The notes under the pieces: generated by a model
The model's database searches: none
The model's input: only the letters and a program-made list of their open reading frames with translations
Told to the model about the DNA's origin: nothing
Position numbers and translations under genes: made by a program
Shown: positions 1 through 60,991 of the stretch, in pieces
Layout of the letters: the number at the start of each line of letters is the position of its first letter
Numbering within the stretch: the first letter of the stretch is position 1
Source: Spraguea lophii
Taxonomy: Eukaryota > Microsporidia > Spragueidae
Length of the DNA stretch: 60,991 nt
Direction: 5' to 3'
Assembly (NCBI GenBank): GCA_001887945.1
Contig: LDOQ01000126.1
Location: 1-60,991 of the forward strand

Positions 1-24
1 TCTTGAGTTAAAAGATTATAAAAG

Positions 25-111
25 TTTATGTGAAAAATTAAATGTTGTAAATCACGATAGGTTGCAGTTGGTTGGGAATTTTTTTATAAATAAAAATTTC
101 ATAAAAAAGAA
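25..111 (+). repeat. Degenerate 3' tail of the tRNA-derived SINE family
   Basis: The stretch around 50-111 matches the 3' end of the intact SINE at 1261-1765: it keeps a TAGG-TTGCA-GTTGG-like block followed by the ATAAATAAAA-TTTCAT tail and a short A-run. The upstream part (25-50) is only weakly similar. The rest of this copy is missing or lies outside the window. The element is inactive and its left boundary is uncertain. Confidence 0.5.
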
Positions 112-154
112 TTTAAATAAATTTTCGGTAGATGTGTATCATGATTTTATTCAA

Positions 155-1112
155 TTTACAATGCTTACGACACACAACATAACAATAAAAATATATTAAC
201 TATTTAAATGTTCATATGAAATTTTTGTTAACTTAAAAATCATGGACTAATTACACCGAAAAGGGTATGCTCGAAATGTAAAAAGATTATGCTAATTGAA
301 TGCGGTGAGTGGATAGAACGATTTAGATGGATATGTTCTACTCTAAAATGCAAGAGAAGAACGATATCAATAAGAAAAAACAGTTTTTTTAATGAGTTTA
401 AATTTGCTATCGACGAAATACTTTAAGTATTATTAGGAATATATAATAAATCAACATATAAACGTATTATAGAAAAAACGAAATTAAGTTATAGTGTAAT
501 ATATTTTATAATAAATAAATTAAAAATTGTAGTAATCAAAAAACAAAAAAAGATAAAATAAGTGGATATGATGACATAATAGAAATTGATGAGACTGCAG
601 CTTAAAAAAATAAGTATAATACCAGAATATCTTTAAAACAATTTTGGGTTATTATGTCATTTCTAAGAACACGAAAGAAATATTTTATCATGTTGAAAAT
701 AAAAAAATACAAAAGGTTATTGAAAAAGTAATCAAAAACAACGTTAATATAAGAACAAGAATAATAACAAATAATTATAAAGTCTATTCAAAGTTATCAA
801 CCCTGGGCTATATACATGAAACAATTAATCACACAGAGAATTCTGTACATCCACAAAACAAAGAAATACACATGCAAATCATTGAAATCACGTGGAGATA
901 TTTAAAAAAAAATCTAAAAAACAACCTATACAGAATATAAACGGATTAATAACCCAGATTTGCACTCTATTTTTATTTAAAATCAAAAAAGTTTTCTTTT
1001 TCATGAGCTCTTAAACGGTTTAAGGCGTATTAAATGATTATTTTATTTGTTTTATTCTTTTCGTTTCTTCTTTAACCTCTTCTTTATAGGGTCTTTATTT
1101 GCACATCTTACC
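155..1112 (+). mobile_element. Merlin-type DNA transposon, family A, 5'-truncated and dead
   Basis: Reading forward, the sequence encodes remnants of an ISXO2/IS1016-like (Merlin superfamily) transposase: a zinc ribbon (CSKCKK then C-x5-C and RTISIR) near 270-390, the first catalytic block EIDET near 585-598, and a C-terminal block with HETINHTENSVHP and IEITWRYLKK within 644-940. Stops and frameshifts break it, including a stop directly after EIDETAA. The right terminal inverted repeat ends at 1112 with GCACATCTTACC. The left inverted repeat seen in the sister copies at 6372 and 55553 is missing; homology to them begins at about 155. Non-autonomous fossil. Confidence 0.85.
644..940 (+). pseudogene. 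Merlin transposase C-terminal fragment (family A)
   Basis: A 98-codon open stretch carrying the C-terminal half of an ISXO2-like DDE transposase: a block from an ISKNTKEIFYHVE-like beta strand through NHTENSVHPQNKEIH to the helix IEITWRYLKK. The reading frame upstream with the zinc ribbon and first Asp is separated from it by stops and a frameshift. The conserved second Asp region reads ITNNYK, where family members usually have a TDG-type motif. It cannot produce a working enzyme. Confidence 0.8.
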
Positions 1113-1245
1113 GTTTTTTTATAATTGCAAATAATTTATAACTTTATGAAGAAAATACAAAGAGAGTATTCAAAAATATAAAAAGATTAAAAGTAATATA
1201 AGTGAGTCGCTTAGTCCGCTAGTCGTGAGTTGATAAACAAATAAC

Positions 1246-1260
1246 AAATCCAGGGATTCG
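1246..1260 (+). repeat. Left target-site duplication of the young SINE
   Basis: AAATCCAGGGATTCG occurs here and again at 1766-1780, exactly flanking the SINE at 1261-1765. The sequence is the B-box region of the older SINE, showing that the target was another SINE head. Confidence 0.9.
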
Positions 1261-1765
1261 TAGTCCCGTCTGGCCCAGTGGTCGTGGGGTGGTAACCAAA
1301 CCCCAAGCCTGGCGGGTTCGAATCCCTCATCCAGAAAAATTTTCAAAACAAAAAAAAAAAAAAAAGAATAATAATAAACGGAGAAGAGAAGAAAAAGGTT
1401 GTTGAGTGGGTGAGGTTTCGATAGTGCAGCATAGCTGTGCCTTGTATGACGGCCCGCTACTGGATTAAAGTAGTGTTTAGCTGATGTAGTTGCAATCCCT
1501 GTATTGATTTGTGACTCGGCCAATACTATGCAACGAAAGAGGCTGGGAATTCCTTAAGAGCTGGAAGTGGGGGCGGCGACGCGCACCAGACGCAAAATCC
1601 TAACATTCTGGAGCATAAGGTAAGATGAGATTAATGCATATCTGTAGCGAAACCAGTTAGTACAAGTTTAATTTCGCTCGAGGAACCGAAGGTCTCAGAC
1701 CATGGTAGGCCGCAACCGGCCAGGAAATTTTGATAAATAAAAGTTTCATTCATAAAAAAAAAAAA
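1261..1765 (+). mobile_element. tRNA-derived SINE, young copy 1
   Basis: Starts TAGTCCCGTCTGGCCCAGTGG. An RNA polymerase III A box (TGGCCCAGTGG) lies at about 1270-1280 and a consensus B box (GGTTCGAATCC) at about 1315-1325, spaced as in a tRNA. An A-rich linker follows, then a body of about 350 bp with much higher GC than the host DNA, a terminal stem-loop at 1724-1747 and an A-run at 1752-1766. It is flanked by a 15-bp duplication (1246-1260 and 1766-1780). Head with A/B boxes, A-tail and target duplications together define a SINE moved by a LINE reverse transcriptase. No LINE is visible in this window. Open frames read antisense through the body are by-products. Confidence 0.9.
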
Positions 1766-1780
1766 AAATCCAGGGATTCG
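1766..1780 (+). repeat. Right target-site duplication of the young SINE
   Basis: Exact 15-base copy of 1246-1260, directly after the SINE A-tail. Confidence 0.9.
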
Positions 1781-2278
1781 AATTCCTCACACTTAAAAAA
1801 TTTTCAAAAAAAAAGTGGAAGAGAAAGGTTGTTGAGTGGGTGAGGGTTAGTATCATAGCATTAACCGTCCCGTACGACGGCCCACTATTAAATTAAAGCA
1901 ATGTTTAACTAATGTAATGACAATCCTTGTATTGATTTGTGACCGGGTCAATACTATGCCAAGAAAAAGGTTGAGAATTTATTAAGACTGGGAGAACGCA
2001 CCATACGCAAAATCATAATTTTCTAAAGCATAGGGTAAAACGATACTGATATATATATCCGTAACAAAACTAGTTAGTACTGGGTTAAATGCGCTTCGGG
2101 AGGGACCCAAAGTTATAAAATATGGTAAACCGCAGTCATTAAGAAACTTTAATAAATAAAAGTTTCATGTTTAAAAAAAATAAAATAAGTTTATCTTATT
2201 ATAAATATTTTATTAAATTAAAAAGAAAACCTCGATGAAAGTCTCATTATAGAATGAATGTGATTAGATAAAAATATT

Positions 2279-3265
2279 GGTAAAACTTGCTTCGAGGACC
2301 CCCTTTTTTTTGCGTTTATATAAAACATAACACATGTTTACAAGATTAGCATTGTACGAACAACTTAATTTATCGTATAAAATTTTTACTTTCTCCTCCA
2401 ATGTAGGAGTAATTTATAAAATAAGAAGATGTAAAAAATGCAAAAAAGAGATGTATTTAAAGAGTAAAAAGGTATCGGATGGATTAATCCGGGTTTGTCA
2501 AACCAAAAGATGTAATAAAACATCTATTTTGATACGAAATAGTTCTGTATTTTCAGGTATACGGATCTCACTAAAAATATAATTTTTATAATATATAAGT
2601 GGTCCCGTGAAACGCGAATAAAGGACATTAAACATGAACTGGGAGTTGAGTACAGTTAATCAACAAGGTTTTTGACCTTATAAAACTTGTTATAAATAAA
2701 TCTGAATATGAAAAAATAGGAGGTGATAAAGACATAGTGGAAGTTGATAAAAGTTGCTTTAGAGAAGAAATTATAACGTTAGCCGATGCTTAAACAATTG
2801 TGGTGTATTGGTGGAATATAACGAACCTACAAACGATGGTTTTTTGAAATAGTACATACCAGAAATCGTGAAACCATTGTAAACGTAGTTTTAAAAAATA
2901 TAAAAGAGAATTCTACGATAATGACAGATGGTTAGAGAGATTATCTTAGCCTTAAAAATATAGGATTTAAACATTTTTAGGTAAATCACAAAATAAATTT
3001 TGTGTCCCCGAAAAACAAAGAGATACACACTCAAAACATTGAAAATCTGTGGTATAAACTAAAGATATATGTTAAAACATGAGGAACTAATGTTAAAAAA
3101 AATTTTTGAAGGCAATTTCGGAATTTAAATTTCTTAAATTTCATATGAACCCGTTTGAGAAAATTTTACACGATTTAAAGGGAAAGATAAAACAAATAAA
3201 TATTAATTAAATTTTTTTTATCTATATAAACGCAAAAAAAGAGGATCCTCAAAGCAATTTTTACC
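2279..3265 (+). mobile_element. Merlin-type DNA transposon, family B, full length but dead
   Basis: A 987-bp element with terminal inverted repeats: the left end GGTAAAACTTGCTTCGAGGA matches the reverse complement of the right end TCCTCAAAGCAATTTTTACC with few mismatches, and inner TGCGTTTATATA / TATATAAACGCA pair exactly. Flanks AAAATATT and GAAATATT look like an imperfect 8-bp target duplication, the size expected for Merlin. Inside is a zinc ribbon (CKKC, C-x4-C) at 2400-2530, VEVDKSCFREE near 2740-2770 and TDG near 2925, separated by stops. The inverted repeats and protein differ clearly from family A. Confidence 0.85.
2334..2582 (+). pseudogene. Merlin family B transposase, N-terminal zinc-ribbon fragment
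   Basis: An 82-codon frame with RRCKKCKKEMYLKSKK and later CQTKRCNKTSILIRNSSVFSG. This is the N-terminal zinc ribbon of ISXO2/IS1016-like transposases, including the basic stretch after the last cysteine. The catalytic domain follows after 2700 but is broken by stops, so this is a remnant and not a gene of its own. Confidence 0.75.
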
Positions 3266-3329
3266 GAAATATTGTCTACCATATAAAATATCAGTTTTGT
3301 AAAGAAATATTGTTTACCGTATTAAAAGA

Positions 3330-3656
3330 TTAATTTGTATTTTCTTCTTCTTGATTATTTCTTTCTTTTATATATTTTTTTTTTTCTTCATTATATAGCT
3401 CATCAAAATTTTTAATATTTTCTAAAAATTCTTTTAAATCTTCTCCATCGTATTCTTTTATTTTGAATGTATCATTTACATAAAACCATATATCTTCGTT
3501 AGTGATAATATTCGGTCTTTTTAGATTTCTGAGTATAGCACCCATAGTAAAATATTTACTGATACCATATGGTAACATATTACCTAATGCTTTAAGTATT
3601 CGGATTTTTATGGATGGATCGTTACCATTTGCTTTTTTATGATTTGATGTTTGCAT
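3330..3656 (-). CDS. Putative Eaf7/MRGBP (CT20)-like chromatin subunit
   Basis: 108 residues. The block KALGNMLPYGISKYFTMGAI (about residues 24-43), followed by ITNEDIWFYVNDTFKIKEYD (about 51-70), resembles the fold and spacing of CT20-family proteins (Eaf7, MRGBP), whose signature is a P-x-G-x-x-K/R-x-F-x-M helix followed by a D-I-W-x-x-L-x-x-x-Y helix. Those proteins are subunits of the NuA4/TIP60 histone acetyltransferase. The C-terminus is acidic and Glu/Asn/Lys-rich. A CCCC stretch about ten bases before the ATG fits the microsporidian start signal. It lies convergent to the family B transposon and tandem with the transporter upstream at 3967-4875. The assignment rests on motif resemblance only; an unrelated small helical protein remains possible. 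Confidence 0.5.
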   Translation of the reverse strand: MQTSNHKKANGNDPSIKIRILKALGNMLPYGISKYFTMGAILRNLKRPNIITNEDIWFYVNDTFKIKEYDGEDLKEFLENIKNFDELYNEEKKKYIKERNNQEEENTN

Positions 3657-3966
3657 TGTGTTGGGGAGAATGGGTGAAAAAAATAATAATACAAGTTAAA
3701 TATTTAAAATATAAATATATTAAGATAATAATTAGGGGATTTTTATTATTGTAATTATAATAAAGTTCTTCTATTTAAAATATAATTTTATAATCAAAGA
3801 TATTCTAATTATTATTTTTATATAATTTTACTTGGTTAATTGAAATATAATTTTATAATAGCATATACATATTACTTACTTATTTTAATTGTATCTTAGT
3901 ATAAATTTATAACCAATTGTTTTAATCGTATTATAATTTATAATCAAAGATATTTTAATTGATATA
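3657..3966. other. AT-rich spacer with short direct repeats
   Basis: No gene seen. A 23-base motif TTATAATCAAAGATATTnTAATT occurs at about 3788 and again at about 3939 with one difference. Confidence 0.5.
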
Positions 3967-4875
3967 TTATTTTTTTATTTTCGTTGTATTAAATATTTCA
4001 TAAAATAACGGAATTAACACGATAAACACACCTAACCATTGTATATTTTTTATACCTTTATTTATGTACAATAATGATATTAATATTGTAAACATTTTTC
4101 TTGTTACTGTTATTGTTGTAACCGTTACTGATCCATATGTTTTTAACATGGAATAAATAGCAGTCTGTCCTATTCCATTTAAAATAGAATATACAATCAA
4201 AAGAAGAAATATTTTAGAGTGTATTAACATAAGAAAACTAGATAGTAGAGAATATATTTTAGGCATAAAAATAAATAAAGAGAGTATAAGTGTAAATAGA
4301 TTGGAATAAAACATCATATGTAAATATTCTACATTTTCCTTTCTGAAAATATTTTCTTGGAAACTTATAACTGATCCATCCATACACAATCCCAGTATAA
4401 TTAATAAAATACCGGTAATACTATTTACATTTCCATTTTTTCCGTCGTTCAAAACAAATAAAATCAAACCAAATGTTATTACAATAGACATAATAATTCT
4501 TTGTATTGAAATAACTCTTTTATAAATTATAAAATTCATTAATAACGTGGGAATTAACTTACTAGATTTAGATATGAGAAGAGTAGGATATGATACAAAA
4601 TCTAATGACATTATACTGCATTTAAAAGATACTATTTTCAACATAGAAATCAATCCATAAGAAAAGAATATTCGTTTAGAGTTGAAAGCAAAAGAAATAT
4701 TATAAATTATAGAGCATATACCACTTATTATTAATCCGCATAGTGATTGAAATACTAAAATAAATAATGTTCTATCAAATTTATCAGAAGAAAAAGTAAA
4801 TATTCGTTCTTGTAATATTCCCCATAGAATAAAACAAATATAAATCATAATAAAATGACTAATCTTTTTTATCAT
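3967..4875 (-). CDS. Nucleotide-sugar transporter, SLC35B/UAA family
   Basis: 302 residues, almost entirely hydrophobic, with about nine or ten predicted membrane helices. The N-terminus (ICFILWGILQERIFT, about residues 12-26) and the block DFVSYPTLLISKSSKLIPTL (about 92-111) are hallmarks of the UAA/SLC35B branch, where the Y-P-T-x-x-x-x-K-S-x-K-x-I-P motif is strongly conserved. These proteins exchange cytosolic nucleotide sugars (or PAPS) for the nucleotide monophosphate across the ER or Golgi membrane to supply glycosylation. Substrate cannot be told from sequence; UDP-GlcNAc or UDP-galactose are the common choices, the former plausible because microsporidia make chitin. No frameshift or truncation is visible. 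Confidence 0.8.
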   Translation of the reverse strand: MIKKISHFIMIYICFILWGILQERIFTFSSDKFDRTLFILVFQSLCGLIISGICSIIYNISFAFNSKRIFFSYGLISMLKIVSFKCSIMSLDFVSYPTLLISKSSKLIPTLLMNFIIYKRVISIQRIIMSIVITFGLILFVLNDGKNGNVNSITGILLIILGLCMDGSVISFQENIFRKENVEYLHMMFYSNLFTLILSLFIFMPKIYSLLSSFLMLIHSKIFLLLIVYSILNGIGQTAIYSMLKTYGSVTVTTITVTRKMFTILISLLYINKGIKNIQWLGVFIVLIPLFYEIFNTTKIKK

Positions 4876-4924
4876 GAAGTAAAATATATTCTTTTATATA
4901 TAAAACAAATATGAAACAATGTGA

Positions 4925-5785
4925 AGTAAATATCAAACTATAAAGACTCTATGTAAATATTAAACATATAAATAATCAAATGAGATATAGATGAACGAAT
5001 AATTACAGAATATTTCATAACTATTATGAGGTATTTCGAAAATGTTTTGTCTATTGTATATTAATTGCAAGTAACATGCTATTGATTAAAAAATAATATA
5101 TTTTCATTATAAAACAAAATCAATAATACTCAATTTTAAAATCAATATACCAACGTTAAAATAGGCGAAAAAAAAACAAAAATAACAAATTGCACTTAAA
5201 AATAAATATTATTTTTATTTCGTGAACGGGTTAAGCTATTGTTTACTAAGTTAATTTTCCATAGGAAATAACCCGAATAAAACAATGACTCACAAGGAAA
5301 TTATAATAAATCCAAATTTTTCAAGATTCGACAATTAGCTTTTAATTATCAGCAAATTTTCATATCTTTTATTCCTCATTGAACATTGCATATAGTATCA
5401 GGGTCGTCATCATCACTAATCATCCACCATTCATCAGAATTTAAGTCATCATCATATATCTTCTACGAGAAGCAGTTATCAAATTAAATAAGCCTAATAT
5501 ATAAACAAGCCAATGCATGGTATGAGAAAACATTTCGATATTTAAATTGAAAAGATCACTAAAACCAAAAATTTTTGTCATGTACAATTAATACAACTTT
5601 ACAAAACAAAGAACTATAAAATATCAAGTTATAATAGAAAATAAAGAATTCCGAGACGTTAATATCTTGTTATAAAAAGCATGGCATGTATTCTTGTTCT
5701 CTTATCTTTATTACAATATGTTTTCCAAAAAATCATTATTTTTAATATTATTTTCAATAATAAATAAAGGTGATCAATCAATATA
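4925..5785. repeat. Duplicated unit, copy A1 (without transposon)
   Basis: About 860 bp that align with 6280-8097 once the Merlin element in the latter is removed. Shared blocks include AGTAAATATCAAACTATAAAG at the left end, AAATTGCACTTAAAAAT in the middle and ATAAACAAGCCAATGCATGG near the right. The unit carries the micro-ORF at 5376-5518. Divergence with many small indels shows the duplication is not recent. SINE copy 2 lies exactly between the two units. Confidence 0.85.
5376..5518 (-). pseudogene. Frameshifted copy of the 48-residue secreted micro-protein
   Basis: Starts MHWLVYILGLFNLITASRR, a hydrophobic signal-like segment identical to that of the intact copy at 7710-7856 apart from one residue. 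Two extra bases after the SRR-Y codons put the rest out of frame. In the shifted frame the tail still reads as an acidic D-rich stretch ending in DPDTICNVQ and a stop, matching the intact copy. The differences between copies largely preserve the protein in each frame, which suggests the gene was under selection before this break. Confidence 0.6.
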
Positions 5786-6279
5786 TTTTTTAATGAAACT
5801 TTTATTTATCAAAATTTCCTGGTTGGTTGCGGCCTACCATGGTCTGTGACTTTCGGTTCCTCGAGCGAAATTAAACTTGTACTAACTGGTTTCGCTACAG
5901 ATATGCATTAATCTCATCTTACCTTATGCTCCAGAGTGTTAGGATTTTGCGTCTGGTGCGCGTCGCCGCCCCCACTTCCAGCTCTTAAGGAATTCCCAGC
6001 CTCTTTCGTTGCATAGCATAGTATTGGCCGAGTCACAAATCAATACAGGGATTGCAACTACATCAGTTGAACACTACTTTAATCTAGTAGCGGGCCGTCA
6101 TACAAGGCACAGCTATGCTGCGCTATCGAAACCTCACCCACTCAACAACCTTTTTCTTCTCTTCTGCATTTATTATTATTATTTTTTTTTGTTTTGAAAA
6201 CTTTTTCTGGATGAGGGATTCGAACCCGCCAGGCTAGGGGTTTGGTTACCACCCACGACCACCGGGCCAAGCGGGACTG
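5786..6279 (-). mobile_element. tRNA-derived SINE, young copy 2 (reverse)
   Basis: Read on the minus strand this is the same element as 1261-1765 and 14258-14750: head AGTCCCGCTTGGCCCGGTGG, B box GGTTCGAATCC, GC-rich body, terminal stem-loop (GAAATTTT / AAAGTTTC) and an A-run at the left edge (5786-5791). No target duplication is evident; instead the element sits at the junction of the two duplicated units A1 and A2, so it may have been inserted before, or taken part in, the rearrangement. Confidence 0.88.
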
Positions 6280-6371
6280 AGTAAATATCAAACTATAAAG
6301 ATTTTGTGTAAATATTAAACATATAAAGAATCAAATGAAATATAGATGAACGAGTGATTACAGAATATTTT

Positions 6372-7342
6372 GGTAAGATGTGCAAATAAAGATCCTACAA
6401 AGAGATAATCTCAAATGTTTACAACAAACAAAATATAAATAAAAATATATTAACTATCTAAAAACCGTATGAGCTTTTTTGTCAATTTCAGAATCATGGA
6501 TTAATTTCATCTAAAAGGTTATGCCCAAAATGTAAAAACATTATGCCAATTGAATGCAATGGCCAGAATTATTTAGATAGAGATGTTCTATCCTAGAATA
6601 CATGAGAAACCCCATATCAATAAAAAAATAATTTTTTTGATAATTTTAAAATTTCTATCTACGAAATACTTCAAGTATTATTAGAAATATGTAAAAAATC
6701 TACATATAACCGTATTATAGAAGAAACGAAATTAAGTTATAGAGCAATAAATTACATAATAAATAAATTAAAACCTGTAGCAATCAAAAATAAAAAAAAT
6801 AAAATACGTAGATATGATGACATAGTATAAATCGATGAGACAGCTGTCTCAAAAACTAAATATAATACTGGAATATCTCTAGAACAATTTCGGGTTATTG
6901 GTGGCATTTCTAGGAACACGAAGGAAGTATTTTACCATGTTGAAAATGAAAGAAATGCAGAAATCATTGAAGAAATATCAAAAACAATGTTAACGTAAGA
7001 ATAAGAATAATAACAAATGGTCGGAAAGCCTATTCAGAACATCTATCCTGGGCTATACACATAAAACGATTAAACAACCAGAGAACTTTGTACACCCACA
7101 AAACAAAGAAATACATACTCAAAACATGGAAATCACGTGGAGATATTTAAAAAACAACTTATACAAAATATAAATGGGTTAATAACTCAAATTTCGCTCT
7201 ATTTTTATTTAAAATCAAAAAATTTCGTTTTCATGAGTTCTTAAACGGTTTAAAATGTATTAAATGAATATTATATTTGCTTTATTCTTTTCGTTTCTTC
7301 TTCAACCTCTTCTTTATAAGGTCTTTATTTGCACACCTTACC
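6372..7342 (+). mobile_element. Merlin-type DNA transposon, family A, with target duplication
   Basis: A 971-bp element with inverted repeats GGTAAGATGTGCAAATAAAG (left) and CTTTATTTGCACACCTTACC (right), flanked on both sides by AATATTTT (6364-6371 and 7343-7350). The paralogous unit A1 preserves the empty site at about 5008-5016 as a single AATATTTC. The transposase can be followed through a zinc ribbon (CPKCKNIMPIEC), EIDETAVSKTKYN near 6835 and the C-terminal WRYLK, but is interrupted by stops and frameshifts. No intact product can be made. Confidence 0.92.
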
Positions 7343-7709
7343 AATATTTTATAGCCATGGAGAGATTTCGAAAATGTTTTATTAATTGCAAGCAACATGT
7401 TATTGATTAAAAAATAATATATTTTAATTACAAAATAAAATCAATAATACTCAATTTTAAAATCAATATATCAACGTTAAAACAGGCGAAAAGAAAACAA
7501 AAATAACAAATTGCACTTAAAAATGAATATTATTTTTATTTCGGGAACGGGTTACTATTGTTTATTAGGTTAATTTTCCATAGGAAATAACCCGAATAAA
7601 ATAATGACCGACGAAAAAATACATAATCAAGAAAATTATAATAAATTCAAAATTTTCAAGATTCGACAATTAACTTTTAATTATCAACCAATTTTCATAC
7701 CTTTATTCC

Positions 7710-7856
7710 TCATTGGACCGTGCATATAGCTTCTGCATCAGGGTCGTCCTCGTCACAAATCACCCAAACATCATCAGAACTAACATCATCATCATACATT
7801 CTACGAGAAGCATTTATCAAATTAAATAAGCCTAATATATAAACAAGCCAATGCAT
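7710..7856 (-). CDS. Predicted secreted micro-protein, 48 residues
   Basis: A 49-codon frame. The N-terminus MHWLVYILGLFNLINASRR looks like a signal peptide with possible cleavage after NAS. The mature part would be about 30 residues, strongly acidic (DDD, SSDD, DEDDPDAEA), with two cysteines (positions 34 and 44) that could form a disulfide, and ends TVQ. The neighbouring duplicate at 5376-5518 keeps the signal segment and the acidic tail despite a frameshift, and substitutions between the two mostly keep residue character. There is AAACC directly before the ATG. I do not recognise the family. It may be a small secreted or spore-surface peptide; chance open frame is less likely because of the paralogue pattern. 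Confidence 0.5.
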   Translation of the reverse strand: MHWLVYILGLFNLINASRRMYDDDVSSDDVWVICDEDDPDAEAICTVQ

Positions 7857-8100
7857 GGTTTAAAAAAATATTTCGATATTTAAGCTAAAAAAATCACTTA
7901 AAATTAGAGATTTTTGTCATGTACAATTAATACAACTTTACAAAACAAAGAACTATAAAATATCAAGTTGGAATAGAAAATAAAGAATTCTAAAATGTTA
8001 AAATCTTGTTATAAAAAGCACGGAATCTATCCTTGTTCTCTTATCTTTCTTAAAATATATCTTCTAAAAAATCATTATTTTAAAAAATAAAAGTGATTAA

Positions 8101-8649
8101 TTGATATAAAAATATTTAAATGACAGAGATTAGAAACATTCCAATAAAAAAATTGTGGTAATACAATATTATTATATATTTGTATGTATCTTTATTGTTT
8201 AATTGAAAAGTACGAGTCTACCTAGGATATTCTTAATGAGGTAATGAGAAATATATAATCAATAGTAAAAAAGAGAATTCGATCTACAATACGCCTATCT
8301 TAAAAATGTAACAGTGTTAATAAATAGGTTATTAAATGAAATCATTATATGTTACAATAATTCTGGATGAGTTATGAATAAATTAGTAATCATTTAATTA
8401 TATTTATCTTCAAATAATTAACATTTTCATACCGCGGTTTACTATAAACGGTTTGAGAAAATATTCGTTTGTAGACAGATTATTCATTAAAAATCCGATT
8501 AACCAGACTGAGAACTGAAAATAACAGTTTAAAATGTGATATTCGGTGTTTTAAAAGATCAATATTAACGTCCTTTATAAATAAATATGTATTTGAAAAA
8601 TAATATTTTAATTATCATCATTAGGCTTTAATTGATTGTAAGTTATTAT
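8101..8649. other. AT-rich spacer
   Basis: No gene, tRNA or clear repeat recognised. Confidence 0.4.
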
Positions 8650-9045
8650 AACCTAAGATTGGTGGTTTCTAAAACATAAGAAACTTATACTAATTCTATT
8701 TGTTATATATATACATTAATCTTATCTTACATTATGTATCAAAATAATAAAATCTTGTGTACGATATAATAATCATTCGTTTAAATTTAATAAAAGACTA
8801 ATTTTCTTCTTGGCATAATATCAGGGAAATAACATCGCCATAGAAAACACAATTATCCCAACTAAGGACCATTTTAATCCCGCACTAAACCATTATACAA
8901 GGTATAGTTAATATTGCGCTATCAAACCTCCATCTATTCAACAACCTTTCTTTTCTAACTTTTATTTTTGTTATCTACAAAATTTTTTGAGTAACTCATT
9001 CAAATCCATCTGGCTTAGTATTTGGTTATCATAACCTTAAGATAT
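8650..9045 (-). repeat. Heavily decayed SINE copy (reverse)
   Basis: Reading the minus strand recovers, in order, the SINE head remnants (GGTTATGATAACCAAATAC then GCCAGATGGATTTGAATG at about 8990-9035), the AGGTTGTTGAATAGATGGAGG block at about 8925-8950, the CTTGTATAATGG block near 8895, and the ATATGTATA-like body near 8710. It is much more diverged than the young copies. Confidence 0.6.
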
Positions 9046-9090
9046 AAAGTTTAATAAAAATATAAACATAATACAAACATAAAATCATCA

Positions 9091-9612
9091 TTATAAAAAA
9101 TATTTAATATTATCTCTCTCTATTTTATATTTTGTTTTATAAACAATTTCTTCTCTATTCCTAATAACTATATACCCATCCAATACATTTGATAAACCAC
9201 TTTTAGGAGGTATAAGCTCTATTATATAATCATACAAATAAAAATCCTTACTACAAAAGCTATCACTCCTATAAATAAATATACCATTAGAATCTATTTC
9301 ACCAATAAATGAATTATACGTATACATATCATCTACCACCAATATATTATCCTTATTTCTTAATTCCATTATACCATTAACATATTCTTTTATTAAATTA
9401 TTATAATTTTCTAAATTATCTTCTTCATCAATATCCGTAATAGAAAATAATACATTATTTTTATAATATTCTTTTCTTTCATAAAATGATATTATATCTA
9501 TTTTTAAATATTTAGATATTTCAGATAATATAAATTTTATATCTGATATACCATATTCAAATATTCCTATCTTAGTATTTTTTAAAATATGGATGTGATC
9601 TTGTAAAGACAT
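9091..9612 (-). CDS. Uncharacterised protein, possible Elongator Elp5/Elp6-like
   Basis: 173 residues. The start is set by AACCCT directly before the ATG. The protein alternates predicted beta strands and helices; NILVVDDMYTYNSFIG (about 88-103) looks like a central strand-loop of a RecA-like fold, and the C-terminus has ELIPPKSGLSNVLDGYIVIRN followed by YKIERDNIKYFL. Elp5 and Elp6, RecA-fold subunits of the Elongator tRNA-modification complex, have a similar end: a P-x-x-x-G-x-x-x-D-V-x-G-x-L strand and then a Y-K-x-x-x-x-x-V-x-x-F strand. There is no Walker A motif, as in Elp5/6. The match is weak and other RecA-like or GINS-like small proteins are possible. It lies head-to-tail 245 bp from Pcc1, another tRNA-modification subunit, which mildly supports the idea. 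Confidence 0.35.
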   Translation of the reverse strand: MSLQDHIHILKNTKIGIFEYGISDIKFILSEISKYLKIDIISFYERKEYYKNNVLFSITDIDEEDNLENYNNLIKEYVNGIMELRNKDNILVVDDMYTYNSFIGEIDSNGIFIYRSDSFCSKDFYLYDYIIELIPPKSGLSNVLDGYIVIRNREEIVYKTKYKIERDNIKYFL

Positions 9613-9857
9613 AGGGTTAGCGTATAAAAATTATTTTATAACTGAAAAAATGATAAATATATATATAAAGTTAAGGGATAGTAAGTAAGTATATAGAATT
9701 AAGATATAATAAATAATTAATATAATTAATAGATATTAAACAAGTGTATAAAACTATATATGCCGTATATAAATAAATAAATATATAAAATTATAATTAA
9801 ATAAATCTATATTGTATATATCGTATATAAAATAAATATAAATATATTGTTTTTTAT

Positions 9858-10097
9858 TTATTTTTCTTCTTCTAGTTTATCTAATGCATCTACTGTATTA
9901 TTTATTAATTTGATATTTTCATATATTGAATTACTAATTTTTGTCAAAGATCTAAAATCCTGTGTATTGATATTTATAATAAATTTATTTTCTTCATAAC
10001 TAAATGATAATTCTTTATCTTTTAATGGTTTAAATGAATCATAATATAATTTACTTTTAAATGTTGGAATAATGATGGTAGATGTAAAATTATTCAT
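9858..10097 (-). CDS. PCC1: EKC/KEOPS complex subunit Pcc1
   Basis: 79 residues, the usual length for this family. It shows the Pcc1 pattern: an N-terminal beta strand (TSTIIIPTF), a helix with YYDSFKPLKDKELSF, then INTQDFRSLTKISNSIYENI and a final helix KLINNTVDALDKLEE. Pcc1 is the small dimerising subunit of the KEOPS/EKC complex, which makes N6-threonylcarbamoyl-adenosine (t6A) at position 37 of ANN-decoding tRNAs and is linked to telomere maintenance and transcription in yeast. AACCCTCAATAA precedes the ATG. It is divergent from TOP2, sharing a 382-bp intergenic region that contains a long inverted repeat. Confidence 0.8.
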   Translation of the reverse strand: MNNFTSTIIIPTFKSKLYYDSFKPLKDKELSFSYEENKFIININTQDFRSLTKISNSIYENIKLINNTVDALDKLEEEK

Positions 10098-10198
10098 TTA
10101 TTGAGGGTTATAATAAAAATAAATAAAATATGATATTATAGAATATAAAAATTAAAATAATTTCATTATGTAATAGATTATATAATGATATCATAATG

Positions 10199-10305
10199 AT
10201 ATCATAATCTATAATTATACGTTATAATATTCTATCCTATCCTAATCTATTACAATAAAATATCATACCGTTATTAATATAACGTATAATTATAGATTAT
10301 GATAT
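10199..10305. repeat. 27-bp perfect inverted repeat between PCC1 and TOP2
   Basis: Arms 10199-10225 and 10279-10305 are exact reverse complements (left arm begins ATATCATAATCTATAATTAT), with a 53-bp spacer. A short direct repeat TAATGATATCA / TAATGATATCA abuts the left arm. It lies midway between two divergent start codons, so it could be a cruciform, a shared regulatory site or a tiny foldback element. Confidence 0.75.
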
Positions 10306-10479
10306 TATTATTATACACTATATCCTTTATTCTCATTATATTCGCATTCATATTCATATTCTCATTACATTTACATTATAGTATTATCATTTATCCTATA
10401 ACAGATATAAATATTTAATTATTCTGCTTATATTTAATTGTACAATGTTTTGTTAAAATACTATAATTTCTAACCCTCA

Positions 10480-13400
10480 ATGAAAAAACAAAAAACGGTG
10501 GAAGAATTATATCAAAAGAAGACTCCTATAGAGCATATATTATTGCGTCCTGATACTTATATAGGGTCGGTAGAATGTGAGGAGAAGAATATGTATATTT
10601 TATCCGATAATAAAATTGTAAGTAAAAATATTACTTTTGTTCCTGGTTTATATAAAATATTTGATGAAATAATTGTTAATGCAGCAGATAATAAAATAAG
10701 AGATAGTAAAATGAATTGTATTAAAGTGGATATTGATGAGAAGAATGGTGTCATATCTGTTTATAATAATGGAGATGGTATACCTGTGAAAATACATGCA
10801 AAGGAGAAAATATATGTTCCTGAATTGATTTTTGGGCAGTTGTTAACCAGTTCTAATTATGATGATGATGAGAAGAAGGTTACTGGTGGAAGAAATGGAT
10901 ATGGTGCTAAACTTTGTAATATTTTTAGTGAGGAATTTGTTGTTGAGACTGTAGATAAAAAGGAGAAATTATATTATTATCAGAGATTTACAAAGAATAT
11001 GAGTAAGAGGGAAGATCCAGTGATAAAAAATATGAAGGATGCTGGTGTTAAAGAGGAATTCACAAAAATTACTTTTAAACCGGATTTTAAGAGGTTTAAT
11101 ATGAAAGGATTTGATAAAGATATTCTTTCTTTGTTAAAAAAGCGTGTTTATGATCTTGCTGGTATTGTAAAGAAGGTGGATGTGTATTTAAATGATAAAA
11201 AAATAGAAATTAAGAATTTTAAAGAGTATATTAGTTATTATGAAGGTGAACATAAAAATATTTTACATGAAATACCTAATGATAGATGGGAAGTAGCAGT
11301 TTTATTATCAGATGATCAATTTCAGCAAGTATCCTTTGTTAATTCTATTTGTACGACAAAAGGAGGATCTCATGTAAATTTTATTACTGACCAAATTGTA
11401 GATGCAATAATAGAAAATTTTAAAAAGAAAGAAAAATCTGTTAAAATAAAACCACAACAAGTAAAAAGATGTCTTTTTGTTTTCATAAATTCTCTTATAG
11501 AAAATCCTGCATTTGATTCTCAAACCAAAGAAAATCTTACTTTAAGAGCTTCTGCATTTGGATCAGCATGTAAACTTTCAGATGCATTTCTCAAAAAAAT
11601 AATAAATTCAGAAATTATGAAGAAAGTGACAGAATCTGCTAAAGCAGTTCAAAATAAAGAATTAACAAAAACGGATGGTTCTAAAAATGTTAGATATTTG
11701 GATATTGAAAAGTTAGAAGATGCTAACAGAGCAGGAACTGTTGATTCTTACAAATGCTCTTTAATTTTAACAGAAGGAGATTCAGCTAAGACATTTGTTA
11801 TGTCAGGTATAGGTCTTGTAGGAAAAGATCATTATGGTGTATTTCCTTTGAAAGGTAAACTTTTAAATGTACGAGAAGCTTCTCACAAACAGATTATGGA
11901 AAATAAAGAATTGATAAATATTAAAAAAATAATAGGATTAAAACAAGGTAAAGAATACAAAGATGTAAAAGATTTAAGATATGGGCATATTATAATTATG
12001 ACGGATCAAGATCATGATGGTTCCCATATCAAAGGATTGTTGATTAATTTCTTTGATTTTTATTTTCCTTCATTACTCAAAATACCAGGATTTCTTCAAG
12101 AATTTATCACGCCTATCGTTAGAGTTACACAAGCAAAAAAACAAATAGATTTTTTCACAATTCCTGAATATGAAGAGTGGAAGAATAATAATACTGGATT
12201 TACAGCAAAGTATTTCAAAGGTTTGGGTACCAATAGGGCAGAAGATGCAAGGTATTATTTTCGCAATCTTGACAGACATGTAAAAGATTTCTTTGAATTA
12301 AAACAAGAAGATAGGGAAATGGTAGAATTGGCATTCAGTAAAAAGAAAACAGATGATAGAAAAACATGGCTTAAAAATTATGTACCAGGAACATTTTTAG
12401 ATAATTCTCAATCTAAAATAACAATTTCTGATTTTGTTAACAAAGAATTAATATTATTTTCTATGGCTGATAATATTCGTTCTATTCCCAGTGTAATAGA
12501 TGGAATGAAACCAGGACAAAGAAAAGTACTTTTTGGTTGTTTTAAAAGAAATCTAACAAATCCAATGAAAGTAGCACAGTTAGTGGGATACATTGCTCAG
12601 ATAACAATGTATCATCACGGTGAACAATCTTTAGCATCTACTATTATAAATCTAGCAAGTGATTTTGTTGGATCTACTAACATAAATATCTTATATCCAG
12701 ATGGACAATTCGGAAGTAGAATCAAGGGTGGTAAAGATGCAGCTAGTCCAAGGTACATTAATACAAAATTAATGGATATTACCAAAACTATTTTTTGTAA
12801 TTCCGATGAACCTATTCTAAATTTCCTAGTAGAAGAAAATCAGAGTATAGAACCTAATTATTATATCCCAATAATTCCTATGGTACTTGTAAATGGTTCA
12901 GAAGGAATAGGTACAGGATGGAGTACATGCATTCCAAATTATAATCCTAAAGATATCGTAGATAATCTTCTGAATATGATGGAGGATAAAGAACCTGAGG
13001 AATTAGTACCATTCTATAAATCTTTCCAAGGAACCATTACCAAAATCGAAAATAATCGATACAAAGTATCAGGTAAATACGAACTTTATGGAGATACTCT
13101 AGAAATTTCTGAATTACCCGTAGGAACATGGACAGAAACATACAAATTATTTTTACAAGAACTTAGAAGAAAGGGAGAAATTAAAGATTTTAGTGAATAC
13201 CACACAAACAAAACAGTATATTTTTCTATAAAATTAGACAAAAATAAAGATGGCATAGAAAAAAGATTTAAACTCAATACAATAATTAACACGAGCAACA
13301 TGGTATGTTTTGATAAAAATGGACAAATTAAAAGATATAAAGATACATCAGAAATATTAAAAGAATATTATTTTGTTAGATTGAAAGCATACGGAGAAAG

Positions 13401-13872
13401 AAGATCTCATCTTATAAAAAGTTTTGAACAAGAGATAGAAAAAATAGACAATCTAGTTAGATTTATAAAAGAAGTGGTAGAAAATACTTTAATAATTTCT
13501 AAAAGAAAGAGAGCAGACATTGAAGAAGAATTAGTAAGAAAAGAATATAAAAAATATGATGATTCTTATAATTATCTTCTTACCCAACAATTATTATCTC
13601 TTACAGAAGAAAGAATTTTAAAATTACAAACAGATAAAGAAAAACTAGAAGCAGACTTTGAAGATTTATTATCCATGACCACAAAAGATATGTGGAAGAA
13701 AGATTTAATAGAATTTATGGATAAATATAATAAATTTGAAGAAATGAATAAAAAAGAATTAGAATATGATCTAAAAAATAGAAAAGGAATAGATAAGATG
13801 AGTAAAAAGAAAACAAGAAATAAAAAACATAAAATGAATGCAGATGATATGCTGTTGATTTCATCAGATTAA
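10480..13872 (+). CDS. TOP2: DNA topoisomerase II
   Basis: 1130 residues; start set by AACCCTCA-ATG. All functional parts are present in order: GHKL ATPase with IFDEIIVNAADN (about 60-71), NNGDGIP (96-102) and the glycine-rich GGRNGYGAKL (136-145); the transducer loop QTKENL (348-353); the TOPRIM domain with EGDSA (432-436) and DQDHDG (509-514); and the breakage-reunion domain with the active-site tyrosine in AASPRYINTK (about Y759) and VNGSEGIGTGWST. It changes DNA topology by passing one duplex through a transient double-strand break, and is required to separate sister chromatids. It is about 300 residues shorter than yeast Top2: the variable charged C-terminal tail is reduced to a short Lys-rich stretch. 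Reduced tails are usual in microsporidia. Divergent from PCC1. Confidence 0.98.
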   Translation: MKKQKTVEELYQKKTPIEHILLRPDTYIGSVECEEKNMYILSDNKIVSKNITFVPGLYKIFDEIIVNAADNKIRDSKMNCIKVDIDEKNGVISVYNNGDGIPVKIHAKEKIYVPELIFGQLLTSSNYDDDEKKVTGGRNGYGAKLCNIFSEEFVVETVDKKEKLYYYQRFTKNMSKREDPVIKNMKDAGVKEEFTKITFKPDFKRFNMKGFDKDILSLLKKRVYDLAGIVKKVDVYLNDKKIEIKNFKEYISYYEGEHKNILHEIPNDRWEVAVLLSDDQFQQVSFVNSICTTKGGSHVNFITDQIVDAIIENFKKKEKSVKIKPQQVKRCLFVFINSLIENPAFDSQTKENLTLRASAFGSACKLSDAFLKKIINSEIMKKVTESAKAVQNKELTKTDGSKNVRYLDIEKLEDANRAGTVDSYKCSLILTEGDSAKTFVMSGIGLVGKDHYGVFPLKGKLLNVREASHKQIMENKELINIKKIIGLKQGKEYKDVKDLRYGHIIIMTDQDHDGSHIKGLLINFFDFYFPSLLKIPGFLQEFITPIVRVTQAKKQIDFFTIPEYEEWKNNNTGFTAKYFKGLGTNRAEDARYYFRNLDRHVKDFFELKQEDREMVELAFSKKKTDDRKTWLKNYVPGTFLDNSQSKITISDFVNKELILFSMADNIRSIPSVIDGMKPGQRKVLFGCFKRNLTNPMKVAQLVGYIAQITMYHHGEQSLASTIINLASDFVGSTNINILYPDGQFGSRIKGGKDAASPRYINTKLMDITKTIFCNSDEPILNFLVEENQSIEPNYYIPIIPMVLVNGSEGIGTGWSTCIPNYNPKDIVDNLLNMMEDKEPEELVPFYKSFQGTITKIENNRYKVSGKYELYGDTLEISELPVGTWTETYKLFLQELRRKGEIKDFSEYHTNKTVYFSIKLDKNKDGIEKRFKLNTIINTSNMVCFDKNGQIKRYKDTSEILKEYYFVRLKAYGERRSHLIKSFEQEIEKIDNLVRFIKEVVENTLIISKRKRADIEEELVRKEYKKYDDSYNYLLTQQLLSLTEERILKLQTDKEKLEADFEDLLSMTTKDMWKKDLIEFMDKYNKFEEMNKKELEYDLKNRKGIDKMSKKKTRNKKHKMNADDMLLISSD

Positions 13873-14243
13873 AAAATAATATAATTTTAAAATTATAATT
13901 AATCGATATAATAAACTCAATAGGAAAACAAGAAAATAAAATAAAAATTTAATATAATTATTAATACTCATTATTTTTATTTTATTTTCTGTTAATCATC
14001 GTATTTAAATGATAAATATATTTTATTTATATTTTAATTATATAAAAATATTATTTTCTTTATATTCTTTATTATTCTCATTCTTAGTTTAAGAAAACTT
14101 CATTTAAAGAAATAATAATCATTATAAATATTTTATATTGAAATAAAATTAAATGATATTTAGAAATATTACATACCAATCCATTGGAACAATACAATTA
14201 ATTGTTTTAAAAATAATAGTAATTATAACACAGTTTAATATTC
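13873..14243. other. AT-rich spacer downstream of TOP2
   Basis: No gene seen; the right end is the target of the SINE at 14258. Confidence 0.4.
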
Positions 14244-14257
14244 TTTATAAATATTTA
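14244..14257 (+). repeat. Left target-site duplication of SINE copy 3
   Basis: TTTATAAATATTTA, repeated exactly at 14751-14764 after the element's A-run. Confidence 0.88.
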
Positions 14258-14750
14258 TAGTCCCGCCTGGCCCAGTGGTCGTGGGGTGGTAACCAAACCC
14301 CAAGCCTGGCGGGTTCGAATCCCTCATCCAGAAAAAATTTTCAAAACAAAAAAAAAATAATAATAAACGCAGAAGAGAAGAAAAAGGTTGTTGAGTGGGT
14401 GAGGTTTCGATAGTGCAGCATAGCTGTGCCTTGTATGACGGCCCCGCTACTGGATTAAAGTAGTGTTCAACTGATGTAGTTGCAATCCCTGTATTGATTT
14501 GTGACTCGGCCAATACTATGCAACGAAAGAGGCTGGGAATTCCTTAAGAGCTGGAAGTGGGGGCGGCGACGCGCACCAGACGCAAAATCCTAACACTCTG
14601 GAGCATAAGGTAAGATGAGATTAATGCATATCTGTAGCGAAACCAGTTAGTACAAGTTTAATTTCGCTCGAGGAACCGAAAGTCACAGACCATGGTAGGC
14701 CGCAACCGGCCAGGAAGCTTTGATAAATAAAAGTTTCATTCGTAAAAAAA
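14258..14750 (+). mobile_element. tRNA-derived SINE, young copy 3
   Basis: Same element as 1261-1765, starting at the same base (TAGTCCCG). A box TGGCCCAGTGG and B box GGTTCGAATCC are intact, the body is nearly identical to the other young copies, the terminal stem-loop varies to GAAGCTTT / AAAGTTTC (pairing kept by G-U), and a short A-run ends it. It is flanked by a 14-bp target duplication. It separates TOP2 from the exosome-like gene, only 58 bp before the latter's ATG, so it may influence that promoter. Confidence 0.92.
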
Positions 14751-14764
14751 TTTATAAATATTTA
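14751..14764 (+). repeat. Right target-site duplication of SINE copy 3
   Basis: Exact copy of 14244-14257. Confidence 0.88.
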
Positions 14765-14807
14765 CTTATCTTTTCTATTTTTAAAATAAATAAAAGTTAT
14801 TTACCCT

Positions 14808-15215
14808 ATGATTTTAATAGGAAAAGGTGTATACAATAATATATTCTGTCAAATTTTTATTGAAGAAAATTTTACTTTAAAAAACAATCTTATAATTAAC
14901 TCTGATAATTATACAACAGAATTATATTCTATTATTAATAAAGTTATAAATTTAAATGAGAAAATGTGTATAACGGTTGTATTAATAAATTTGAAAGAAA
15001 ATAATGATGATTGTATTCTTGTGGATATGGTAAATTCTTTTAGTATAGCTGTATTAAGAAGTGGATTGTCAGTAAATGATATTGTTGTAGGTTGTGAAGG
15101 GTCTGTTGTTTTATATAATAAAAAAATAATAATATATCAAGAAAGTAATATTACAGGTGATATAGAATGTATTAAAAATAAAATTCTGGAAGAAGCGTTA
15201 TCTGGTATTTCATAA
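14808..15215 (+). CDS. Exosome subunit with RNase PH-like fold (Rrp46/Mtr3-type), reduced
   Basis: 135 residues; TACCCT precedes the ATG. The central part CILVDMVNSFSIAVLRSGLSVNDIVVGCEGSVV (in two pieces, about residues 69-101) matches the RNase PH-fold signature in which a C/D-x-x-x-x-x-x-x-x-A-L-x-x-A-G-I-x-x-x-D-x-V helix-loop is followed by a short strand. It lacks any recognisable phosphorolytic residues, as in eukaryotic exosome ring subunits, which only scaffold RNA entry to Rrp44/Rrp6. At 135 residues it is far shorter than usual (about 220-280), so only a minimal core is left. Which ring position it occupies cannot be told; Rrp46 or Mtr3 are my best guesses. A SINE lies directly upstream. 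Confidence 0.5.
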   Translation: MILIGKGVYNNIFCQIFIEENFTLKNNLIINSDNYTTELYSIINKVINLNEKMCITVVLINLKENNDDCILVDMVNSFSIAVLRSGLSVNDIVVGCEGSVVLYNKKIIIYQESNITGDIECIKNKILEEALSGIS

Positions 15216-15419
15216 ATAATATCAAAATAAAAATTAATTTATATTAAAAATCGAATTGTGGAAGAAGCATTATTATATATATAAAAATAAAATTTCTAAG
15301 AAATATTTTATGTTGATTTTAAAAAAAAGAATTGAATCGTGAATATGTTATTTAAGTTTCTTTATTTTTGAAGATTTATGTCCTATAGAATATATTCTAC
15401 TTATTTTTTTACAAATAAC

Positions 15420-15735
15420 GCTTTAATTATTATCAAAGTATTTCGGCTATTTGCAACCTACCATGTTCTATGTTTTTTAGTTATTAAAAATACATTTAAA
15501 TTTATGATAACCAGTTTTGCTATAAAGATATATTAATCTCATTTTATCTCATGTTCAAAGGGTTGTGGTTTTGTGTATGATGTAATCATCATTTTATCAT
15601 CTTTAATGATATTCCAATCTCTTTTTTAATATAGTATCAGTCGAGTTTCTGACTAATACAAAGATTGCAACTACATTGGCTAAACACAACTTTAATCTAG
15701 TAATGGGATTGTCATATAAGGTGCAAACAAGTTAC
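15420..15735 (-). repeat. Heavily decayed SINE copy (reverse)
   Basis: On the minus strand the order of blocks follows the SINE: CCTTATATGACAATCCCATTACTAGATTAAAG (read in parts), then GTAGTTGCAATCTTTGTATT near 15660, GAGATTAATATATCTTTATAGC near 15525, and ATGGTAGGTTGCAAATAGCC near 15455. The head is lost. Inactive. Confidence 0.65.
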
Positions 15736-15941
15736 GCTTGAACTCTCACTAACTCGACTATTTTATTCGATTAATAGACATTAAAATATCGTATCTACAA
15801 TTTAATCCTCGTGAAATAATAAATTTTCTAAAAAATAATTTACTTAAATCAATCAACGAAAAAAATTATTTGGTAATAAACTATATTCTGAATTCAAAAC
15901 ATTTTTATGCAATATTCAAGATTTAAAATTTATTAAATTTA

Positions 15942-15951
15942 CAAAAAAAAA
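15942..15951 (-). terminator. Pol III T-run terminator of tRNA-Asp
   Basis: A run of A on the plus strand (15943-15951) reads as a run of T directly after the tRNA 3' end on the minus strand. Confidence 0.8.
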
Positions 15952-16024
15952 CTCACTCACCGAGAGTCGAACTCGGGTCTCAAGCGTGACAGGCTTGAAT
16001 GATAAACCACTACACCATGAGTGA
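15952..16024 (-). tRNA. tRNA-Asp (anticodon GTC)
   Basis: On the minus strand: acceptor TCACTCA pairs exactly with TGAGTGA, discriminator G, D arm ATGGTGTAGTGG..., anticodon stem CAAGC / GCTTG around loop CTGTCAC (GTC), variable loop AGACC and T arm CCGAG-TTCGACT-CTCGG. 73 nt, no intron. A run of nine T (minus strand) directly downstream serves as the RNA polymerase III terminator. Confidence 0.97.
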
Positions 16025-16156
16025 TAGTAACATTGGAAAAGATAATAGAAATATTATAATTCAAAGAAATAAAAAAATAATAGAAATATTATTACTAAAA
16101 GAAAATCGAAATATTATAATTCAAAGAAATAAAAAAATATAATACAATAATTTAAT

Positions 16157-16378
16157 TTAAAATTCAATATTCCAATAATCAGGCGGCGTACTACTTATAC
16201 TCTTATTAGCTGTGCTAAATTCATATGGACATATCTCACCATGATATTCTATTTCTTTTAAAATATTATCAAAATATTCAAATACATTACCATCTATCTT
16301 ATACCTATCTTTTATACTTTTTTCTATTTTTTTATATATAGCCAGTTCTTCCTTTGTTAGATCGTTTACTTTTATCAT
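16157..16378 (-). CDS. Small hypothetical protein
   Basis: 73 residues. Predicted helical (KEELAIYKKIEKSIKDRY, then VFEYFDNILKEIEYHG), ending in STPPDYWNIEF, a proline-aromatic tail. AACCC about 15 bases upstream of the ATG supports a real gene, and it runs in the same direction as TRM61 189 bp upstream. I do not recognise the family; the TPPDYW tail could be a peptide bound by a partner protein. Confidence 0.5.
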   Translation of the reverse strand: MIKVNDLTKEELAIYKKIEKSIKDRYKIDGNVFEYFDNILKEIEYHGEICPYEFSTANKSISSTPPDYWNIEF

Positions 16379-16567
16379 TATGTGAAAAGGGTTATAATTA
16401 AATATAAAAACTATTTTATTAAATTTTCATTTATGTTTCATAGTTTTATTATCATTTCTACATATTAAATATATAAAATAATATCATTATTTTTACATAT
16501 TAAATATAAAGAATTATTTTAAATTAAAAAAAAGTTGTAAAATTTCTTATTCATAGAAATAAATATT

Positions 16568-17416
16568 TTATTTCTTTTTTCCTATAATTAAATATCCTCT
16601 AAAACTAAAGTGTTCATCATCTACCACATATCCTCTTTCTCCATTCAATTTATTTGTGAATGCTATATATTCTCTTTTAGTATTTTCTATAAGCTTAATA
16701 TCATAAAAATCATCATTTATTCTTTCTATCATTTTCTTTACTTGTTCTATCGATGGTAAGAATACAACAATTCTTCCATATGATTTTATAAAATTTAAAT
16801 CTTTTATATTATGTGGATCTGCCATATCTAAAAATAAACTATCTACTTTATCTGTAGAAGATAATATATTTTCTATTTTAATATCTGTTATATTACAGTT
16901 ATAAAATATTATATTTTTATAATGATAATTATTTATAGTATTTTCTATTTTTACTTTTTTATTTAAACTATCTTCTGTATTATCTCCTATATTTTCTTTT
17001 TTCAGATTTTCAAATCTTTCTTTATTATTTTCTATTGTTATTACTTTACCATTGGTTAAAAATTGTGATAATATTTCTGTTAATATACCACTACCAGTAC
17101 CACATTCCATAACTATATTATCATGTTTTATATTCAATCCGTTAATAATTGCTGCTATATCCTCTTCATAAAGAATTTGAGTATATTTCTTTTTTGTAAG
17201 CGTATCAAAATGTATATCAGATTTAAATATGTATACAAAATTATTATTAAAATAATATTTAGAATTATATTCTTGACCGATAATAGAATTATGGTATAAT
17301 TTACCATATTTTGTATTTGTAAAAGTATCGGATTTTACCTTTATACGTTGAAGTGTGGTTCGTGAAAAATAAAGAATTATATTATCATTTTCTTCTATGA
17401 AATTAGTAGCCATCAT
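16568..17416 (-). CDS. TRM61: tRNA (adenine-58-N1)-methyltransferase catalytic subunit
   Basis: 282 residues. N-terminal beta-barrel-like region (1-80) leading to a class I methyltransferase fold: KYTQILYEEDIAAIING, SAM-binding motif I VMECGTGSG (about 102-110), the acidic strand GKVITIENN (123-131), and the active-site strand DSLFLDMADPHN (about 192-203), corresponding to the LDLPxPW strand of Trm61/TrmI. It would form a tetramer with the non-catalytic Trm6 and methylate A58 in the T loop of tRNAs, notably initiator tRNA. Two adjacent ATG codons; CCCACCC lies just upstream. Near-normal length, no break. Confidence 0.85.
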   Translation of the reverse strand: MMATNFIEENDNIILYFSRTTLQRIKVKSDTFTNTKYGKLYHNSIIGQEYNSKYYFNNNFVYIFKSDIHFDTLTKKKYTQILYEEDIAAIINGLNIKHDNIVMECGTGSGILTEILSQFLTNGKVITIENNKERFENLKKENIGDNTEDSLNKKVKIENTINNYHYKNIIFYNCNITDIKIENILSSTDKVDSLFLDMADPHNIKDLNFIKSYGRIVVFLPSIEQVKKMIERINDDFYDIKLIENTKREYIAFTNKLNGERGYVVDDEHFSFRGYLIIGKKK

Positions 17417-17897
17417 ATAATGGGTGGGAATATATTTAGGAAAAATATAGTTTTTTTAAAAAAGAAAAATATTCCAATATTTCAATATTTTTTAAGCTTT
17501 TAAGACTCTAAACTTTTAAGATTCTAAGATTTGGTTTGGAATATTACCTCATCATCAGTAAGTAAATAAAAATATATTGTATTCAAAAAACATAATATTT
17601 TTTTATGTTAATAATAGGTAAATGAAACACAAAAATATAATTGTTTTAAATAAGAAATATTAAAATTTATCTACGAACACAGCGATACTTTATTAAATTA
17701 AACAATATAATTTTAATTATTATATAAGAATATTTTTCCTTAAATAATATTTTGTTGAGAATAAATAAAAATAATTACTATAAAAATTTATTATTAAGCA
17801 TCGAAAATATTTTTATTCATTTCAAGTCAGTATTAAATTTTTATTCATCACACATTATATCATTTATTTTCTTTCTTTGAATATTACTCATTTGATA
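17417..17897. other. AT-rich spacer between TRM61 and CRM1
   Basis: No gene or structured RNA recognised. Confidence 0.4.
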
Positions 17898-20800
17898 TTA
17901 ATTTTTATTCATTCTGATTCTTTCTTCAAGTAATAACCTCTCTTCTTCTATCTCATCATTATTTGTATATTCAGTAGTCTTTATTCTTATATCATTCATA
18001 AAGTCCTTTAAATTATTTTCATCTAAATTCAATAATCCATTAAATGTTAATTCTACATATTCTGGTGACAAATTCATTTCTTTAAAATACGCATACACAA
18101 ATTCTTTAAAGATTTCCATATTATTTTTATTATCATTTAATTGTATACTTGTATCATATATTATTTTTATTAGAAAATGTAAAATATTACATTGTTCTTC
18201 TAAACTATAATTTTTATCTTTGTCTAACAGAAGATCAAATATATTTTCTAAAATAGTGAAATAATATTTCTTGTAGAAAAATATATTTTTATAATCATAT
18301 GAATTTTTTATAAGTATTTTCATAGCAGCAAATGCACTCTCACTGATATCTTTTTTACATCCTAATCCAAAGAATAAGCTATTAACCATACCATCTAAAA
18401 CAGTATTATAATTTATAAGAAGATTATAAAATGTAGTAAATCTTTTCACTGTAATAGCTTTTAAGAGATTAAAATAACTGATTGTTAAATCTGTATTTCT
18501 AGAGCCTATGATCATAGGAATAGAAACTTCTATAATATCTTTTACAAATATATCATTGGTATAATAATTATTTTCTATTAATTCAGATAATAGATCTAAA
18601 ATTTTACTATCTTGATAATTCTTATAATCATAAACTATAATTGTTATTAATTTTTCCAGATCTAAAACATTTTCTAAAAGATTTATACCTTCGGATGAAT
18701 TAAACGTATTGTTATTGGGATTTTTATAATTATTTAATAGATTGGAAGTATTAATATTTCTATTGTAAGCAGTGGTTAGCTTTGTATTTCTTATTACAGA
18801 ACAAAACATCTCGGTAATATCTGATTTTATCAACAATGAATTCTTTTTTAAAATTAAAGATGTATTATCAGTATTTCCATTGTTATATTCATTGAGAGTG
18901 TTGTAGAGAACCAAAGTATCTGAAAAAATATTGTTTTTGATTGAATCTTTTATCGTTGAATAGATGATAGTGTATGATTTAAATATATTGGATATTTCTT
19001 TGGAATTTTGCATAAGATCATTAGTGTTTATTAGGCGAAAATTATTATGTATTTTGTTAAGGAGTGCATTCGTGTAATTAAGATTATTTTCTTTCGTTTG
19101 TATTATCATGGTAATTGCCTCTATTAAAATTCTTTTTTGGTAGAATTCAAGATTTGGTGTTTGATTTAGAACAGAATATATGTATTCTTGTGCTGGGTAA
19201 TTAAAATCTTTTACAAAGAATTCCCCTGGACATTTTTTAGCTATTGTTAAAAATGTATCACACGCCATATCCTGTATACCTTCATGTTTTTCATCCATGA
19301 ATTCATAAAGTTTCTTAATAACTGTTTGAAAGAATTTCTTATTTGTAAGTAAAAATCTATGATATTGTCCAATAATGTACATTATATTAGATGCTACAAC
19401 TGCCTTATCTTTCTTTAATTGTTTGAATTCACAAAGTGCTAAAAGATCTTTTAAAACATCTACAAAAAAAGAAGAATCTTCTTCTTCAGAAAAAGATCCT
19501 GATATTGCACCGATAGACCAACATATTCTATTAATGTTATTCCAAGTAAATTCATTTTCATTAACTTGTTTGTGTAAAGTAGTAAGGAAAAAATTTTTGA
19601 TAAAATCTGGCTGTAAGAAAGCAACATAAAAGATTGTTTTCTTCATTTTCTTGTAAAACTCAATTTGTTCAGTTTCAACCATTTTTTCTTTTACAATTTC
19701 ACCAAATTCATTTTCAACAATAAATACTTCTTGTGGTCTTACCATTTTCTCAGTTAAAATCTTTGCAAGGGTTTTTAGGATATCTGAAAAATTCTGTCTA
19801 AACAATATTTTGTTATTATCTTTATAAGGATATTCCTCGTATAATGTATAAACGAAATTATACCATATTTCTAAAACCTCAGTAAAAATTCTAGAATCAT
19901 CAATCATACTAATAGTTGCTAAATATTCCAAACCTTCTTTTAATCTTACTAGATCTTCACTTTCTAAAAACTTTATTTTTTTAGAATAGAGTCTTGCTAA
20001 AAAGAATGTTATTTGAAGAATAAATCTTTTCTCAGAATCATTGATATGTTCATATTGTATTTTTATATCAGAAAGTGTAAATTTACTAAAATATTTTCTT
20101 AATAAATCTATAACCTCTTGGTGTATTCGTAAAATTCTCACTTTATCATCAAACTCTGTTTTAAATAACTCGGTTAAACAAGCCAATACAGACAATGAAA
20201 ATTGGGAATTATTATAAAAAAGAATATAATCTATAATATTACTCTGTGTAAGATAGGATTCTGGTACAAAAGGAATAAATGATTTTAAAGCACTAAATGT
20301 TGCTTCTATGAGTGTATCACAAACATTCATTGTTCTTGAATATTCAAAGATTGATATAATAAGTTGAAGTATCTGTGAAAATTCTATTTTAAATCTTTCC
20401 TGAAGACTTTTCTTTCTAACTATTGTTAAATTACTATTATAAATAAAAATATCATCAGAAAATAATTTTAGAATTATTAATGAGTTTGCACACACATCCA
20501 TACTTACTGATTGTGATGATGTGATAAGGTCGTTTATAAATGTTGGCCATCTATGAGGCCAATCTTTTTTCAATATCGCGATTAATACTAAATTAAGCTT
20601 TTTCAAAACAAATTTATCACTTGTAACATCTTTTGCCCTATTTATAATTTCTCCTACAATATAACACTTTAAACTATTCTTCTGTTCTTCTGTAAATACC
20701 ACCCATTTAGTTTTTATCATTTCTTCCAATATCTGTAATACAAAGAAATGTGATTCCTTTTGTTTACTTCTCTCTAAAATAAGACCTATTCTTAAATAGG

Positions 20801-20936
20801 CATTAGGATCTTCCTTGAACTGCACTAATTCTATTTCTGAATCTCTTTTGGTATTAGAATTAGGATTAAGAGCATCTTTTACTTTATTATCAAATTCTTC
20901 CACATTAAGTTCTTCATTAAAATTTAGAATGGACAT
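17898..20936 (-). CDS. XPO1: Exportin-1 (CRM1), leucine-rich NES nuclear export receptor
   Basis: 1012 residues against about 1070-1085 in other fungi and animals. The N-terminal CRIME/importin-beta domain is clear (YLRIGLILERSKQKESHFFVLQILEEMIKTKW in pieces, about 47-80), as are the central HEAT repeats with NRICWSIGAISGSF, DKAVVASNIMYIIGQYHRFL and DMACDTFLTIAKKC. It carries cargo with leucine-rich nuclear export signals, and several RNPs, out through the nuclear pore with RanGTP. The region around 630-730 is Asn/Ser-rich and poorly conserved, and the C-terminal third is more diverged. CCC lies just before the ATG. Tandem with TRM61. Confidence 0.95.
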   Translation of the reverse strand: MSILNFNEELNVEEFDNKVKDALNPNSNTKRDSEIELVQFKEDPNAYLRIGLILERSKQKESHFFVLQILEEMIKTKWVVFTEEQKNSLKCYIVGEIINRAKDVTSDKFVLKKLNLVLIAILKKDWPHRWPTFINDLITSSQSVSMDVCANSLIILKLFSDDIFIYNSNLTIVRKKSLQERFKIEFSQILQLIISIFEYSRTMNVCDTLIEATFSALKSFIPFVPESYLTQSNIIDYILFYNNSQFSLSVLACLTELFKTEFDDKVRILRIHQEVIDLLRKYFSKFTLSDIKIQYEHINDSEKRFILQITFFLARLYSKKIKFLESEDLVRLKEGLEYLATISMIDDSRIFTEVLEIWYNFVYTLYEEYPYKDNNKILFRQNFSDILKTLAKILTEKMVRPQEVFIVENEFGEIVKEKMVETEQIEFYKKMKKTIFYVAFLQPDFIKNFFLTTLHKQVNENEFTWNNINRICWSIGAISGSFSEEEDSSFFVDVLKDLLALCEFKQLKKDKAVVASNIMYIIGQYHRFLLTNKKFFQTVIKKLYEFMDEKHEGIQDMACDTFLTIAKKCPGEFFVKDFNYPAQEYIYSVLNQTPNLEFYQKRILIEAITMIIQTKENNLNYTNALLNKIHNNFRLINTNDLMQNSKEISNIFKSYTIIYSTIKDSIKNNIFSDTLVLYNTLNEYNNGNTDNTSLILKKNSLLIKSDITEMFCSVIRNTKLTTAYNRNINTSNLLNNYKNPNNNTFNSSEGINLLENVLDLEKLITIIVYDYKNYQDSKILDLLSELIENNYYTNDIFVKDIIEVSIPMIIGSRNTDLTISYFNLLKAITVKRFTTFYNLLINYNTVLDGMVNSLFFGLGCKKDISESAFAAMKILIKNSYDYKNIFFYKKYYFTILENIFDLLLDKDKNYSLEEQCNILHFLIKIIYDTSIQLNDNKNNMEIFKEFVYAYFKEMNLSPEYVELTFNGLLNLDENNLKDFMNDIRIKTTEYTNNDEIEEERLLLEERIRMNKN

Positions 20937-21754
20937 GGATGGGATAAAAAAATTAAAAAAAAAGGTTTTGTTTGCATAAAAATAGAAAATAAAAATATTG
21001 GTTGTTTAGTAACAATTACAGTCTGCTGGAGGTAGAGACCAAGTATTCGATAATATTTAAAATATATCTAAAATAAAAAATTAAATTTATTGTAAAAATA
21101 AAACAATATTAAATGTTAATATTTTTTGAACATTATTTTTGTAAAATAGCATTATCATAAGGAAATATTATGATATATAATAAAAAATAAAATAAAAATA
21201 TTTCTTTATATTTTTTAATTATAATTATCAAAATTTTTTTTAAACATTGTTATTATATTCTATATAATAAAAAATATTCATTTTATTATCGTATTATAAA
21301 CTATTATTAATTTTCATTACAATTATCATAATTTTAATATTTTAGGTTAAAATACGTTCAAAGGATTATATTTAATACATATAATATAAAATGTTTATAA
21401 CTAACAAGATTAATACCATATACTGATACTGTTAATTTAAAATTATAAATATTTTTTTTCCTTTATACAATAAAATTAATATAATTTCTATTGAATTATC
21501 ATAAATGAAGATGTAATAAAAGAAATATTTTATATTTTAAGAAATTATTATTTAACTCCTATCGATAGAAATATAAATCATATAACATTGTTTTCATTTG
21601 AAATCAAAAATAATATTGGAGATTATTAAATTATATATTTAAAAAAAAGTATTAATGGAATAAATATCTAAACAGTTGAATAATAAGTTTTTTATAAAAT
21701 ATGATTGTATTTATAAGATGCTAATGTTTTTTATGTATAAAAATATATATAAAA
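20937..21754. other. Long AT-rich spacer between CRM1 and 5S rRNA
   Basis: 818 bp, no coding frame or tRNA recognised; a small GC-richer patch near 21020-21045 (CAGTCTGCTGGAGGTAGAGA) is unexplained. Confidence 0.4.
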
Positions 21755-21870
21755 ACTACAGCACCAAGTTTTCTCAAGTAGTCGCCCACCTTAATACTCG
21801 CTTGGCTCTCACTGGCTTAACTTCGGAGATCGGACGGGATCCGGTGTTTTTCAGTGGATATGGCCGTAAC
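21755..21870 (-). rRNA. 5S ribosomal RNA
   Basis: On the minus strand the gene starts GTTACGGCCATA, contains the highly conserved TCCGATCTCCGAAGTTAAGC core and the loop E/helix IV part GGTGGGCGACTACTTG, and ends GGTGCTGTAGT, which pairs with the 5' end (GTTACGGC) with G-U pairs. About 116 nt. A T-run directly after the 3' end is a pol III terminator. It stands alone, away from any rDNA unit, as is common in microsporidia. Confidence 0.97.
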
Positions 21871-22536
21871 TGTTAATATTAATAATACTGATATATAAAC
21901 GATATAAATATATTATTAGTAAATTTTTTACGCTTTAAAAAAATCGTATATTATCGTTTCATATTTTGAATAAAATTAGATAATACTTAAATGTTATTTT
22001 CTAATTATCAAGACTTCACCTTAGAAATATAATTGTTATATCTAATGGTAAATAAAGGAATATAATTGGTTTTATTTTAATAGTTTATTTTATTTATTTA
22101 TTCACTTAAGTAATAAACATCCATACAATAATAAATCAAATATATATAAAATACTAAACACTATTTGAATGATAATTATTTCCTTATTCTCCTTATTCTA
22201 GCAAAACTCTTTACCATAGTTATAATAATTTTCTTCAAATGATAAATTTATCTATCTTACAAATACAACACCAACTCTCATTAATAATTTTAAATACTTA
22301 ATTTCTTAAAGACTTTTATTGAAATGTAAGAAAAAGGAATATTCAACAAATTTTTCTTATGTTAAAAGCCTTCTTATTTAAATATATTTCTGCTTATCGA
22401 ATATTTTTATTATCCGAATAACAAATAAAAATAAAAAATTTAAAAATACTTACAATTGATTTTTATTAATATCTTGATAAATAACATTAAATTTATCATA
22501 ATATTTTTTCCTGTATATCCCCCCTTAAATATTAAA
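21871..22536. other. AT-rich spacer
   Basis: No feature recognised between 5S rRNA and the membrane-protein family. Confidence 0.4.
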
Positions 22537-22539
22537 CCC
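22537..22539 (+). promoter_or_regulatory. CCC start signal deciding the ATG at 22540
   Basis: AAACCC directly abuts the ATG. The open frame extends upstream only to a TTG; the CCC and alignment with the paralogues at 24213 and 26118 fix the start here. Confidence 0.7.
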
Positions 22540-23208
22540 ATGTTTCTACTTCCACCAGAATCCATACATCCATTTTATTCTATCATCCTCCATCTCCGAC
22601 TCATAAAATTTAATATTACATTAGAAAAGGTACCATTATTTCATATTAATTTTAAAAGTATCTGTATAATATCCATAGTCAATATAATATCATCTATATT
22701 TGAAATTTTTTCTGCTTTAATGGTATATAAATTTATTCCAAATAAGGGCTTTCTGAAGGATGATACATTGCGCATTTTGTTTGGTTTAGAATTTCCAAGG
22801 ATTATTAAATGCCTAGCTCTTATTTTCTCCTATATCATTTCAATAGCATTATCATGTTTATCAGCCAGTATTATATATATATATTATAAAAAATATGTAA
22901 AGTTTTATCTTATAACCTATATAATGATATTATCACAATGTTCGTTTTTCGCGTCAGCAGGTGAGACTGCGTTCATATTTACGCGCTTTTTATTTCCTGA
23001 TGAACACCGGGATTGTATACCTATTTATATCGCAAGATTTGTGCTTTGTTATTTTACATTCCGAACCAATTTTCTAACTTTAACATATCCTCGTCGTAAA
23101 GAAACAATTATTTTTATCGTCATTTTTATTTATTCTATAGCATTTACACATTTAAAATTGATGAGTAGCATGATGGTGATAGATTATATTATCACACGTA
23201 AAACTTAA
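22540..23208 (+). CDS. Multi-pass membrane protein, lineage-specific family member 1
   Basis: 222 residues with about five or six membrane helices. Near the N-terminus it has PPESIHPFYSIILHLRLI and KVPLFHINFKSI; the same blocks appear in the products at 24213-24890 and 26118-26792. A middle block (SASIIYIYYKKYVKFYLITY) and a C-terminal THLKLMSSMMVIDY are also shared. No signal peptide distinct from the first helix. I do not recognise a known family; the short cytosolic loops leave little room for an enzyme, so a transporter, channel or structural membrane role is possible. It is the first of three paralogues in the same direction, separated by about 1 kb each. Confidence 0.75.
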   Translation: MFLLPPESIHPFYSIILHLRLIKFNITLEKVPLFHINFKSICIISIVNIISSIFEIFSALMVYKFIPNKGFLKDDTLRILFGLEFPRIIKCLALIFSYIISIALSCLSASIIYIYYKKYVKFYLITYIMILSQCSFFASAGETAFIFTRFLFPDEHRDCIPIYIARFVLCYFTFRTNFLTLTYPRRKETIIFIVIFIYSIAFTHLKLMSSMMVIDYIITRKT

Positions 23209-24209
23209 ATACTTCAAATATTTCTATAATTATGTTTTATATTCTAAACAAATGTTTTTTATATCTCAATATATTTATAATGTAATAAAATTATAAAAAT
23301 ACTATTTTCAATTATGAATAAATAAGCATATTCATTTTTATTTATAGATAACTAACCATAAACTAAAATAATATATATTTTTCAAATAAATAGTTTTGTT
23401 ATAACAAAATAATATACTAAAATTTTTAACCTATTTAGTATTTTATACCCATCTTCATTATCAATAATTTTACTTCTATTACATCAATATACTATATTTT
23501 ACTAAATATGTGATGATCGATGAACAACTAATGAATATATCTTTAATAAAATATTTAAAATATTATATTTAATTTAATATCCTTTGATTCAATTATAAAA
23601 TTCCTTTGTAACTTATTATACACAAATTATAAATGGTATAAAAAATAAAAGATGATATATTCAAATCTTTTATTTATATTTTATTTATATCAATTTCTCT
23701 GTTCATCATTCAACTTATTATTTCAATTGAAAAGAAATGTAATATATCAAATATATTTAATTATCAATATTTATTTCATTTATAAAATTATATAATCAAT
23801 AATATTATTACATATAAACTCTTTTATGTTCTCATTAAAAAGTATACTATAGTATATTGCTATGCCAAGTTATATTTTATAGAATTTAACAGTATAAAGA
23901 TATTTTCATAGTAATTTTCTAAAATAAAAAAGTATAATAAATTCTAATTCTAATTAAAGATAAATAATCAATTGTTGTAGTTTTGAAGTATTGTTTTTTT
24001 AAAAATAAATTATGATTAAACAATAATATATCTTAATCATATATTTAAAATAATTTTTATAAGAATATTATTTGTGTATTTTTAAATGAAGAATAAATAA
24101 TATTCTCTATTAATTTAAATAGTTATTAAAAAAATTAATATATTTATTTTATTGGAATATTTTTCAGTAAAAAAAGGGTGGGTTTTTTTCTTAAACTTTT
24201 ATCTCCTAT
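23209..24209. other. AT-rich spacer between membrane paralogues 1 and 2
   Basis: About 1 kb with no recognisable feature; base composition is over 80% A+T by eye. Confidence 0.4.
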
Positions 24210-24212
24210 CCC

Positions 24213-24890
24213 ATGATATTTTTGACACAGAAATATATTCATCCTACAAAATCTATATTAATACATTTATATCTAATATTACATTGCGTATCAATAGCAG
24301 AATTACCATTATTTCATATCAACTTTATAAGTATAATTTTTGCAATTATTATTATTCTCAATACATCATTATTATGTCCGTTAGGTTTATTTATTCTTTA
24401 CCAATATATTTTGAATGATAAAATAGGTATATATGTTGATTTAAACTTCATTTATATATTAGATTTTTTAAAATGTTCATTATTCTTAACAATATTATTT
24501 TATTTTATTTCATATTTATTATTGTCGTGTATATTTGGTGGTATTATATATCTTTTACATCGAAAAAGATTAAAATATTGTCTATCTGTATATTTATTAA
24601 TTATATCTCAATATTCATTATATGTTCCAATAATTGATATGTTTTTTATAACAGGAAGTCTTGTTTGTGGAGGTACATTTTCTATGGCAACTTTAGTTTG
24701 TGGGTATTTAGCAGGTTTTATAATGTGTATTTCTTCTTTTAAAAGAAATATAGAACCATTAATATATTCTAATAATCAAATATTTACATATTTAATAGCA
24801 TTTATACATGGTATTATATCTTCACATATAAAAACAGTGGTATTTATGATATTTTTTAAATATCATTGTACACAAAATAGTAATAAATAA
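24213..24890 (+). CDS. Multi-pass membrane protein, lineage-specific family member 2
   Basis: 225 residues; CCC abuts the ATG. The family blocks are YIHPTKSILIHLYLI and AELPLFHINFISIIFA at the N-terminus, a central FGGIIYLLHRKRLKYCLSVYLLIISQYS, and a C-terminal SSHIKTVVFMIFFKY. It lacks the MF-x-x-P-x-E stretch seen in members 1 and 3. Five or six membrane helices. Function unknown; see member 1. Confidence 0.75.
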   Translation: MIFLTQKYIHPTKSILIHLYLILHCVSIAELPLFHINFISIIFAIIIILNTSLLCPLGLFILYQYILNDKIGIYVDLNFIYILDFLKCSLFLTILFYFISYLLLSCIFGGIIYLLHRKRLKYCLSVYLLIISQYSLYVPIIDMFFITGSLVCGGTFSMATLVCGYLAGFIMCISSFKRNIEPLIYSNNQIFTYLIAFIHGIISSHIKTVVFMIFFKYHCTQNSNK

Positions 24891-24979
24891 AAAATGATGA
24901 ATATTTACAGAATAATATTTTTATTTTAAATATATAATAATTTTATTGTATTTCTCATTCTCCGTTTGTTTTCAAAAAA

Positions 24980-25800
24980 TTTAATAAAAAAATGATTATA
25001 ATGAAAAAAGGAGCTTGCTTGAAGAATCGTATTTTTAAAGTAAAAAAAATATTACTCAAAAATAAAATTTTAATTAAAATTATAATTAGGTTTATTGTGG
25101 ATCAAGTAAATTAAATATTCATAAATTAATCCTTTGGAAACCATGTTTTCTTCTTATGTAAATTTTTTCAATGCTATTTGTATAAATATTAGGTTTATTT
25201 ACATCCACATATGATAGTGAACGATTTATTGTATAATATTCTATATTTTCCATTGTTGACAAGACATAAGAATAAATCATACATTCATTCGTAATGATCA
25301 TAGTGTGTAGCATAATATGATTTATTATTGTTTTTCTAATAATATTAGAGTCTCTTATATGTCTACAGGAACTATAAATTAATTGTTTGTATTCTTTTCA
25401 CCATTTACTATATTCCAAATTCCATTTTTTATTTTTTATTTTTCCTCTTTCGTATTTTTGTTTAAAGAAGAATTTTCCATCAATTTCAATTACTTAAGGA
25501 TATCCTAAATTATATTATCCTATCTTATCATATTTTCTATGCATAAATATCTTGATTTTTCTACAAAGGAAGATATTGCAACTTCTACTACACTTAAATC
25601 ATTGACGATAATAACATGTTCTATTCCACATAATATTTTATATAATTTTTTTATTTCTTATTAATATTTCATAAATAATCTCAAATAACAAATTATATCT
25701 CCTTCTAAATAGATTGTTATATTAATTAGTTAATAATATTTCTGATGCAGAATAATATCATTGCAATTATTTTTTCAAGGAAATAAGATATTTGATTTAA
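24980..25800 (-). mobile_element. Decayed Merlin-type transposon, third type
   Basis: On the minus strand a first block VIEIDGKFFFKQKYERGK at about 25505-25450 matches the E-I-D-E-S-K-F-x-x-x-K-Y-x-R-G catalytic strand of ISXO2-like transposases, and a C-terminal block at 25119-25313 matches the NHS-x-x-F-V-D / H-T-N-x-I-E-x-x-W region. Stops fall between them. The sequence is distinct from families A and B. A GGAGCTTGCTTGAAGAA motif near 25010 faintly recalls the family B inverted repeat; true ends are uncertain. Confidence 0.6.
25119..25313 (-). pseudogene. Merlin-like transposase C-terminal fragment
   Basis: 64 codons. IITNECMIYSYVLSTMENIE then YYTINRSLSYVDVNKPNIYTNSIEKIYI (read in parts) parallels the T-D-G-W-x-x-Y-x-x-L ... 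H-x-x-V-N-H-S-x-x-F-V-D ... H-T-N-x-I-E run of ISXO2/Merlin proteins, with the catalytic Asp changed to Asn. It is continuous only in this last part. Confidence 0.65.
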
Positions 25801-26117
25801 AATAAAATTATATTATTTAAAAAAAAGAAGAGAAGGAAAGAAAATTCTCTTAAATCAGAAATGAAAAATATCATCTAAAAAATATATTATGTTTTTTTAT
25901 AATTATATTATTTTTTAAAAAATATTTCATATTCATATAAAATTTTTATATCAATTATTTCTTTTAAAGGTAAAAAATAATGACTTTTGATAATTAATAA
26001 AATCTCCACCATATATTTTATTTATTATATGCCTATAAAAATTTTTATATATTGTTTGACTTTTCAAAATAGTGACATCTCCTTTTTTACGTCATCATTT
26101 TTATTCTTTACTTACCC

Positions 26118-26792
26118 ATGTTTTTTGTACCAATAGAATCAATCAAACCTATTCAATCTGTATTTTTACATTTACGAGCCATTAAGAATAATATATTACT
26201 ATCAGAATTACCACTCTTCCATATAAATATTATAAGTATTCTCACAATATCACTATTTCATTTATTTACTTCTCTTATTGAAGCACTTATATTTGTTGTT
26301 ATGCACAAACAAAACTTTCATTACGAGGTACAGAATAGGTTAGCACAAGAAAGTATATTTAAACTCAATTTTCTTGAAAATATAATATATATAACACCAT
26401 TAATATTATTTATTCTAATATTTTTAAATGGCTCATTATTTGGCGCTATTCTATATTTTTTACATAGAAAATATATATCATATTATCTCTGTGTTTATTT
26501 TTTAATAATCTCACTCTGCGCCTTTAATGCTCTTCTCGTAGATTTTATATCTCTAATACTTTTTGTGCTTCTACCAATAAAAATAGCACCATTTTGTATA
26601 TTATTTGGATATATGATACAATTTTATATATATTATGAAATATTTATGGAGAATTTTACATCCTTCATATATTATTTTTATAACAAACTGATAACTACAA
26701 TTATATTTTTTCTATTCAGTATAACATTCTCATATATTAAGACTGTAATAATTATATCTATTTTAAAATTCTTCCTGTGTAAAAATACCTAA
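26118..26792 (+). CDS. Multi-pass membrane protein, lineage-specific family member 3
   Basis: 224 residues; ACCC abuts the ATG. N-terminal MFFVPIESIKPIQSVFLHLR and LSELPLFHINIISILT, central FGAILYFLHRKYISYYLCVY and C-terminal FSYIKTVIIISIL are the family blocks. Five or six membrane helices. It resembles member 2 more in the LHRK region and member 1 more at the N-terminus. Function unknown. Confidence 0.75.
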   Translation: MFFVPIESIKPIQSVFLHLRAIKNNILLSELPLFHINIISILTISLFHLFTSLIEALIFVVMHKQNFHYEVQNRLAQESIFKLNFLENIIYITPLILFILIFLNGSLFGAILYFLHRKYISYYLCVYFLIISLCAFNALLVDFISLILFVLLPIKIAPFCILFGYMIQFYIYYEIFMENFTSFIYYFYNKLITTIIFFLFSITFSYIKTVIIISILKFFLCKNT

Positions 26793-27193
26793 TATCATAG
26801 ATTCTATTAAATCAAATATAAAAATGGATATGAATGAAATATAATTATCTAATATAATATTATTATCTAAAAGTAATTATAATATATAATTATAAATCAA
26901 TATTAGTATACCCATAATAACATATCATATATATAAATATTTATTTATCATACTTTTATAATTAACAATATTTTATTTTTATTCTTTTATTAATCAAAGT
27001 TTATTTACTATTATTTTTATAATAATTAAATATTTTTTAAACATTAATTCATATTCAATACATCTTATAAATATAAATAAATATTAATATGAAATCTTAT
27101 AAATATTAAGAAATAAATATAAAATGAAAATATATCACATTTTTTAAAAAACAATTATTTTGATAAAATATAAATAAATAAGCAATCATTTAT
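26793..27193. other. AT-rich spacer between convergent membrane-protein genes
   Basis: No feature recognised. Confidence 0.4.
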
Positions 27194-27973
27194 TTATTTT
27201 TCAATGTCTCTTATTCTAATGGTACTATCATATATTCTTGTATTAATTTTATAAAAACAATAAAAACACACTGCAGGTATAATGGTGACAATCATTGAAT
27301 AAAAAAACAATAATGACATATAAAGAAAACTTCCCAGATATTTATACATCCCCCATGTTATAATAGACATATATGTTAATATTAATAATATTCCTATAGA
27401 AGCTGCACCCAATCCACCGTGTAAATATTTTTTATCAGAAACAATAGTTTCTATATCTACTATCTTAGTTATTTTTTCCATTTCAAGAAATTCTATTGCT
27501 GTTAATATTATAAGATAGATTATACAATATATACACAAACTATGTATTTTCAGATACGTACTAATAAGGTCTAGAAGATCATTCTTTCCTGGTATTGCTG
27601 TAAATAGAAAGAATTTATAAGGATTTACAAACAATTGTTTAACAATGAATATAAGTGTAGTCATAGAAGTAAATGTTAATAAAAAAGACATAATAAAATT
27701 TATAGTCGATTCTATATGACATATTCTACTATTTCTTCTAGATTCATGTATGTATAATCCGAAGAGTTTGATAATACAAAATGAACATATTGCTGGAATA
27801 CACATAACAAAGGCAATAACAATTAAAACTTGTAATTCTGTACATATCTTTTTTTGTAGAAGAAAATATGAATTTGGTATAAGATTGTTACGTGTAGGAT
27901 TTGCATATTCTACAGAACTGATAAGAATTAAACAGCCTAATGAAATTATTAATGGGAACTTTGTTTTAAGCAT
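27194..27973 (-). CDS. Multi-pass membrane protein, unrelated to the adjacent family
   Basis: 259 residues from the ATG at 27973; the open frame extends 13 codons further only to a TTG, so this ATG is preferred. The first segment (MLKTKFPLIISLGCLILISSVEYA) could be a signal anchor. Four or five further helices follow, with a charged loop YIHESRRNSRICH and a cytosolic EFLEMEKITKIVDIETIVSDKK. It does not show the LPLFHIN motif of the three neighbours on the other strand. No family recognised. It is convergent to member 3. Confidence 0.65.
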   Translation of the reverse strand: MLKTKFPLIISLGCLILISSVEYANPTRNNLIPNSYFLLQKKICTELQVLIVIAFVMCIPAICSFCIIKLFGLYIHESRRNSRICHIESTINFIMSFLLTFTSMTTLIFIVKQLFVNPYKFFLFTAIPGKNDLLDLISTYLKIHSLCIYCIIYLIILTAIEFLEMEKITKIVDIETIVSDKKYLHGGLGAASIGILLILTYMSIITWGMYKYLGSFLYMSLLFFYSMIVTIIPAVCFYCFYKINTRIYDSTIRIRDIEK

Positions 27974-29040
27974 AGGATAAAAAATATTTTTTATTTTAAA
28001 AATGATAAACAAATAAATTGATGTAAGTAATTAAAATGATATATTAAAATATTTTAAAGATAATTAGTTATAACATTAAATTATATCAATTTAATTACTT
28101 ATGAATTTAGTATTATATCATTTCAAATAGATTTATTATTACATTTTAATAATTTATAAAGAATTGTTCATATTGTAGAAATACAATTTAAAGTAAATAT
28201 TAGAATTGAAATAACATATAAAATTTTTAAATTACTATTTTCAATATTTTATTATAATAATATATATTTTATATATTAATTACCTATATGTCCATAAAAA
28301 CATATATCAATTATATATTTTACATTTAAAAATATCTATTTGTTTGTATAGAAAATTATATGTATAATATATTTTTTAATGGTTCTAGAACTTCTTCATT
28401 GAAATAATAGATCTTTAATGTATTTTTAAATATAAAATATTATTTTTTGATAATAAAAAGGAATGTGAAATTTATGAATGATAATAATAAAGAATAATAT
28501 ATATAATATCTATAAAAATAACAATATATTTGAAGGTTAATTATCAATATTATATTATAATACTAATAATATTCATTATCCACAATATTTTGATCTATAA
28601 CCCTAGAAAACTAAAAGTTTTATAATTATTTTATATATTTAAATAAATCTATAAAGGTAATATTGAAATATAAGAGTAAATAATATTTCATTTTATTCAA
28701 TAATTATAAATATTTAATCTTATATTTTAATATTATACTATTCATGAAATTTACATAAAAATTATACAAATCTGAATGATTTTATAACATTTTTTTAATC
28801 AAGAAATTGGAAGGAAAGTTATATCCTCGATATAAAATAAAGTAATGAACATAAATTAAACATCAGTGAGGTATAATATTTCAAAAAAAATATATTATTT
28901 ATAAGCTGAGATGAAAATATATTTCAAGAAAATTTTAAAAAATAATTTTTCTGTTTTCACCACAAGGAAACCTTAATCTACCATTTTTCTATGGTCTTAT
29001 AACTATTTTTAAATATAATTATTTAAAAACTATATACCCT
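27974..29040. other. Long AT-rich spacer
   Basis: More than 1 kb with no recognisable gene, RNA or repeat. Confidence 0.4.
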
Positions 29041-29044
29041 TTAC

Positions 29045-29416
29045 ATGCAAGATAATAACATTTCTGAAAAAAACATTTATAAAAAAAATACATTAAATAA
29101 TATAAACAAGATTTTAAAAGAAAATTACAAAAAATTAGATGAAATGGAATATAATGTCAATAGGTTAGGAAAGAGTAAGAATTTCTATGGTGTTTATAAA
29201 AAATTAAAAAAATATAAAAGTTATGTAAAAAGTGAGAAAAAGGATATGGAGGAATTTGTAAATAAAAAAATAAATGAAATGTTAGAGAAGAATGAAATAT
29301 TAGAAAAAAATAATATAGAAGTTAAAGAAAAATATATTAAGGTTTTAGAAGAAAATAAAATATTAAAAGAAAAAATTAAAGCGTTGGAAGATATTTTATA
29401 TAATAAAGATAAATAA
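29045..29416 (+). CDS. Small coiled-coil protein
   Basis: 123 residues; TACCC lies seven bases before the ATG. Rich in Lys/Glu/Asn, with heptad-like spacing of Leu/Ile from about residue 60 to the end (VNKKINEMLEKNEILEKNN, then KVLEENKILKEKIKALEDIL), predicting a long coiled coil. The N-terminal half has KNFYGVYKKLKKYKSYVK. No catalytic motif. Possible structural or tethering subunit; family not recognised. Confidence 0.55.
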   Translation: MQDNNISEKNIYKKNTLNNINKILKENYKKLDEMEYNVNRLGKSKNFYGVYKKLKKYKSYVKSEKKDMEEFVNKKINEMLEKNEILEKNNIEVKEKYIKVLEENKILKEKIKALEDILYNKDK

Positions 29417-29856
29417 AAAGTAAGGAATAAAATTATGTAATTGAATATTTTGTTTTTAATGAGATAGGTAAGATAAAATATTATTATTAAATAAATTATG
29501 GTAAAAATTATTTTTTAAAGGATTATAATTTTTAATAAACGTTATTTTATAATTAAATTTATAAAGAAATGAATAACCTTTGAAATTATATTATTTTTTA
29601 TTGTTCATCCGAGATTAAGAAAAATTTTAAAAATAGGGTATAAAACTAAATAAAATATTAACAAATAGAAACAAGGAACTAAATAATAGAATAAATAAAA
29701 TATATAATATATATTTAATTTCTATAATAAAATTTTAAAATTACATGATTATTACTAGGCGTTCATTCTTATATTCCTTTATTTAAAATTCATTTAGTAT
29801 TCGAATTTAGGATATAAAATAAATATTTAAATTTTTTGTTTGTTTATATTTTTTAT
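29417..29856. other. AT-rich spacer
   Basis: No feature recognised. Confidence 0.4.
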
Positions 29857-29859
29857 CCC
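29857..29859 (+). promoter_or_regulatory. CCC start signal deciding the ATG at 29860
   Basis: ATCCC abuts the ATG of the CAP-H gene; the open frame runs eight codons further upstream to a non-ATG codon. Confidence 0.65.
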
Positions 29860-31188
29860 ATGAAAGATTCAGTATTTCATAATACAAAGATAACATCAAA
29901 GAATGCTTGGTCAAACACACTTATAGAACATTTTTCAGATATTAAATCATTAAAAAATACTAATTCTAATAAGATAGATTTTGAAAAAGCCTCTATTACA
30001 TTAGATGGATGTGTTAAAGTATATTCAACACGTGTGGATAATGTAATGGAAGATACAAATAGACTTATGAAATCTATTTCTTCAAAAGAAGAGGTAAAAA
30101 GAAAAGTTAAGGCAAGAAAAAGTTCTTATGTGGAAGAAGAAGCAAATATACGCTTGAAGATAGAGGATGAGGATGTAAATTTTTTATATCTGATAAAAAC
30201 ACTAAAGGATAATCAGCAGAGGCAAAATATTATGCTTAATAGTTTAATAGGATATCAAAATACTATTGGGGAGGAGCCTATACCCCAAATATACTTTAAT
30301 GATGAAAGAATAGGTATAAATTTTAAACAACAATTTATTTGTCCAACGTTAGAAAATATAGAAATTAATATGGATGATTATAATAATGAAGAGGAAGTTG
30401 AAAGAGAAATGGATTTTGAAATTGAACATAATTTTGATGATTACCAGCCTGCAGATTGTCATAATACTGTGGGAAATTTTATAACTTGGAAAACCTCTTT
30501 TAAACGAAGAGAGAAAAAAGAAAAAATAACGTATAAAATAGATTTTCACATCCAGCCACCTTCTTCGTGCACAGCCAAAGGTGGGGATACATTATTATCA
30601 CCAACAGCAATAAAAGAGAGAAGAAAGAATAATAATATAATATCAGAAATATCAAATAACACCAATACAACATCCTTATACAACTATTTCATTCTACCAG
30701 GCTCTTTCAAGAACAAAATAGAACCAGAAATAAAAACCGTCCCAACTAATCACAATCAATCTATTGTCGATAATACAGCATACACAGATAGAAGTGAAAT
30801 AAGAAATGACAAAACCATAGATTTTGAGGTTGAACATAATTACAATGAAAAAAGTGAAATAGGAAATGACAAAACCATAGATTTCGAAGTTGAAAATAAT
30901 TACAATGAAAAAAGTGAAATTAAAGAAACAAATGAAAATAATTTTAATCTTAATATAATAGGTAGTCAGCTTCAATTCTTAAAACAGAATAAAAAAATAG
31001 ATACCAAAGAATTAAAAGAAAAAATAAAAAAAGAATTAGATACAAATAATTCATTGAGTAATTTATATAAAACGATAGAAGAAAAAAATTTATCTGTACA
31101 TCAGTGTTTCATATCTTTACTGCACATAGCAAATGAAAATAATTTATTATTAAACGAAGAGAATAATGATATCTTCATAACTAAATAA
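29860..31188 (+). CDS. BRN1: Condensin kleisin subunit CAP-H / Barren (Brn1)
   Basis: 442 residues against about 740-750 in yeast and animals. The N-terminal kleisin block is diagnostic: NTLIEHFSDIKSL then KASITLDGCVKVYSTRVDNV (about residues 42-61), where CAP-H has x-A-S-x-x-L-D-x-x-x-K-I-Y-x-x-R-V-D. The C-terminus (LYKTIEEKNLSVHQCFISLLHIANENNLLL) matches the winged-helix that binds the SMC ATPase head. CAP-H closes the condensin ring formed by Smc2/Smc4 and recruits HEAT subunits. The middle is shortened and acidic, and includes a 60-bp tandem duplication (30793-30912) repeating DKTIDFEVE.NYNEKSEI; a similar MDFEIEHNFDDY occurs earlier, near residue 188. Confidence 0.85.
   Translation: MKDSVFHNTKITSKNAWSNTLIEHFSDIKSLKNTNSNKIDFEKASITLDGCVKVYSTRVDNVMEDTNRLMKSISSKEEVKRKVKARKSSYVEEEANIRLKIEDEDVNFLYLIKTLKDNQQRQNIMLNSLIGYQNTIGEEPIPQIYFNDERIGINFKQQFICPTLENIEINMDDYNNEEEVEREMDFEIEHNFDDYQPADCHNTVGNFITWKTSFKRREKKEKITYKIDFHIQPPSSCTAKGGDTLLSPTAIKERRKNNNIISEISNNTNTTSLYNYFILPGSFKNKIEPEIKTVPTNHNQSIVDNTAYTDRSEIRNDKTIDFEVEHNYNEKSEIGNDKTIDFEVENNYNEKSEIKETNENNFNLNIIGSQLQFLKQNKKIDTKELKEKIKKELDTNNSLSNLYKTIEEKNLSVHQCFISLLHIANENNLLLNEENNDIFITK
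30793..30912 (+). repeat. Two tandem 60-bp in-frame repeats inside CAP-H
   Basis: Units 30793-30852 and 30853-30912 differ at only a few bases and each encode a 20-residue acidic unit around DKTIDFEVE. A third partial unit starts at 30913. Confidence 0.85.
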
Positions 31189-31362
31189 AATTTTAATAAC
31201 ACTTTAAAATGAAATAATTTATTATACTGATAATCGCATATGTTTGCATATTAAAATATCCTACTGTTATAACCACATATATTTGTATTATAAAATATTT
31301 TATTGCTATTGTTATTCTTTCTATATCATTATTAAAATTATACCATTATAATCTTATTATTT

Positions 31363-32910
31363 TTATTCTACCGTTATAATCTCATATTCTTCAATATCTT
31401 TATAATTGAAATATACTGTTATTCTTTCTATATCATTATAAAACAATAAAATACTATTATAATCTATGATATCATCTTTATCGTAATATATATTATTAAA
31501 TACATCTATGTTATATTCTTTAAGATCTAATATTTCTATTATATTTCTTAAATAAATATTTTTATTATAAAATAATAATATTTTTGTACTATTGCATATT
31601 TTACAATTATCTTCTATTTTATCATTGTTTTCAAATTCTCTTAAAATTTTATATCCTTTTGTGGTATAATAATTTCTATTATTTTTATATGAGAGAATCA
31701 TGGTAGAAGATACTATACTGTTTACAGTAATTATACTGGGTATTATATTTTTTAATAAAGCTTTGGATTCAAATGGTGGTTTTGGTGTTATTGTAAATTG
31801 TTTGGCTCTTAGAATACTGAGATTGTAAATAAAATTAAAATCTATATTTTCTGTATTGTTTAAAATTTTATCTTTTATAATATTTTCTTCTATCTTTTGT
31901 TTCTTGGATTTTGTTATTTTAGTTTCTGTATTTATTTTTCTTTTAATATTATGTTCTATATTTTTTTGAGAAAATAATTGGTTGGATTTTTCATTTGGTT
32001 GTGTTGTTTTTGAAATATTTTCTTTCGATTCTATTTCTTCTTTATTGATATCTTTATTATTTTCTTCTAACATCTCTTTATTTAAATAATTATCTTCTTG
32101 TATTTTTTCTTTAGTTAGACGATTATCTTCTTCTTTTATCGCTTCTATATTATTAAGACTTTGACTTTCTTCTTTTTTATTATCTTCTTTTATTTTTTTT
32201 CCATCATAATTTCCTTTTATATTTTCTTCACCACAGTTTTCATTTAATCTTTTTATCAAAATATCTTTTATTTCATCTTTATTCTTATTTTTCAATTCCT
32301 CTGTTATTTCCTTTGCCCATATTAAACAATGTTCAAAGGTAGTTGGTGTACCATGTATTGTACATACTGGTATAACATTAGTTTTCTTTGTAGGTCTATT
32401 ACAGTCATAACAATTGGTATTTAAAATTACAGATTGTCCTAAAAATCCTGTTGAACCTCCATCTACTAAAAATGTATTTTTACAATATCTCAATCTACTA
32501 CTGATATGTGATCTAGCTTCTATATTATCCAAACAATTATAAACAATATCAAAAGATTGTAAAAATTCAATACCAAAATATGAATGTGTTATATCACCAT
32601 GGTATGCTATTAAATTATTATATTTTAAAAATTGTAAATTTTCTATATTTTTTATTTCCCAAGATATTTCTTTAGAACCAGTTAATTTTTTTATATAATA
32701 TTTCAATGCTGTAATAGATTTTGATTTATTTATATCTGTCTTTGTAAATAATAATTGTCTATGTAAATTAGATAATTCTATAGTATCTTTATCTATTACA
32801 GTTATATTATTGTGTTTAAGAAGATAATGTATTTTTATAATTTCACAACCTATACCGCCAGCACCAATTATTAATATTTTTTTAGAATGATAAGATTCAT
32901 TGAAACTCAT
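31363..32910 (-). CDS. UBA2: SUMO-activating enzyme subunit 2 (E1 catalytic subunit)
   Basis: 515 residues; CACCCT-ATG fixes the start. Adenylation domain with the nucleotide-binding GAGGIG (16-21), DKDTIELSNLHRQLLF (40-55) and NCLDNIEARSHI (125-136); CxxC zinc ligands at C167/C170 with a second pair DNCKICNS near the C-terminus; the catalytic cysteine in PVCTIHGTPT (C183) and EHCLIWAK. This arrangement is typical of Uba2, which with Aos1 activates SUMO and passes it to Ubc9. The catalytic-cysteine domain contains a long low-complexity Lys/Glu/Asn insertion (about 205-350). Shorter than human UBA2 (640). Confidence 0.9.
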   Translation of the reverse strand: MSFNESYHSKKILIIGAGGIGCEIIKIHYLLKHNNITVIDKDTIELSNLHRQLLFTKTDINKSKSITALKYYIKKLTGSKEISWEIKNIENLQFLKYNNLIAYHGDITHSYFGIEFLQSFDIVYNCLDNIEARSHISSRLRYCKNTFLVDGGSTGFLGQSVILNTNCYDCNRPTKKTNVIPVCTIHGTPTTFEHCLIWAKEITEELKNKNKDEIKDILIKRLNENCGEENIKGNYDGKKIKEDNKKEESQSLNNIEAIKEEDNRLTKEKIQEDNYLNKEMLEENNKDINKEEIESKENISKTTQPNEKSNQLFSQKNIEHNIKRKINTETKITKSKKQKIEENIIKDKILNNTENIDFNFIYNLSILRAKQFTITPKPPFESKALLKNIIPSIITVNSIVSSTMILSYKNNRNYYTTKGYKILREFENNDKIEDNCKICNSTKILLFYNKNIYLRNIIEILDLKEYNIDVFNNIYYDKDDIIDYNSILLFYNDIERITVYFNYKDIEEYEIITVE

Positions 32911-33161
32911 AGGGTGTTAGTAAGAAAAGAAATAAATTTATGTTTTATAGTTATAAGAAATATTTATTTTAAAATTTATATATAATATCTTTTTTAAAAT
33001 ATAAAACATAAATTTATTATGAAAATAAGATTCACTACGAATACAATTATCTAAACATAAAATAAAAATTATAAAATAAATATATAAGATTACTTTATTT
33101 AACCAAATATGATATATTTATTTTATATTTATTTTTTTCTACTGGTCCCATAATACTACAG

Positions 33162-33578
33162 ATGGCTATCCCTACAATACCTATTTCTAAAATATATTCT
33201 CTTATTAATTCTAATAAAGATAATCTTGTTGTATTACTTCTAAGTTATGAATCTTCTAATGATACTATTATGTATCTTATTTTAAATGATCTTTATAAAA
33301 AACTTTATAAATTTACTAGTATATATTTTACACAGATTGATGAAGATAGTAATTTAAATTTTATATCTAAAGATTTTTATTTAGAAAATGATTTTGGAAT
33401 ATGCTTGTTTTTTAAAGGAAAAATAGTAAAGATGGATTATGGGACAGGAAATAATATGGTTATCGATTTTTATGCAGAAAAAGAAGATTTGGAGAAATAT
33501 ATAATGTGTGCATATAAGTGTGGTGTAAAAGGAAAATCAAATACATTGATGTATAGACAATATAAAGAAAAATATTAA
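33162..33578 (+). CDS. DIB1: U5 snRNP thioredoxin-like protein Dim1/Dib1
   Basis: 138 residues, close to the usual 140-143. Thioredoxin-like fold without the CxxC active site. The C-terminal half is clear: the strand ICLFFKGKIVKMDYGTGNN (about 87-105), where the family has x-M-F-F-F-R-N-K-H-I-M-I-D-L-G-T-G-N-N, then a helix and GVKGKSNTLMYRQYKEKY, matching G-x-R-K-G-R-G-x-x-x-x-P-x-D-Y-x-x-x-Y. Dim1 is a core component of the U4/U6.U5 tri-snRNP, so the presence of a recognisable gene implies that this organism still splices pre-mRNA. The start ATG has GGTCCC 17 bases upstream. Confidence 0.88.
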   Translation: MAIPTIPISKIYSLINSNKDNLVVLLLSYESSNDTIMYLILNDLYKKLYKFTSIYFTQIDEDSNLNFISKDFYLENDFGICLFFKGKIVKMDYGTGNNMVIDFYAEKEDLEKYIMCAYKCGVKGKSNTLMYRQYKEKY

Positions 33579-33851
33579 TATGTTTTTGTAATAAATATTT
33601 ATATTATAAAAAAAGTATATTATTGAATATTTCTTTGTATGTATTTTAATGTTATCTTTTTCAATTCTAATTAAGATTCTCTATTGGTATTCAAAAGCGT
33701 AACACAGTTTATCTATTATTAAATGGAATAAAATATAAACGTATTCTTGTGATAAATAAAAATTTTATGATAAAGTAAATAAAAAACAATTTTATTATTA
33801 ACATCATGAAATTTTCTTTAATATGCGAAAATAACAAGAATCTTAAAATAA

Positions 33852-34445
33852 TTAATTTAAACTTTGCTGAATTTCCAATAAATTATAATCCCCACCATGA
33901 TGAAGAATATTATGTTTTCTCTTTTCTTTAAATCTATCTGCCTTGGGTGTGTTATTACGTCCACCCAGATGCGCGTGTTTTGGTAATGATTCTGTTTTAT
34001 AATTAAAAGTAACAATATTTTCAGATGGTTGGGACTTAGGTTTAATATTCCATAAACTATTTTTATTCCTATCTTGACATTTTTCTAGAACAATAGAAGA
34101 ATCATCTTTCGCGGTCAAACATTTGTCTTCTGACATAATTTTATAACCTCTTGGTGATAATTTTATTTCAAAGCGAGATTTATTGTTTTGATCTTTGGTA
34201 ATATTTATATTGTTGTTGTCTACTGTTAAATAATGATTGTCAGCAAAAGCAATATTATAATCCCCATTATCATCTATAAATTTTATAGAATCGGGATTAT
34301 TTAATAGAACGGATGATCCGGATTCCTGTAAAACTATGTTTTCGTCATTTCTTGTTATTTTTAATTTATTATCTTCTGATAGAGTTATATCATACTCACC
34401 ATCCAACAAATATTTACTAAAAACAAGATAAATATATAGAAACAT
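33852..34445 (-). CDS. Secreted ricin-B-lectin-like protein 1
   Basis: 197 residues with a short hydrophobic N-terminus (MFLYIYLVFSKYLL). The beta-trefoil lectin pattern shows as LLDGEYDITLSEDNKLKI near the start and, at the end of the domain, DKCLTAKDDSSIVLEKCQDRNKNSLWNI, with the C...C pair and the terminal Q/N-x-x-W-x-I motif of ricin-B repeats. A basic, probably disordered tail follows (GGRNNTPKADRFKEKRKHN). This is a carbohydrate-binding domain only; no catalytic toxin chain is present. Microsporidia secrete many such proteins, some reported on spores and polar tubes. Neighbour to two related genes. Confidence 0.7.
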   Translation of the reverse strand: MFLYIYLVFSKYLLDGEYDITLSEDNKLKITRNDENIVLQESGSSVLLNNPDSIKFIDDNGDYNIAFADNHYLTVDNNNINITKDQNNKSRFEIKLSPRGYKIMSEDKCLTAKDDSSIVLEKCQDRNKNSLWNIKPKSQPSENIVTFNYKTESLPKHAHLGGRNNTPKADRFKEKRKHNILHHGGDYNLLEIQQSLN

Positions 34446-34584
34446 AATACAATCATTAGGAAATAAAATTTAATACTATTTTCATGATACAAAGTTTCGA
34501 TTTTGAAATCGCGCATCGAATTAATTGAAAATTATAAAATTAATTTTTGAATAAATAAATTATTTTATTTTGCTTGAGACTTTA

Positions 34585-35265
34585 TTAGAATCTGAATTTA
34601 TCTTTAAGTTTTTTAAATTTATCTTTCGATTTCTTGTTAACTTTTGCTAATGCTTTTTTTATTTTTCCTTTTAAACCTTTACTTGACTTCTTATCCTTCT
34701 TTTTATCTGATCCTTTATCTGAACTACTATCCGAACTACTTTCTTTTTCATTTGCTTTATTATTTAAATCCACATTATCAGATACACTACTAGAATTTTC
34801 ATTTAAACTGTTACAATTAACTTTATTAAATACCCAACGTTGTAAATCATTCTTTGATTTACATTTTGCAAAATAAGGAACTACAGAGATGTCAGAATTG
34901 TCATATGTAAGACAGGATGATCCATATTTTATTTTATACATTGAATCATCTTTCCTTTTAATAGTAAATACAGTATTGGGACCTTGAGCAGGACAATATC
35001 CAAGTGTATTTCCCTGTAGAATACATAGATACCATCCATCTTCTGTGTACATCGAATATTTATTTCCATTACTAAATAACGTATAAATATTTTTAATTGT
35101 TGGGTTTTTGAGAGCGTGTTTTGTTTCCATAAGACCTAATGTATTATTTATATTTTTCGTAATAGAATGAGTCCTATCCAATTTTGGTACTATATCAATA
35201 TTTGTTAAAAGAACTGCTGTAATTGTTTTAATAATGAAAAGTAACGATAAACAACAAAATAGCAT
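34585..35265 (-). CDS. Secreted ricin-B-lectin-like protein 2
   Basis: 226 residues with a good signal peptide (MLFCCLSLLFIIKTITAVLL). Trefoil-like region about 30-150 with YKIKYGSSCLTYDNSDISVV and AKCKSKNDLQRWVFNKV, the same Cys pair and final Q-x-W pattern as its neighbours. A strongly charged Ser/Lys/Asp-rich tail (KESSSDSSSDKGSDKKKDKK, then KGKIKKALAKVNKKSKDKFKKLKDKFRF) distinguishes it; the basic end might bind nucleic acid or anionic polymers. No toxin catalytic domain. Confidence 0.68.
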   Translation of the reverse strand: MLFCCLSLLFIIKTITAVLLTNIDIVPKLDRTHSITKNINNTLGLMETKHALKNPTIKNIYTLFSNGNKYSMYTEDGWYLCILQGNTLGYCPAQGPNTVFTIKRKDDSMYKIKYGSSCLTYDNSDISVVPYFAKCKSKNDLQRWVFNKVNCNSLNENSSSVSDNVDLNNKANEKESSSDSSSDKGSDKKKDKKSSKGLKGKIKKALAKVNKKSKDKFKKLKDKFRF

Positions 35266-35930
35266 ATTTTAAAAGTCAAGAAATCTATATAAATTATTAA
35301 ATGTTTCACATTCTTCCAAAATGATATTTTATGTATAAATCATGTCTTTTAATAGTATTAATGATATCATAGTAAAATACATGATCTTACATCCCAAGAA
35401 TTTCATTTTAATAAATAAATCTGATTCACAAATAAAAATACGTTCAAATGTTTTATATCAAAATATATATTATGTATTCTTAGATATTTATATTAAATTC
35501 TTACGATCAATTGATTTAATATTTATTATCACTGATTACAGATAATAGAATAATTTAATATTTTATTTTAATAACTGACATTTTACTATTAAACTACAAT
35601 ATTCCTTTAAAATAAATACGTTAATTCTTAAAAAAATATTTGTTGATTGTTTTAATATTAATTTTAACAAACCATAGTTGTTTTTCTGTTATTGATCAAT
35701 TTTATTTCTCAAATTTATTTTATTTAGTTGTATTTAATATAAACGTTATTTTAATTTAAATATATCATACTTTATAATTAATTCATTCTTTTATAGTATT
35801 TATAATATATAAGTTATTAAATATTATGTTTTTATCGAATAATTTTGAAATAGAAATTATATTTTTATAACCGTATAAATATTTTTTTGAGTATTTGAAC
35901 AAAAAAGCTTTTATTTCTTTTTTTCTATTT
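35266..35930. other. AT-rich spacer between divergent genes
   Basis: About 670 bp. Only a weak 67-codon frame at 35342-35545 without a CCC signal; not accepted as a gene. Confidence 0.4.
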
Positions 35931-35937
35931 AATACCC

Positions 35938-37269
35938 ATGGATAAAAATGAAATATTTTCATATGTGGATGAATACCCAGAAAAAGAGCTGATAAAAAAG
36001 AAGAAGCCTAAACATACGACATTCCGATCTTTAGGACTTTCAAAAAAACTTCTCAATAATATAAGATTTAAATTTCTTACAGGAATACAAAGAAAAACTA
36101 TTTTGAAGATAATAGAAGGAATGGATTTATCAATTGTTTCATCTACTGGTACTGGAAAAAGTTATGCGTATGTTATTGCTGTAGTAGAATTAGCTCTTAA
36201 AAATAAAAAAAGTATGATTGTACTTCCTACAAAAGAATTAGCTTTGCATATAATTTCTTATATTAATAGTTTAACAAAAAATACAAATATTAAAGCAGAT
36301 TTATTTATTGGTGAAGGTAAGATAGACAAAGATTTAAAATCAATGAAAGAATGTAATATAATAGTGGGAACCGTAGGAAGGATAACAAATATTTTACCAG
36401 AAGATAATGAATTTAAATTTGATACATTAATTTTAGATGAAGCAGATGCTTTTGTTGAAGAGAGATTGACAGAATTGTACAAAAGGATAAAATTTAATCA
36501 GAAAATTATTTTATCTGCCACACAGACAAAATTTGAAACAGACACCACTATTGTTAAGGATGAAATTAAGATTAATGAGAATGTTACTAATTATTTCTTT
36601 TATCTTCCCTCACATCAAAAACTCAATGCTATATTTACTCTTCTTAAAAAACATAAAAGAATCTTAATCTTTGTCAACTCAGCAAAAAACGTAGAACTTC
36701 TTGAAACAAAATTAAAAGATAGATTTGATAGTATTTGTGGTATATACAGTGATATGGAGAATCGAAAAGAAATATTTAGAGATTTTATATGGGGAAGGAT
36801 AAACATATTAATTGCAACTGATCTTGTAAGTAGAGGAGTAGATATAAATGCTGATTGCATCATAAATTTTGATCTTTGTGATCCTGTTTCTTTTTTGCAT
36901 AGGATTGGAAGAATTGGAAGAGATGGATCATTAGGTGTACAATATTCACTTGTAGGCTCAGAAGATATTGGATATTTCCAAGAAATCAAAGATCGATTTT
37001 TCACAGACATAGAATTTGGAAGAATTCCCGATGAGGAATTACATAATGGGCTCGAAATGTGGGATGGCCATACCAATAAAAACACCAAGGGAAAAGGAGC
37101 ATTTAATCTCTTAGGAATGGAGAAACATTCATTTTTCAAAGGAAAATGGACATTGAAAGATGAAATCAGAAAAGTAAAATATGCGACTAAGAACGTCGAA
37201 GTAAAAAAAATAGAAAATCATAAAAAGGATTATAGAGATCAATTCTATATACCGTATAAAAAGAATTAA
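35938..37269 (+). CDS. DEAD-box RNA helicase, Dbp10-like
   Basis: 443 residues; ACCC abuts the ATG. Helicase motifs in order: Q motif region TTFRSLGLSKKLLNNIRFKFLTGIQRKTI (27-55), Walker A SSTGTGKS (68-75), PTKELALH, DEAD (167-170), SAT (193-195), and in the second RecA domain ATDLVSRGVDI and HRIGRIGRDG (321-330). The F-R-S-L/M-G-L-S-K-x-L-x-x-x-I start is typical of Dbp10/DDX54, which act in 60S ribosomal subunit assembly. The C-terminus is much shorter than in Dbp10 (about 1000 residues) and lacks a clear DBP10CT domain, so assignment to this subfamily is a guess, whereas DEAD-box helicase is certain. Confidence 0.9.
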   Translation: MDKNEIFSYVDEYPEKELIKKKKPKHTTFRSLGLSKKLLNNIRFKFLTGIQRKTILKIIEGMDLSIVSSTGTGKSYAYVIAVVELALKNKKSMIVLPTKELALHIISYINSLTKNTNIKADLFIGEGKIDKDLKSMKECNIIVGTVGRITNILPEDNEFKFDTLILDEADAFVEERLTELYKRIKFNQKIILSATQTKFETDTTIVKDEIKINENVTNYFFYLPSHQKLNAIFTLLKKHKRILIFVNSAKNVELLETKLKDRFDSICGIYSDMENRKEIFRDFIWGRINILIATDLVSRGVDINADCIINFDLCDPVSFLHRIGRIGRDGSLGVQYSLVGSEDIGYFQEIKDRFFTDIEFGRIPDEELHNGLEMWDGHTNKNTKGKGAFNLLGMEKHSFFKGKWTLKDEIRKVKYATKNVEVKKIENHKKDYRDQFYIPYKKN

Positions 37270-37432
37270 ATATTTTATCATATTTCAATGTTTTACATAT
37301 ATTACAATTTTATCATAATTTGCAGTACATTGACGTTAATTTGTAGTATATTCTAATTAAAGTAATTTTTACGTTAAGCATATATGATATAATTATTTTT
37401 TTAAAAAAATATTTCCATTAATCAAAATTTAA

Positions 37433-38029
37433 TTAACTATAACTTCTGGTTACTACTCTTCTATACGACGAATATCCTGGAACACCCTCATTTAAATTAT
37501 TATCAAACGTTTTTAAAAATTCTCGAAGTCGATTAGAAGCTACATCCGTAGCTTTTATTAAGTTCATATTCCAATGATAATCAGAGTTAGTTTCATCGCA
37601 TTCCTCTAATAAATCCAGAAAATAAATTTTAGAGGTAAACCTGCCGTCTTTTCTCCCTTTCTTTAAACAGAAACCACTTGTCATTAAGATTGTACCCCCT
37701 GGAACTTCTACTGAAGACCATTGTGAGTTATTAGCACCATCTTGTGGATTGTCACATATGGATAATATTGGATCATTTCCTTTCTTACATACATATTTAT
37801 CTCTAAGCATAATATGAAAATCTTCATTAAAGGTGTTTTTAATCAAAGCTATATCACCGTCGCCCTCTCTTTTAGTAATCGGAACCATACCAACTCTAAC
37901 CTTATTTTCAAATTCATTAATAAAAATTCCACGATTTTCTTCCCTTGCCATTGTAATTTTATATTCACCATCGGATAGCATATTCATTTTTGCTTGACCA
38001 AAACATGTTAAAATTCCTATAATTACCAT
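37433..38029 (-). CDS. Secreted ricin-B-lectin-like protein 3
   Basis: 198 residues with signal peptide MVIIGILTCFGQAKM. Trefoil blocks: LSDGEYKITMAREENRGIF at the start, VCKKGNDPILSICDNPQDGANNSQWSSV in the middle and GFCLKKGRKDGRFTSKIYFL with ECDETNSDYHWNM at the end, each with the Cys spacing and Q/H-W of ricin-B repeats. Convergent with the DEAD-box gene. The same xLxDGEYxIT opening as protein 1 shows common descent. Confidence 0.68.
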   Translation of the reverse strand: MVIIGILTCFGQAKMNMLSDGEYKITMAREENRGIFINEFENKVRVGMVPITKREGDGDIALIKNTFNEDFHIMLRDKYVCKKGNDPILSICDNPQDGANNSQWSSVEVPGGTILMTSGFCLKKGRKDGRFTSKIYFLDLLEECDETNSDYHWNMNLIKATDVASNRLREFLKTFDNNLNEGVPGYSSYRRVVTRSYS

Positions 38030-38424
38030 AAAAAAACAACAATTTCGGATTTTTATAGTTTGAATGTTTTAAAATAAACTAGTAATATGGTAAAATCAAT
38101 AAATATTATAGTCTGATGTGATGATAGTCTAATATATTTGTATTTCGAACGTTGTTTATATTTAAAATATTAAATTTTATGATTTTGATATCAAAAACAT
38201 AATCTCTGTCAATCAAATGATAAAAAATATCGGTAGTAATATATTGTGAAAGATTTATCCTCGTTTAATGGAAAAGAAAAAGCATTAGAAATAAAAAATT
38301 TGAAAATTTATCCCATTAAATATATAATACTTTTTAATGAATATTTTTTATACGGTTTTAAATTTTACTGAATTTGATTCTATTGACACATCTAATTTTC
38401 TATTCACATTTAAAAACTTACAAC
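38030..38424. other. AT-rich spacer
   Basis: No feature recognised. Confidence 0.4.
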
Positions 38425-39093
38425 TTATTTCTGATTTTCTATAATTTCATAATCTAGTTCATTACATATTCCAGATATCATATCAAAACATATTTTACAT
38501 GTTCTATTTATAGATTTTTTTAAAAATTGATTTCTATTTACAATCACAGTTGCATATCTTGAAAAACATATATCACAAGACACACAAGAAATTTCTTTAA
38601 CACTTATTTTATTTTTATAGTTACTAAAAGAAATACCTTCAATTATTATCTGAAGATGTTTGTCAGCAATTGTTAAAACAATTATTTTGTGGTCATTGAA
38701 TAGTTCAGATACTTTTAATTCTTTGGATAATGGAAATTCTGTTAATTTTTCAGATACGTTGATTGTTAGTTTACTATTTTTAGGAACTAAAAGATATGGT
38801 TTAATATATTCATAAAAATCATATATCAATACATCTTCAGATACCATTGATAGGAGTAGATTTTTTGTTTTTTCAACAATTACTAAGCTGTAGTTCAAAA
38901 TATAGTCTTTTTTTATATTAAAATTTTTTTGTTCGTTAATAAAAAATACATTTGAAGTAAAATGAATATCTTCTTCATTAATATTTATAAACTGGATTTT
39001 TCCATCTGATTTTAACGTATTTATAACATTCGATTGAAATATATCTTCATCGGTTTCTTTATCAGGAATTTTTTTATGTTGATTATTTGTCAT
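38425..39093 (-). CDS. Zinc-binding protein, possible SNAPC3-like
   Basis: 222 residues; AATCCCT-ATG sets the start. The C-terminal quarter has CVSCDICFSRYATVIVNRNQ followed by CKICFDMI: a treble-clef-like CxxC ... CxxC pair with a T/V-N-R/D stretch between. SNAPC3 (SRD2 family), the DNA-contacting subunit of the snRNA-gene activator SNAPc, ends with a comparable C-x-x-C-x-x-x-x-A-x-x-x-T-x-x-D ... C-x-x-C-F. The N-terminus (DVLIYDFYEYIKPYLLVPKN) looks beta-rich. The match is partial; another zinc-ribbon protein is possible. If right, it would sit at pol II/pol III snRNA promoters. Confidence 0.35.
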   Translation of the reverse strand: MTNNQHKKIPDKETDEDIFQSNVINTLKSDGKIQFININEEDIHFTSNVFFINEQKNFNIKKDYILNYSLVIVEKTKNLLLSMVSEDVLIYDFYEYIKPYLLVPKNSKLTINVSEKLTEFPLSKELKVSELFNDHKIIVLTIADKHLQIIIEGISFSNYKNKISVKEISCVSCDICFSRYATVIVNRNQFLKKSINRTCKICFDMISGICNELDYEIIENQK

Positions 39094-39800
39094 AGGGATT
39101 AATTTTATGTTCCATAAATATATTTTTAAAAATATTAAAGTAAAAAAATTCGTTGAGGCTATTTTGTATTTGTTGTTGTATATTAATATTATAGAATTTA
39201 ATAATTCTTGTGGACAGATGTCATGATAAGAAAATATTTTTCGATATTCCTTAAATTTTTAGGTTATATAAAAATATACCAATTAAATAAAGTTTATCAA
39301 ATAATTTACGAACCATGTCACGATGAGCCGTAATAATTATTCTTCAATTTTACTAGATTAAAATATATTTGAATAAACCATTATGAATTGTAATAAATAT
39401 TCGATCAAGAGTATCGATATATCAAATATAAACTATAATTATATTGGAGATTACAAAAAAGAATAGGAGATTAAATATAAATTTTTATAATAAACAATTG
39501 ACGATCCAAAACCCCAATTTCCACGATTAATAAAATATAAAATATAATAAAGAGTATTTGTCCTTAAATTTTGAAACAAAATAATTATTTCATACAAATT
39601 ATATACTTTAAACTTTTGTTAATACGTTTATCAATTTACAATTAAAATATTTAAATAAAGTTAAAAATATCAATAATAATATTTCTTTTCGTTTATTTAT
39701 CTATATTATCTATTATAAAGATTTATTTAAAATTTAGGATTCGGATACATTTGTTTATTGATCAAGTGATTTTGCTATAAATAAAAAATACTTCGCAATT
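39094..39800. other. AT-rich spacer between divergent genes
   Basis: About 710 bp without a recognisable feature. Confidence 0.4.
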
Positions 39801-39806
39801 GATGGT

Positions 39807-40910
39807 ATGACGACATCACTTGATCCTAAAAATGTAGAATCAAAAAAGAAAGAAAAAATCAATAAGGAAATTTATAATATAACAGATTGTAATGGTGAAA
39901 TTGAAGATAAAAATATTATATTAACAGATTTAACATCGTGTAATGAGAGAGATGAAGAACGAGTAATTGACGATAATTTATTGACAAAATTAATTTATGG
40001 AAATAAACCAAGAAAAGAAATGGGAGACGATAAAAAACTATGTCAAAATATACATAAAATAAACCCCGTAAAATTTTTCAATATAATATCATTTGTAAAG
40101 AATTTTAAAACACGAAGTAATGTAAAAATAGATGTTATACAAATGAAATGCTGTGGTTTGAAATATGTTCTTAAAGCATGCTATATTACGAAGGAATGTG
40201 ATGATGGATGTGCTGAAAGAGAACTTAAATTTTTTAGAAAACGAGATGACTTGGATAGTATACATATTATGGAAAGATATAGTGCGTTTAGTGTAAATAA
40301 AAAAAAGTTTTATTTTGTTGATGAATATATTGAAGGCGAGGATTTATTGAGGTATATTTATTTGTACAAAAAAATGAATGAAAATGAAATATATGCACTT
40401 GGATTGGTTATTTATAAATTGATATCAGAGTTACATGATTATAAGATAAAACATAATGATATTAAACCTGACAATTTTATTCTTGGAGAAAAAGGAACAT
40501 TGAGAATTATAGATTTTGGTCTTTCAAATTTTCTTAAAAATAAAACAGATAAAAACAAAATGTATGGATTTTGCTGCAGAACAGCACCAGAAATTATTCT
40601 AGGAAAACCACTTGGAATGGAAATGGATTGGTACAACTTTGGAACAATATTATACACCCTTTACACAAGAAGAGCTCCTTTTAAAGCCCCAAAAACGAAG
40701 GATGGTAGTGAGCCACTGATTTATCCTCGAAACCCATCATATAACGGAAGATATCCAGTATTAGAAGATTTGATACAAAAATTGCTTCATAAAGATATAG
40801 ATAAACGATTATGTGGTAAAAAAGTGGATGGAAAAGATATATTATTACATCCTTTTTTCCAAGATGAAAAAAAATCATTCATACTTAGAAGTTTATATCC
40901 TAAAAAATAA
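39807..40910 (+). CDS. Ser/Thr protein kinase with atypical HND catalytic loop
   Basis: 367 residues. Kinase domain about 85-355: the probable ATP-anchoring lysine in YVLKACYI (K123), the hinge FVDEYIEGEDLLRYI, catalytic loop HNDIKPDN (216-223), DFGLS (236-240), TAPE (259-262) and MDWYNFGTILYTLYTRRAPF (about 273-292). The Arg of HRD is replaced by Asn, so it probably does not depend on activation-loop phosphorylation (an RD/non-RD difference); catalytic Asp, Lys and DFG are kept, so activity is expected. The MDW-x-x-x-G...R-x-P-F stretch is AGC-like, but the HPFF end and missing C-tail leave the group open. The glycine loop is not evident. N-terminal 85 residues are low-complexity. No CCC just before this ATG, so the start is less certain. 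Confidence 0.8.
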   Translation: MTTSLDPKNVESKKKEKINKEIYNITDCNGEIEDKNIILTDLTSCNERDEERVIDDNLLTKLIYGNKPRKEMGDDKKLCQNIHKINPVKFFNIISFVKNFKTRSNVKIDVIQMKCCGLKYVLKACYITKECDDGCAERELKFFRKRDDLDSIHIMERYSAFSVNKKKFYFVDEYIEGEDLLRYIYLYKKMNENEIYALGLVIYKLISELHDYKIKHNDIKPDNFILGEKGTLRIIDFGLSNFLKNKTDKNKMYGFCCRTAPEIILGKPLGMEMDWYNFGTILYTLYTRRAPFKAPKTKDGSEPLIYPRNPSYNGRYPVLEDLIQKLLHKDIDKRLCGKKVDGKDILLHPFFQDEKKSFILRSLYPKK

Positions 40911-41041
40911 TATTTAAATAGTTCATTTATAATAAAAGAATAATTATTTAAGATTTGAATCTCTCATTGTCATTTAAAACAAATTGTTTACAATATGACT
41001 CAGAATTTGTATTTATATTTTTAATAATTCTTTGACCCTAT

Positions 41042-41716
41042 ATGTCACCCAAAAGAATATCTTTGGATGAAACACCCAAGTTTATAACAAAACTTTACGA
41101 CATACTTATGAGTGATGCTGTAAATGATATAAAATGGTCAGAATCTTCCGAAAGTTTTATAATACCAGATAAAGAGAAATTTGTAAAAAATAGTTTAAAA
41201 GCTTTATCAAAAACAAATGATTACTCATCATTTGTGCGCCAGCTGAATAATTACAATTTTTCTAAAATAAAAAATGAGAATCATTTTGAAGAATACGCAC
41301 ATCCCCTTTTTAAAAAGAATAGATTTTATCAATTAAATCAGATACAAAGATCTAGAGAAATCAATAATAAACCAACAGAGGTTAATAAATTAAAAGAAGA
41401 AGTATTTCACTTAAGAGAAGATATTAATTTTATTAATCAGGCAAATTATGAACTTTCAAAAGAAGTACATGTTTTAAGAGATAAAATAGAAACACAACAG
41501 AAAAATGTAGATACTTTGATACAATTATTTTCCAAAGCCTTCCAATTTACAATTAATAATGAAGCTACAAAACTGGCGTTGGAAGATAATGTTGTTGAAA
41601 CAAAATCCAATAAAAACGAGGATAATCCGGAAAATAAAACATCTGATTCTCCATGTTTAGATTTTACATATTATTACCAAAATAAAAATAATGATGATAT
41701 TCCTCCGCCATTTTAA
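41042..41716 (+). CDS. Heat shock factor-type transcription factor
   Basis: 224 residues; TGACCC lies seven bases before the ATG. HSF DNA-binding domain at about 10-105: FITKLYDILMSDAVNDIKWS, then SFIIPDKEKFVKNSLKALSK and the recognition helix SSFVRQLNNYNFSKI, followed by FKKNRFYQLNQIQR. A heptad coiled coil (about 115-165, EVFHLREDINFINQANYELS) would give trimers. It binds nGAAn repeats to induce chaperone genes. The C-terminus is short and acidic-polar, ending in DIPPPF, in place of a large activation domain. Confidence 0.93.
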   Translation: MSPKRISLDETPKFITKLYDILMSDAVNDIKWSESSESFIIPDKEKFVKNSLKALSKTNDYSSFVRQLNNYNFSKIKNENHFEEYAHPLFKKNRFYQLNQIQRSREINNKPTEVNKLKEEVFHLREDINFINQANYELSKEVHVLRDKIETQQKNVDTLIQLFSKAFQFTINNEATKLALEDNVVETKSNKNEDNPENKTSDSPCLDFTYYYQNKNNDDIPPPF

Positions 41717-42210
41717 ATTTACAGATATTAAAACACAAATAAATATAAAATTAATTTTTTATAAAAAATACAATTAAATGAAAATATAAAGGATAGATAT
41801 CCGTATAACATAATTAATTATATTAAATTATCATATATAATACGAATAATTGTATAATAAAGAAGAAACAAATAATGCTATTTTTCTAAATATAATTTCA
41901 TATATTTATTTAATTTTTATTAAAAGAAAGATGTGGTCCTTGGTGCTAATATGAAATAGGTATCTATTATTACATTTAAAAAACAATTGATGTCATAACC
42001 AATAAATAAAAATTCTGGTATTTATTTTATTTCTTAAATACTCTAATTATTATTAAGATCATACAGGATATAAGATAATTTAGAAAAAAAATAAAAATTA
42101 TTTTTTAAATAAAATGTATTGATTTTAATAAATTACGTATGTGTATAATCTTCTTTGATATACAGGACTTTAAAAAATTCTAACGCGCTTTTATTTTAAA
42201 TATTATATTT
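41717..42210. other. AT-rich spacer upstream of the Tc1/mariner element
   Basis: No gene. The left end of the transposon should lie here but I could not find a matching inverted repeat. Confidence 0.35.
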
Positions 42211-42218
42211 CCACCCTA

Positions 42219-42635
42219 ATGGGCGCACAGAGGAAAGTGTATGTTGCTGTGACAAAAGAACTCTTTGAGCAAATAAAGCGCATAAGGGCAGACGAGACGC
42301 CTACATCGCTTATGAGAATAACTAACCTCAGTCAAAATTCTATTTATAAACTTTTGAGACTTTTTGATGAAAATCCTTTTGCAACTTTTGGGGATTATAG
42401 TTGCAAAAAAGGCAGGAAACTGAAAAATAGAGAGGCCGAGGTTGCTGTTATCCGAGATATCTTTGCTGATGATAACTCTTTAACTCAAATTGGCGTACGT
42501 GAAGAATATATGGCAAGGGTGGGCTATGTATCGCAGTCTACTATACATAGACTTATAAAGTCAAGTGGATTGATTGGGAAGAAAATTAAAAAGAAACCCA
42601 TAAAGGTATTAACTGAAAAGCGAGAAATTCGGTGA
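42219..42635 (+). pseudogene. Tc1/mariner transposase N-terminal DNA-binding part
   Basis: 138 codons. Two helix-turn-helix units are suggested: SLMRITNLSQNSIYKLLRLF (about 30-49) and REEYMARVGYVSQSTIHRLI (about 93-112), joined by a basic linker KKGRKLKNRE, as in Tc1/IS630 transposases. The frame stops before the DDE core. CCACCCTA lies directly before its ATG, so this fragment may still be translated. Confidence 0.7.
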
Positions 42636-43140
42636 GAAATTATTGCTTAACTCGCATGGGAATAACCGCGAAAACAATATTTTTTTGATGAATATGACTT
42701 TAATCTCTACATTAGTAATTGTTATGGATATAATCCTTCCGGGGTTGATATTATATTTTATTTTACATCAATCAGACGTCGAAATACTTCTTTATATTCA
42801 ATATTTTTCCCGTTATGTACAACTAAAACGAAAATCTTAGATAGTCCTTATAATGCTAATAGTTTTTCAATTTTATAACAGAAACATGTAATAAAGATAT
42901 TTTGAATTCTAAAGATGTTTTAATTTTTGATAATGTTCAGTCCGTTCTTCTATTATGGTGATCAACTATTTTAAAAAAAAGATCTATTGGATATTTATTT
43001 TTATTTCTATATAATCCTAATTTAAACCCAATTGAAAATATTCTTAATGCTTTAAAATGTAAAGTATTCTTTAAAAGACCGAGGACTTCAAATAGAGAAA
43101 GATTAAAACAATATATTCAAGATTGATTATATTAATTTTA
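42219..43140 (+). mobile_element. Degenerate Tc1/mariner-type transposon
   Basis: An N-terminal helix-turn-helix frame at 42219-42635 is followed, in shifting frames, by catalytic-core remnants: FFDEYDFNLYISNCYGYNPSG at about 42665-42735 (the second strand with DE-x-x-F-N-L), a decayed LIFDNVQS at about 42930 and NPNLNPIENILNALK at about 43010-43065 (the N-P-I-E-x-x-W/L-x-x-L-K block). Terminal inverted repeats not identified. Base composition of the first frame is less AT-rich than its surroundings, in line with a late arrival. Confidence 0.75.
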
Positions 43141-43424
43141 AATAATAACACAAATTATTTTTTGAATTTTTTATTGCAATATATGGAAGAAAATGAGAAA
43201 TATTTATAGTGAAATTGATTTTAATTGAATAAATTAAGTTTTATTTAATATATTGTTTATATTTTCTTTATTCATTTTTTTGATCTTTTCTTGATATAAC
43301 CTAGAATATAATACCAATTATATTCGTTAACCATATTTTTAGTCAAACTTTTATTAATGGAAATCTTCGATTTATTATAATATGAAACACCGGAATTTTT
43401 AAATAACATTTTAATTATTATTAA

Positions 43425-43735
43425 GGTACTTGGCCAATTGCGACGATCATGATACAAAACCACAGGTTTTTTAAAATACTAATAACTTGTTATGATTGTT
43501 TTCAGTACATATACGTATTAATCACATATCATTTTATATCAGAGTATTTGATATTTTTGTATAAGTATTTCATCATTATGAAGTAATTTTAATGGGATTT
43601 TAACCACCTTCCTAATATAACCAATCGAGATGTTAATCAATTCAGATATTGTAACTACACAAAAAATAATTGGTTTAATTTAAATATGTGGTGACCATAC
43701 AATGTGTCATACGCAAACATACAAAACTTAGGAAA
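43425..43735 (-). repeat. Heavily decayed SINE copy (reverse)
   Basis: On the minus strand the body blocks occur in SINE order: GACACATTGTATGGTCACCAC (head-proximal CTTGTATGACGGCC), TGTAGTTACAATATCTGAATTG near 43650, a GATTAATACGTATATGTACTG block near 43510, and GTCGCAATTGGCCAAG near 43435. The tRNA head and tail are gone. Confidence 0.6.
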
Positions 43736-43740
43736 AGTTC

Positions 43741-44060
43741 CCGGTTAACTCCATTCCTTTTAAAAAGAAAATGAAAATTATTTATTATTCAAATAAATTT
43801 GAATTCAGTTATCTAATCATTTTCTGATGATTATCTTGTACAGCAAAAGGTTATATATAACTAATAAACGTTATCTGATACTCATCATTCAACTTTTCAT
43901 TATTCACACCTAATTTTTTTATTCTGAAAAATTTAACTTTATCAATTTTAAAATTTGCTTATTATACTCCATTTACTGAGATGAGTAAATCCACTGTTTT
44001 ATATCGTTGTATATAAAAATAATTATAATGAAATTTATGTTTATTTTTAAATTAAGATAC
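43741..44060. other. AT-rich spacer
   Basis: No feature recognised. Confidence 0.4.
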
Positions 44061-44065
44061 CCTCA

Positions 44066-44305
44066 ATGTCAGAACAATTTGTTTTAAAAGAGGAGAGAGC
44101 AGGTGAATTAGGTGGATTTATTAGCTTCCTCATAGTATTGTTTATGTTAGGTCCTGTATTTTTAGTAGTAGCAGGAGTATATAATGAATATAAATTAGAA
44201 AATATTATTGGTGTAACATTTGGATTGATTATTGTTTCCTTGGTATTAATTTGTGCTATTGCGTGGTATAAGGATGATGACAAATCTAAGATTAAAGACG
44301 AATAA
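44066..44305 (+). CDS. Small membrane protein with two helices
   Basis: 79 residues; ATACCCTCA-ATG is the same start context as TOP2. Two membrane segments, about 15-40 (GGFISFLIVLFMLGPVFLVVAGV) and 48-67 (IIGVTFGLIIVSLVLICAIA), separated by a short YNEYKLEN loop, with a charged end KDDDKSKIKDE. A hairpin topology with both ends cytosolic is likely. No family recognised; small hairpin proteins of this kind occur as subunits of ER complexes. Confidence 0.6.
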   Translation: MSEQFVLKEERAGELGGFISFLIVLFMLGPVFLVVAGVYNEYKLENIIGVTFGLIIVSLVLICAIAWYKDDDKSKIKDE

Positions 44306-44527
44306 TTTTTAGATAAAAACGTTCTATGAATATGTTATGATATTTTAATTTATTTTCATAATTTTATCAGTAAATTTATATCTTATACTCTATTAACCTT
44401 TTACCAATTAAATGATATTCGTTTATTCTATTATGATAGATTTTTTTAATATTCTTTTATTATTTTATTTATAAATTTATTAGTCGAGAATAAAAAATCT
44501 TTAAAATATAATTGAGTTCATAAACTT

Positions 44528-46735
44528 TTATTTCCCGAAAATATCTCTATATTTCATTAATCTCCATTTTCTTTCATCCATTATTTTTTCTACTTCATCA
44601 CAACATATTCTTAATTCCATACACTCTTTTCTTAACAACATTTCAAAATTTTGAGCTCGTTTTCCTAATTCTTTACTGTTATTCTCTGTAATGTTGTTTT
44701 CAACCATTTTACATTTATTGGATAAAAATTTAATGTGGTTTTCCAATGTTATAATCATATTTCTCTTTTCATATCCAATAGAACTTTCTGAATTAAAAAA
44801 ATTAGAACATTTATCATTGGCTTCTACTTTCAATTCTAAATTATCAACTGATTCATCTGAAAAAATAACTTGTAAGTTTTGTAATCCTTTGTAATTTTTT
44901 ATAATATCTGTTTGATATGAGATGATTGATGGAATAATATTTGTTTTTATTATGTCAATTAATGTTTCTGCTTCTACCTTAATTATATTGCAATATTGTT
45001 CTAATTGGTAATGATGCCTAGAAAATATTTCGGATGGTGTTAATACTTCCATTTCTGTAAAAAGGTCAATATTTTCTCTTTTAACCGTGACATCGAATGC
45101 TTCTACTGCATTTTCTATTTTGGGGATACCTAATTCTTTTGCAGTAATAATCCATTCCTTAGAATATCCATCACCATTAAAAATTATTCTCTCTGAATTT
45201 AAAAGATATGCCTTCAAAATTTTTATAAGAACATCTTTGTTTAAAGTGTTAGGATCTTCATTTATTGCTACCATATTTTCATTATATTCCAACATAAAAT
45301 TTTTAAGTTGTTTTGCTATTATTGTATTTAAAACTGTCATCGGCCTTGCACAATTGGCGGATGAACCTACCATTCTAAATTCAAATTTATTAATATTGTA
45401 AGCAAACGGTGAGGTTCTATTTCTATCACAGGTGTCGATTTTAATTTCAGGCAAAATACTTAATATTTGTTTCAATGATTTTTCTTTTATTCCTTCAGAT
45501 TCCAATCCACACATGGCCTTAAGAATTCTAAGCATATTTTCACCTATAAAAACAGACATAATAGATGGTGGCGCTTCATGCCCTCCTAATCTTAAATCAT
45601 TAGATGCCATTGCTGTTGAAGCACAGAGAAGTTCTCCGTATTTATTGATTGCAGATAAAGTGTTCACAAAAAAAGTTAAAAACTCCAAATTTTCAATTTC
45701 TGTATCTTTAGGTGTAAATAAATTTTTACCGTTACTTTCTAAGGACCAATTACAATGTTTACCAGATCCATTTACCCCTTCAAAAGGTTTTTCGTGGAAA
45801 AGTACTGTTAAATTGTGTTTTTCCGCTACATCTATTAGTATATTCATAAACAATGTATTATGATCTATAGCAATATTCATCTCTTCGTGTATATGCGCAA
45901 ACTCGTATTGATTTGGTGCAACTTCATTATGTCTTGTTTTAATAGGTATTCCCAATAAAAAACATTCTTTAGCAACATCACACATAAAATCTTTTACTTT
46001 GTTAGGGATAACACCGAAGTAATTATAACACATTGCTTGACCTTTGGGCTGTGCCGCACCCAGTAACGTTCTCCCTGTTATTTTGATGTCTATTCTTGAA
46101 TCTAAAACATTTTTATCAATCAAAAAATATTCCTGTTCCCAGCCTAATAAGGATTTAAAATTGTCTGAATTATTCTCAAATATTTGAGAAACATCTTTAG
46201 AACTTTTTTTCAACACATTTAAGGATTTTAACAGAGGTGTTTTATAATCCAAAGATTCCCCATTAAATGAAATAAATATACTTGGAATATACAATATCCT
46301 CTTGTATATAAACGCGGGTGATGTTGGATCCCAACTACTATAACCTCTCGCTTCGAATGTATTTCTAAGTCCTCCAGAAGGAAAAGAAGACGCATCAGGC
46401 TCTTGCTGTATTAAACTCTCGCCACCCATCTCATGGATAGGCCTTGAATTTTCAATATCAAAAAATGAATCGTGTTTTTCTGCCGTAACACCGCTTAAAG
46501 GCTGAAACCAATGACTGAAATGTGTAGCGCCATTTTGAATACCCCAATCTTTCATTGCTTTAGCAACACTTGTGGTCAACGATTCATCCAATGACATTTT
46601 CCTTCCAATCATTCCATCCAAACGAATAAATTCTTTTTTGCTTAAATAATCTCTCATCTTTTTCATATCAAACACTTTTGAACCAAATTCTTTAGATACT
46701 TGTGGTGAGTACATATTGTTATGTTTGTCTAACAT
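44528..46735 (-). CDS. Glutamine synthetase type III (GSIII)
   Basis: 735 residues, the GSIII length (about 700-730) and not the 360 of the usual eukaryotic GSII. Diagnostic blocks: FSHWFQPLSGVTAEKHDSFF (about 73-92), metal-binding WEQEYFLID (199-207), TRHNEVAPNQYEFAHIHEE (268-286), ATP-site KPFEGVNGSGKHCNWSL (316-332) and SSANCARPMTVLNTIIAKQL. It makes glutamine from glutamate, ammonia and ATP. GSIII is mainly bacterial and patchy in protists and algae; its presence here suggests acquisition by transfer or retention of a rare form. Codon use looks as AT-rich as the neighbours, so not a recent arrival or contamination. Start: ATG at 46735 after AGTCC. Convergent with the small membrane protein. 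Confidence 0.93.
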   Translation of the reverse strand: MLDKHNNMYSPQVSKEFGSKVFDMKKMRDYLSKKEFIRLDGMIGRKMSLDESLTTSVAKAMKDWGIQNGATHFSHWFQPLSGVTAEKHDSFFDIENSRPIHEMGGESLIQQEPDASSFPSGGLRNTFEARGYSSWDPTSPAFIYKRILYIPSIFISFNGESLDYKTPLLKSLNVLKKSSKDVSQIFENNSDNFKSLLGWEQEYFLIDKNVLDSRIDIKITGRTLLGAAQPKGQAMCYNYFGVIPNKVKDFMCDVAKECFLLGIPIKTRHNEVAPNQYEFAHIHEEMNIAIDHNTLFMNILIDVAEKHNLTVLFHEKPFEGVNGSGKHCNWSLESNGKNLFTPKDTEIENLEFLTFFVNTLSAINKYGELLCASTAMASNDLRLGGHEAPPSIMSVFIGENMLRILKAMCGLESEGIKEKSLKQILSILPEIKIDTCDRNRTSPFAYNINKFEFRMVGSSANCARPMTVLNTIIAKQLKNFMLEYNENMVAINEDPNTLNKDVLIKILKAYLLNSERIIFNGDGYSKEWIITAKELGIPKIENAVEAFDVTVKRENIDLFTEMEVLTPSEIFSRHHYQLEQYCNIIKVEAETLIDIIKTNIIPSIISYQTDIIKNYKGLQNLQVIFSDESVDNLELKVEANDKCSNFFNSESSIGYEKRNMIITLENHIKFLSNKCKMVENNITENNSKELGKRAQNFEMLLRKECMELRICCDEVEKIMDERKWRLMKYRDIFGK

Positions 46736-47029
46736 GGACTACTTTTAAATAAAGAAATTTAAAACAAATTAAAACATTCAATCAAATCAGATTATGATCA
46801 TATTATGAAATATTTGTGATAATCATTAAAAGGAAATATGATTAATTATAATTTAGGTTAAAAAATGGTATGCTTTAGAACAAAAAAATTGTTGGAAATA
46901 TTTTTCGATTAAAATTTTTAAAAGAAAATATTTTTTTAAATTAATGATCTTGGATTGGTAAATAAATCCCATATTTGTATTATATTAGAAATTATAATCA
47001 AACAATATAAAAAAAGACGAGAAGAAAAA

Positions 47030-47372
47030 TGAGTTCAAAAAAACAACGATTAATAATCTAACTTGATTATCCCTTGTATCAATATTCAATTGTTATATTA
47101 AAGTGGTGTTTAGTTGATATAAGCTACAATCTTTGTATTATTAATGTCCCAAGGAATATATTGATAGCAAAGATGCTAGTATTTTACTAAGACTGATATA
47201 ATTATGATTACACAATCCGCAAAATCTTAATGTTTTAGAATATAAAATGAGATGAGATTTTGTATATCTGTAACCAACTTAGTTAGTACAAGATACACGT
47301 ATTTTAAGACACTAACAGTCTCAGACCATAGTGAGTTACAACTGGATCGAACATTTCGGCTATAATAAAAAT
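47030..47372 (+). repeat. Heavily decayed SINE copy (forward)
   Basis: Follows the SINE body in order: GAGAAGAAAAA at 47030, ATATTAAAGTGGTGTTTAGTTGATATAAGCTACAATC near 47095-47135, CCGCAAAATCTTAATGTTTT near 47218, GAGATGAGATTTTGTATATCTGTAACC (in parts) and the TTAGTTAGTACAAG ... GTCTCAGACCATAGTGAGTT block near 47280-47340. The head is lost. Confidence 0.7.
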
Positions 47373-47373
47373 G

Positions 47374-47502
47374 TTATTTGATATATAAAATTCATTAAAT
47401 ATATTTCAATCTTTTCTTAGTTACATACCATATATAGACTCTCAATAAATTTCAAATACAAAAATAATAAAACATATTTAATGAATTTTATATATCAAAT
47501 AA
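47374..47502. repeat. 129-bp foldback / MITE-like inverted repeat
   Basis: Arms 47374-47402 and 47474-47502 are perfect 29-base inverted repeats (left arm begins TTATTTGATATATAAAATTC), with a 71-bp spacer. It lies directly after the tail of a decayed SINE and before acetyl-CoA carboxylase. No transposase inside. Target duplication not evident. Confidence 0.7.
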
Positions 47503-47739
47503 TGTATCAGCACCTACTAATTTGATAAAGATAACAAATTTAAAATACTACGAATTCATTCGTTCTTTAAGCTTGAAAGGTTTTAAAATAACAAATAGTG
47601 ATTAAAACGATCAATAAATTGCTCAATAATGGCATATACTTCAAAATCTATTTATCCATTAGTTAATTTAAAAGAATTTATGATGTCAAACAAATAATAC
47701 CTTAGACTATTTTATAAAAAAAACTTTTTTTTGTCCTTT

Positions 47740-50700
47740 ATGCAGCATAGAATATTGATAGCGAATAATGGATTAAGTGCTTTAAAATTTATATTATCAA
47801 TAAAGAAAATAGATCACAATAAAAAATACAACAAATGTGAAAAATTAAATAAAAAAAATAATTATGATAATAAAAAAGATCTTATTGATAAAAAATTTTG
47901 TGGAGCATCTTTTGACAAAAATGAATTTGTTTTGATTGGTATGGCAACTTCAGAAGATATAGATGGAAATTATCTTTATATTAATTATCTTGATGAAATA
48001 ATACACGTGGAAAGTGGACCATCGGAAAAAAATTTTGGTAATATTGAACTTATTGCAAAGATAGCAATAGAAAAAAATATAGATATGGTTTATCCGGGAT
48101 GGGGACATGCATCTGAAAATTACAAATTACCTGAAAAACTAAGTGAATTAGGTATAAAATTTATAGGACCTAGTAAAGATGCAATGGAAATGGTTGGTGA
48201 TAAAATTGGAAGTTTGAAATTATGCGAAAAATTAAAAATCCCTACAGTTCCCTGGCAATCAATTACATTTACTAACAAACATAAACAGGAAAAAAACAAT
48301 TGCATAAAAGATGTTTTATCTAATTTTATAGATAAATATAAATATCCAATTATGCTAAAAACAAGTTCTAGTGGTGGTGGGAAAGGTATTACTACTATAA
48401 GAAACCAACATGATTTGGAAATGATAGAGAAAACTCCTGCGAATATAGATGAACTTTTTGTTTGTAAACTAATAGAAGAAGCTAGACACATTGAAATGCA
48501 AGTAATCGCAGATAATCATAAAAATGTTATAATATTAGGTGGAAGAGATTGTACTTTGCAAAGAAGATATCAAAAATTAATAGAAGAATCACCACCAGTG
48601 ATAGTAAGTAAACGAAATAAACATAAAATTAATAACAGTAAAAACGAAGAAGAATTTCATAGAACTGATAAATCTATGAAAGAAAAAAATAAAAGCAAAC
48701 ATGATAATACTCGTGTGTATCATTTAATGAAAAAATACTCTAAAAAACTTATTTTATCATCCAATTACATAGGTGTAGCTACAGTAGAATTTTTATATCT
48801 TCCAAAATCTAATGAATTTTATTTTTTAGAAATTAACTCAAGGGTACAAGTAGAACATCCATGCACAGAAATAAGATATGATATAGAGATACCGGTGATT
48901 CAATTACTTATAGCTTTAGATTATAAAATAATTAAAGAAACTATAAAAAAGAAAGATAAAAAAAATAAATGTAATACAGCAAAAATTAATGATAGAGATA
49001 ATAATAAAAAAGAAAAAACAAAAGATGATACAAAAACTGTAAATAATTATTCTAATACAATTATTATAAAAAAGAATAAGACCAAACAACATGTTATTGG
49101 TATAAGAATAATAGCAGAGGATAATAACTTTAACCCTGTTACTGGAAACCCTTCCATAGAAACAAACATTTATAAAAATAATAATATTTATGCATATTTC
49201 TCATTATTGAATGGTAAACTAAACAAATACGCAGATTCTCAATATGGACATATTTTCATAACAGGTAAAAATAGAAGAGCAGCAATTAACAATTGTATAA
49301 AGTTTTTAGAAAGTAACACTAACTTAAAAATAAGATATATAGATACACATCTTGAATTTATAAAATATGTCTTACAAAGTAAAATATTTAGAGAAAATGA
49401 ATATTATACAGACACAGCAGAAAAAATAAAAAAGGAATTTATTAATAAAAAAAGATATGATAACATAGATAATTATAAAAATGATAAAGATCTCAAAATA
49501 ATAAATGATATTATACCTAATGATTGTATAAATAATGATAATATAATATATTATTTCTGTGTCATATATTATATAGAAAAAAATAATAATGTATTAGATG
49601 TCGAATTTAATTATAATGATAAAGAATACAATTCTAAGATATATTGCATAGATAAAAATAATATACTCATAGAAATAATAGATAATAAAATATATACAAG
49701 AATTTTAAAATACAATAAATTTAAATCAAAAGTATTAATAGATAATAATATTATAGAATATTACACAGATGATAACAATGATACTAATACATATACATTA
49801 GTATATAAAAGTAAACAATACATTTTTAACCTGTCTTCAGACAAAGTATATTCTCCTACCAGTGGGAAAATAACCAATATATTAGTTAAAGATAATGAAA
49901 CTGTTATAATTAATCAAAAATATATGGAAATAGAAATAATGAAGATAAGAGTATATTTAGAAGTTAAAAAGGAAGGAAAGATAAAAATTTTGAAAAAGAT
50001 AAATGATAAAATAGATAAAGGGGAAGTAATAGCTATTATCAACAATAATTGTGATATGGATAATAACGGTAATAATGACAAACCAAATAACAATTTGTTT
50101 GACAATAGTATAAACAATTATACATGGAAAGATAACAAAGATACAAACTATAGTAAATTACTATTATACGGAATATATTTTCCTGAATATTATTGGTATA
50201 TTCCTACAAATATAGAAGAAATTATAGATATAATAAATATATACAGTATAAACAATAAAGGTAAGGAATATTTCACTAAGGTGATAAATGAAGCTATAAA
50301 TCTGTTTGAAGATACAATTACAAACAATTCTAATTATAGTAATAATTCTGATAAAAATAATCTTATTAACGATAATAGCAATAATATTATGAATATAAAG
50401 CTATCAAGATTAAATTTATTACTCCTATCGATAGATAAAATAATAACAAAATATATTGATGATAATATTATTAAATTAAGAGATTTATTAATAGATATAA
50501 TATTTAAGAGATTGGTATATAAATATAAAAATAATAACAATAAAAAAAATAGTTTCTGTTATGTACCTGATATATATTTATATTCTAACAGAATAGATAA
50601 TATAGATAATTTAACTTATTCAGATAGTTATCCTTATATTCTATACAACAATAAACTTATAAATAAAGAAGAAGAGGAAATAATTATAAGAAACCTTAAA

Positions 50701-53370
50701 GAATATTATAATACATCAAATATAAAAGATGGTAATACAAATATTAAGAATAGTGATAGTAGAGCTACAGATAATACAAAAGATGATAATAATAAAACTA
50801 TAAATAATATATTGAGAATAAACAATAGAGAATATAATATAGAATATAAATCCCCATTCAGATCTCTTATAATTCTAAAAGAACAATATTCTTTTAATAG
50901 ATTTATATTTTTAAATATTAATGAATATTCCAACAATAAAATAGTAGATATGAAAAATCTATCCTATGCTGTGAATGATGTAATAGCTACTACTAAAATA
51001 TATATGTATAAAGACAAAAGTGTTAATACACTTATACTTAATATATGTAATATTATTAATAAAAATAATGATATTCATATAAATAATATAGAAAGTATAA
51101 TAGAAGATAGTATATTTTATTTTAAAAAAATATTTATAGAATGTAAATATAAAGAAGCTATAATAAATTATAAATGTTATATGGAGTATAAAAATAAAGA
51201 TAAAGGTATAATCAATTATAAATATATAATTAGATATAATAATGTTTTAGAAGAAAGGTTATATAAAGATGGTGTTTTAATTAAACGGAAAATAGAAGGG
51301 CGGGTGATAGATAATATTATGGATATAGAACATAAAAATATATTTGTATATCTTATAAAGGTATTAAAAAATATAGATCCTATAGAATTATATTTATACA
51401 AAAATATAAATGATAAATATAACTTAAATGATATAAACGATAAATATAATTTATATAACAAAGATAGTCTATCATATACTTATAAAGATTATACATATAA
51501 TATTTCTAATAAAATTCATACCAAAGATTATATAAAAAATAATATATCTGTATATAAATATAATTACAAGAATAATATTATTATATTTATTATTATGTCT
51601 AAAATATATGCTAATGGATCCTTCTCTTCTGATGAATTAATATTTTATTATTTATTATGTAGAGAATGTAGAGAAAAAGGATATTTAAGAATATTTATAA
51701 ATGATAATAGTGGGGTAAGAGTAGGATTTAGTGAAGATATGTTAGATAATATAGAAATAAGAGATAATGGTATATTTATAGAAGATGGTAATGATAAAAT
51801 AGAAGAAAGTGATTTATATATTCAAGATAATAATGCCAATGTCATTACCACAGAAAAGATAACTCTTACAGACAAATACTTATCTTATAATTCTAAATTA
51901 ATTTCCATATTCTCTAACAAAAATTCTGGAAGTGAGAATTTATCTTTATCATCTTTATGTGCCATAGAAACAATAGATGCATATAATTCTATATTCACAT
52001 TATCATATGTTAGTGGAATGAGTGTAGGTATAGGTGCATATTTATGTAGATTGGGTAATAGAATTATTATGAAAAAAGATAGTTATATGCTATTAACAGG
52101 ATATCAAGCGTTGAATAAATTACTTGGAGATAATTATTATAAAAGTAATTTATCGTTAGGTGGTTATGAAGTTTTAGGTAAAAATGGCATAGTGCAATGT
52201 GAAGTGGTAAATGATATGGATGGTATAGAAGAAATATTCAGATGGATAGAATATTATATAGATGGACAATCTTCCCATAGTAAAAAATTATATGATAACA
52301 CAAATAAATATAGTAATATGGATGATAATACTAATGAATGTATAAATCAGAATACAAATGATAATGCAAATGAACATAATAATATAGATGATAGCGCAAA
52401 TAAATGTACAAATCAGGATATAACTGATAACACGAATGAATGTATAATTCAGAATATAGATTTCAATAAAGTAATAAATAAATCTATAGAAAATTACAAT
52501 GAAATAGAAATAATAGAAAACATAATTGATAAAAACACATACAAAGAATATATGCCAGATTACGCACCCAATATAATAACAGCCAGAGCAAAAATCCAAA
52601 ACACAACCATAGCAATTATCAGTAGTAAACATCATACATATAATAACCATATTACCAACGAAGAAAACAACAAATCCACAACCAACACTCAAAACATTAA
52701 CAATAAAAATAATATTGAATCCAAATTAATGCCACATGTATTACATGCATCATCCTCACAAAAATTCTCAGAATTTATATCACAAATAAATACAGAAAAC
52801 CTTAATCTTTTGATCATAGCCAATTATAAAGGATTTAGTGGAGGAGATAAAGATATGCTTGATGGAGTATTAAAATATGGTAGTAATATTATCAATGAAC
52901 TAAAAATATTTAAAAATAAAATATATATTTATATACCACCCAATGGACAACTAAGAGGAGGTACGTATGTAATTTTTGATAAAAATATTAATAAAAATAT
53001 AAGATTGACAGTACATAATACAGCGGAGGTGGGTGTATTAGAACCTAGTGCATTGTGTGAAATCAAAGTAAAAAATAAAATTAAAAGTAAATTAGAAAAA
53101 ATAGTTAATAAATATAAAGAATGTAAACATTTAAACACAGATGATAATTATAATAATGATAATATTACTTATAATAATAATCTAAGTACTATTAACAATC
53201 ATAATGATAGTTATAATATAAATACTACTATAAAAACTATAGCAGAAGATATATGTAAATTACAAGATAATACATTTAGATTATATAAAGATAATATAAT
53301 AGATGAATACGTAGAAGTAAAAGAATTAAGAAATAAGATTATAGAATATTTTAATCTACCCGATAAATAA
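47740..53370 (+). CDS. ACC1: Acetyl-CoA carboxylase, multidomain, Asn-rich
   Basis: 1876 residues against about 2230 in yeast. Biotin carboxylase domain first: RILIANNGLSALKF (about 4-17), ATP-grasp SSSGGGKGI (209-217) and EINSRVQVEH (364-373), interrupted by Lys/Asn-rich insertions. Biotin carrier next, with MEIEIMKIRVYL (biotin on about K735; usual E-x-M-K-M). A shrunken, barely recognisable central region follows, then both carboxyltransferase halves: FINDNSGVRVG (about 1315) with RLGNRIIMKKDSYMLLTGYQ, and NYKGFSGGDKDMLDGVLKYG (about 1690) with PPNGQLRGGTYV (about 1735). It makes malonyl-CoA, here probably for fatty acid elongation. An Asn/Asp repeat-like insertion splits the carboxyltransferase region at about 1520-1650. 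Start: the first ATG, after GTCCTTT; the frame extends three codons further to a TTG. Confidence 0.93.
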   Translation: MQHRILIANNGLSALKFILSIKKIDHNKKYNKCEKLNKKNNYDNKKDLIDKKFCGASFDKNEFVLIGMATSEDIDGNYLYINYLDEIIHVESGPSEKNFGNIELIAKIAIEKNIDMVYPGWGHASENYKLPEKLSELGIKFIGPSKDAMEMVGDKIGSLKLCEKLKIPTVPWQSITFTNKHKQEKNNCIKDVLSNFIDKYKYPIMLKTSSSGGGKGITTIRNQHDLEMIEKTPANIDELFVCKLIEEARHIEMQVIADNHKNVIILGGRDCTLQRRYQKLIEESPPVIVSKRNKHKINNSKNEEEFHRTDKSMKEKNKSKHDNTRVYHLMKKYSKKLILSSNYIGVATVEFLYLPKSNEFYFLEINSRVQVEHPCTEIRYDIEIPVIQLLIALDYKIIKETIKKKDKKNKCNTAKINDRDNNKKEKTKDDTKTVNNYSNTIIIKKNKTKQHVIGIRIIAEDNNFNPVTGNPSIETNIYKNNNIYAYFSLLNGKLNKYADSQYGHIFITGKNRRAAINNCIKFLESNTNLKIRYIDTHLEFIKYVLQSKIFRENEYYTDTAEKIKKEFINKKRYDNIDNYKNDKDLKIINDIIPNDCINNDNIIYYFCVIYYIEKNNNVLDVEFNYNDKEYNSKIYCIDKNNILIEIIDNKIYTRILKYNKFKSKVLIDNNIIEYYTDDNNDTNTYTLVYKSKQYIFNLSSDKVYSPTSGKITNILVKDNETVIINQKYMEIEIMKIRVYLEVKKEGKIKILKKINDKIDKGEVIAIINNNCDMDNNGNNDKPNNNLFDNSINNYTWKDNKDTNYSKLLLYGIYFPEYYWYIPTNIEEIIDIINIYSINNKGKEYFTKVINEAINLFEDTITNNSNYSNNSDKNNLINDNSNNIMNIKLSRLNLLLLSIDKIITKYIDDNIIKLRDLLIDIIFKRLVYKYKNNNNKKNSFCYVPDIYLYSNRIDNIDNLTYSDSYPYILYNNKLINKEEEEIIIRNLKEYYNTSNIKDGNTNIKNSDSRATDNTKDDNNKTINNILRINNREYNIEYKSPFRSLIILKEQYSFNRFIFLNINEYSNNKIVDMKNLSYAVNDVIATTKIYMYKDKSVNTLILNICNIINKNNDIHINNIESIIEDSIFYFKKIFIECKYKEAIINYKCYMEYKNKDKGIINYKYIIRYNNVLEERLYKDGVLIKRKIEGRVIDNIMDIEHKNIFVYLIKVLKNIDPIELYLYKNINDKYNLNDINDKYNLYNKDSLSYTYKDYTYNISNKIHTKDYIKNNISVYKYNYKNNIIIFIIMSKIYANGSFSSDELIFYYLLCRECREKGYLRIFINDNSGVRVGFSEDMLDNIEIRDNGIFIEDGNDKIEESDLYIQDNNANVITTEKITLTDKYLSYNSKLISIFSNKNSGSENLSLSSLCAIETIDAYNSIFTLSYVSGMSVGIGAYLCRLGNRIIMKKDSYMLLTGYQALNKLLGDNYYKSNLSLGGYEVLGKNGIVQCEVVNDMDGIEEIFRWIEYYIDGQSSHSKKLYDNTNKYSNMDDNTNECINQNTNDNANEHNNIDDSANKCTNQDITDNTNECIIQNIDFNKVINKSIENYNEIEIIENIIDKNTYKEYMPDYAPNIITARAKIQNTTIAIISSKHHTYNNHITNEENNKSTTNTQNINNKNNIESKLMPHVLHASSSQKFSEFISQINTENLNLLIIANYKGFSGGDKDMLDGVLKYGSNIINELKIFKNKIYIYIPPNGQLRGGTYVIFDKNINKNIRLTVHNTAEVGVLEPSALCEIKVKNKIKSKLEKIVNKYKECKHLNTDDNYNNDNITYNNNLSTINNHNDSYNINTTIKTIAEDICKLQDNTFRLYKDNIIDEYVEVKELRNKIIEYFNLPDK

Positions 53371-53659
53371 CAATAAATAATCATTTTAATAATATAAATA
53401 ATAAACTAAAGTTTTTATTTTCATTGATCCTAATATTTTATTCTTTTAAATATTTTTATTTATAATAATCTTAAGGTATTTTTATCTTTGTTAAGATTGC
53501 GCGTAATTTCATATATATTTAACATATACCACAAATTTCTAATTGAATATTTTTATTAATAAGTTCATATATATTTTTATTGTTATTAATGTAATATTAT
53601 TATAATTATATCATAATCAATATATCTATTATTTTAATTAAAACAAACATTATACCTTA
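53371..53659. other. Spacer between the two Asn-rich genes
   Basis: 289 bp; no feature apart from AT-rich tracts. Same-direction neighbours. Confidence 0.4.
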
Positions 53660-55360
53660 ATGTTATACAAAGATAGAATATTATTAATATCTACTATAAA
53701 ATTATATCATAAGCTTATAAATAAATATATTACAATATATACTAAGGATAATAAAGATGATAGTACTAGAGATAAAGATAAAGTAGATGCTAACAAAGGT
53801 AATAAAGATACTAAAAATAATACCACTAATAACACTATAAAAGAGAGTATAAATAAAATAAGTAAATTAAAAGATATGATAAATAATTATACTACTACTA
53901 TAAATAATATTATAGATAATAATATTTATAAAGAAGATATACATAATTTAATAGAAGAACATTTATTATTTTATCAGTATTATAATACATATAAATGTTA
54001 TAAAGAATATAGATATAATAATAATGATATTAGTAATAGAGATAATAACAATGGTAACGATAATGATAATATAAATAGAGATGATAACAAAAATACTACT
54101 AACAATCATATCACTAATAATCATACTATTACTAACAAGCATACTAATACTGACGATGATGATAACATAGAATATAATTATTTTAAAGATGAAACAGAAG
54201 AAGATATTCTTAAAGGTAATTTTAATTCTTTATTAAAATTTATAGAAGATAATAAAAATATAGGTAAATATTTTATTCCTATTATATATTACAACAAAGA
54301 TAATAATACAAATAATATCAATAAGAATGTAAATGATATAAATGATGTAGATGATAATATTATTAACAACGATCTTATTACCATTACTAACAATAATACA
54401 TTATCTTTACCGTATAGTAATATAAATAATAATAATAATAATAAATATTATACTGTTATAGATCTTAATAATCTTATAAAGATACAATCATTTATAAAAT
54501 TAATAGATTATAATAATATTAATAATGTTATTAATTATCTAATAGATAATGATATGTATGATATAATAAAAGATTATATATTTTTATTAGTACCTGGATT
54601 AGTAGATATTATATTTTATAATACAAATGATAATAAGTTATATAATAATAATTTATATGATAATAGTAATAAGTTGTATGATAATAATAATACTACTATT
54701 ACTAACAATCATATTAAACATATTAAACATATTAATATTATTAATAACAATAAGAATACTGCTATAGAACATATAATGGTAAACAATTATAAGAAAATAA
54801 TATTTATTTATAGGATGTTGAAATATAAGATAGATGGTTATAATTATAGAAGTAGATTATGTAATAGGGTTATGATAGGTATTATAGCTATAAGAAATAT
54901 TAATTGTAATAAAGATAATAGATATATAAATAAGAATATAGAAGAATTATATACACTAACCTATGGTAACCACCATACAAATAATAATTATAATAGAGAT
55001 AATATTACTATTGATAATAAAGATAATATTACTATTGATAATAACTGTATTACTACTGATGAAAATCATGCGATTGCCGATAACACTATAGATGTATGTT
55101 ATTATTTTGATAATGCTTATAATAGGCAATTATTATGTCCTACGTGTATACCATGGTTAGACTTATCTTTACCTTATAATAATATTGGTAATAGTATACT
55201 TATTTGTAATGGTACTGGTAGGATTATAAATGATAATTGTTTACCTTATATTTTAGATAGTAGATATATTTATTCTGATGAATATATAAAGAATAATAGG
55301 TTATGCGTAGTAAGTGGTAAGTGGAGTATAGGTGAGCCAACTGTATGTTATTTTATATAA
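53660..55360 (+). CDS. GID/CTLH ubiquitin-ligase subunit, Gid9/MAEA-like
   Basis: 566 residues, nearly a third Asn/Asp. Under the low-complexity insertions sit a LisH-like helix pair (about 94-118, IHNLIEEHLLFYQYYNTYKC), a CTLH-like stretch EEDILKGNFNSLLKFIEDNK (about 180-199) and a C-terminal degenerate RING: QLLCPTCIPWLDLSLPYNNI, NSILICNGTGRIINDNCLPY, then YIYSDEYI and LCVVSGK (about 490-552). The end matches MAEA/Fyv10 (C-P-x-C ... L-P-Y-x-x-x-x-x-S-x-L-V-C-x-x-S-G-x-x-M-N-E-x-N-P-P). Gid9 and Gid2 form the catalytic core of the GID E3, which in yeast degrades gluconeogenic enzymes. In yeast about 516 residues. The repeat DNITIDNK is tandem near 447-462. Confidence 0.6.
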   Translation: MLYKDRILLISTIKLYHKLINKYITIYTKDNKDDSTRDKDKVDANKGNKDTKNNTTNNTIKESINKISKLKDMINNYTTTINNIIDNNIYKEDIHNLIEEHLLFYQYYNTYKCYKEYRYNNNDISNRDNNNGNDNDNINRDDNKNTTNNHITNNHTITNKHTNTDDDDNIEYNYFKDETEEDILKGNFNSLLKFIEDNKNIGKYFIPIIYYNKDNNTNNINKNVNDINDVDDNIINNDLITITNNNTLSLPYSNINNNNNNKYYTVIDLNNLIKIQSFIKLIDYNNINNVINYLIDNDMYDIIKDYIFLLVPGLVDIIFYNTNDNKLYNNNLYDNSNKLYDNNNTTITNNHIKHIKHINIINNNKNTAIEHIMVNNYKKIIFIYRMLKYKIDGYNYRSRLCNRVMIGIIAIRNINCNKDNRYINKNIEELYTLTYGNHHTNNNYNRDNITIDNKDNITIDNNCITTDENHAIADNTIDVCYYFDNAYNRQLLCPTCIPWLDLSLPYNNIGNSILICNGTGRIINDNCLPYILDSRYIYSDEYIKNNRLCVVSGKWSIGEPTVCYFI

Positions 55361-55552
55361 ATAAATTTTATATAGATATATTATGTAATATATAGTATGT
55401 TATTTAAATTATGTTATGTTACTTAGATTATTTAGATTATAGAAGTTTTCATAGATATACAGGTAAATTTATATTAGAGAAAAAATTATTTCTTTTAAAA
55501 GAACAATGATTAAATATTTTTTTAATATGGATATAATGTAAATAACAATAAC

Positions 55553-56546
55553 GGTAAGGTGTGCAAATAAAGACCTATAAAGAAAAGGTTAAAGAAGAAA
55601 CGAAAAGAATAAACAAATAAAATAATCATTTAATACACCTTAACCCGTTTAAGAACTCATGAAAAAGAAAAATTTTTGATCTTGATTAAAAATAGATTAA
55701 AATTTGAGTTATTAATCTATTTATATTCTGTACAGGTTGTTTTTTTAGATATTTTTTTAAATATCTCCATGTAATTTCAATGGTTTGGATGTATATTTCT
55801 TTGCTTTGTGGGTATATAGAGTTCTCTGCGTGATTAATCGTTTTATGTGCATAAACCAAGTTAGATAATTTTGAATAAGCTTTCCGATCATCTTTTATTA
55901 TTCGTGTTCCTACGTTAACATTGTTTTTGATTATTTCTTTAATGACTTCTATATTTCTTTTATTTTCAACATGATAAAATACTTATTTTGTGTTCCTAGA
56001 AATGCCACCAATAACCCAAAATTGTTTCAGAGATCTTCCAGTATTATATTTAGTTTTTCAAACTGCTGTCTCATCGATTTCTACTATGTCATCATATCCA
56101 CCTATTTATTTTTTTTATTTTTGATTGCCACATGTTTTAATTTATTTATTATGAAATTTATTACTCATAACTTAATTTCGTTTCTCTATAATACGTTTAT
56201 GTGTAGATTTTTCACATATTTCTAATATTACTTGAAGTATTTGTATTTCGTAGATAAAAATTTTAAAACCATAAAAAACTGTTTTTTTTCTTATTGATAT
56301 AGGTTTTCTCTTGCGTTCAAGGTAGAACATCTCCATTTAAATAGTTATATCCGCTCGCTGCATTCGATTGGCATAATCTTTTTACATTCAGGGTATAACC
56401 TTTTTGATGAAATTAGTCCATGATTCTAAAACCAACAAAAAAGCACATATGTGTTTTTAGATAGCTCATATATTTATATGGATATTTTGCGTGTTGCAAA
56501 CATTTGGGGTTGTTTCTTTATAGGGTTTTTATTTGCACACCTTACC
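55553..56546 (-). mobile_element. Merlin-type DNA transposon, family A, full length but dead
   Basis: 994 bp with inverted repeats GGTAAGGTGTGCAAATAAAG (left) and TTTATTTGCACACCTTACC (right). The transposase runs on the minus strand: zinc ribbon near 56390, EIDETAV near 56065, ISRNTK near 55995 and WRYLKK near 55750. Stops (for example within the first catalytic block) and frameshifts make it inactive. It is a sister of the copies at 155-1112 and 6372-7342. No obvious 8-bp target duplication. Confidence 0.9.
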
Positions 56547-56704
56547 AAATTTTTATAATAAATTAAAAGTTAAAATAGCTAAATATCATTTTCTAAAAAT
56601 AAGTAGTTATTTAATTATTTCCTAAAAGATTATTTTCTTTTACATTTATGAATTTTTTCTCTCTATATTTATAAAAACCCCTATACCCTTATAATAATAT
56701 TTCT

Positions 56705-57073
56705 ATGTTAAAAAATCTAGTATTACTTTATAACAGACCATCATCTATACTATGTTCATTTAATAGTTTTAAAATATCATATCTCAATAAACTATCTTAT
56801 CTAGATGATAATATGTTAGAAATATATGAAATAGCATTCTATCTCTATTTCTATCCCAATGATAAAAAATATATTTATAATAACAATAAATTAAATAAAA
56901 ATATATCTAATAAGAGTAAAATAGATAACAAGATATCTAATAATAAGAAATATAATATACGTTATAAAAAAATGATAGATATGGCTATAAAAGAAGTTAA
57001 AGATAATTATAAAAATAATATAAAAGAAGTAAAACAGGATAGAATTATATGTGGATTATATAGAATTAAATAA
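56705..57073 (+). CDS. Hypothetical protein, basic C-terminus
   Basis: 122 residues. N-terminal half mixed (LLYNRPSSILCSFNSFKISY, then MLEIYEIAFYLYFYP), C-terminal half Lys/Asn-rich with NIRYKKMIDMAIKEVKDNYK, a predicted helix, and ending IICGLYRIK. ATACCC lies about 17 bases upstream. It is convergent with the LRR gene. Possibly a ribosome-assembly or RNA-binding factor on account of its basic charge, but no family motif is recognised. Confidence 0.45.
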   Translation: MLKNLVLLYNRPSSILCSFNSFKISYLNKLSYLDDNMLEIYEIAFYLYFYPNDKKYIYNNNKLNKNISNKSKIDNKISNNKKYNIRYKKMIDMAIKEVKDNYKNNIKEVKQDRIICGLYRIK

Positions 57074-57198
57074 ATATAATGGTGTAAAAAGAATATAACA
57101 ATATGTTAAACATACAGTAATAATAATAACAGTAATAATAAATATAATAATACTATTATTATAATTTTGCTATTACTTATAATAAATTTTTATTTATT

Positions 57199-58770
57199 TT
57201 AAAATCTTAATATATCAATTACTATTTCTATATTCTCTTCTAACCTATCCATTTCTCTTCTTTTTATTATTTCTTCTTTGACTTCTTTTTTTATATTCCA
57301 TTCTATTCCCCCATGTAAAATAAATCGTAAACGTATGCCATCGATTTTATATAAATTTATAATGTCTTCTTTTTCCATGTCGGTAACCTCACATCTTTCA
57401 ATTATCAAATATTTTAAATTTTTTAATTGTAAAAAAAATTTTAAATTGTTGATCAAACATTTTCTTATGGCTAATTTTTCTAATCCAATAATATTAAATA
57501 TTGGTGGGAGGCGGTACATGTATCTGGATAATTGTAGGTCTATTTCTAGATTTTTTAGGGTTGGGATATCTTTTAGATTATCGTAGAAAGATTCATAGAT
57601 GGTATAAGATGTTTTTGAAGAGACAATGGATAATGATTGTAGATTTTTTAACTGCGAGAAGGTTGGAGAAAATACTTTTTCGGTTTTGCAGTAAACTTTT
57701 AGTTCTTGTAATTCTGTCATTTGTTCTATTCCATTCAGCATATTTTCATGATGACAGCTCAATAGAGTAAGAGATTGGATTGTGTGAATTTTAAATATAT
57801 CCAGGACGAATTTTGGTGACATTCGATTTTTTATTATTATTAAAGTTTTTAATTTCTGTTTTTCATTTATATTTGATAATGGAAATGATGCTTCGGGTGG
57901 TATTGAAATGCTTAAGTTTTCTAAAGAATAAAATGTACCTGGTAAAATATCAGATATATTATTTTCTTCTATTTTAACGTGTTCTAATCCTTTTAAAGAA
58001 TTTAATGGTATTATTGTCACAATTTTGTTATTGGATATATCGATATATTTTAATTTCTCTAAACGTAATATAAAACTTGGTATTTCAGAAATATTATTAT
58101 TTCTTAGATTTAATTTTTCAATATTACTATTAGTATTTAAATCCATTGTAATATTACCCGTTGCATTATCTTTAAAAGATAGAGCAGTAAGACTTTTCAT
58201 ATGAAATGCACCCTCTAAAATATCTATTTTTTCAGAATATGAAATTTCTTTATCTTTTGAATTATCGAAAAAATTATCAAGATTTAAAATTTTTATATTC
58301 ATAGTTGTAAACGATTTTGGTATTTCTCTAAAACAATTAGATCCTATAAGCAAGCATTTTAAATTATCTAGTTCACAAATTGTTCTAGGTATCTTATCTA
58401 TCATATTATTAATAAGAATAAGTTTTTTTAATTTCTTTAATTCTATAATTGTATTAAAGCATTCAGAAGTTAAACGATTTTTTTCTAAATCCAAAATTTC
58501 GACTTCAGAACAGTTTTTCAATGTCTTAGGTAATTTTTTCATCCTTTTATCTTTTAAATCGATTGTCTTTGCCTCATCATCTAATTCTTCATCTAATTTT
58601 TTATCCTTTTTTCTTGGCAAATATACATGTATATGTGGATCGTAACCGTTTGCTATATTGTTATAAAAATAATTGGTATTATTTGGATTTGAACAACATT
58701 CTTCTTCGGAACTAGAATCATAGTTTATACTAGTTAAAAATAATGGAAAGAAAATATATAAAATATTCAT
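57199..58770 (-). CDS. Secreted leucine-rich-repeat protein
   Basis: 523 residues. Signal peptide MNILYIFFPLFLTSINYDSS, then an acidic Cys-Cys linker (SSEEECCSNPNN). From about residue 68 come some fifteen LRRs of the L-x-x-L-x-L-x-x-N-x-L/I type, for example VEILDLEKNRL, LKKLILINNMIDKIP, LKCLLIGSNCFREIP, IEKLNLRNNNISEIP and LKYIDISNNKI. The last repeats are more irregular and the end is charged. The pattern resembles the LRR families that microsporidia secrete and expand, which are candidates for contact with the host cell. No kinase or TIR domain is attached. Confidence 0.85.
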   Translation of the reverse strand: MNILYIFFPLFLTSINYDSSSEEECCSNPNNTNYFYNNIANGYDPHIHVYLPRKKDKKLDEELDDEAKTIDLKDKRMKKLPKTLKNCSEVEILDLEKNRLTSECFNTIIELKKLKKLILINNMIDKIPRTICELDNLKCLLIGSNCFREIPKSFTTMNIKILNLDNFFDNSKDKEISYSEKIDILEGAFHMKSLTALSFKDNATGNITMDLNTNSNIEKLNLRNNNISEIPSFILRLEKLKYIDISNNKIVTIIPLNSLKGLEHVKIEENNISDILPGTFYSLENLSISIPPEASFPLSNINEKQKLKTLIIIKNRMSPKFVLDIFKIHTIQSLTLLSCHHENMLNGIEQMTELQELKVYCKTEKVFSPTFSQLKNLQSLSIVSSKTSYTIYESFYDNLKDIPTLKNLEIDLQLSRYMYRLPPIFNIIGLEKLAIRKCLINNLKFFLQLKNLKYLIIERCEVTDMEKEDIINLYKIDGIRLRFILHGGIEWNIKKEVKEEIIKRREMDRLEENIEIVIDILRF

Positions 58771-60743
58771 AAAAAAGAAATTTTATTTTGCTTTTATATT
58801 TCTATTTTGACGTTTACTTATTTTGACATGTTTTTAAGTTGTTTATAATAAATGAAAAAAAGAAAATTTATAAATTCTTATAAATAATAAATTAAAATAA
58901 AGTATTATTTACTTTTAAATTTATTCTAACATACGTATTATATTATAATTTATATTTCTTGACATATTTATATGTTTTTTTTGAATATAATTGTTGTATA
59001 TAAATGTTAATAACTTTTATATTATTTAGTTGTAATTTTCTATTCAAGATAGCCCATTTCTACGAGTTTACGTTAGGTTAAAAATTGCTGTTATTTGACA
59101 GTTTTTTGAGAGGCGTAATATGTAATTAAATTCAAGGTCTTTTTACAATGAAAAATGAAAAAAAAATCATTCCATGGAATTAAGATATTTATATTATTAA
59201 AGTAGTTACTTTAAAAACCAAAAAAAGCTATAAGAAAATAAGCATCAATAATAATTATATACTTGTTATTTTTCTTTCATACATTGTAAATATGGTGGAC
59301 TCGATTGTATATAACACTTATTTGAACATAGCAATTGATAAATATTATATTATTATTATCTATAAGAATATCAATACTCTGTAATGTTTTTATTTGAAGA
59401 TTTTTATTTTTGAAAGAATGTTTATTTTAAAATTAATAAATATCAACTATAATATACTTATAATAATTGAACTTTGCTGCTATACGTAAAAATACAATAG
59501 CTTTCTAGTCTAACCTTTAGAATTAAAAACGTTTGGTATACGTATGGCGTTTTCTTCATTTTTTCTTTATTTTTTGTAAGTTCACACGTGGGCAATTAAA
59601 TTTTTAAATAATCTATTTTTACCTATTTTCAATGGTTCTGTAGATTCATAGATACGGTTTTTAAGGAATAAAGAACTTTTAAAACTATATATAATTTGTA
59701 ATTTCTGTTACCAAAATATGTCTAATGTAAAAATAAAATTATACAGGGAAAGATATTCATGAACACGAAATTATTAATTATAAAGAAATTTTGTTTATCC
59801 AGAAACCGGTATCAATATATAATCTATGAAATCGTATTGGAAGAAATAAAAAAAGGATTAAAAGTAAAATAAGTAAAAAAAGAGTTATTGGAAATATACA
59901 TTAAACAATGGATGTTTAGGTATAATATTTAGATATGAAAATAATGATAATTAAATTTTATTACTAAGAATTCACCTGACCATTTTTCTGGGAGCAGTAG
60001 TACTTGTACAAGTGGGGGCAGTAAATGTACAAGATCCATTTTTTAAAAAAAAACCATGTTTTTACTTCTTTTTGGGTTATGTTTTAAATACAGTTTTTTT
60101 TGTGTAAATTTTTCTCCGTTAAGAAATATATTTACCGTACAAATTAGAAAGATATTTCAAGATTACAAAAAGAAACAATGGATTTTGTGTTTTCTTTTAT
60201 AATTTTTAATATTTCAAAAAAAAACAAATTATATATTTTTTTTTATTTTAGAAAAACCATTTTTTATATACATTTTCAAATATCTGGCCTTTATATTGTT
60301 TTTTGTAACTTATAATGTTACATTAAAATAACCAGTATCTTATTCATATATACAAAAACCTTTATTTGTCATAATGATTGTTATAAAAGAATAAAAAGAT
60401 TGATCAATATCATAAGTAAAGAAATATTATTTTTATTAAATATATTTTTTAAAATAAAAATTGTGATAATTTATATATTTTCTGAGAAAAGTTTATATGA
60501 TTTAAGTATGGATTATTAAACAGTTTTTATATTTATAAAACAGGTAATAAAAATTATACTTTTGTAAACGTCAAAAATCCCCTCTCTTTTTTCCATCCAT
60601 CTTGGTATAAATATTGAGTAAATTCTCAACCCCATCTGTTTTGAATGCGTTATCTTCTAATAAATGAATTTTAAAATCTTACAATTCTTGAGGATCCTTT
60701 GGTTAAAAAAATGCAATTGCCGCGACAATTATTATATTTTCAA
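58771..60743. other. Gene-free AT-rich region
   Basis: About 2 kb without recognisable coding sequence. Several oligo-A/T runs. A small GC-richer patch at about 59985-60040 repeats GCAGTA...TTGTACAAG and GCAGTAAATGTACAAG. Confidence 0.5.
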
Positions 60744-60951
60744 AGAGATGAGATTCATTTGGTTCATTAGTTGTGGAATAATAATCAAATCTTAAGCCTA
60801 GTGAGTTTGAACTTCTTACCTGCTCAGTCAATCGTTTTCCCTTTTATCTTTTTTTTGTTTGGAAAATATTTCCAAATAAGAAATTCAAACTCATTAAGCT
60901 TATGGTTTGGTTACTACCCTACGATTACTGAACCAAATGAATCTCATCTCT
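60744..60951. repeat. Palindrome of two SINE heads facing each other
   Basis: Arms 60744-60766 and 60929-60951 are perfect 23-base inverted repeats (AGAGATGAGATTCATTTGGT...). Each arm continues, with mismatches, into a tRNA-like SINE head: GTTCATTAGTTGTGGAATAAT...AAGCCTAGTGAGTTTGAAC on the plus strand and its mirror from about 60870 on the minus strand (GTAACCAAACCATAAGCTTA). The centre (about 60815-60870) holds unrelated sequence. Confidence 0.65.
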
Positions 60952-60991
60952 CTGAAAAGACGGCCAAATATACTTTTTATGGATTATTGAA

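Follow-up and report, generated by a model that had tools for sequence, protein, structure and literature searches.

The window analysed here is the whole 60,991-nucleotide stretch of contig LDOQ01000126.1 from the microsporidian Spraguea lophii. It holds three near-identical copies of a repeat, located where a sequence-only reading had placed them, and relative to copy 1 the identity is 95.8% for copy 3 and 93.6% for copy 2 (Table 1). No ATG-initiated open reading frame of at least 100 amino acids overlaps 1261-1765. The young copies give a consensus of 494 bp that ends in an A-run, and the length of this A-tail varies among copies of the element, hereafter the SINE. The GC content of the consensus is 46%, with 48% in its body, in a window of 23% GC. 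The earlier reading had also listed five decayed copies. Using a profile search with a threshold of E ≤ 1e-3, four of these were recovered, while the fifth (43425-43735) left a weak match only. For the first of them, given as 1195/1781-2178, the downstream part was well defined while the upstream part was weak. In total, eight stretches of SINE sequence amount to 3.0 kb, or 4.9% of the window. At the contig end (60700-60991) a remnant of the SINE head is followed by its own inverted copy (by reading), which is either a true palindrome or an assembly artefact. Elsewhere in the window, positions 44528-46735 of the reverse strand encode a Type III glutamine synthetase with three Pfam domains over cut-off; we know of no such enzyme from microsporidia.

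Table 1. SINE copies and their parts in the window
Feature	Position	Strand	Remarks
SINE copy 1	1261..1765	+	full length, A-tailed; 1.6% substitutions relative to the young-copy consensus
Left target-site duplication AAATCCAGGGATTCG	1246..1260	+	within an older SINE copy, at its B-box region
Right target-site duplication of copy 1	1766..1780	+	same 15 bp as left
A box TGGCCCAGTGG	1271..1281	+	putative internal pol III promoter, consensus match
B box GGTTCGAATCC	1315..1325	+	putative, consensus match; Rfam tmRNA match 1314-1326, E 0.085
3' module common to LINE-A 3' UTR	1677..1725	+	49 bp, 86-88%; GGTC-TCA-GACC and GGCCG-CAAC-CGGCC (by reading)
Terminal inverted pair GAAATTTT...AAAGTTTC around GATAAATA	1724..1747	+	directly before the A-tail (by reading); like LINE-A terminus TAAATAAAATTTTC
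Older SINE copy split by copy 1, upstream part	1207..1253	+	weak, E 0.0027 (260-bp search)
Same older SINE copy, downstream part	1773..2179	+	~20% diverged; profile match
SINE copy 2	5786..6279	-	full length; no target duplication of at least 10 bp (6 bp only)
SINE copy 3	14258..14750	+	full length; duplications TTTATAAATATTTA at 14244-14257 and 14751-14764 (14 bp)
Decayed SINE	8653..9030	-	~28% diverged; profile match
Decayed SINE	15405..15761	-	~28% diverged; profile match
Decayed SINE	47070..47358	+	~30% diverged; profile match
SINE head remnant, nothing else	60843..60937	-	profile positions 9-103
Possible very old SINE remnant	43417..43545	-	weak, E 4.6e-6 (600-bp search); outside the profile matches at E ≤ 1e-3

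The consensus is ordered as TAGTCCCG, A box, B box, A-rich linker, body, 3' module, a TAAATAAAAGTTTC motif and the A-tail. A single common start had been proposed for the three window copies; this holds for two of them, which begin with TAGTCCCG, while copy 2 on the reverse strand reads CAGTCCCG. The boxes were scored with the patterns TGGCNNAGNGG at element position 11 and GGTTCGANNCC at position 55, which we take to be the consensus pol III A and B boxes. Both occur at these positions in copies 1 and 3 and in the consensus, and the A box of copy 2 carries one change, in agreement with the near-consensus boxes described before. The exact arrangement of the two boxes was found twice in the window and in none of 50 mononucleotide shuffles. 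The consensus contains a single run of four or more T, at position 80. ARAGORN called no tRNA in the SINE copies tested, and Rfam at its gathering scores matched nothing in the SINE copies of the window. When the limit was relaxed to E 5, copy 1 gave four sub-threshold Rfam matches, one of which is the 13-nt tmRNA match (tRNA clan) at the B box. In the assembly, 57 tRNA genes were located. The tRNA origin given in the earlier description rests on the boxes and their spacing, and the head is taken here as a putative tRNA-like pol III promoter.

The sequence-only reading had proposed that a mobile SINE should recur across the genome with target duplications of variable length. A search of the S. 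lophii assembly (5.27 Mb, 73 contigs; 453 first-look candidates, 40 of them scored) with 1261-1765 identified at least 40 places that are 95-100% identical over near-full length, on 25 contigs, and the duplications described below vary between 11 and 15 bp. The family is therefore dispersed and extends beyond this contig. The best named match of the assembly's DNA topoisomerase II is from Dictyocoela muelleri (62%), followed by Astathelohania contejeani and Encephalitozoon, among the matches listed, which marks the host as a microsporidian. Nine contig starts (90 kb), chosen regardless of SINEs, contain 16 SINE stretches amounting to 5.2 kb. Three further stretches lie in seven other 10-kb loci (L018, L025-L030) chosen for reverse-transcriptase matches, and there are none in three shorter reverse-transcriptase loci (L009, L011, L013). 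Together with the window this makes 27 stretches in ~231 kb, from which we estimate, by extrapolation rather than by counting, ~600 SINE stretches genome-wide.

Two inverted copies ~250 bp apart on contig C45 (92441-93686) are 98-99% identical to copy 1, compared with 95-97% for the remaining 37 full-length copies listed, which suggests that the pair marks a subfamily. Lone pieces of SINE positions ~330-417 occur at L034:903-991 (91% over 75 bp) and L042:3754-3799, and are either deletion remnants or a part of the SINE reused elsewhere. Matches to the SINE head and nothing else were found at L040:9124-9207, at L060:15-91 and at 60843-60937 of the window. By reading, no clean duplication was seen around these three, which may stem from a head-only monomer element.

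Perfect target duplications of 11-15 bp flank 12 of the 16 young full-length copies present in ~308 kb of sequence, several loci of which were chosen because they hold good SINE copies. The window copies 1 and 3 have clean duplications of 15 bp and 14 bp, respectively, in line with the two of 14-15 bp that had been noticed. As a control, flanks were mismatched between copies, and repeats of at least 10 bp were then found in 2 of 240 pairs. A clean duplication is absent from the other four young copies. The three older full-length copies, which bring the full-length total to 19 and stand outside the duplication count, yielded none either. Insertions were also reversed in silico by joining their flanks. 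When the flanks of copy 1 are joined over the 15-bp duplication, an older SINE aligns to consensus positions 21-97 (E 2e-5) and then 119-493; likewise, joining the flanks of an insertion on C10 restores a split older SINE that aligns over 11-494. An older SINE thus runs through the junction in two of the three joined insertions, the third, on C13, adjoining an older SINE rather than lying within it. Further evidence came from paralogous flanks on C3 and C21 that are ~78-80% alike: a full SINE in C21 faces ~17 bases in C3, and a 5'-truncated SINE in C3 faces ~13 bases in C21, making the empty sites reciprocal. These sites were read from the blastn pieces; the automatic alignment misplaces the middle. 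An additional 5'-truncated copy, on C4, is flanked by the 8-bp repeat TACAAGAG (by reading). The duplications, truncations, empty sites and nested insertions are marks of a retroposon.

Divergence from the SINE consensus ranges from 0.4% to ~30% across 36 stretches, these being the profile matches longer than 250 positions among 61 in total. Eighteen stretches are less than 5% diverged, none lies between 5 and 10%, and 18 are at 10-30%, young stretches being over-represented because some loci were picked for good copies. Mean GC content falls from 45% in the 18 young stretches to 34% in 17 old ones, and the old stretches carry 1033 GC-to-AT changes against 319 AT-to-GC changes. The spread of divergence together with the drift in composition indicates long residence under the AT bias of the host plus recent amplification, in line with the long history that had been deduced from the decayed copies.

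A pol III-transcribed SINE would depend on the reverse transcriptase of a LINE, and the earlier reading had argued that one must exist, or have existed, in this genome. The assembly contains nine matches to the reverse-transcriptase family, and by reading several of these belong to LTR-type elements. The frames read place C73:40003-40479 (L009), C44:27834-28307 (L011) and C48:16630-17118 (L010) among LTR-type retroelements. A 1239-residue frame at C2:65028-68771 (L013, L016), with two reverse-transcriptase matches (one over cut-off) and Asn/Asp-rich stretches, presumably resembles a telomerase reverse transcriptase.

A LINE family, LINE-A, is present. At the end of contig C72 a 479-residue frame takes in the last part of an APE-type endonuclease and the first part of a reverse transcriptase, with another endonuclease piece upstream in a different frame. 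The Pfam matches occur in the order PF03372 (E 0.0009), PF14529 (E 0.0019) and PF00078 (E 0.0018), all below the curated cut-offs. Against the PDB, LINE-A matched five sequences at E ~1e-9, four of them named LINE-1 ORF2, and RVT_1 exceeded its cut-off in a decayed stretch on C48 that also matches P0001 next door. By its predicted domains LINE-A is an APE-type LINE, with an N-terminal endonuclease followed by a reverse transcriptase. Elements of the Dong-R4 class are not known to have an N-terminal APE-type endonuclease, and LINE-A differs in this from the Dong-R4 class listed for Nosema bombycis.

The C72 copy runs off its contig, and a complete LINE-A is absent from all contigs read. C11 begins with the C-terminal part and 3' UTR of a like element, and 20 other places carry these in full or partially. 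The two portions are tied to the same element by one decayed copy on C1, where reverse-transcriptase sequence is followed by the C-terminal part in a span of ~540 bp. A contig end is no more than 1.2 kb away at seven of the 21 places, and four of these reach it to within ~5 bases, which points to recent LINE copies as sites where the assembly breaks. The aligned LINE-A ends share the terminus TAAATAAAaTTTTCTTAT...AAAAAA in 19 of 21 cases, with L057 and L058 stopping short, and all 12 short LINE-A copies have a common end, an A-run. With a gap of at most 12 nt tolerated between the repeat and the LINE start (9 nt in L047), flanking repeats of at least 9 bp were detected for 5 of the 12 short copies, compared with 5 of 132 control pairs; the 20-bp repeat of L048 overlaps the LINE A-tail. 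The GC content of the LINE is 42%, against 46% for the SINE.

Comparison of LINE 3' ends with the SINE tail, another check proposed in the earlier reading, revealed a shared sequence. Approximately 65 nt past the frame end in L044, the LINE-A 3' UTR contains the stretch CTCCAAGAACCAAAGGTCCCAGACCATGGTGGGCCGCAACCGGCCAGGA (read from the aligned ends), which corresponds to SINE positions 417-465 with 86-88% identity to copy 1 (blastn E down to 5e-11). The same 49-bp module is 80-88% identical across the SINE copies listed, and its region is covered in all 16 young full-length copies. Thirteen LINE-A places span the module; in ten of them it matches the SINE profile at E ≤ 1e-3, in the other three it does not. 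Profile matches confined to the module region were found nowhere outside LINE-A copies. Beyond the module, both elements probably have a terminal motif in common, as their termini are alike in TAAATAAAA-TTTC and 4 of 500 shuffles scored as well. The SINE lacks some 150 bp that lie between module and terminus in the LINE-A 3' UTR; its tail therefore differs from a straight copy of the LINE-A end as known.

The two inverted pairs within the module, GGTC/GACC and GGCCG/CGGCC, are both perfect (by reading), and the predicted fold of copy 3 pairs GGCCG/CGGCC and GAAGCTTT/AAAGTTTC. The SINE end folds with a z-score of -2.0, 8 of 200 shuffles being as stable. For the LINE-A 3' UTR, 114 of 200 shuffles folded as well, and its minimum-energy fold is without the GGCCG/CGGCC hairpin. 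Because LINE-A folds no better than its shuffles, we treat a shared RNA recognition structure at the two 3' ends as a hypothesis. A search of the LINE 3' ends for known RNAs returned one sub-threshold match only (E 0.46).

A second LINE family, LINE-B, was found at C21:1-1148 (L027), C20:61525-61718 (L064), C47:8003-8196 (L063), C42:4123-4298 and C16:82950-83121, and its sequence likewise terminates in an A-run. Four of the ten other LINE-B matches start at one point (query 956-958), in a GGAACC stretch, a fixed 5' stop of a kind not usual in truncated LINE copies; no tRNA-like head lies upstream of the two short copies that were read. The LINE-B 3' end showed no clear excess of folding stability (34 of 200 shuffles as good). 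It was considered as a source of the SINE tail on the basis of the local alignment GGAACCGA-GG...AGA..CATGGT, which is not supported, as 97 of 500 shuffles scored as well. At the start of C21 (L027:1-3570), pieces of LINE-B, LINE-A and LINE 5' sequence follow in series and lead, near 3550, to a small number of TTAGG repeats that may mark a former chromosome end.

Taken together, the dispersal, target duplications, empty sites and occasional 5'-truncated copies of the repeat, the presence of a LINE and the shared module, all read from the DNA, lead us to infer that 1261-1765 is very probably a SINE with a tRNA-like head whose 3' end is shared with LINE-A and which is moved by the LINE-A enzyme through that end. 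Transcription by RNA polymerase III would be driven by the A and B boxes inside the SINE. The 3' region of the resulting RNA, either copied from the LINE-A 3' UTR or of common ancestry with it, would be recognised by the LINE-A reverse transcriptase, as the shared sequence suggests. The LINE-A endonuclease would nick chromosomal DNA and the SINE RNA would be copied into the nick, a step that could produce the 11-15 bp duplications and is consistent with the truncated copies and empty sites.

A further proposal goes beyond this, and we hold it tentatively, with the balance somewhat against it: that Microsporidia would have here their first characterised SINE and also their first LINE-SINE pair sharing a 3' recognition domain, active until recently in a genome of 5.3 Mb, and that the domain is a discrete RNA unit acting as a separable entry signal for the enzymes. 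The idea of a separable signal comes from the strong homology between SINE and LINE-A, the short LINE-A copy L045 and the four short LINE-B copies, all of which start at about the same RGAACC. It is weakened by the SINE profile match to LINE-A, which reaches ~20 nt further upstream than that point, and by the shuffles that equal the LINE-B match to the SINE tail.

The main rival is that the LINE recognises the poly(A) tail alone, in the relaxed manner proposed for human L1 and Alu, and that the 49-bp module is a relic of origin. The variable length of the SINE A-tail fits such a mechanism, as does LINE-B, which has an A-run and short copies of its own, and strict recognition is weakened by the missing 150 bp and by the ordinary folding of LINE-A. 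We nevertheless regard it as rather unlikely, given that every young SINE covers the module, that most LINE-A places spanning the module match it, and that the terminal motif is alike as well. Recent horizontal transfer of SINE and LINE from an animal host would explain why both stand so far above the 23% GC of the window, and other transposable elements have been exchanged between microsporidia and animals (PMC4202319). This is improbable in view of the divergence of up to ~30%, the fall in GC from 45% to 34% and the excess of GC-to-AT changes, all of which argue for long residence.

Two other origins were rejected. Certain copies are near neighbours, for instance the inverted pair on C45, as might be expected of a non-autonomous DNA transposon or of segmental or tandem duplication. 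By reading, the start of the SINE is no inverted copy of its A-tailed end, and the variable-length duplications, the A-tails, the 5'-truncated copies on C3 and C4 and the empty sites make either process very improbable. The putative pol III boxes in the head could also belong to a family of host RNA genes, an explanation to which we give almost no weight because Rfam matched nothing at gathering scores, copy 1 yielding four sub-threshold matches, and because at least 40 copies are dispersed, many with target duplications. Movement by the LINE-A enzyme through the shared 3' end remains our preferred reading.

The sequence-only reading had named LTR retrotransposons and DNA transposons as the microsporidian mobile elements usually described. 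This needs correction, as four families of non-LTR (LINE) elements each were reported in Anncaliia algerae and Edhazardia aedis (PMC4202319), non-LTR elements in Trachipleistophora hominis and Nosema ceranae (PMC3486916), and non-LTR transcripts in S. lophii itself (PMC3749934), all LINE-type like LINE-A. With microsporidian LINEs already published, a LINE enzyme is less surprising than had been implied, and with a probable LINE partner present, the SINE finding is stronger than first stated. The word SINE does not occur in the available text of these three papers or of PMC4948709. Among the matches listed for literature on microsporidian SINEs and non-LTR elements and on fungal SINEs, there was no characterised microsporidian SINE or LINE-SINE pair, and the sole relevant SINE mention was a line in the repeat table of N. 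bombycis (28,669 bp, 0.18%; PMC3614468). That class is likewise microsporidian; in the available text it is one table line, without a promoter, target duplication or LINE partner described, and its share of 0.18% compares with 4.9% of the window here.

SINEs and LINEs are known kinds of element, and it is the microsporidian host that is unexpected. Microsporidia are a textbook case of genome reduction, yet 5-6% of the window and of the nine contig starts consists of an element that would borrow its enzyme. Because the SINE is accompanied by a probable LINE partner, 3'-end recognition becomes testable in reduced fungi, and the SINE could serve as an insertion marker for strains or species of this parasite.

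Alu insertions show target duplications, and the SINEs of stringent LINE/SINE pairs have a tRNA-type head, target duplications and 5' truncations. In the human L1/Alu system the LINE enzyme works in trans on an A-tailed RNA, as proposed here; the difference is that mammalian L1 3' ends resemble those of SINEs in poly(A) only (PMC3747384). tRNA-related SINEs are also found in fungi, for example AfuSINE2 of Aspergillus fumigatus, which by description resembles the S. lophii element in its tRNA-related nature (putative in S. lophii), its short target duplications and its host, a fungus in the wide sense (PMC5063351). SINEs whose 3' ends derive from LINEs form a recognised class, and in stringent LINE/SINE pairs, as in S. 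lophii, the SINE shares its 3' end with a LINE of its own genome (PMC3747384). Unlike those pairs, the elements described here inhabit a microsporidian with a 5.3-Mb assembly, and they share ~50 nt and the terminus while the stretch between is not shared.
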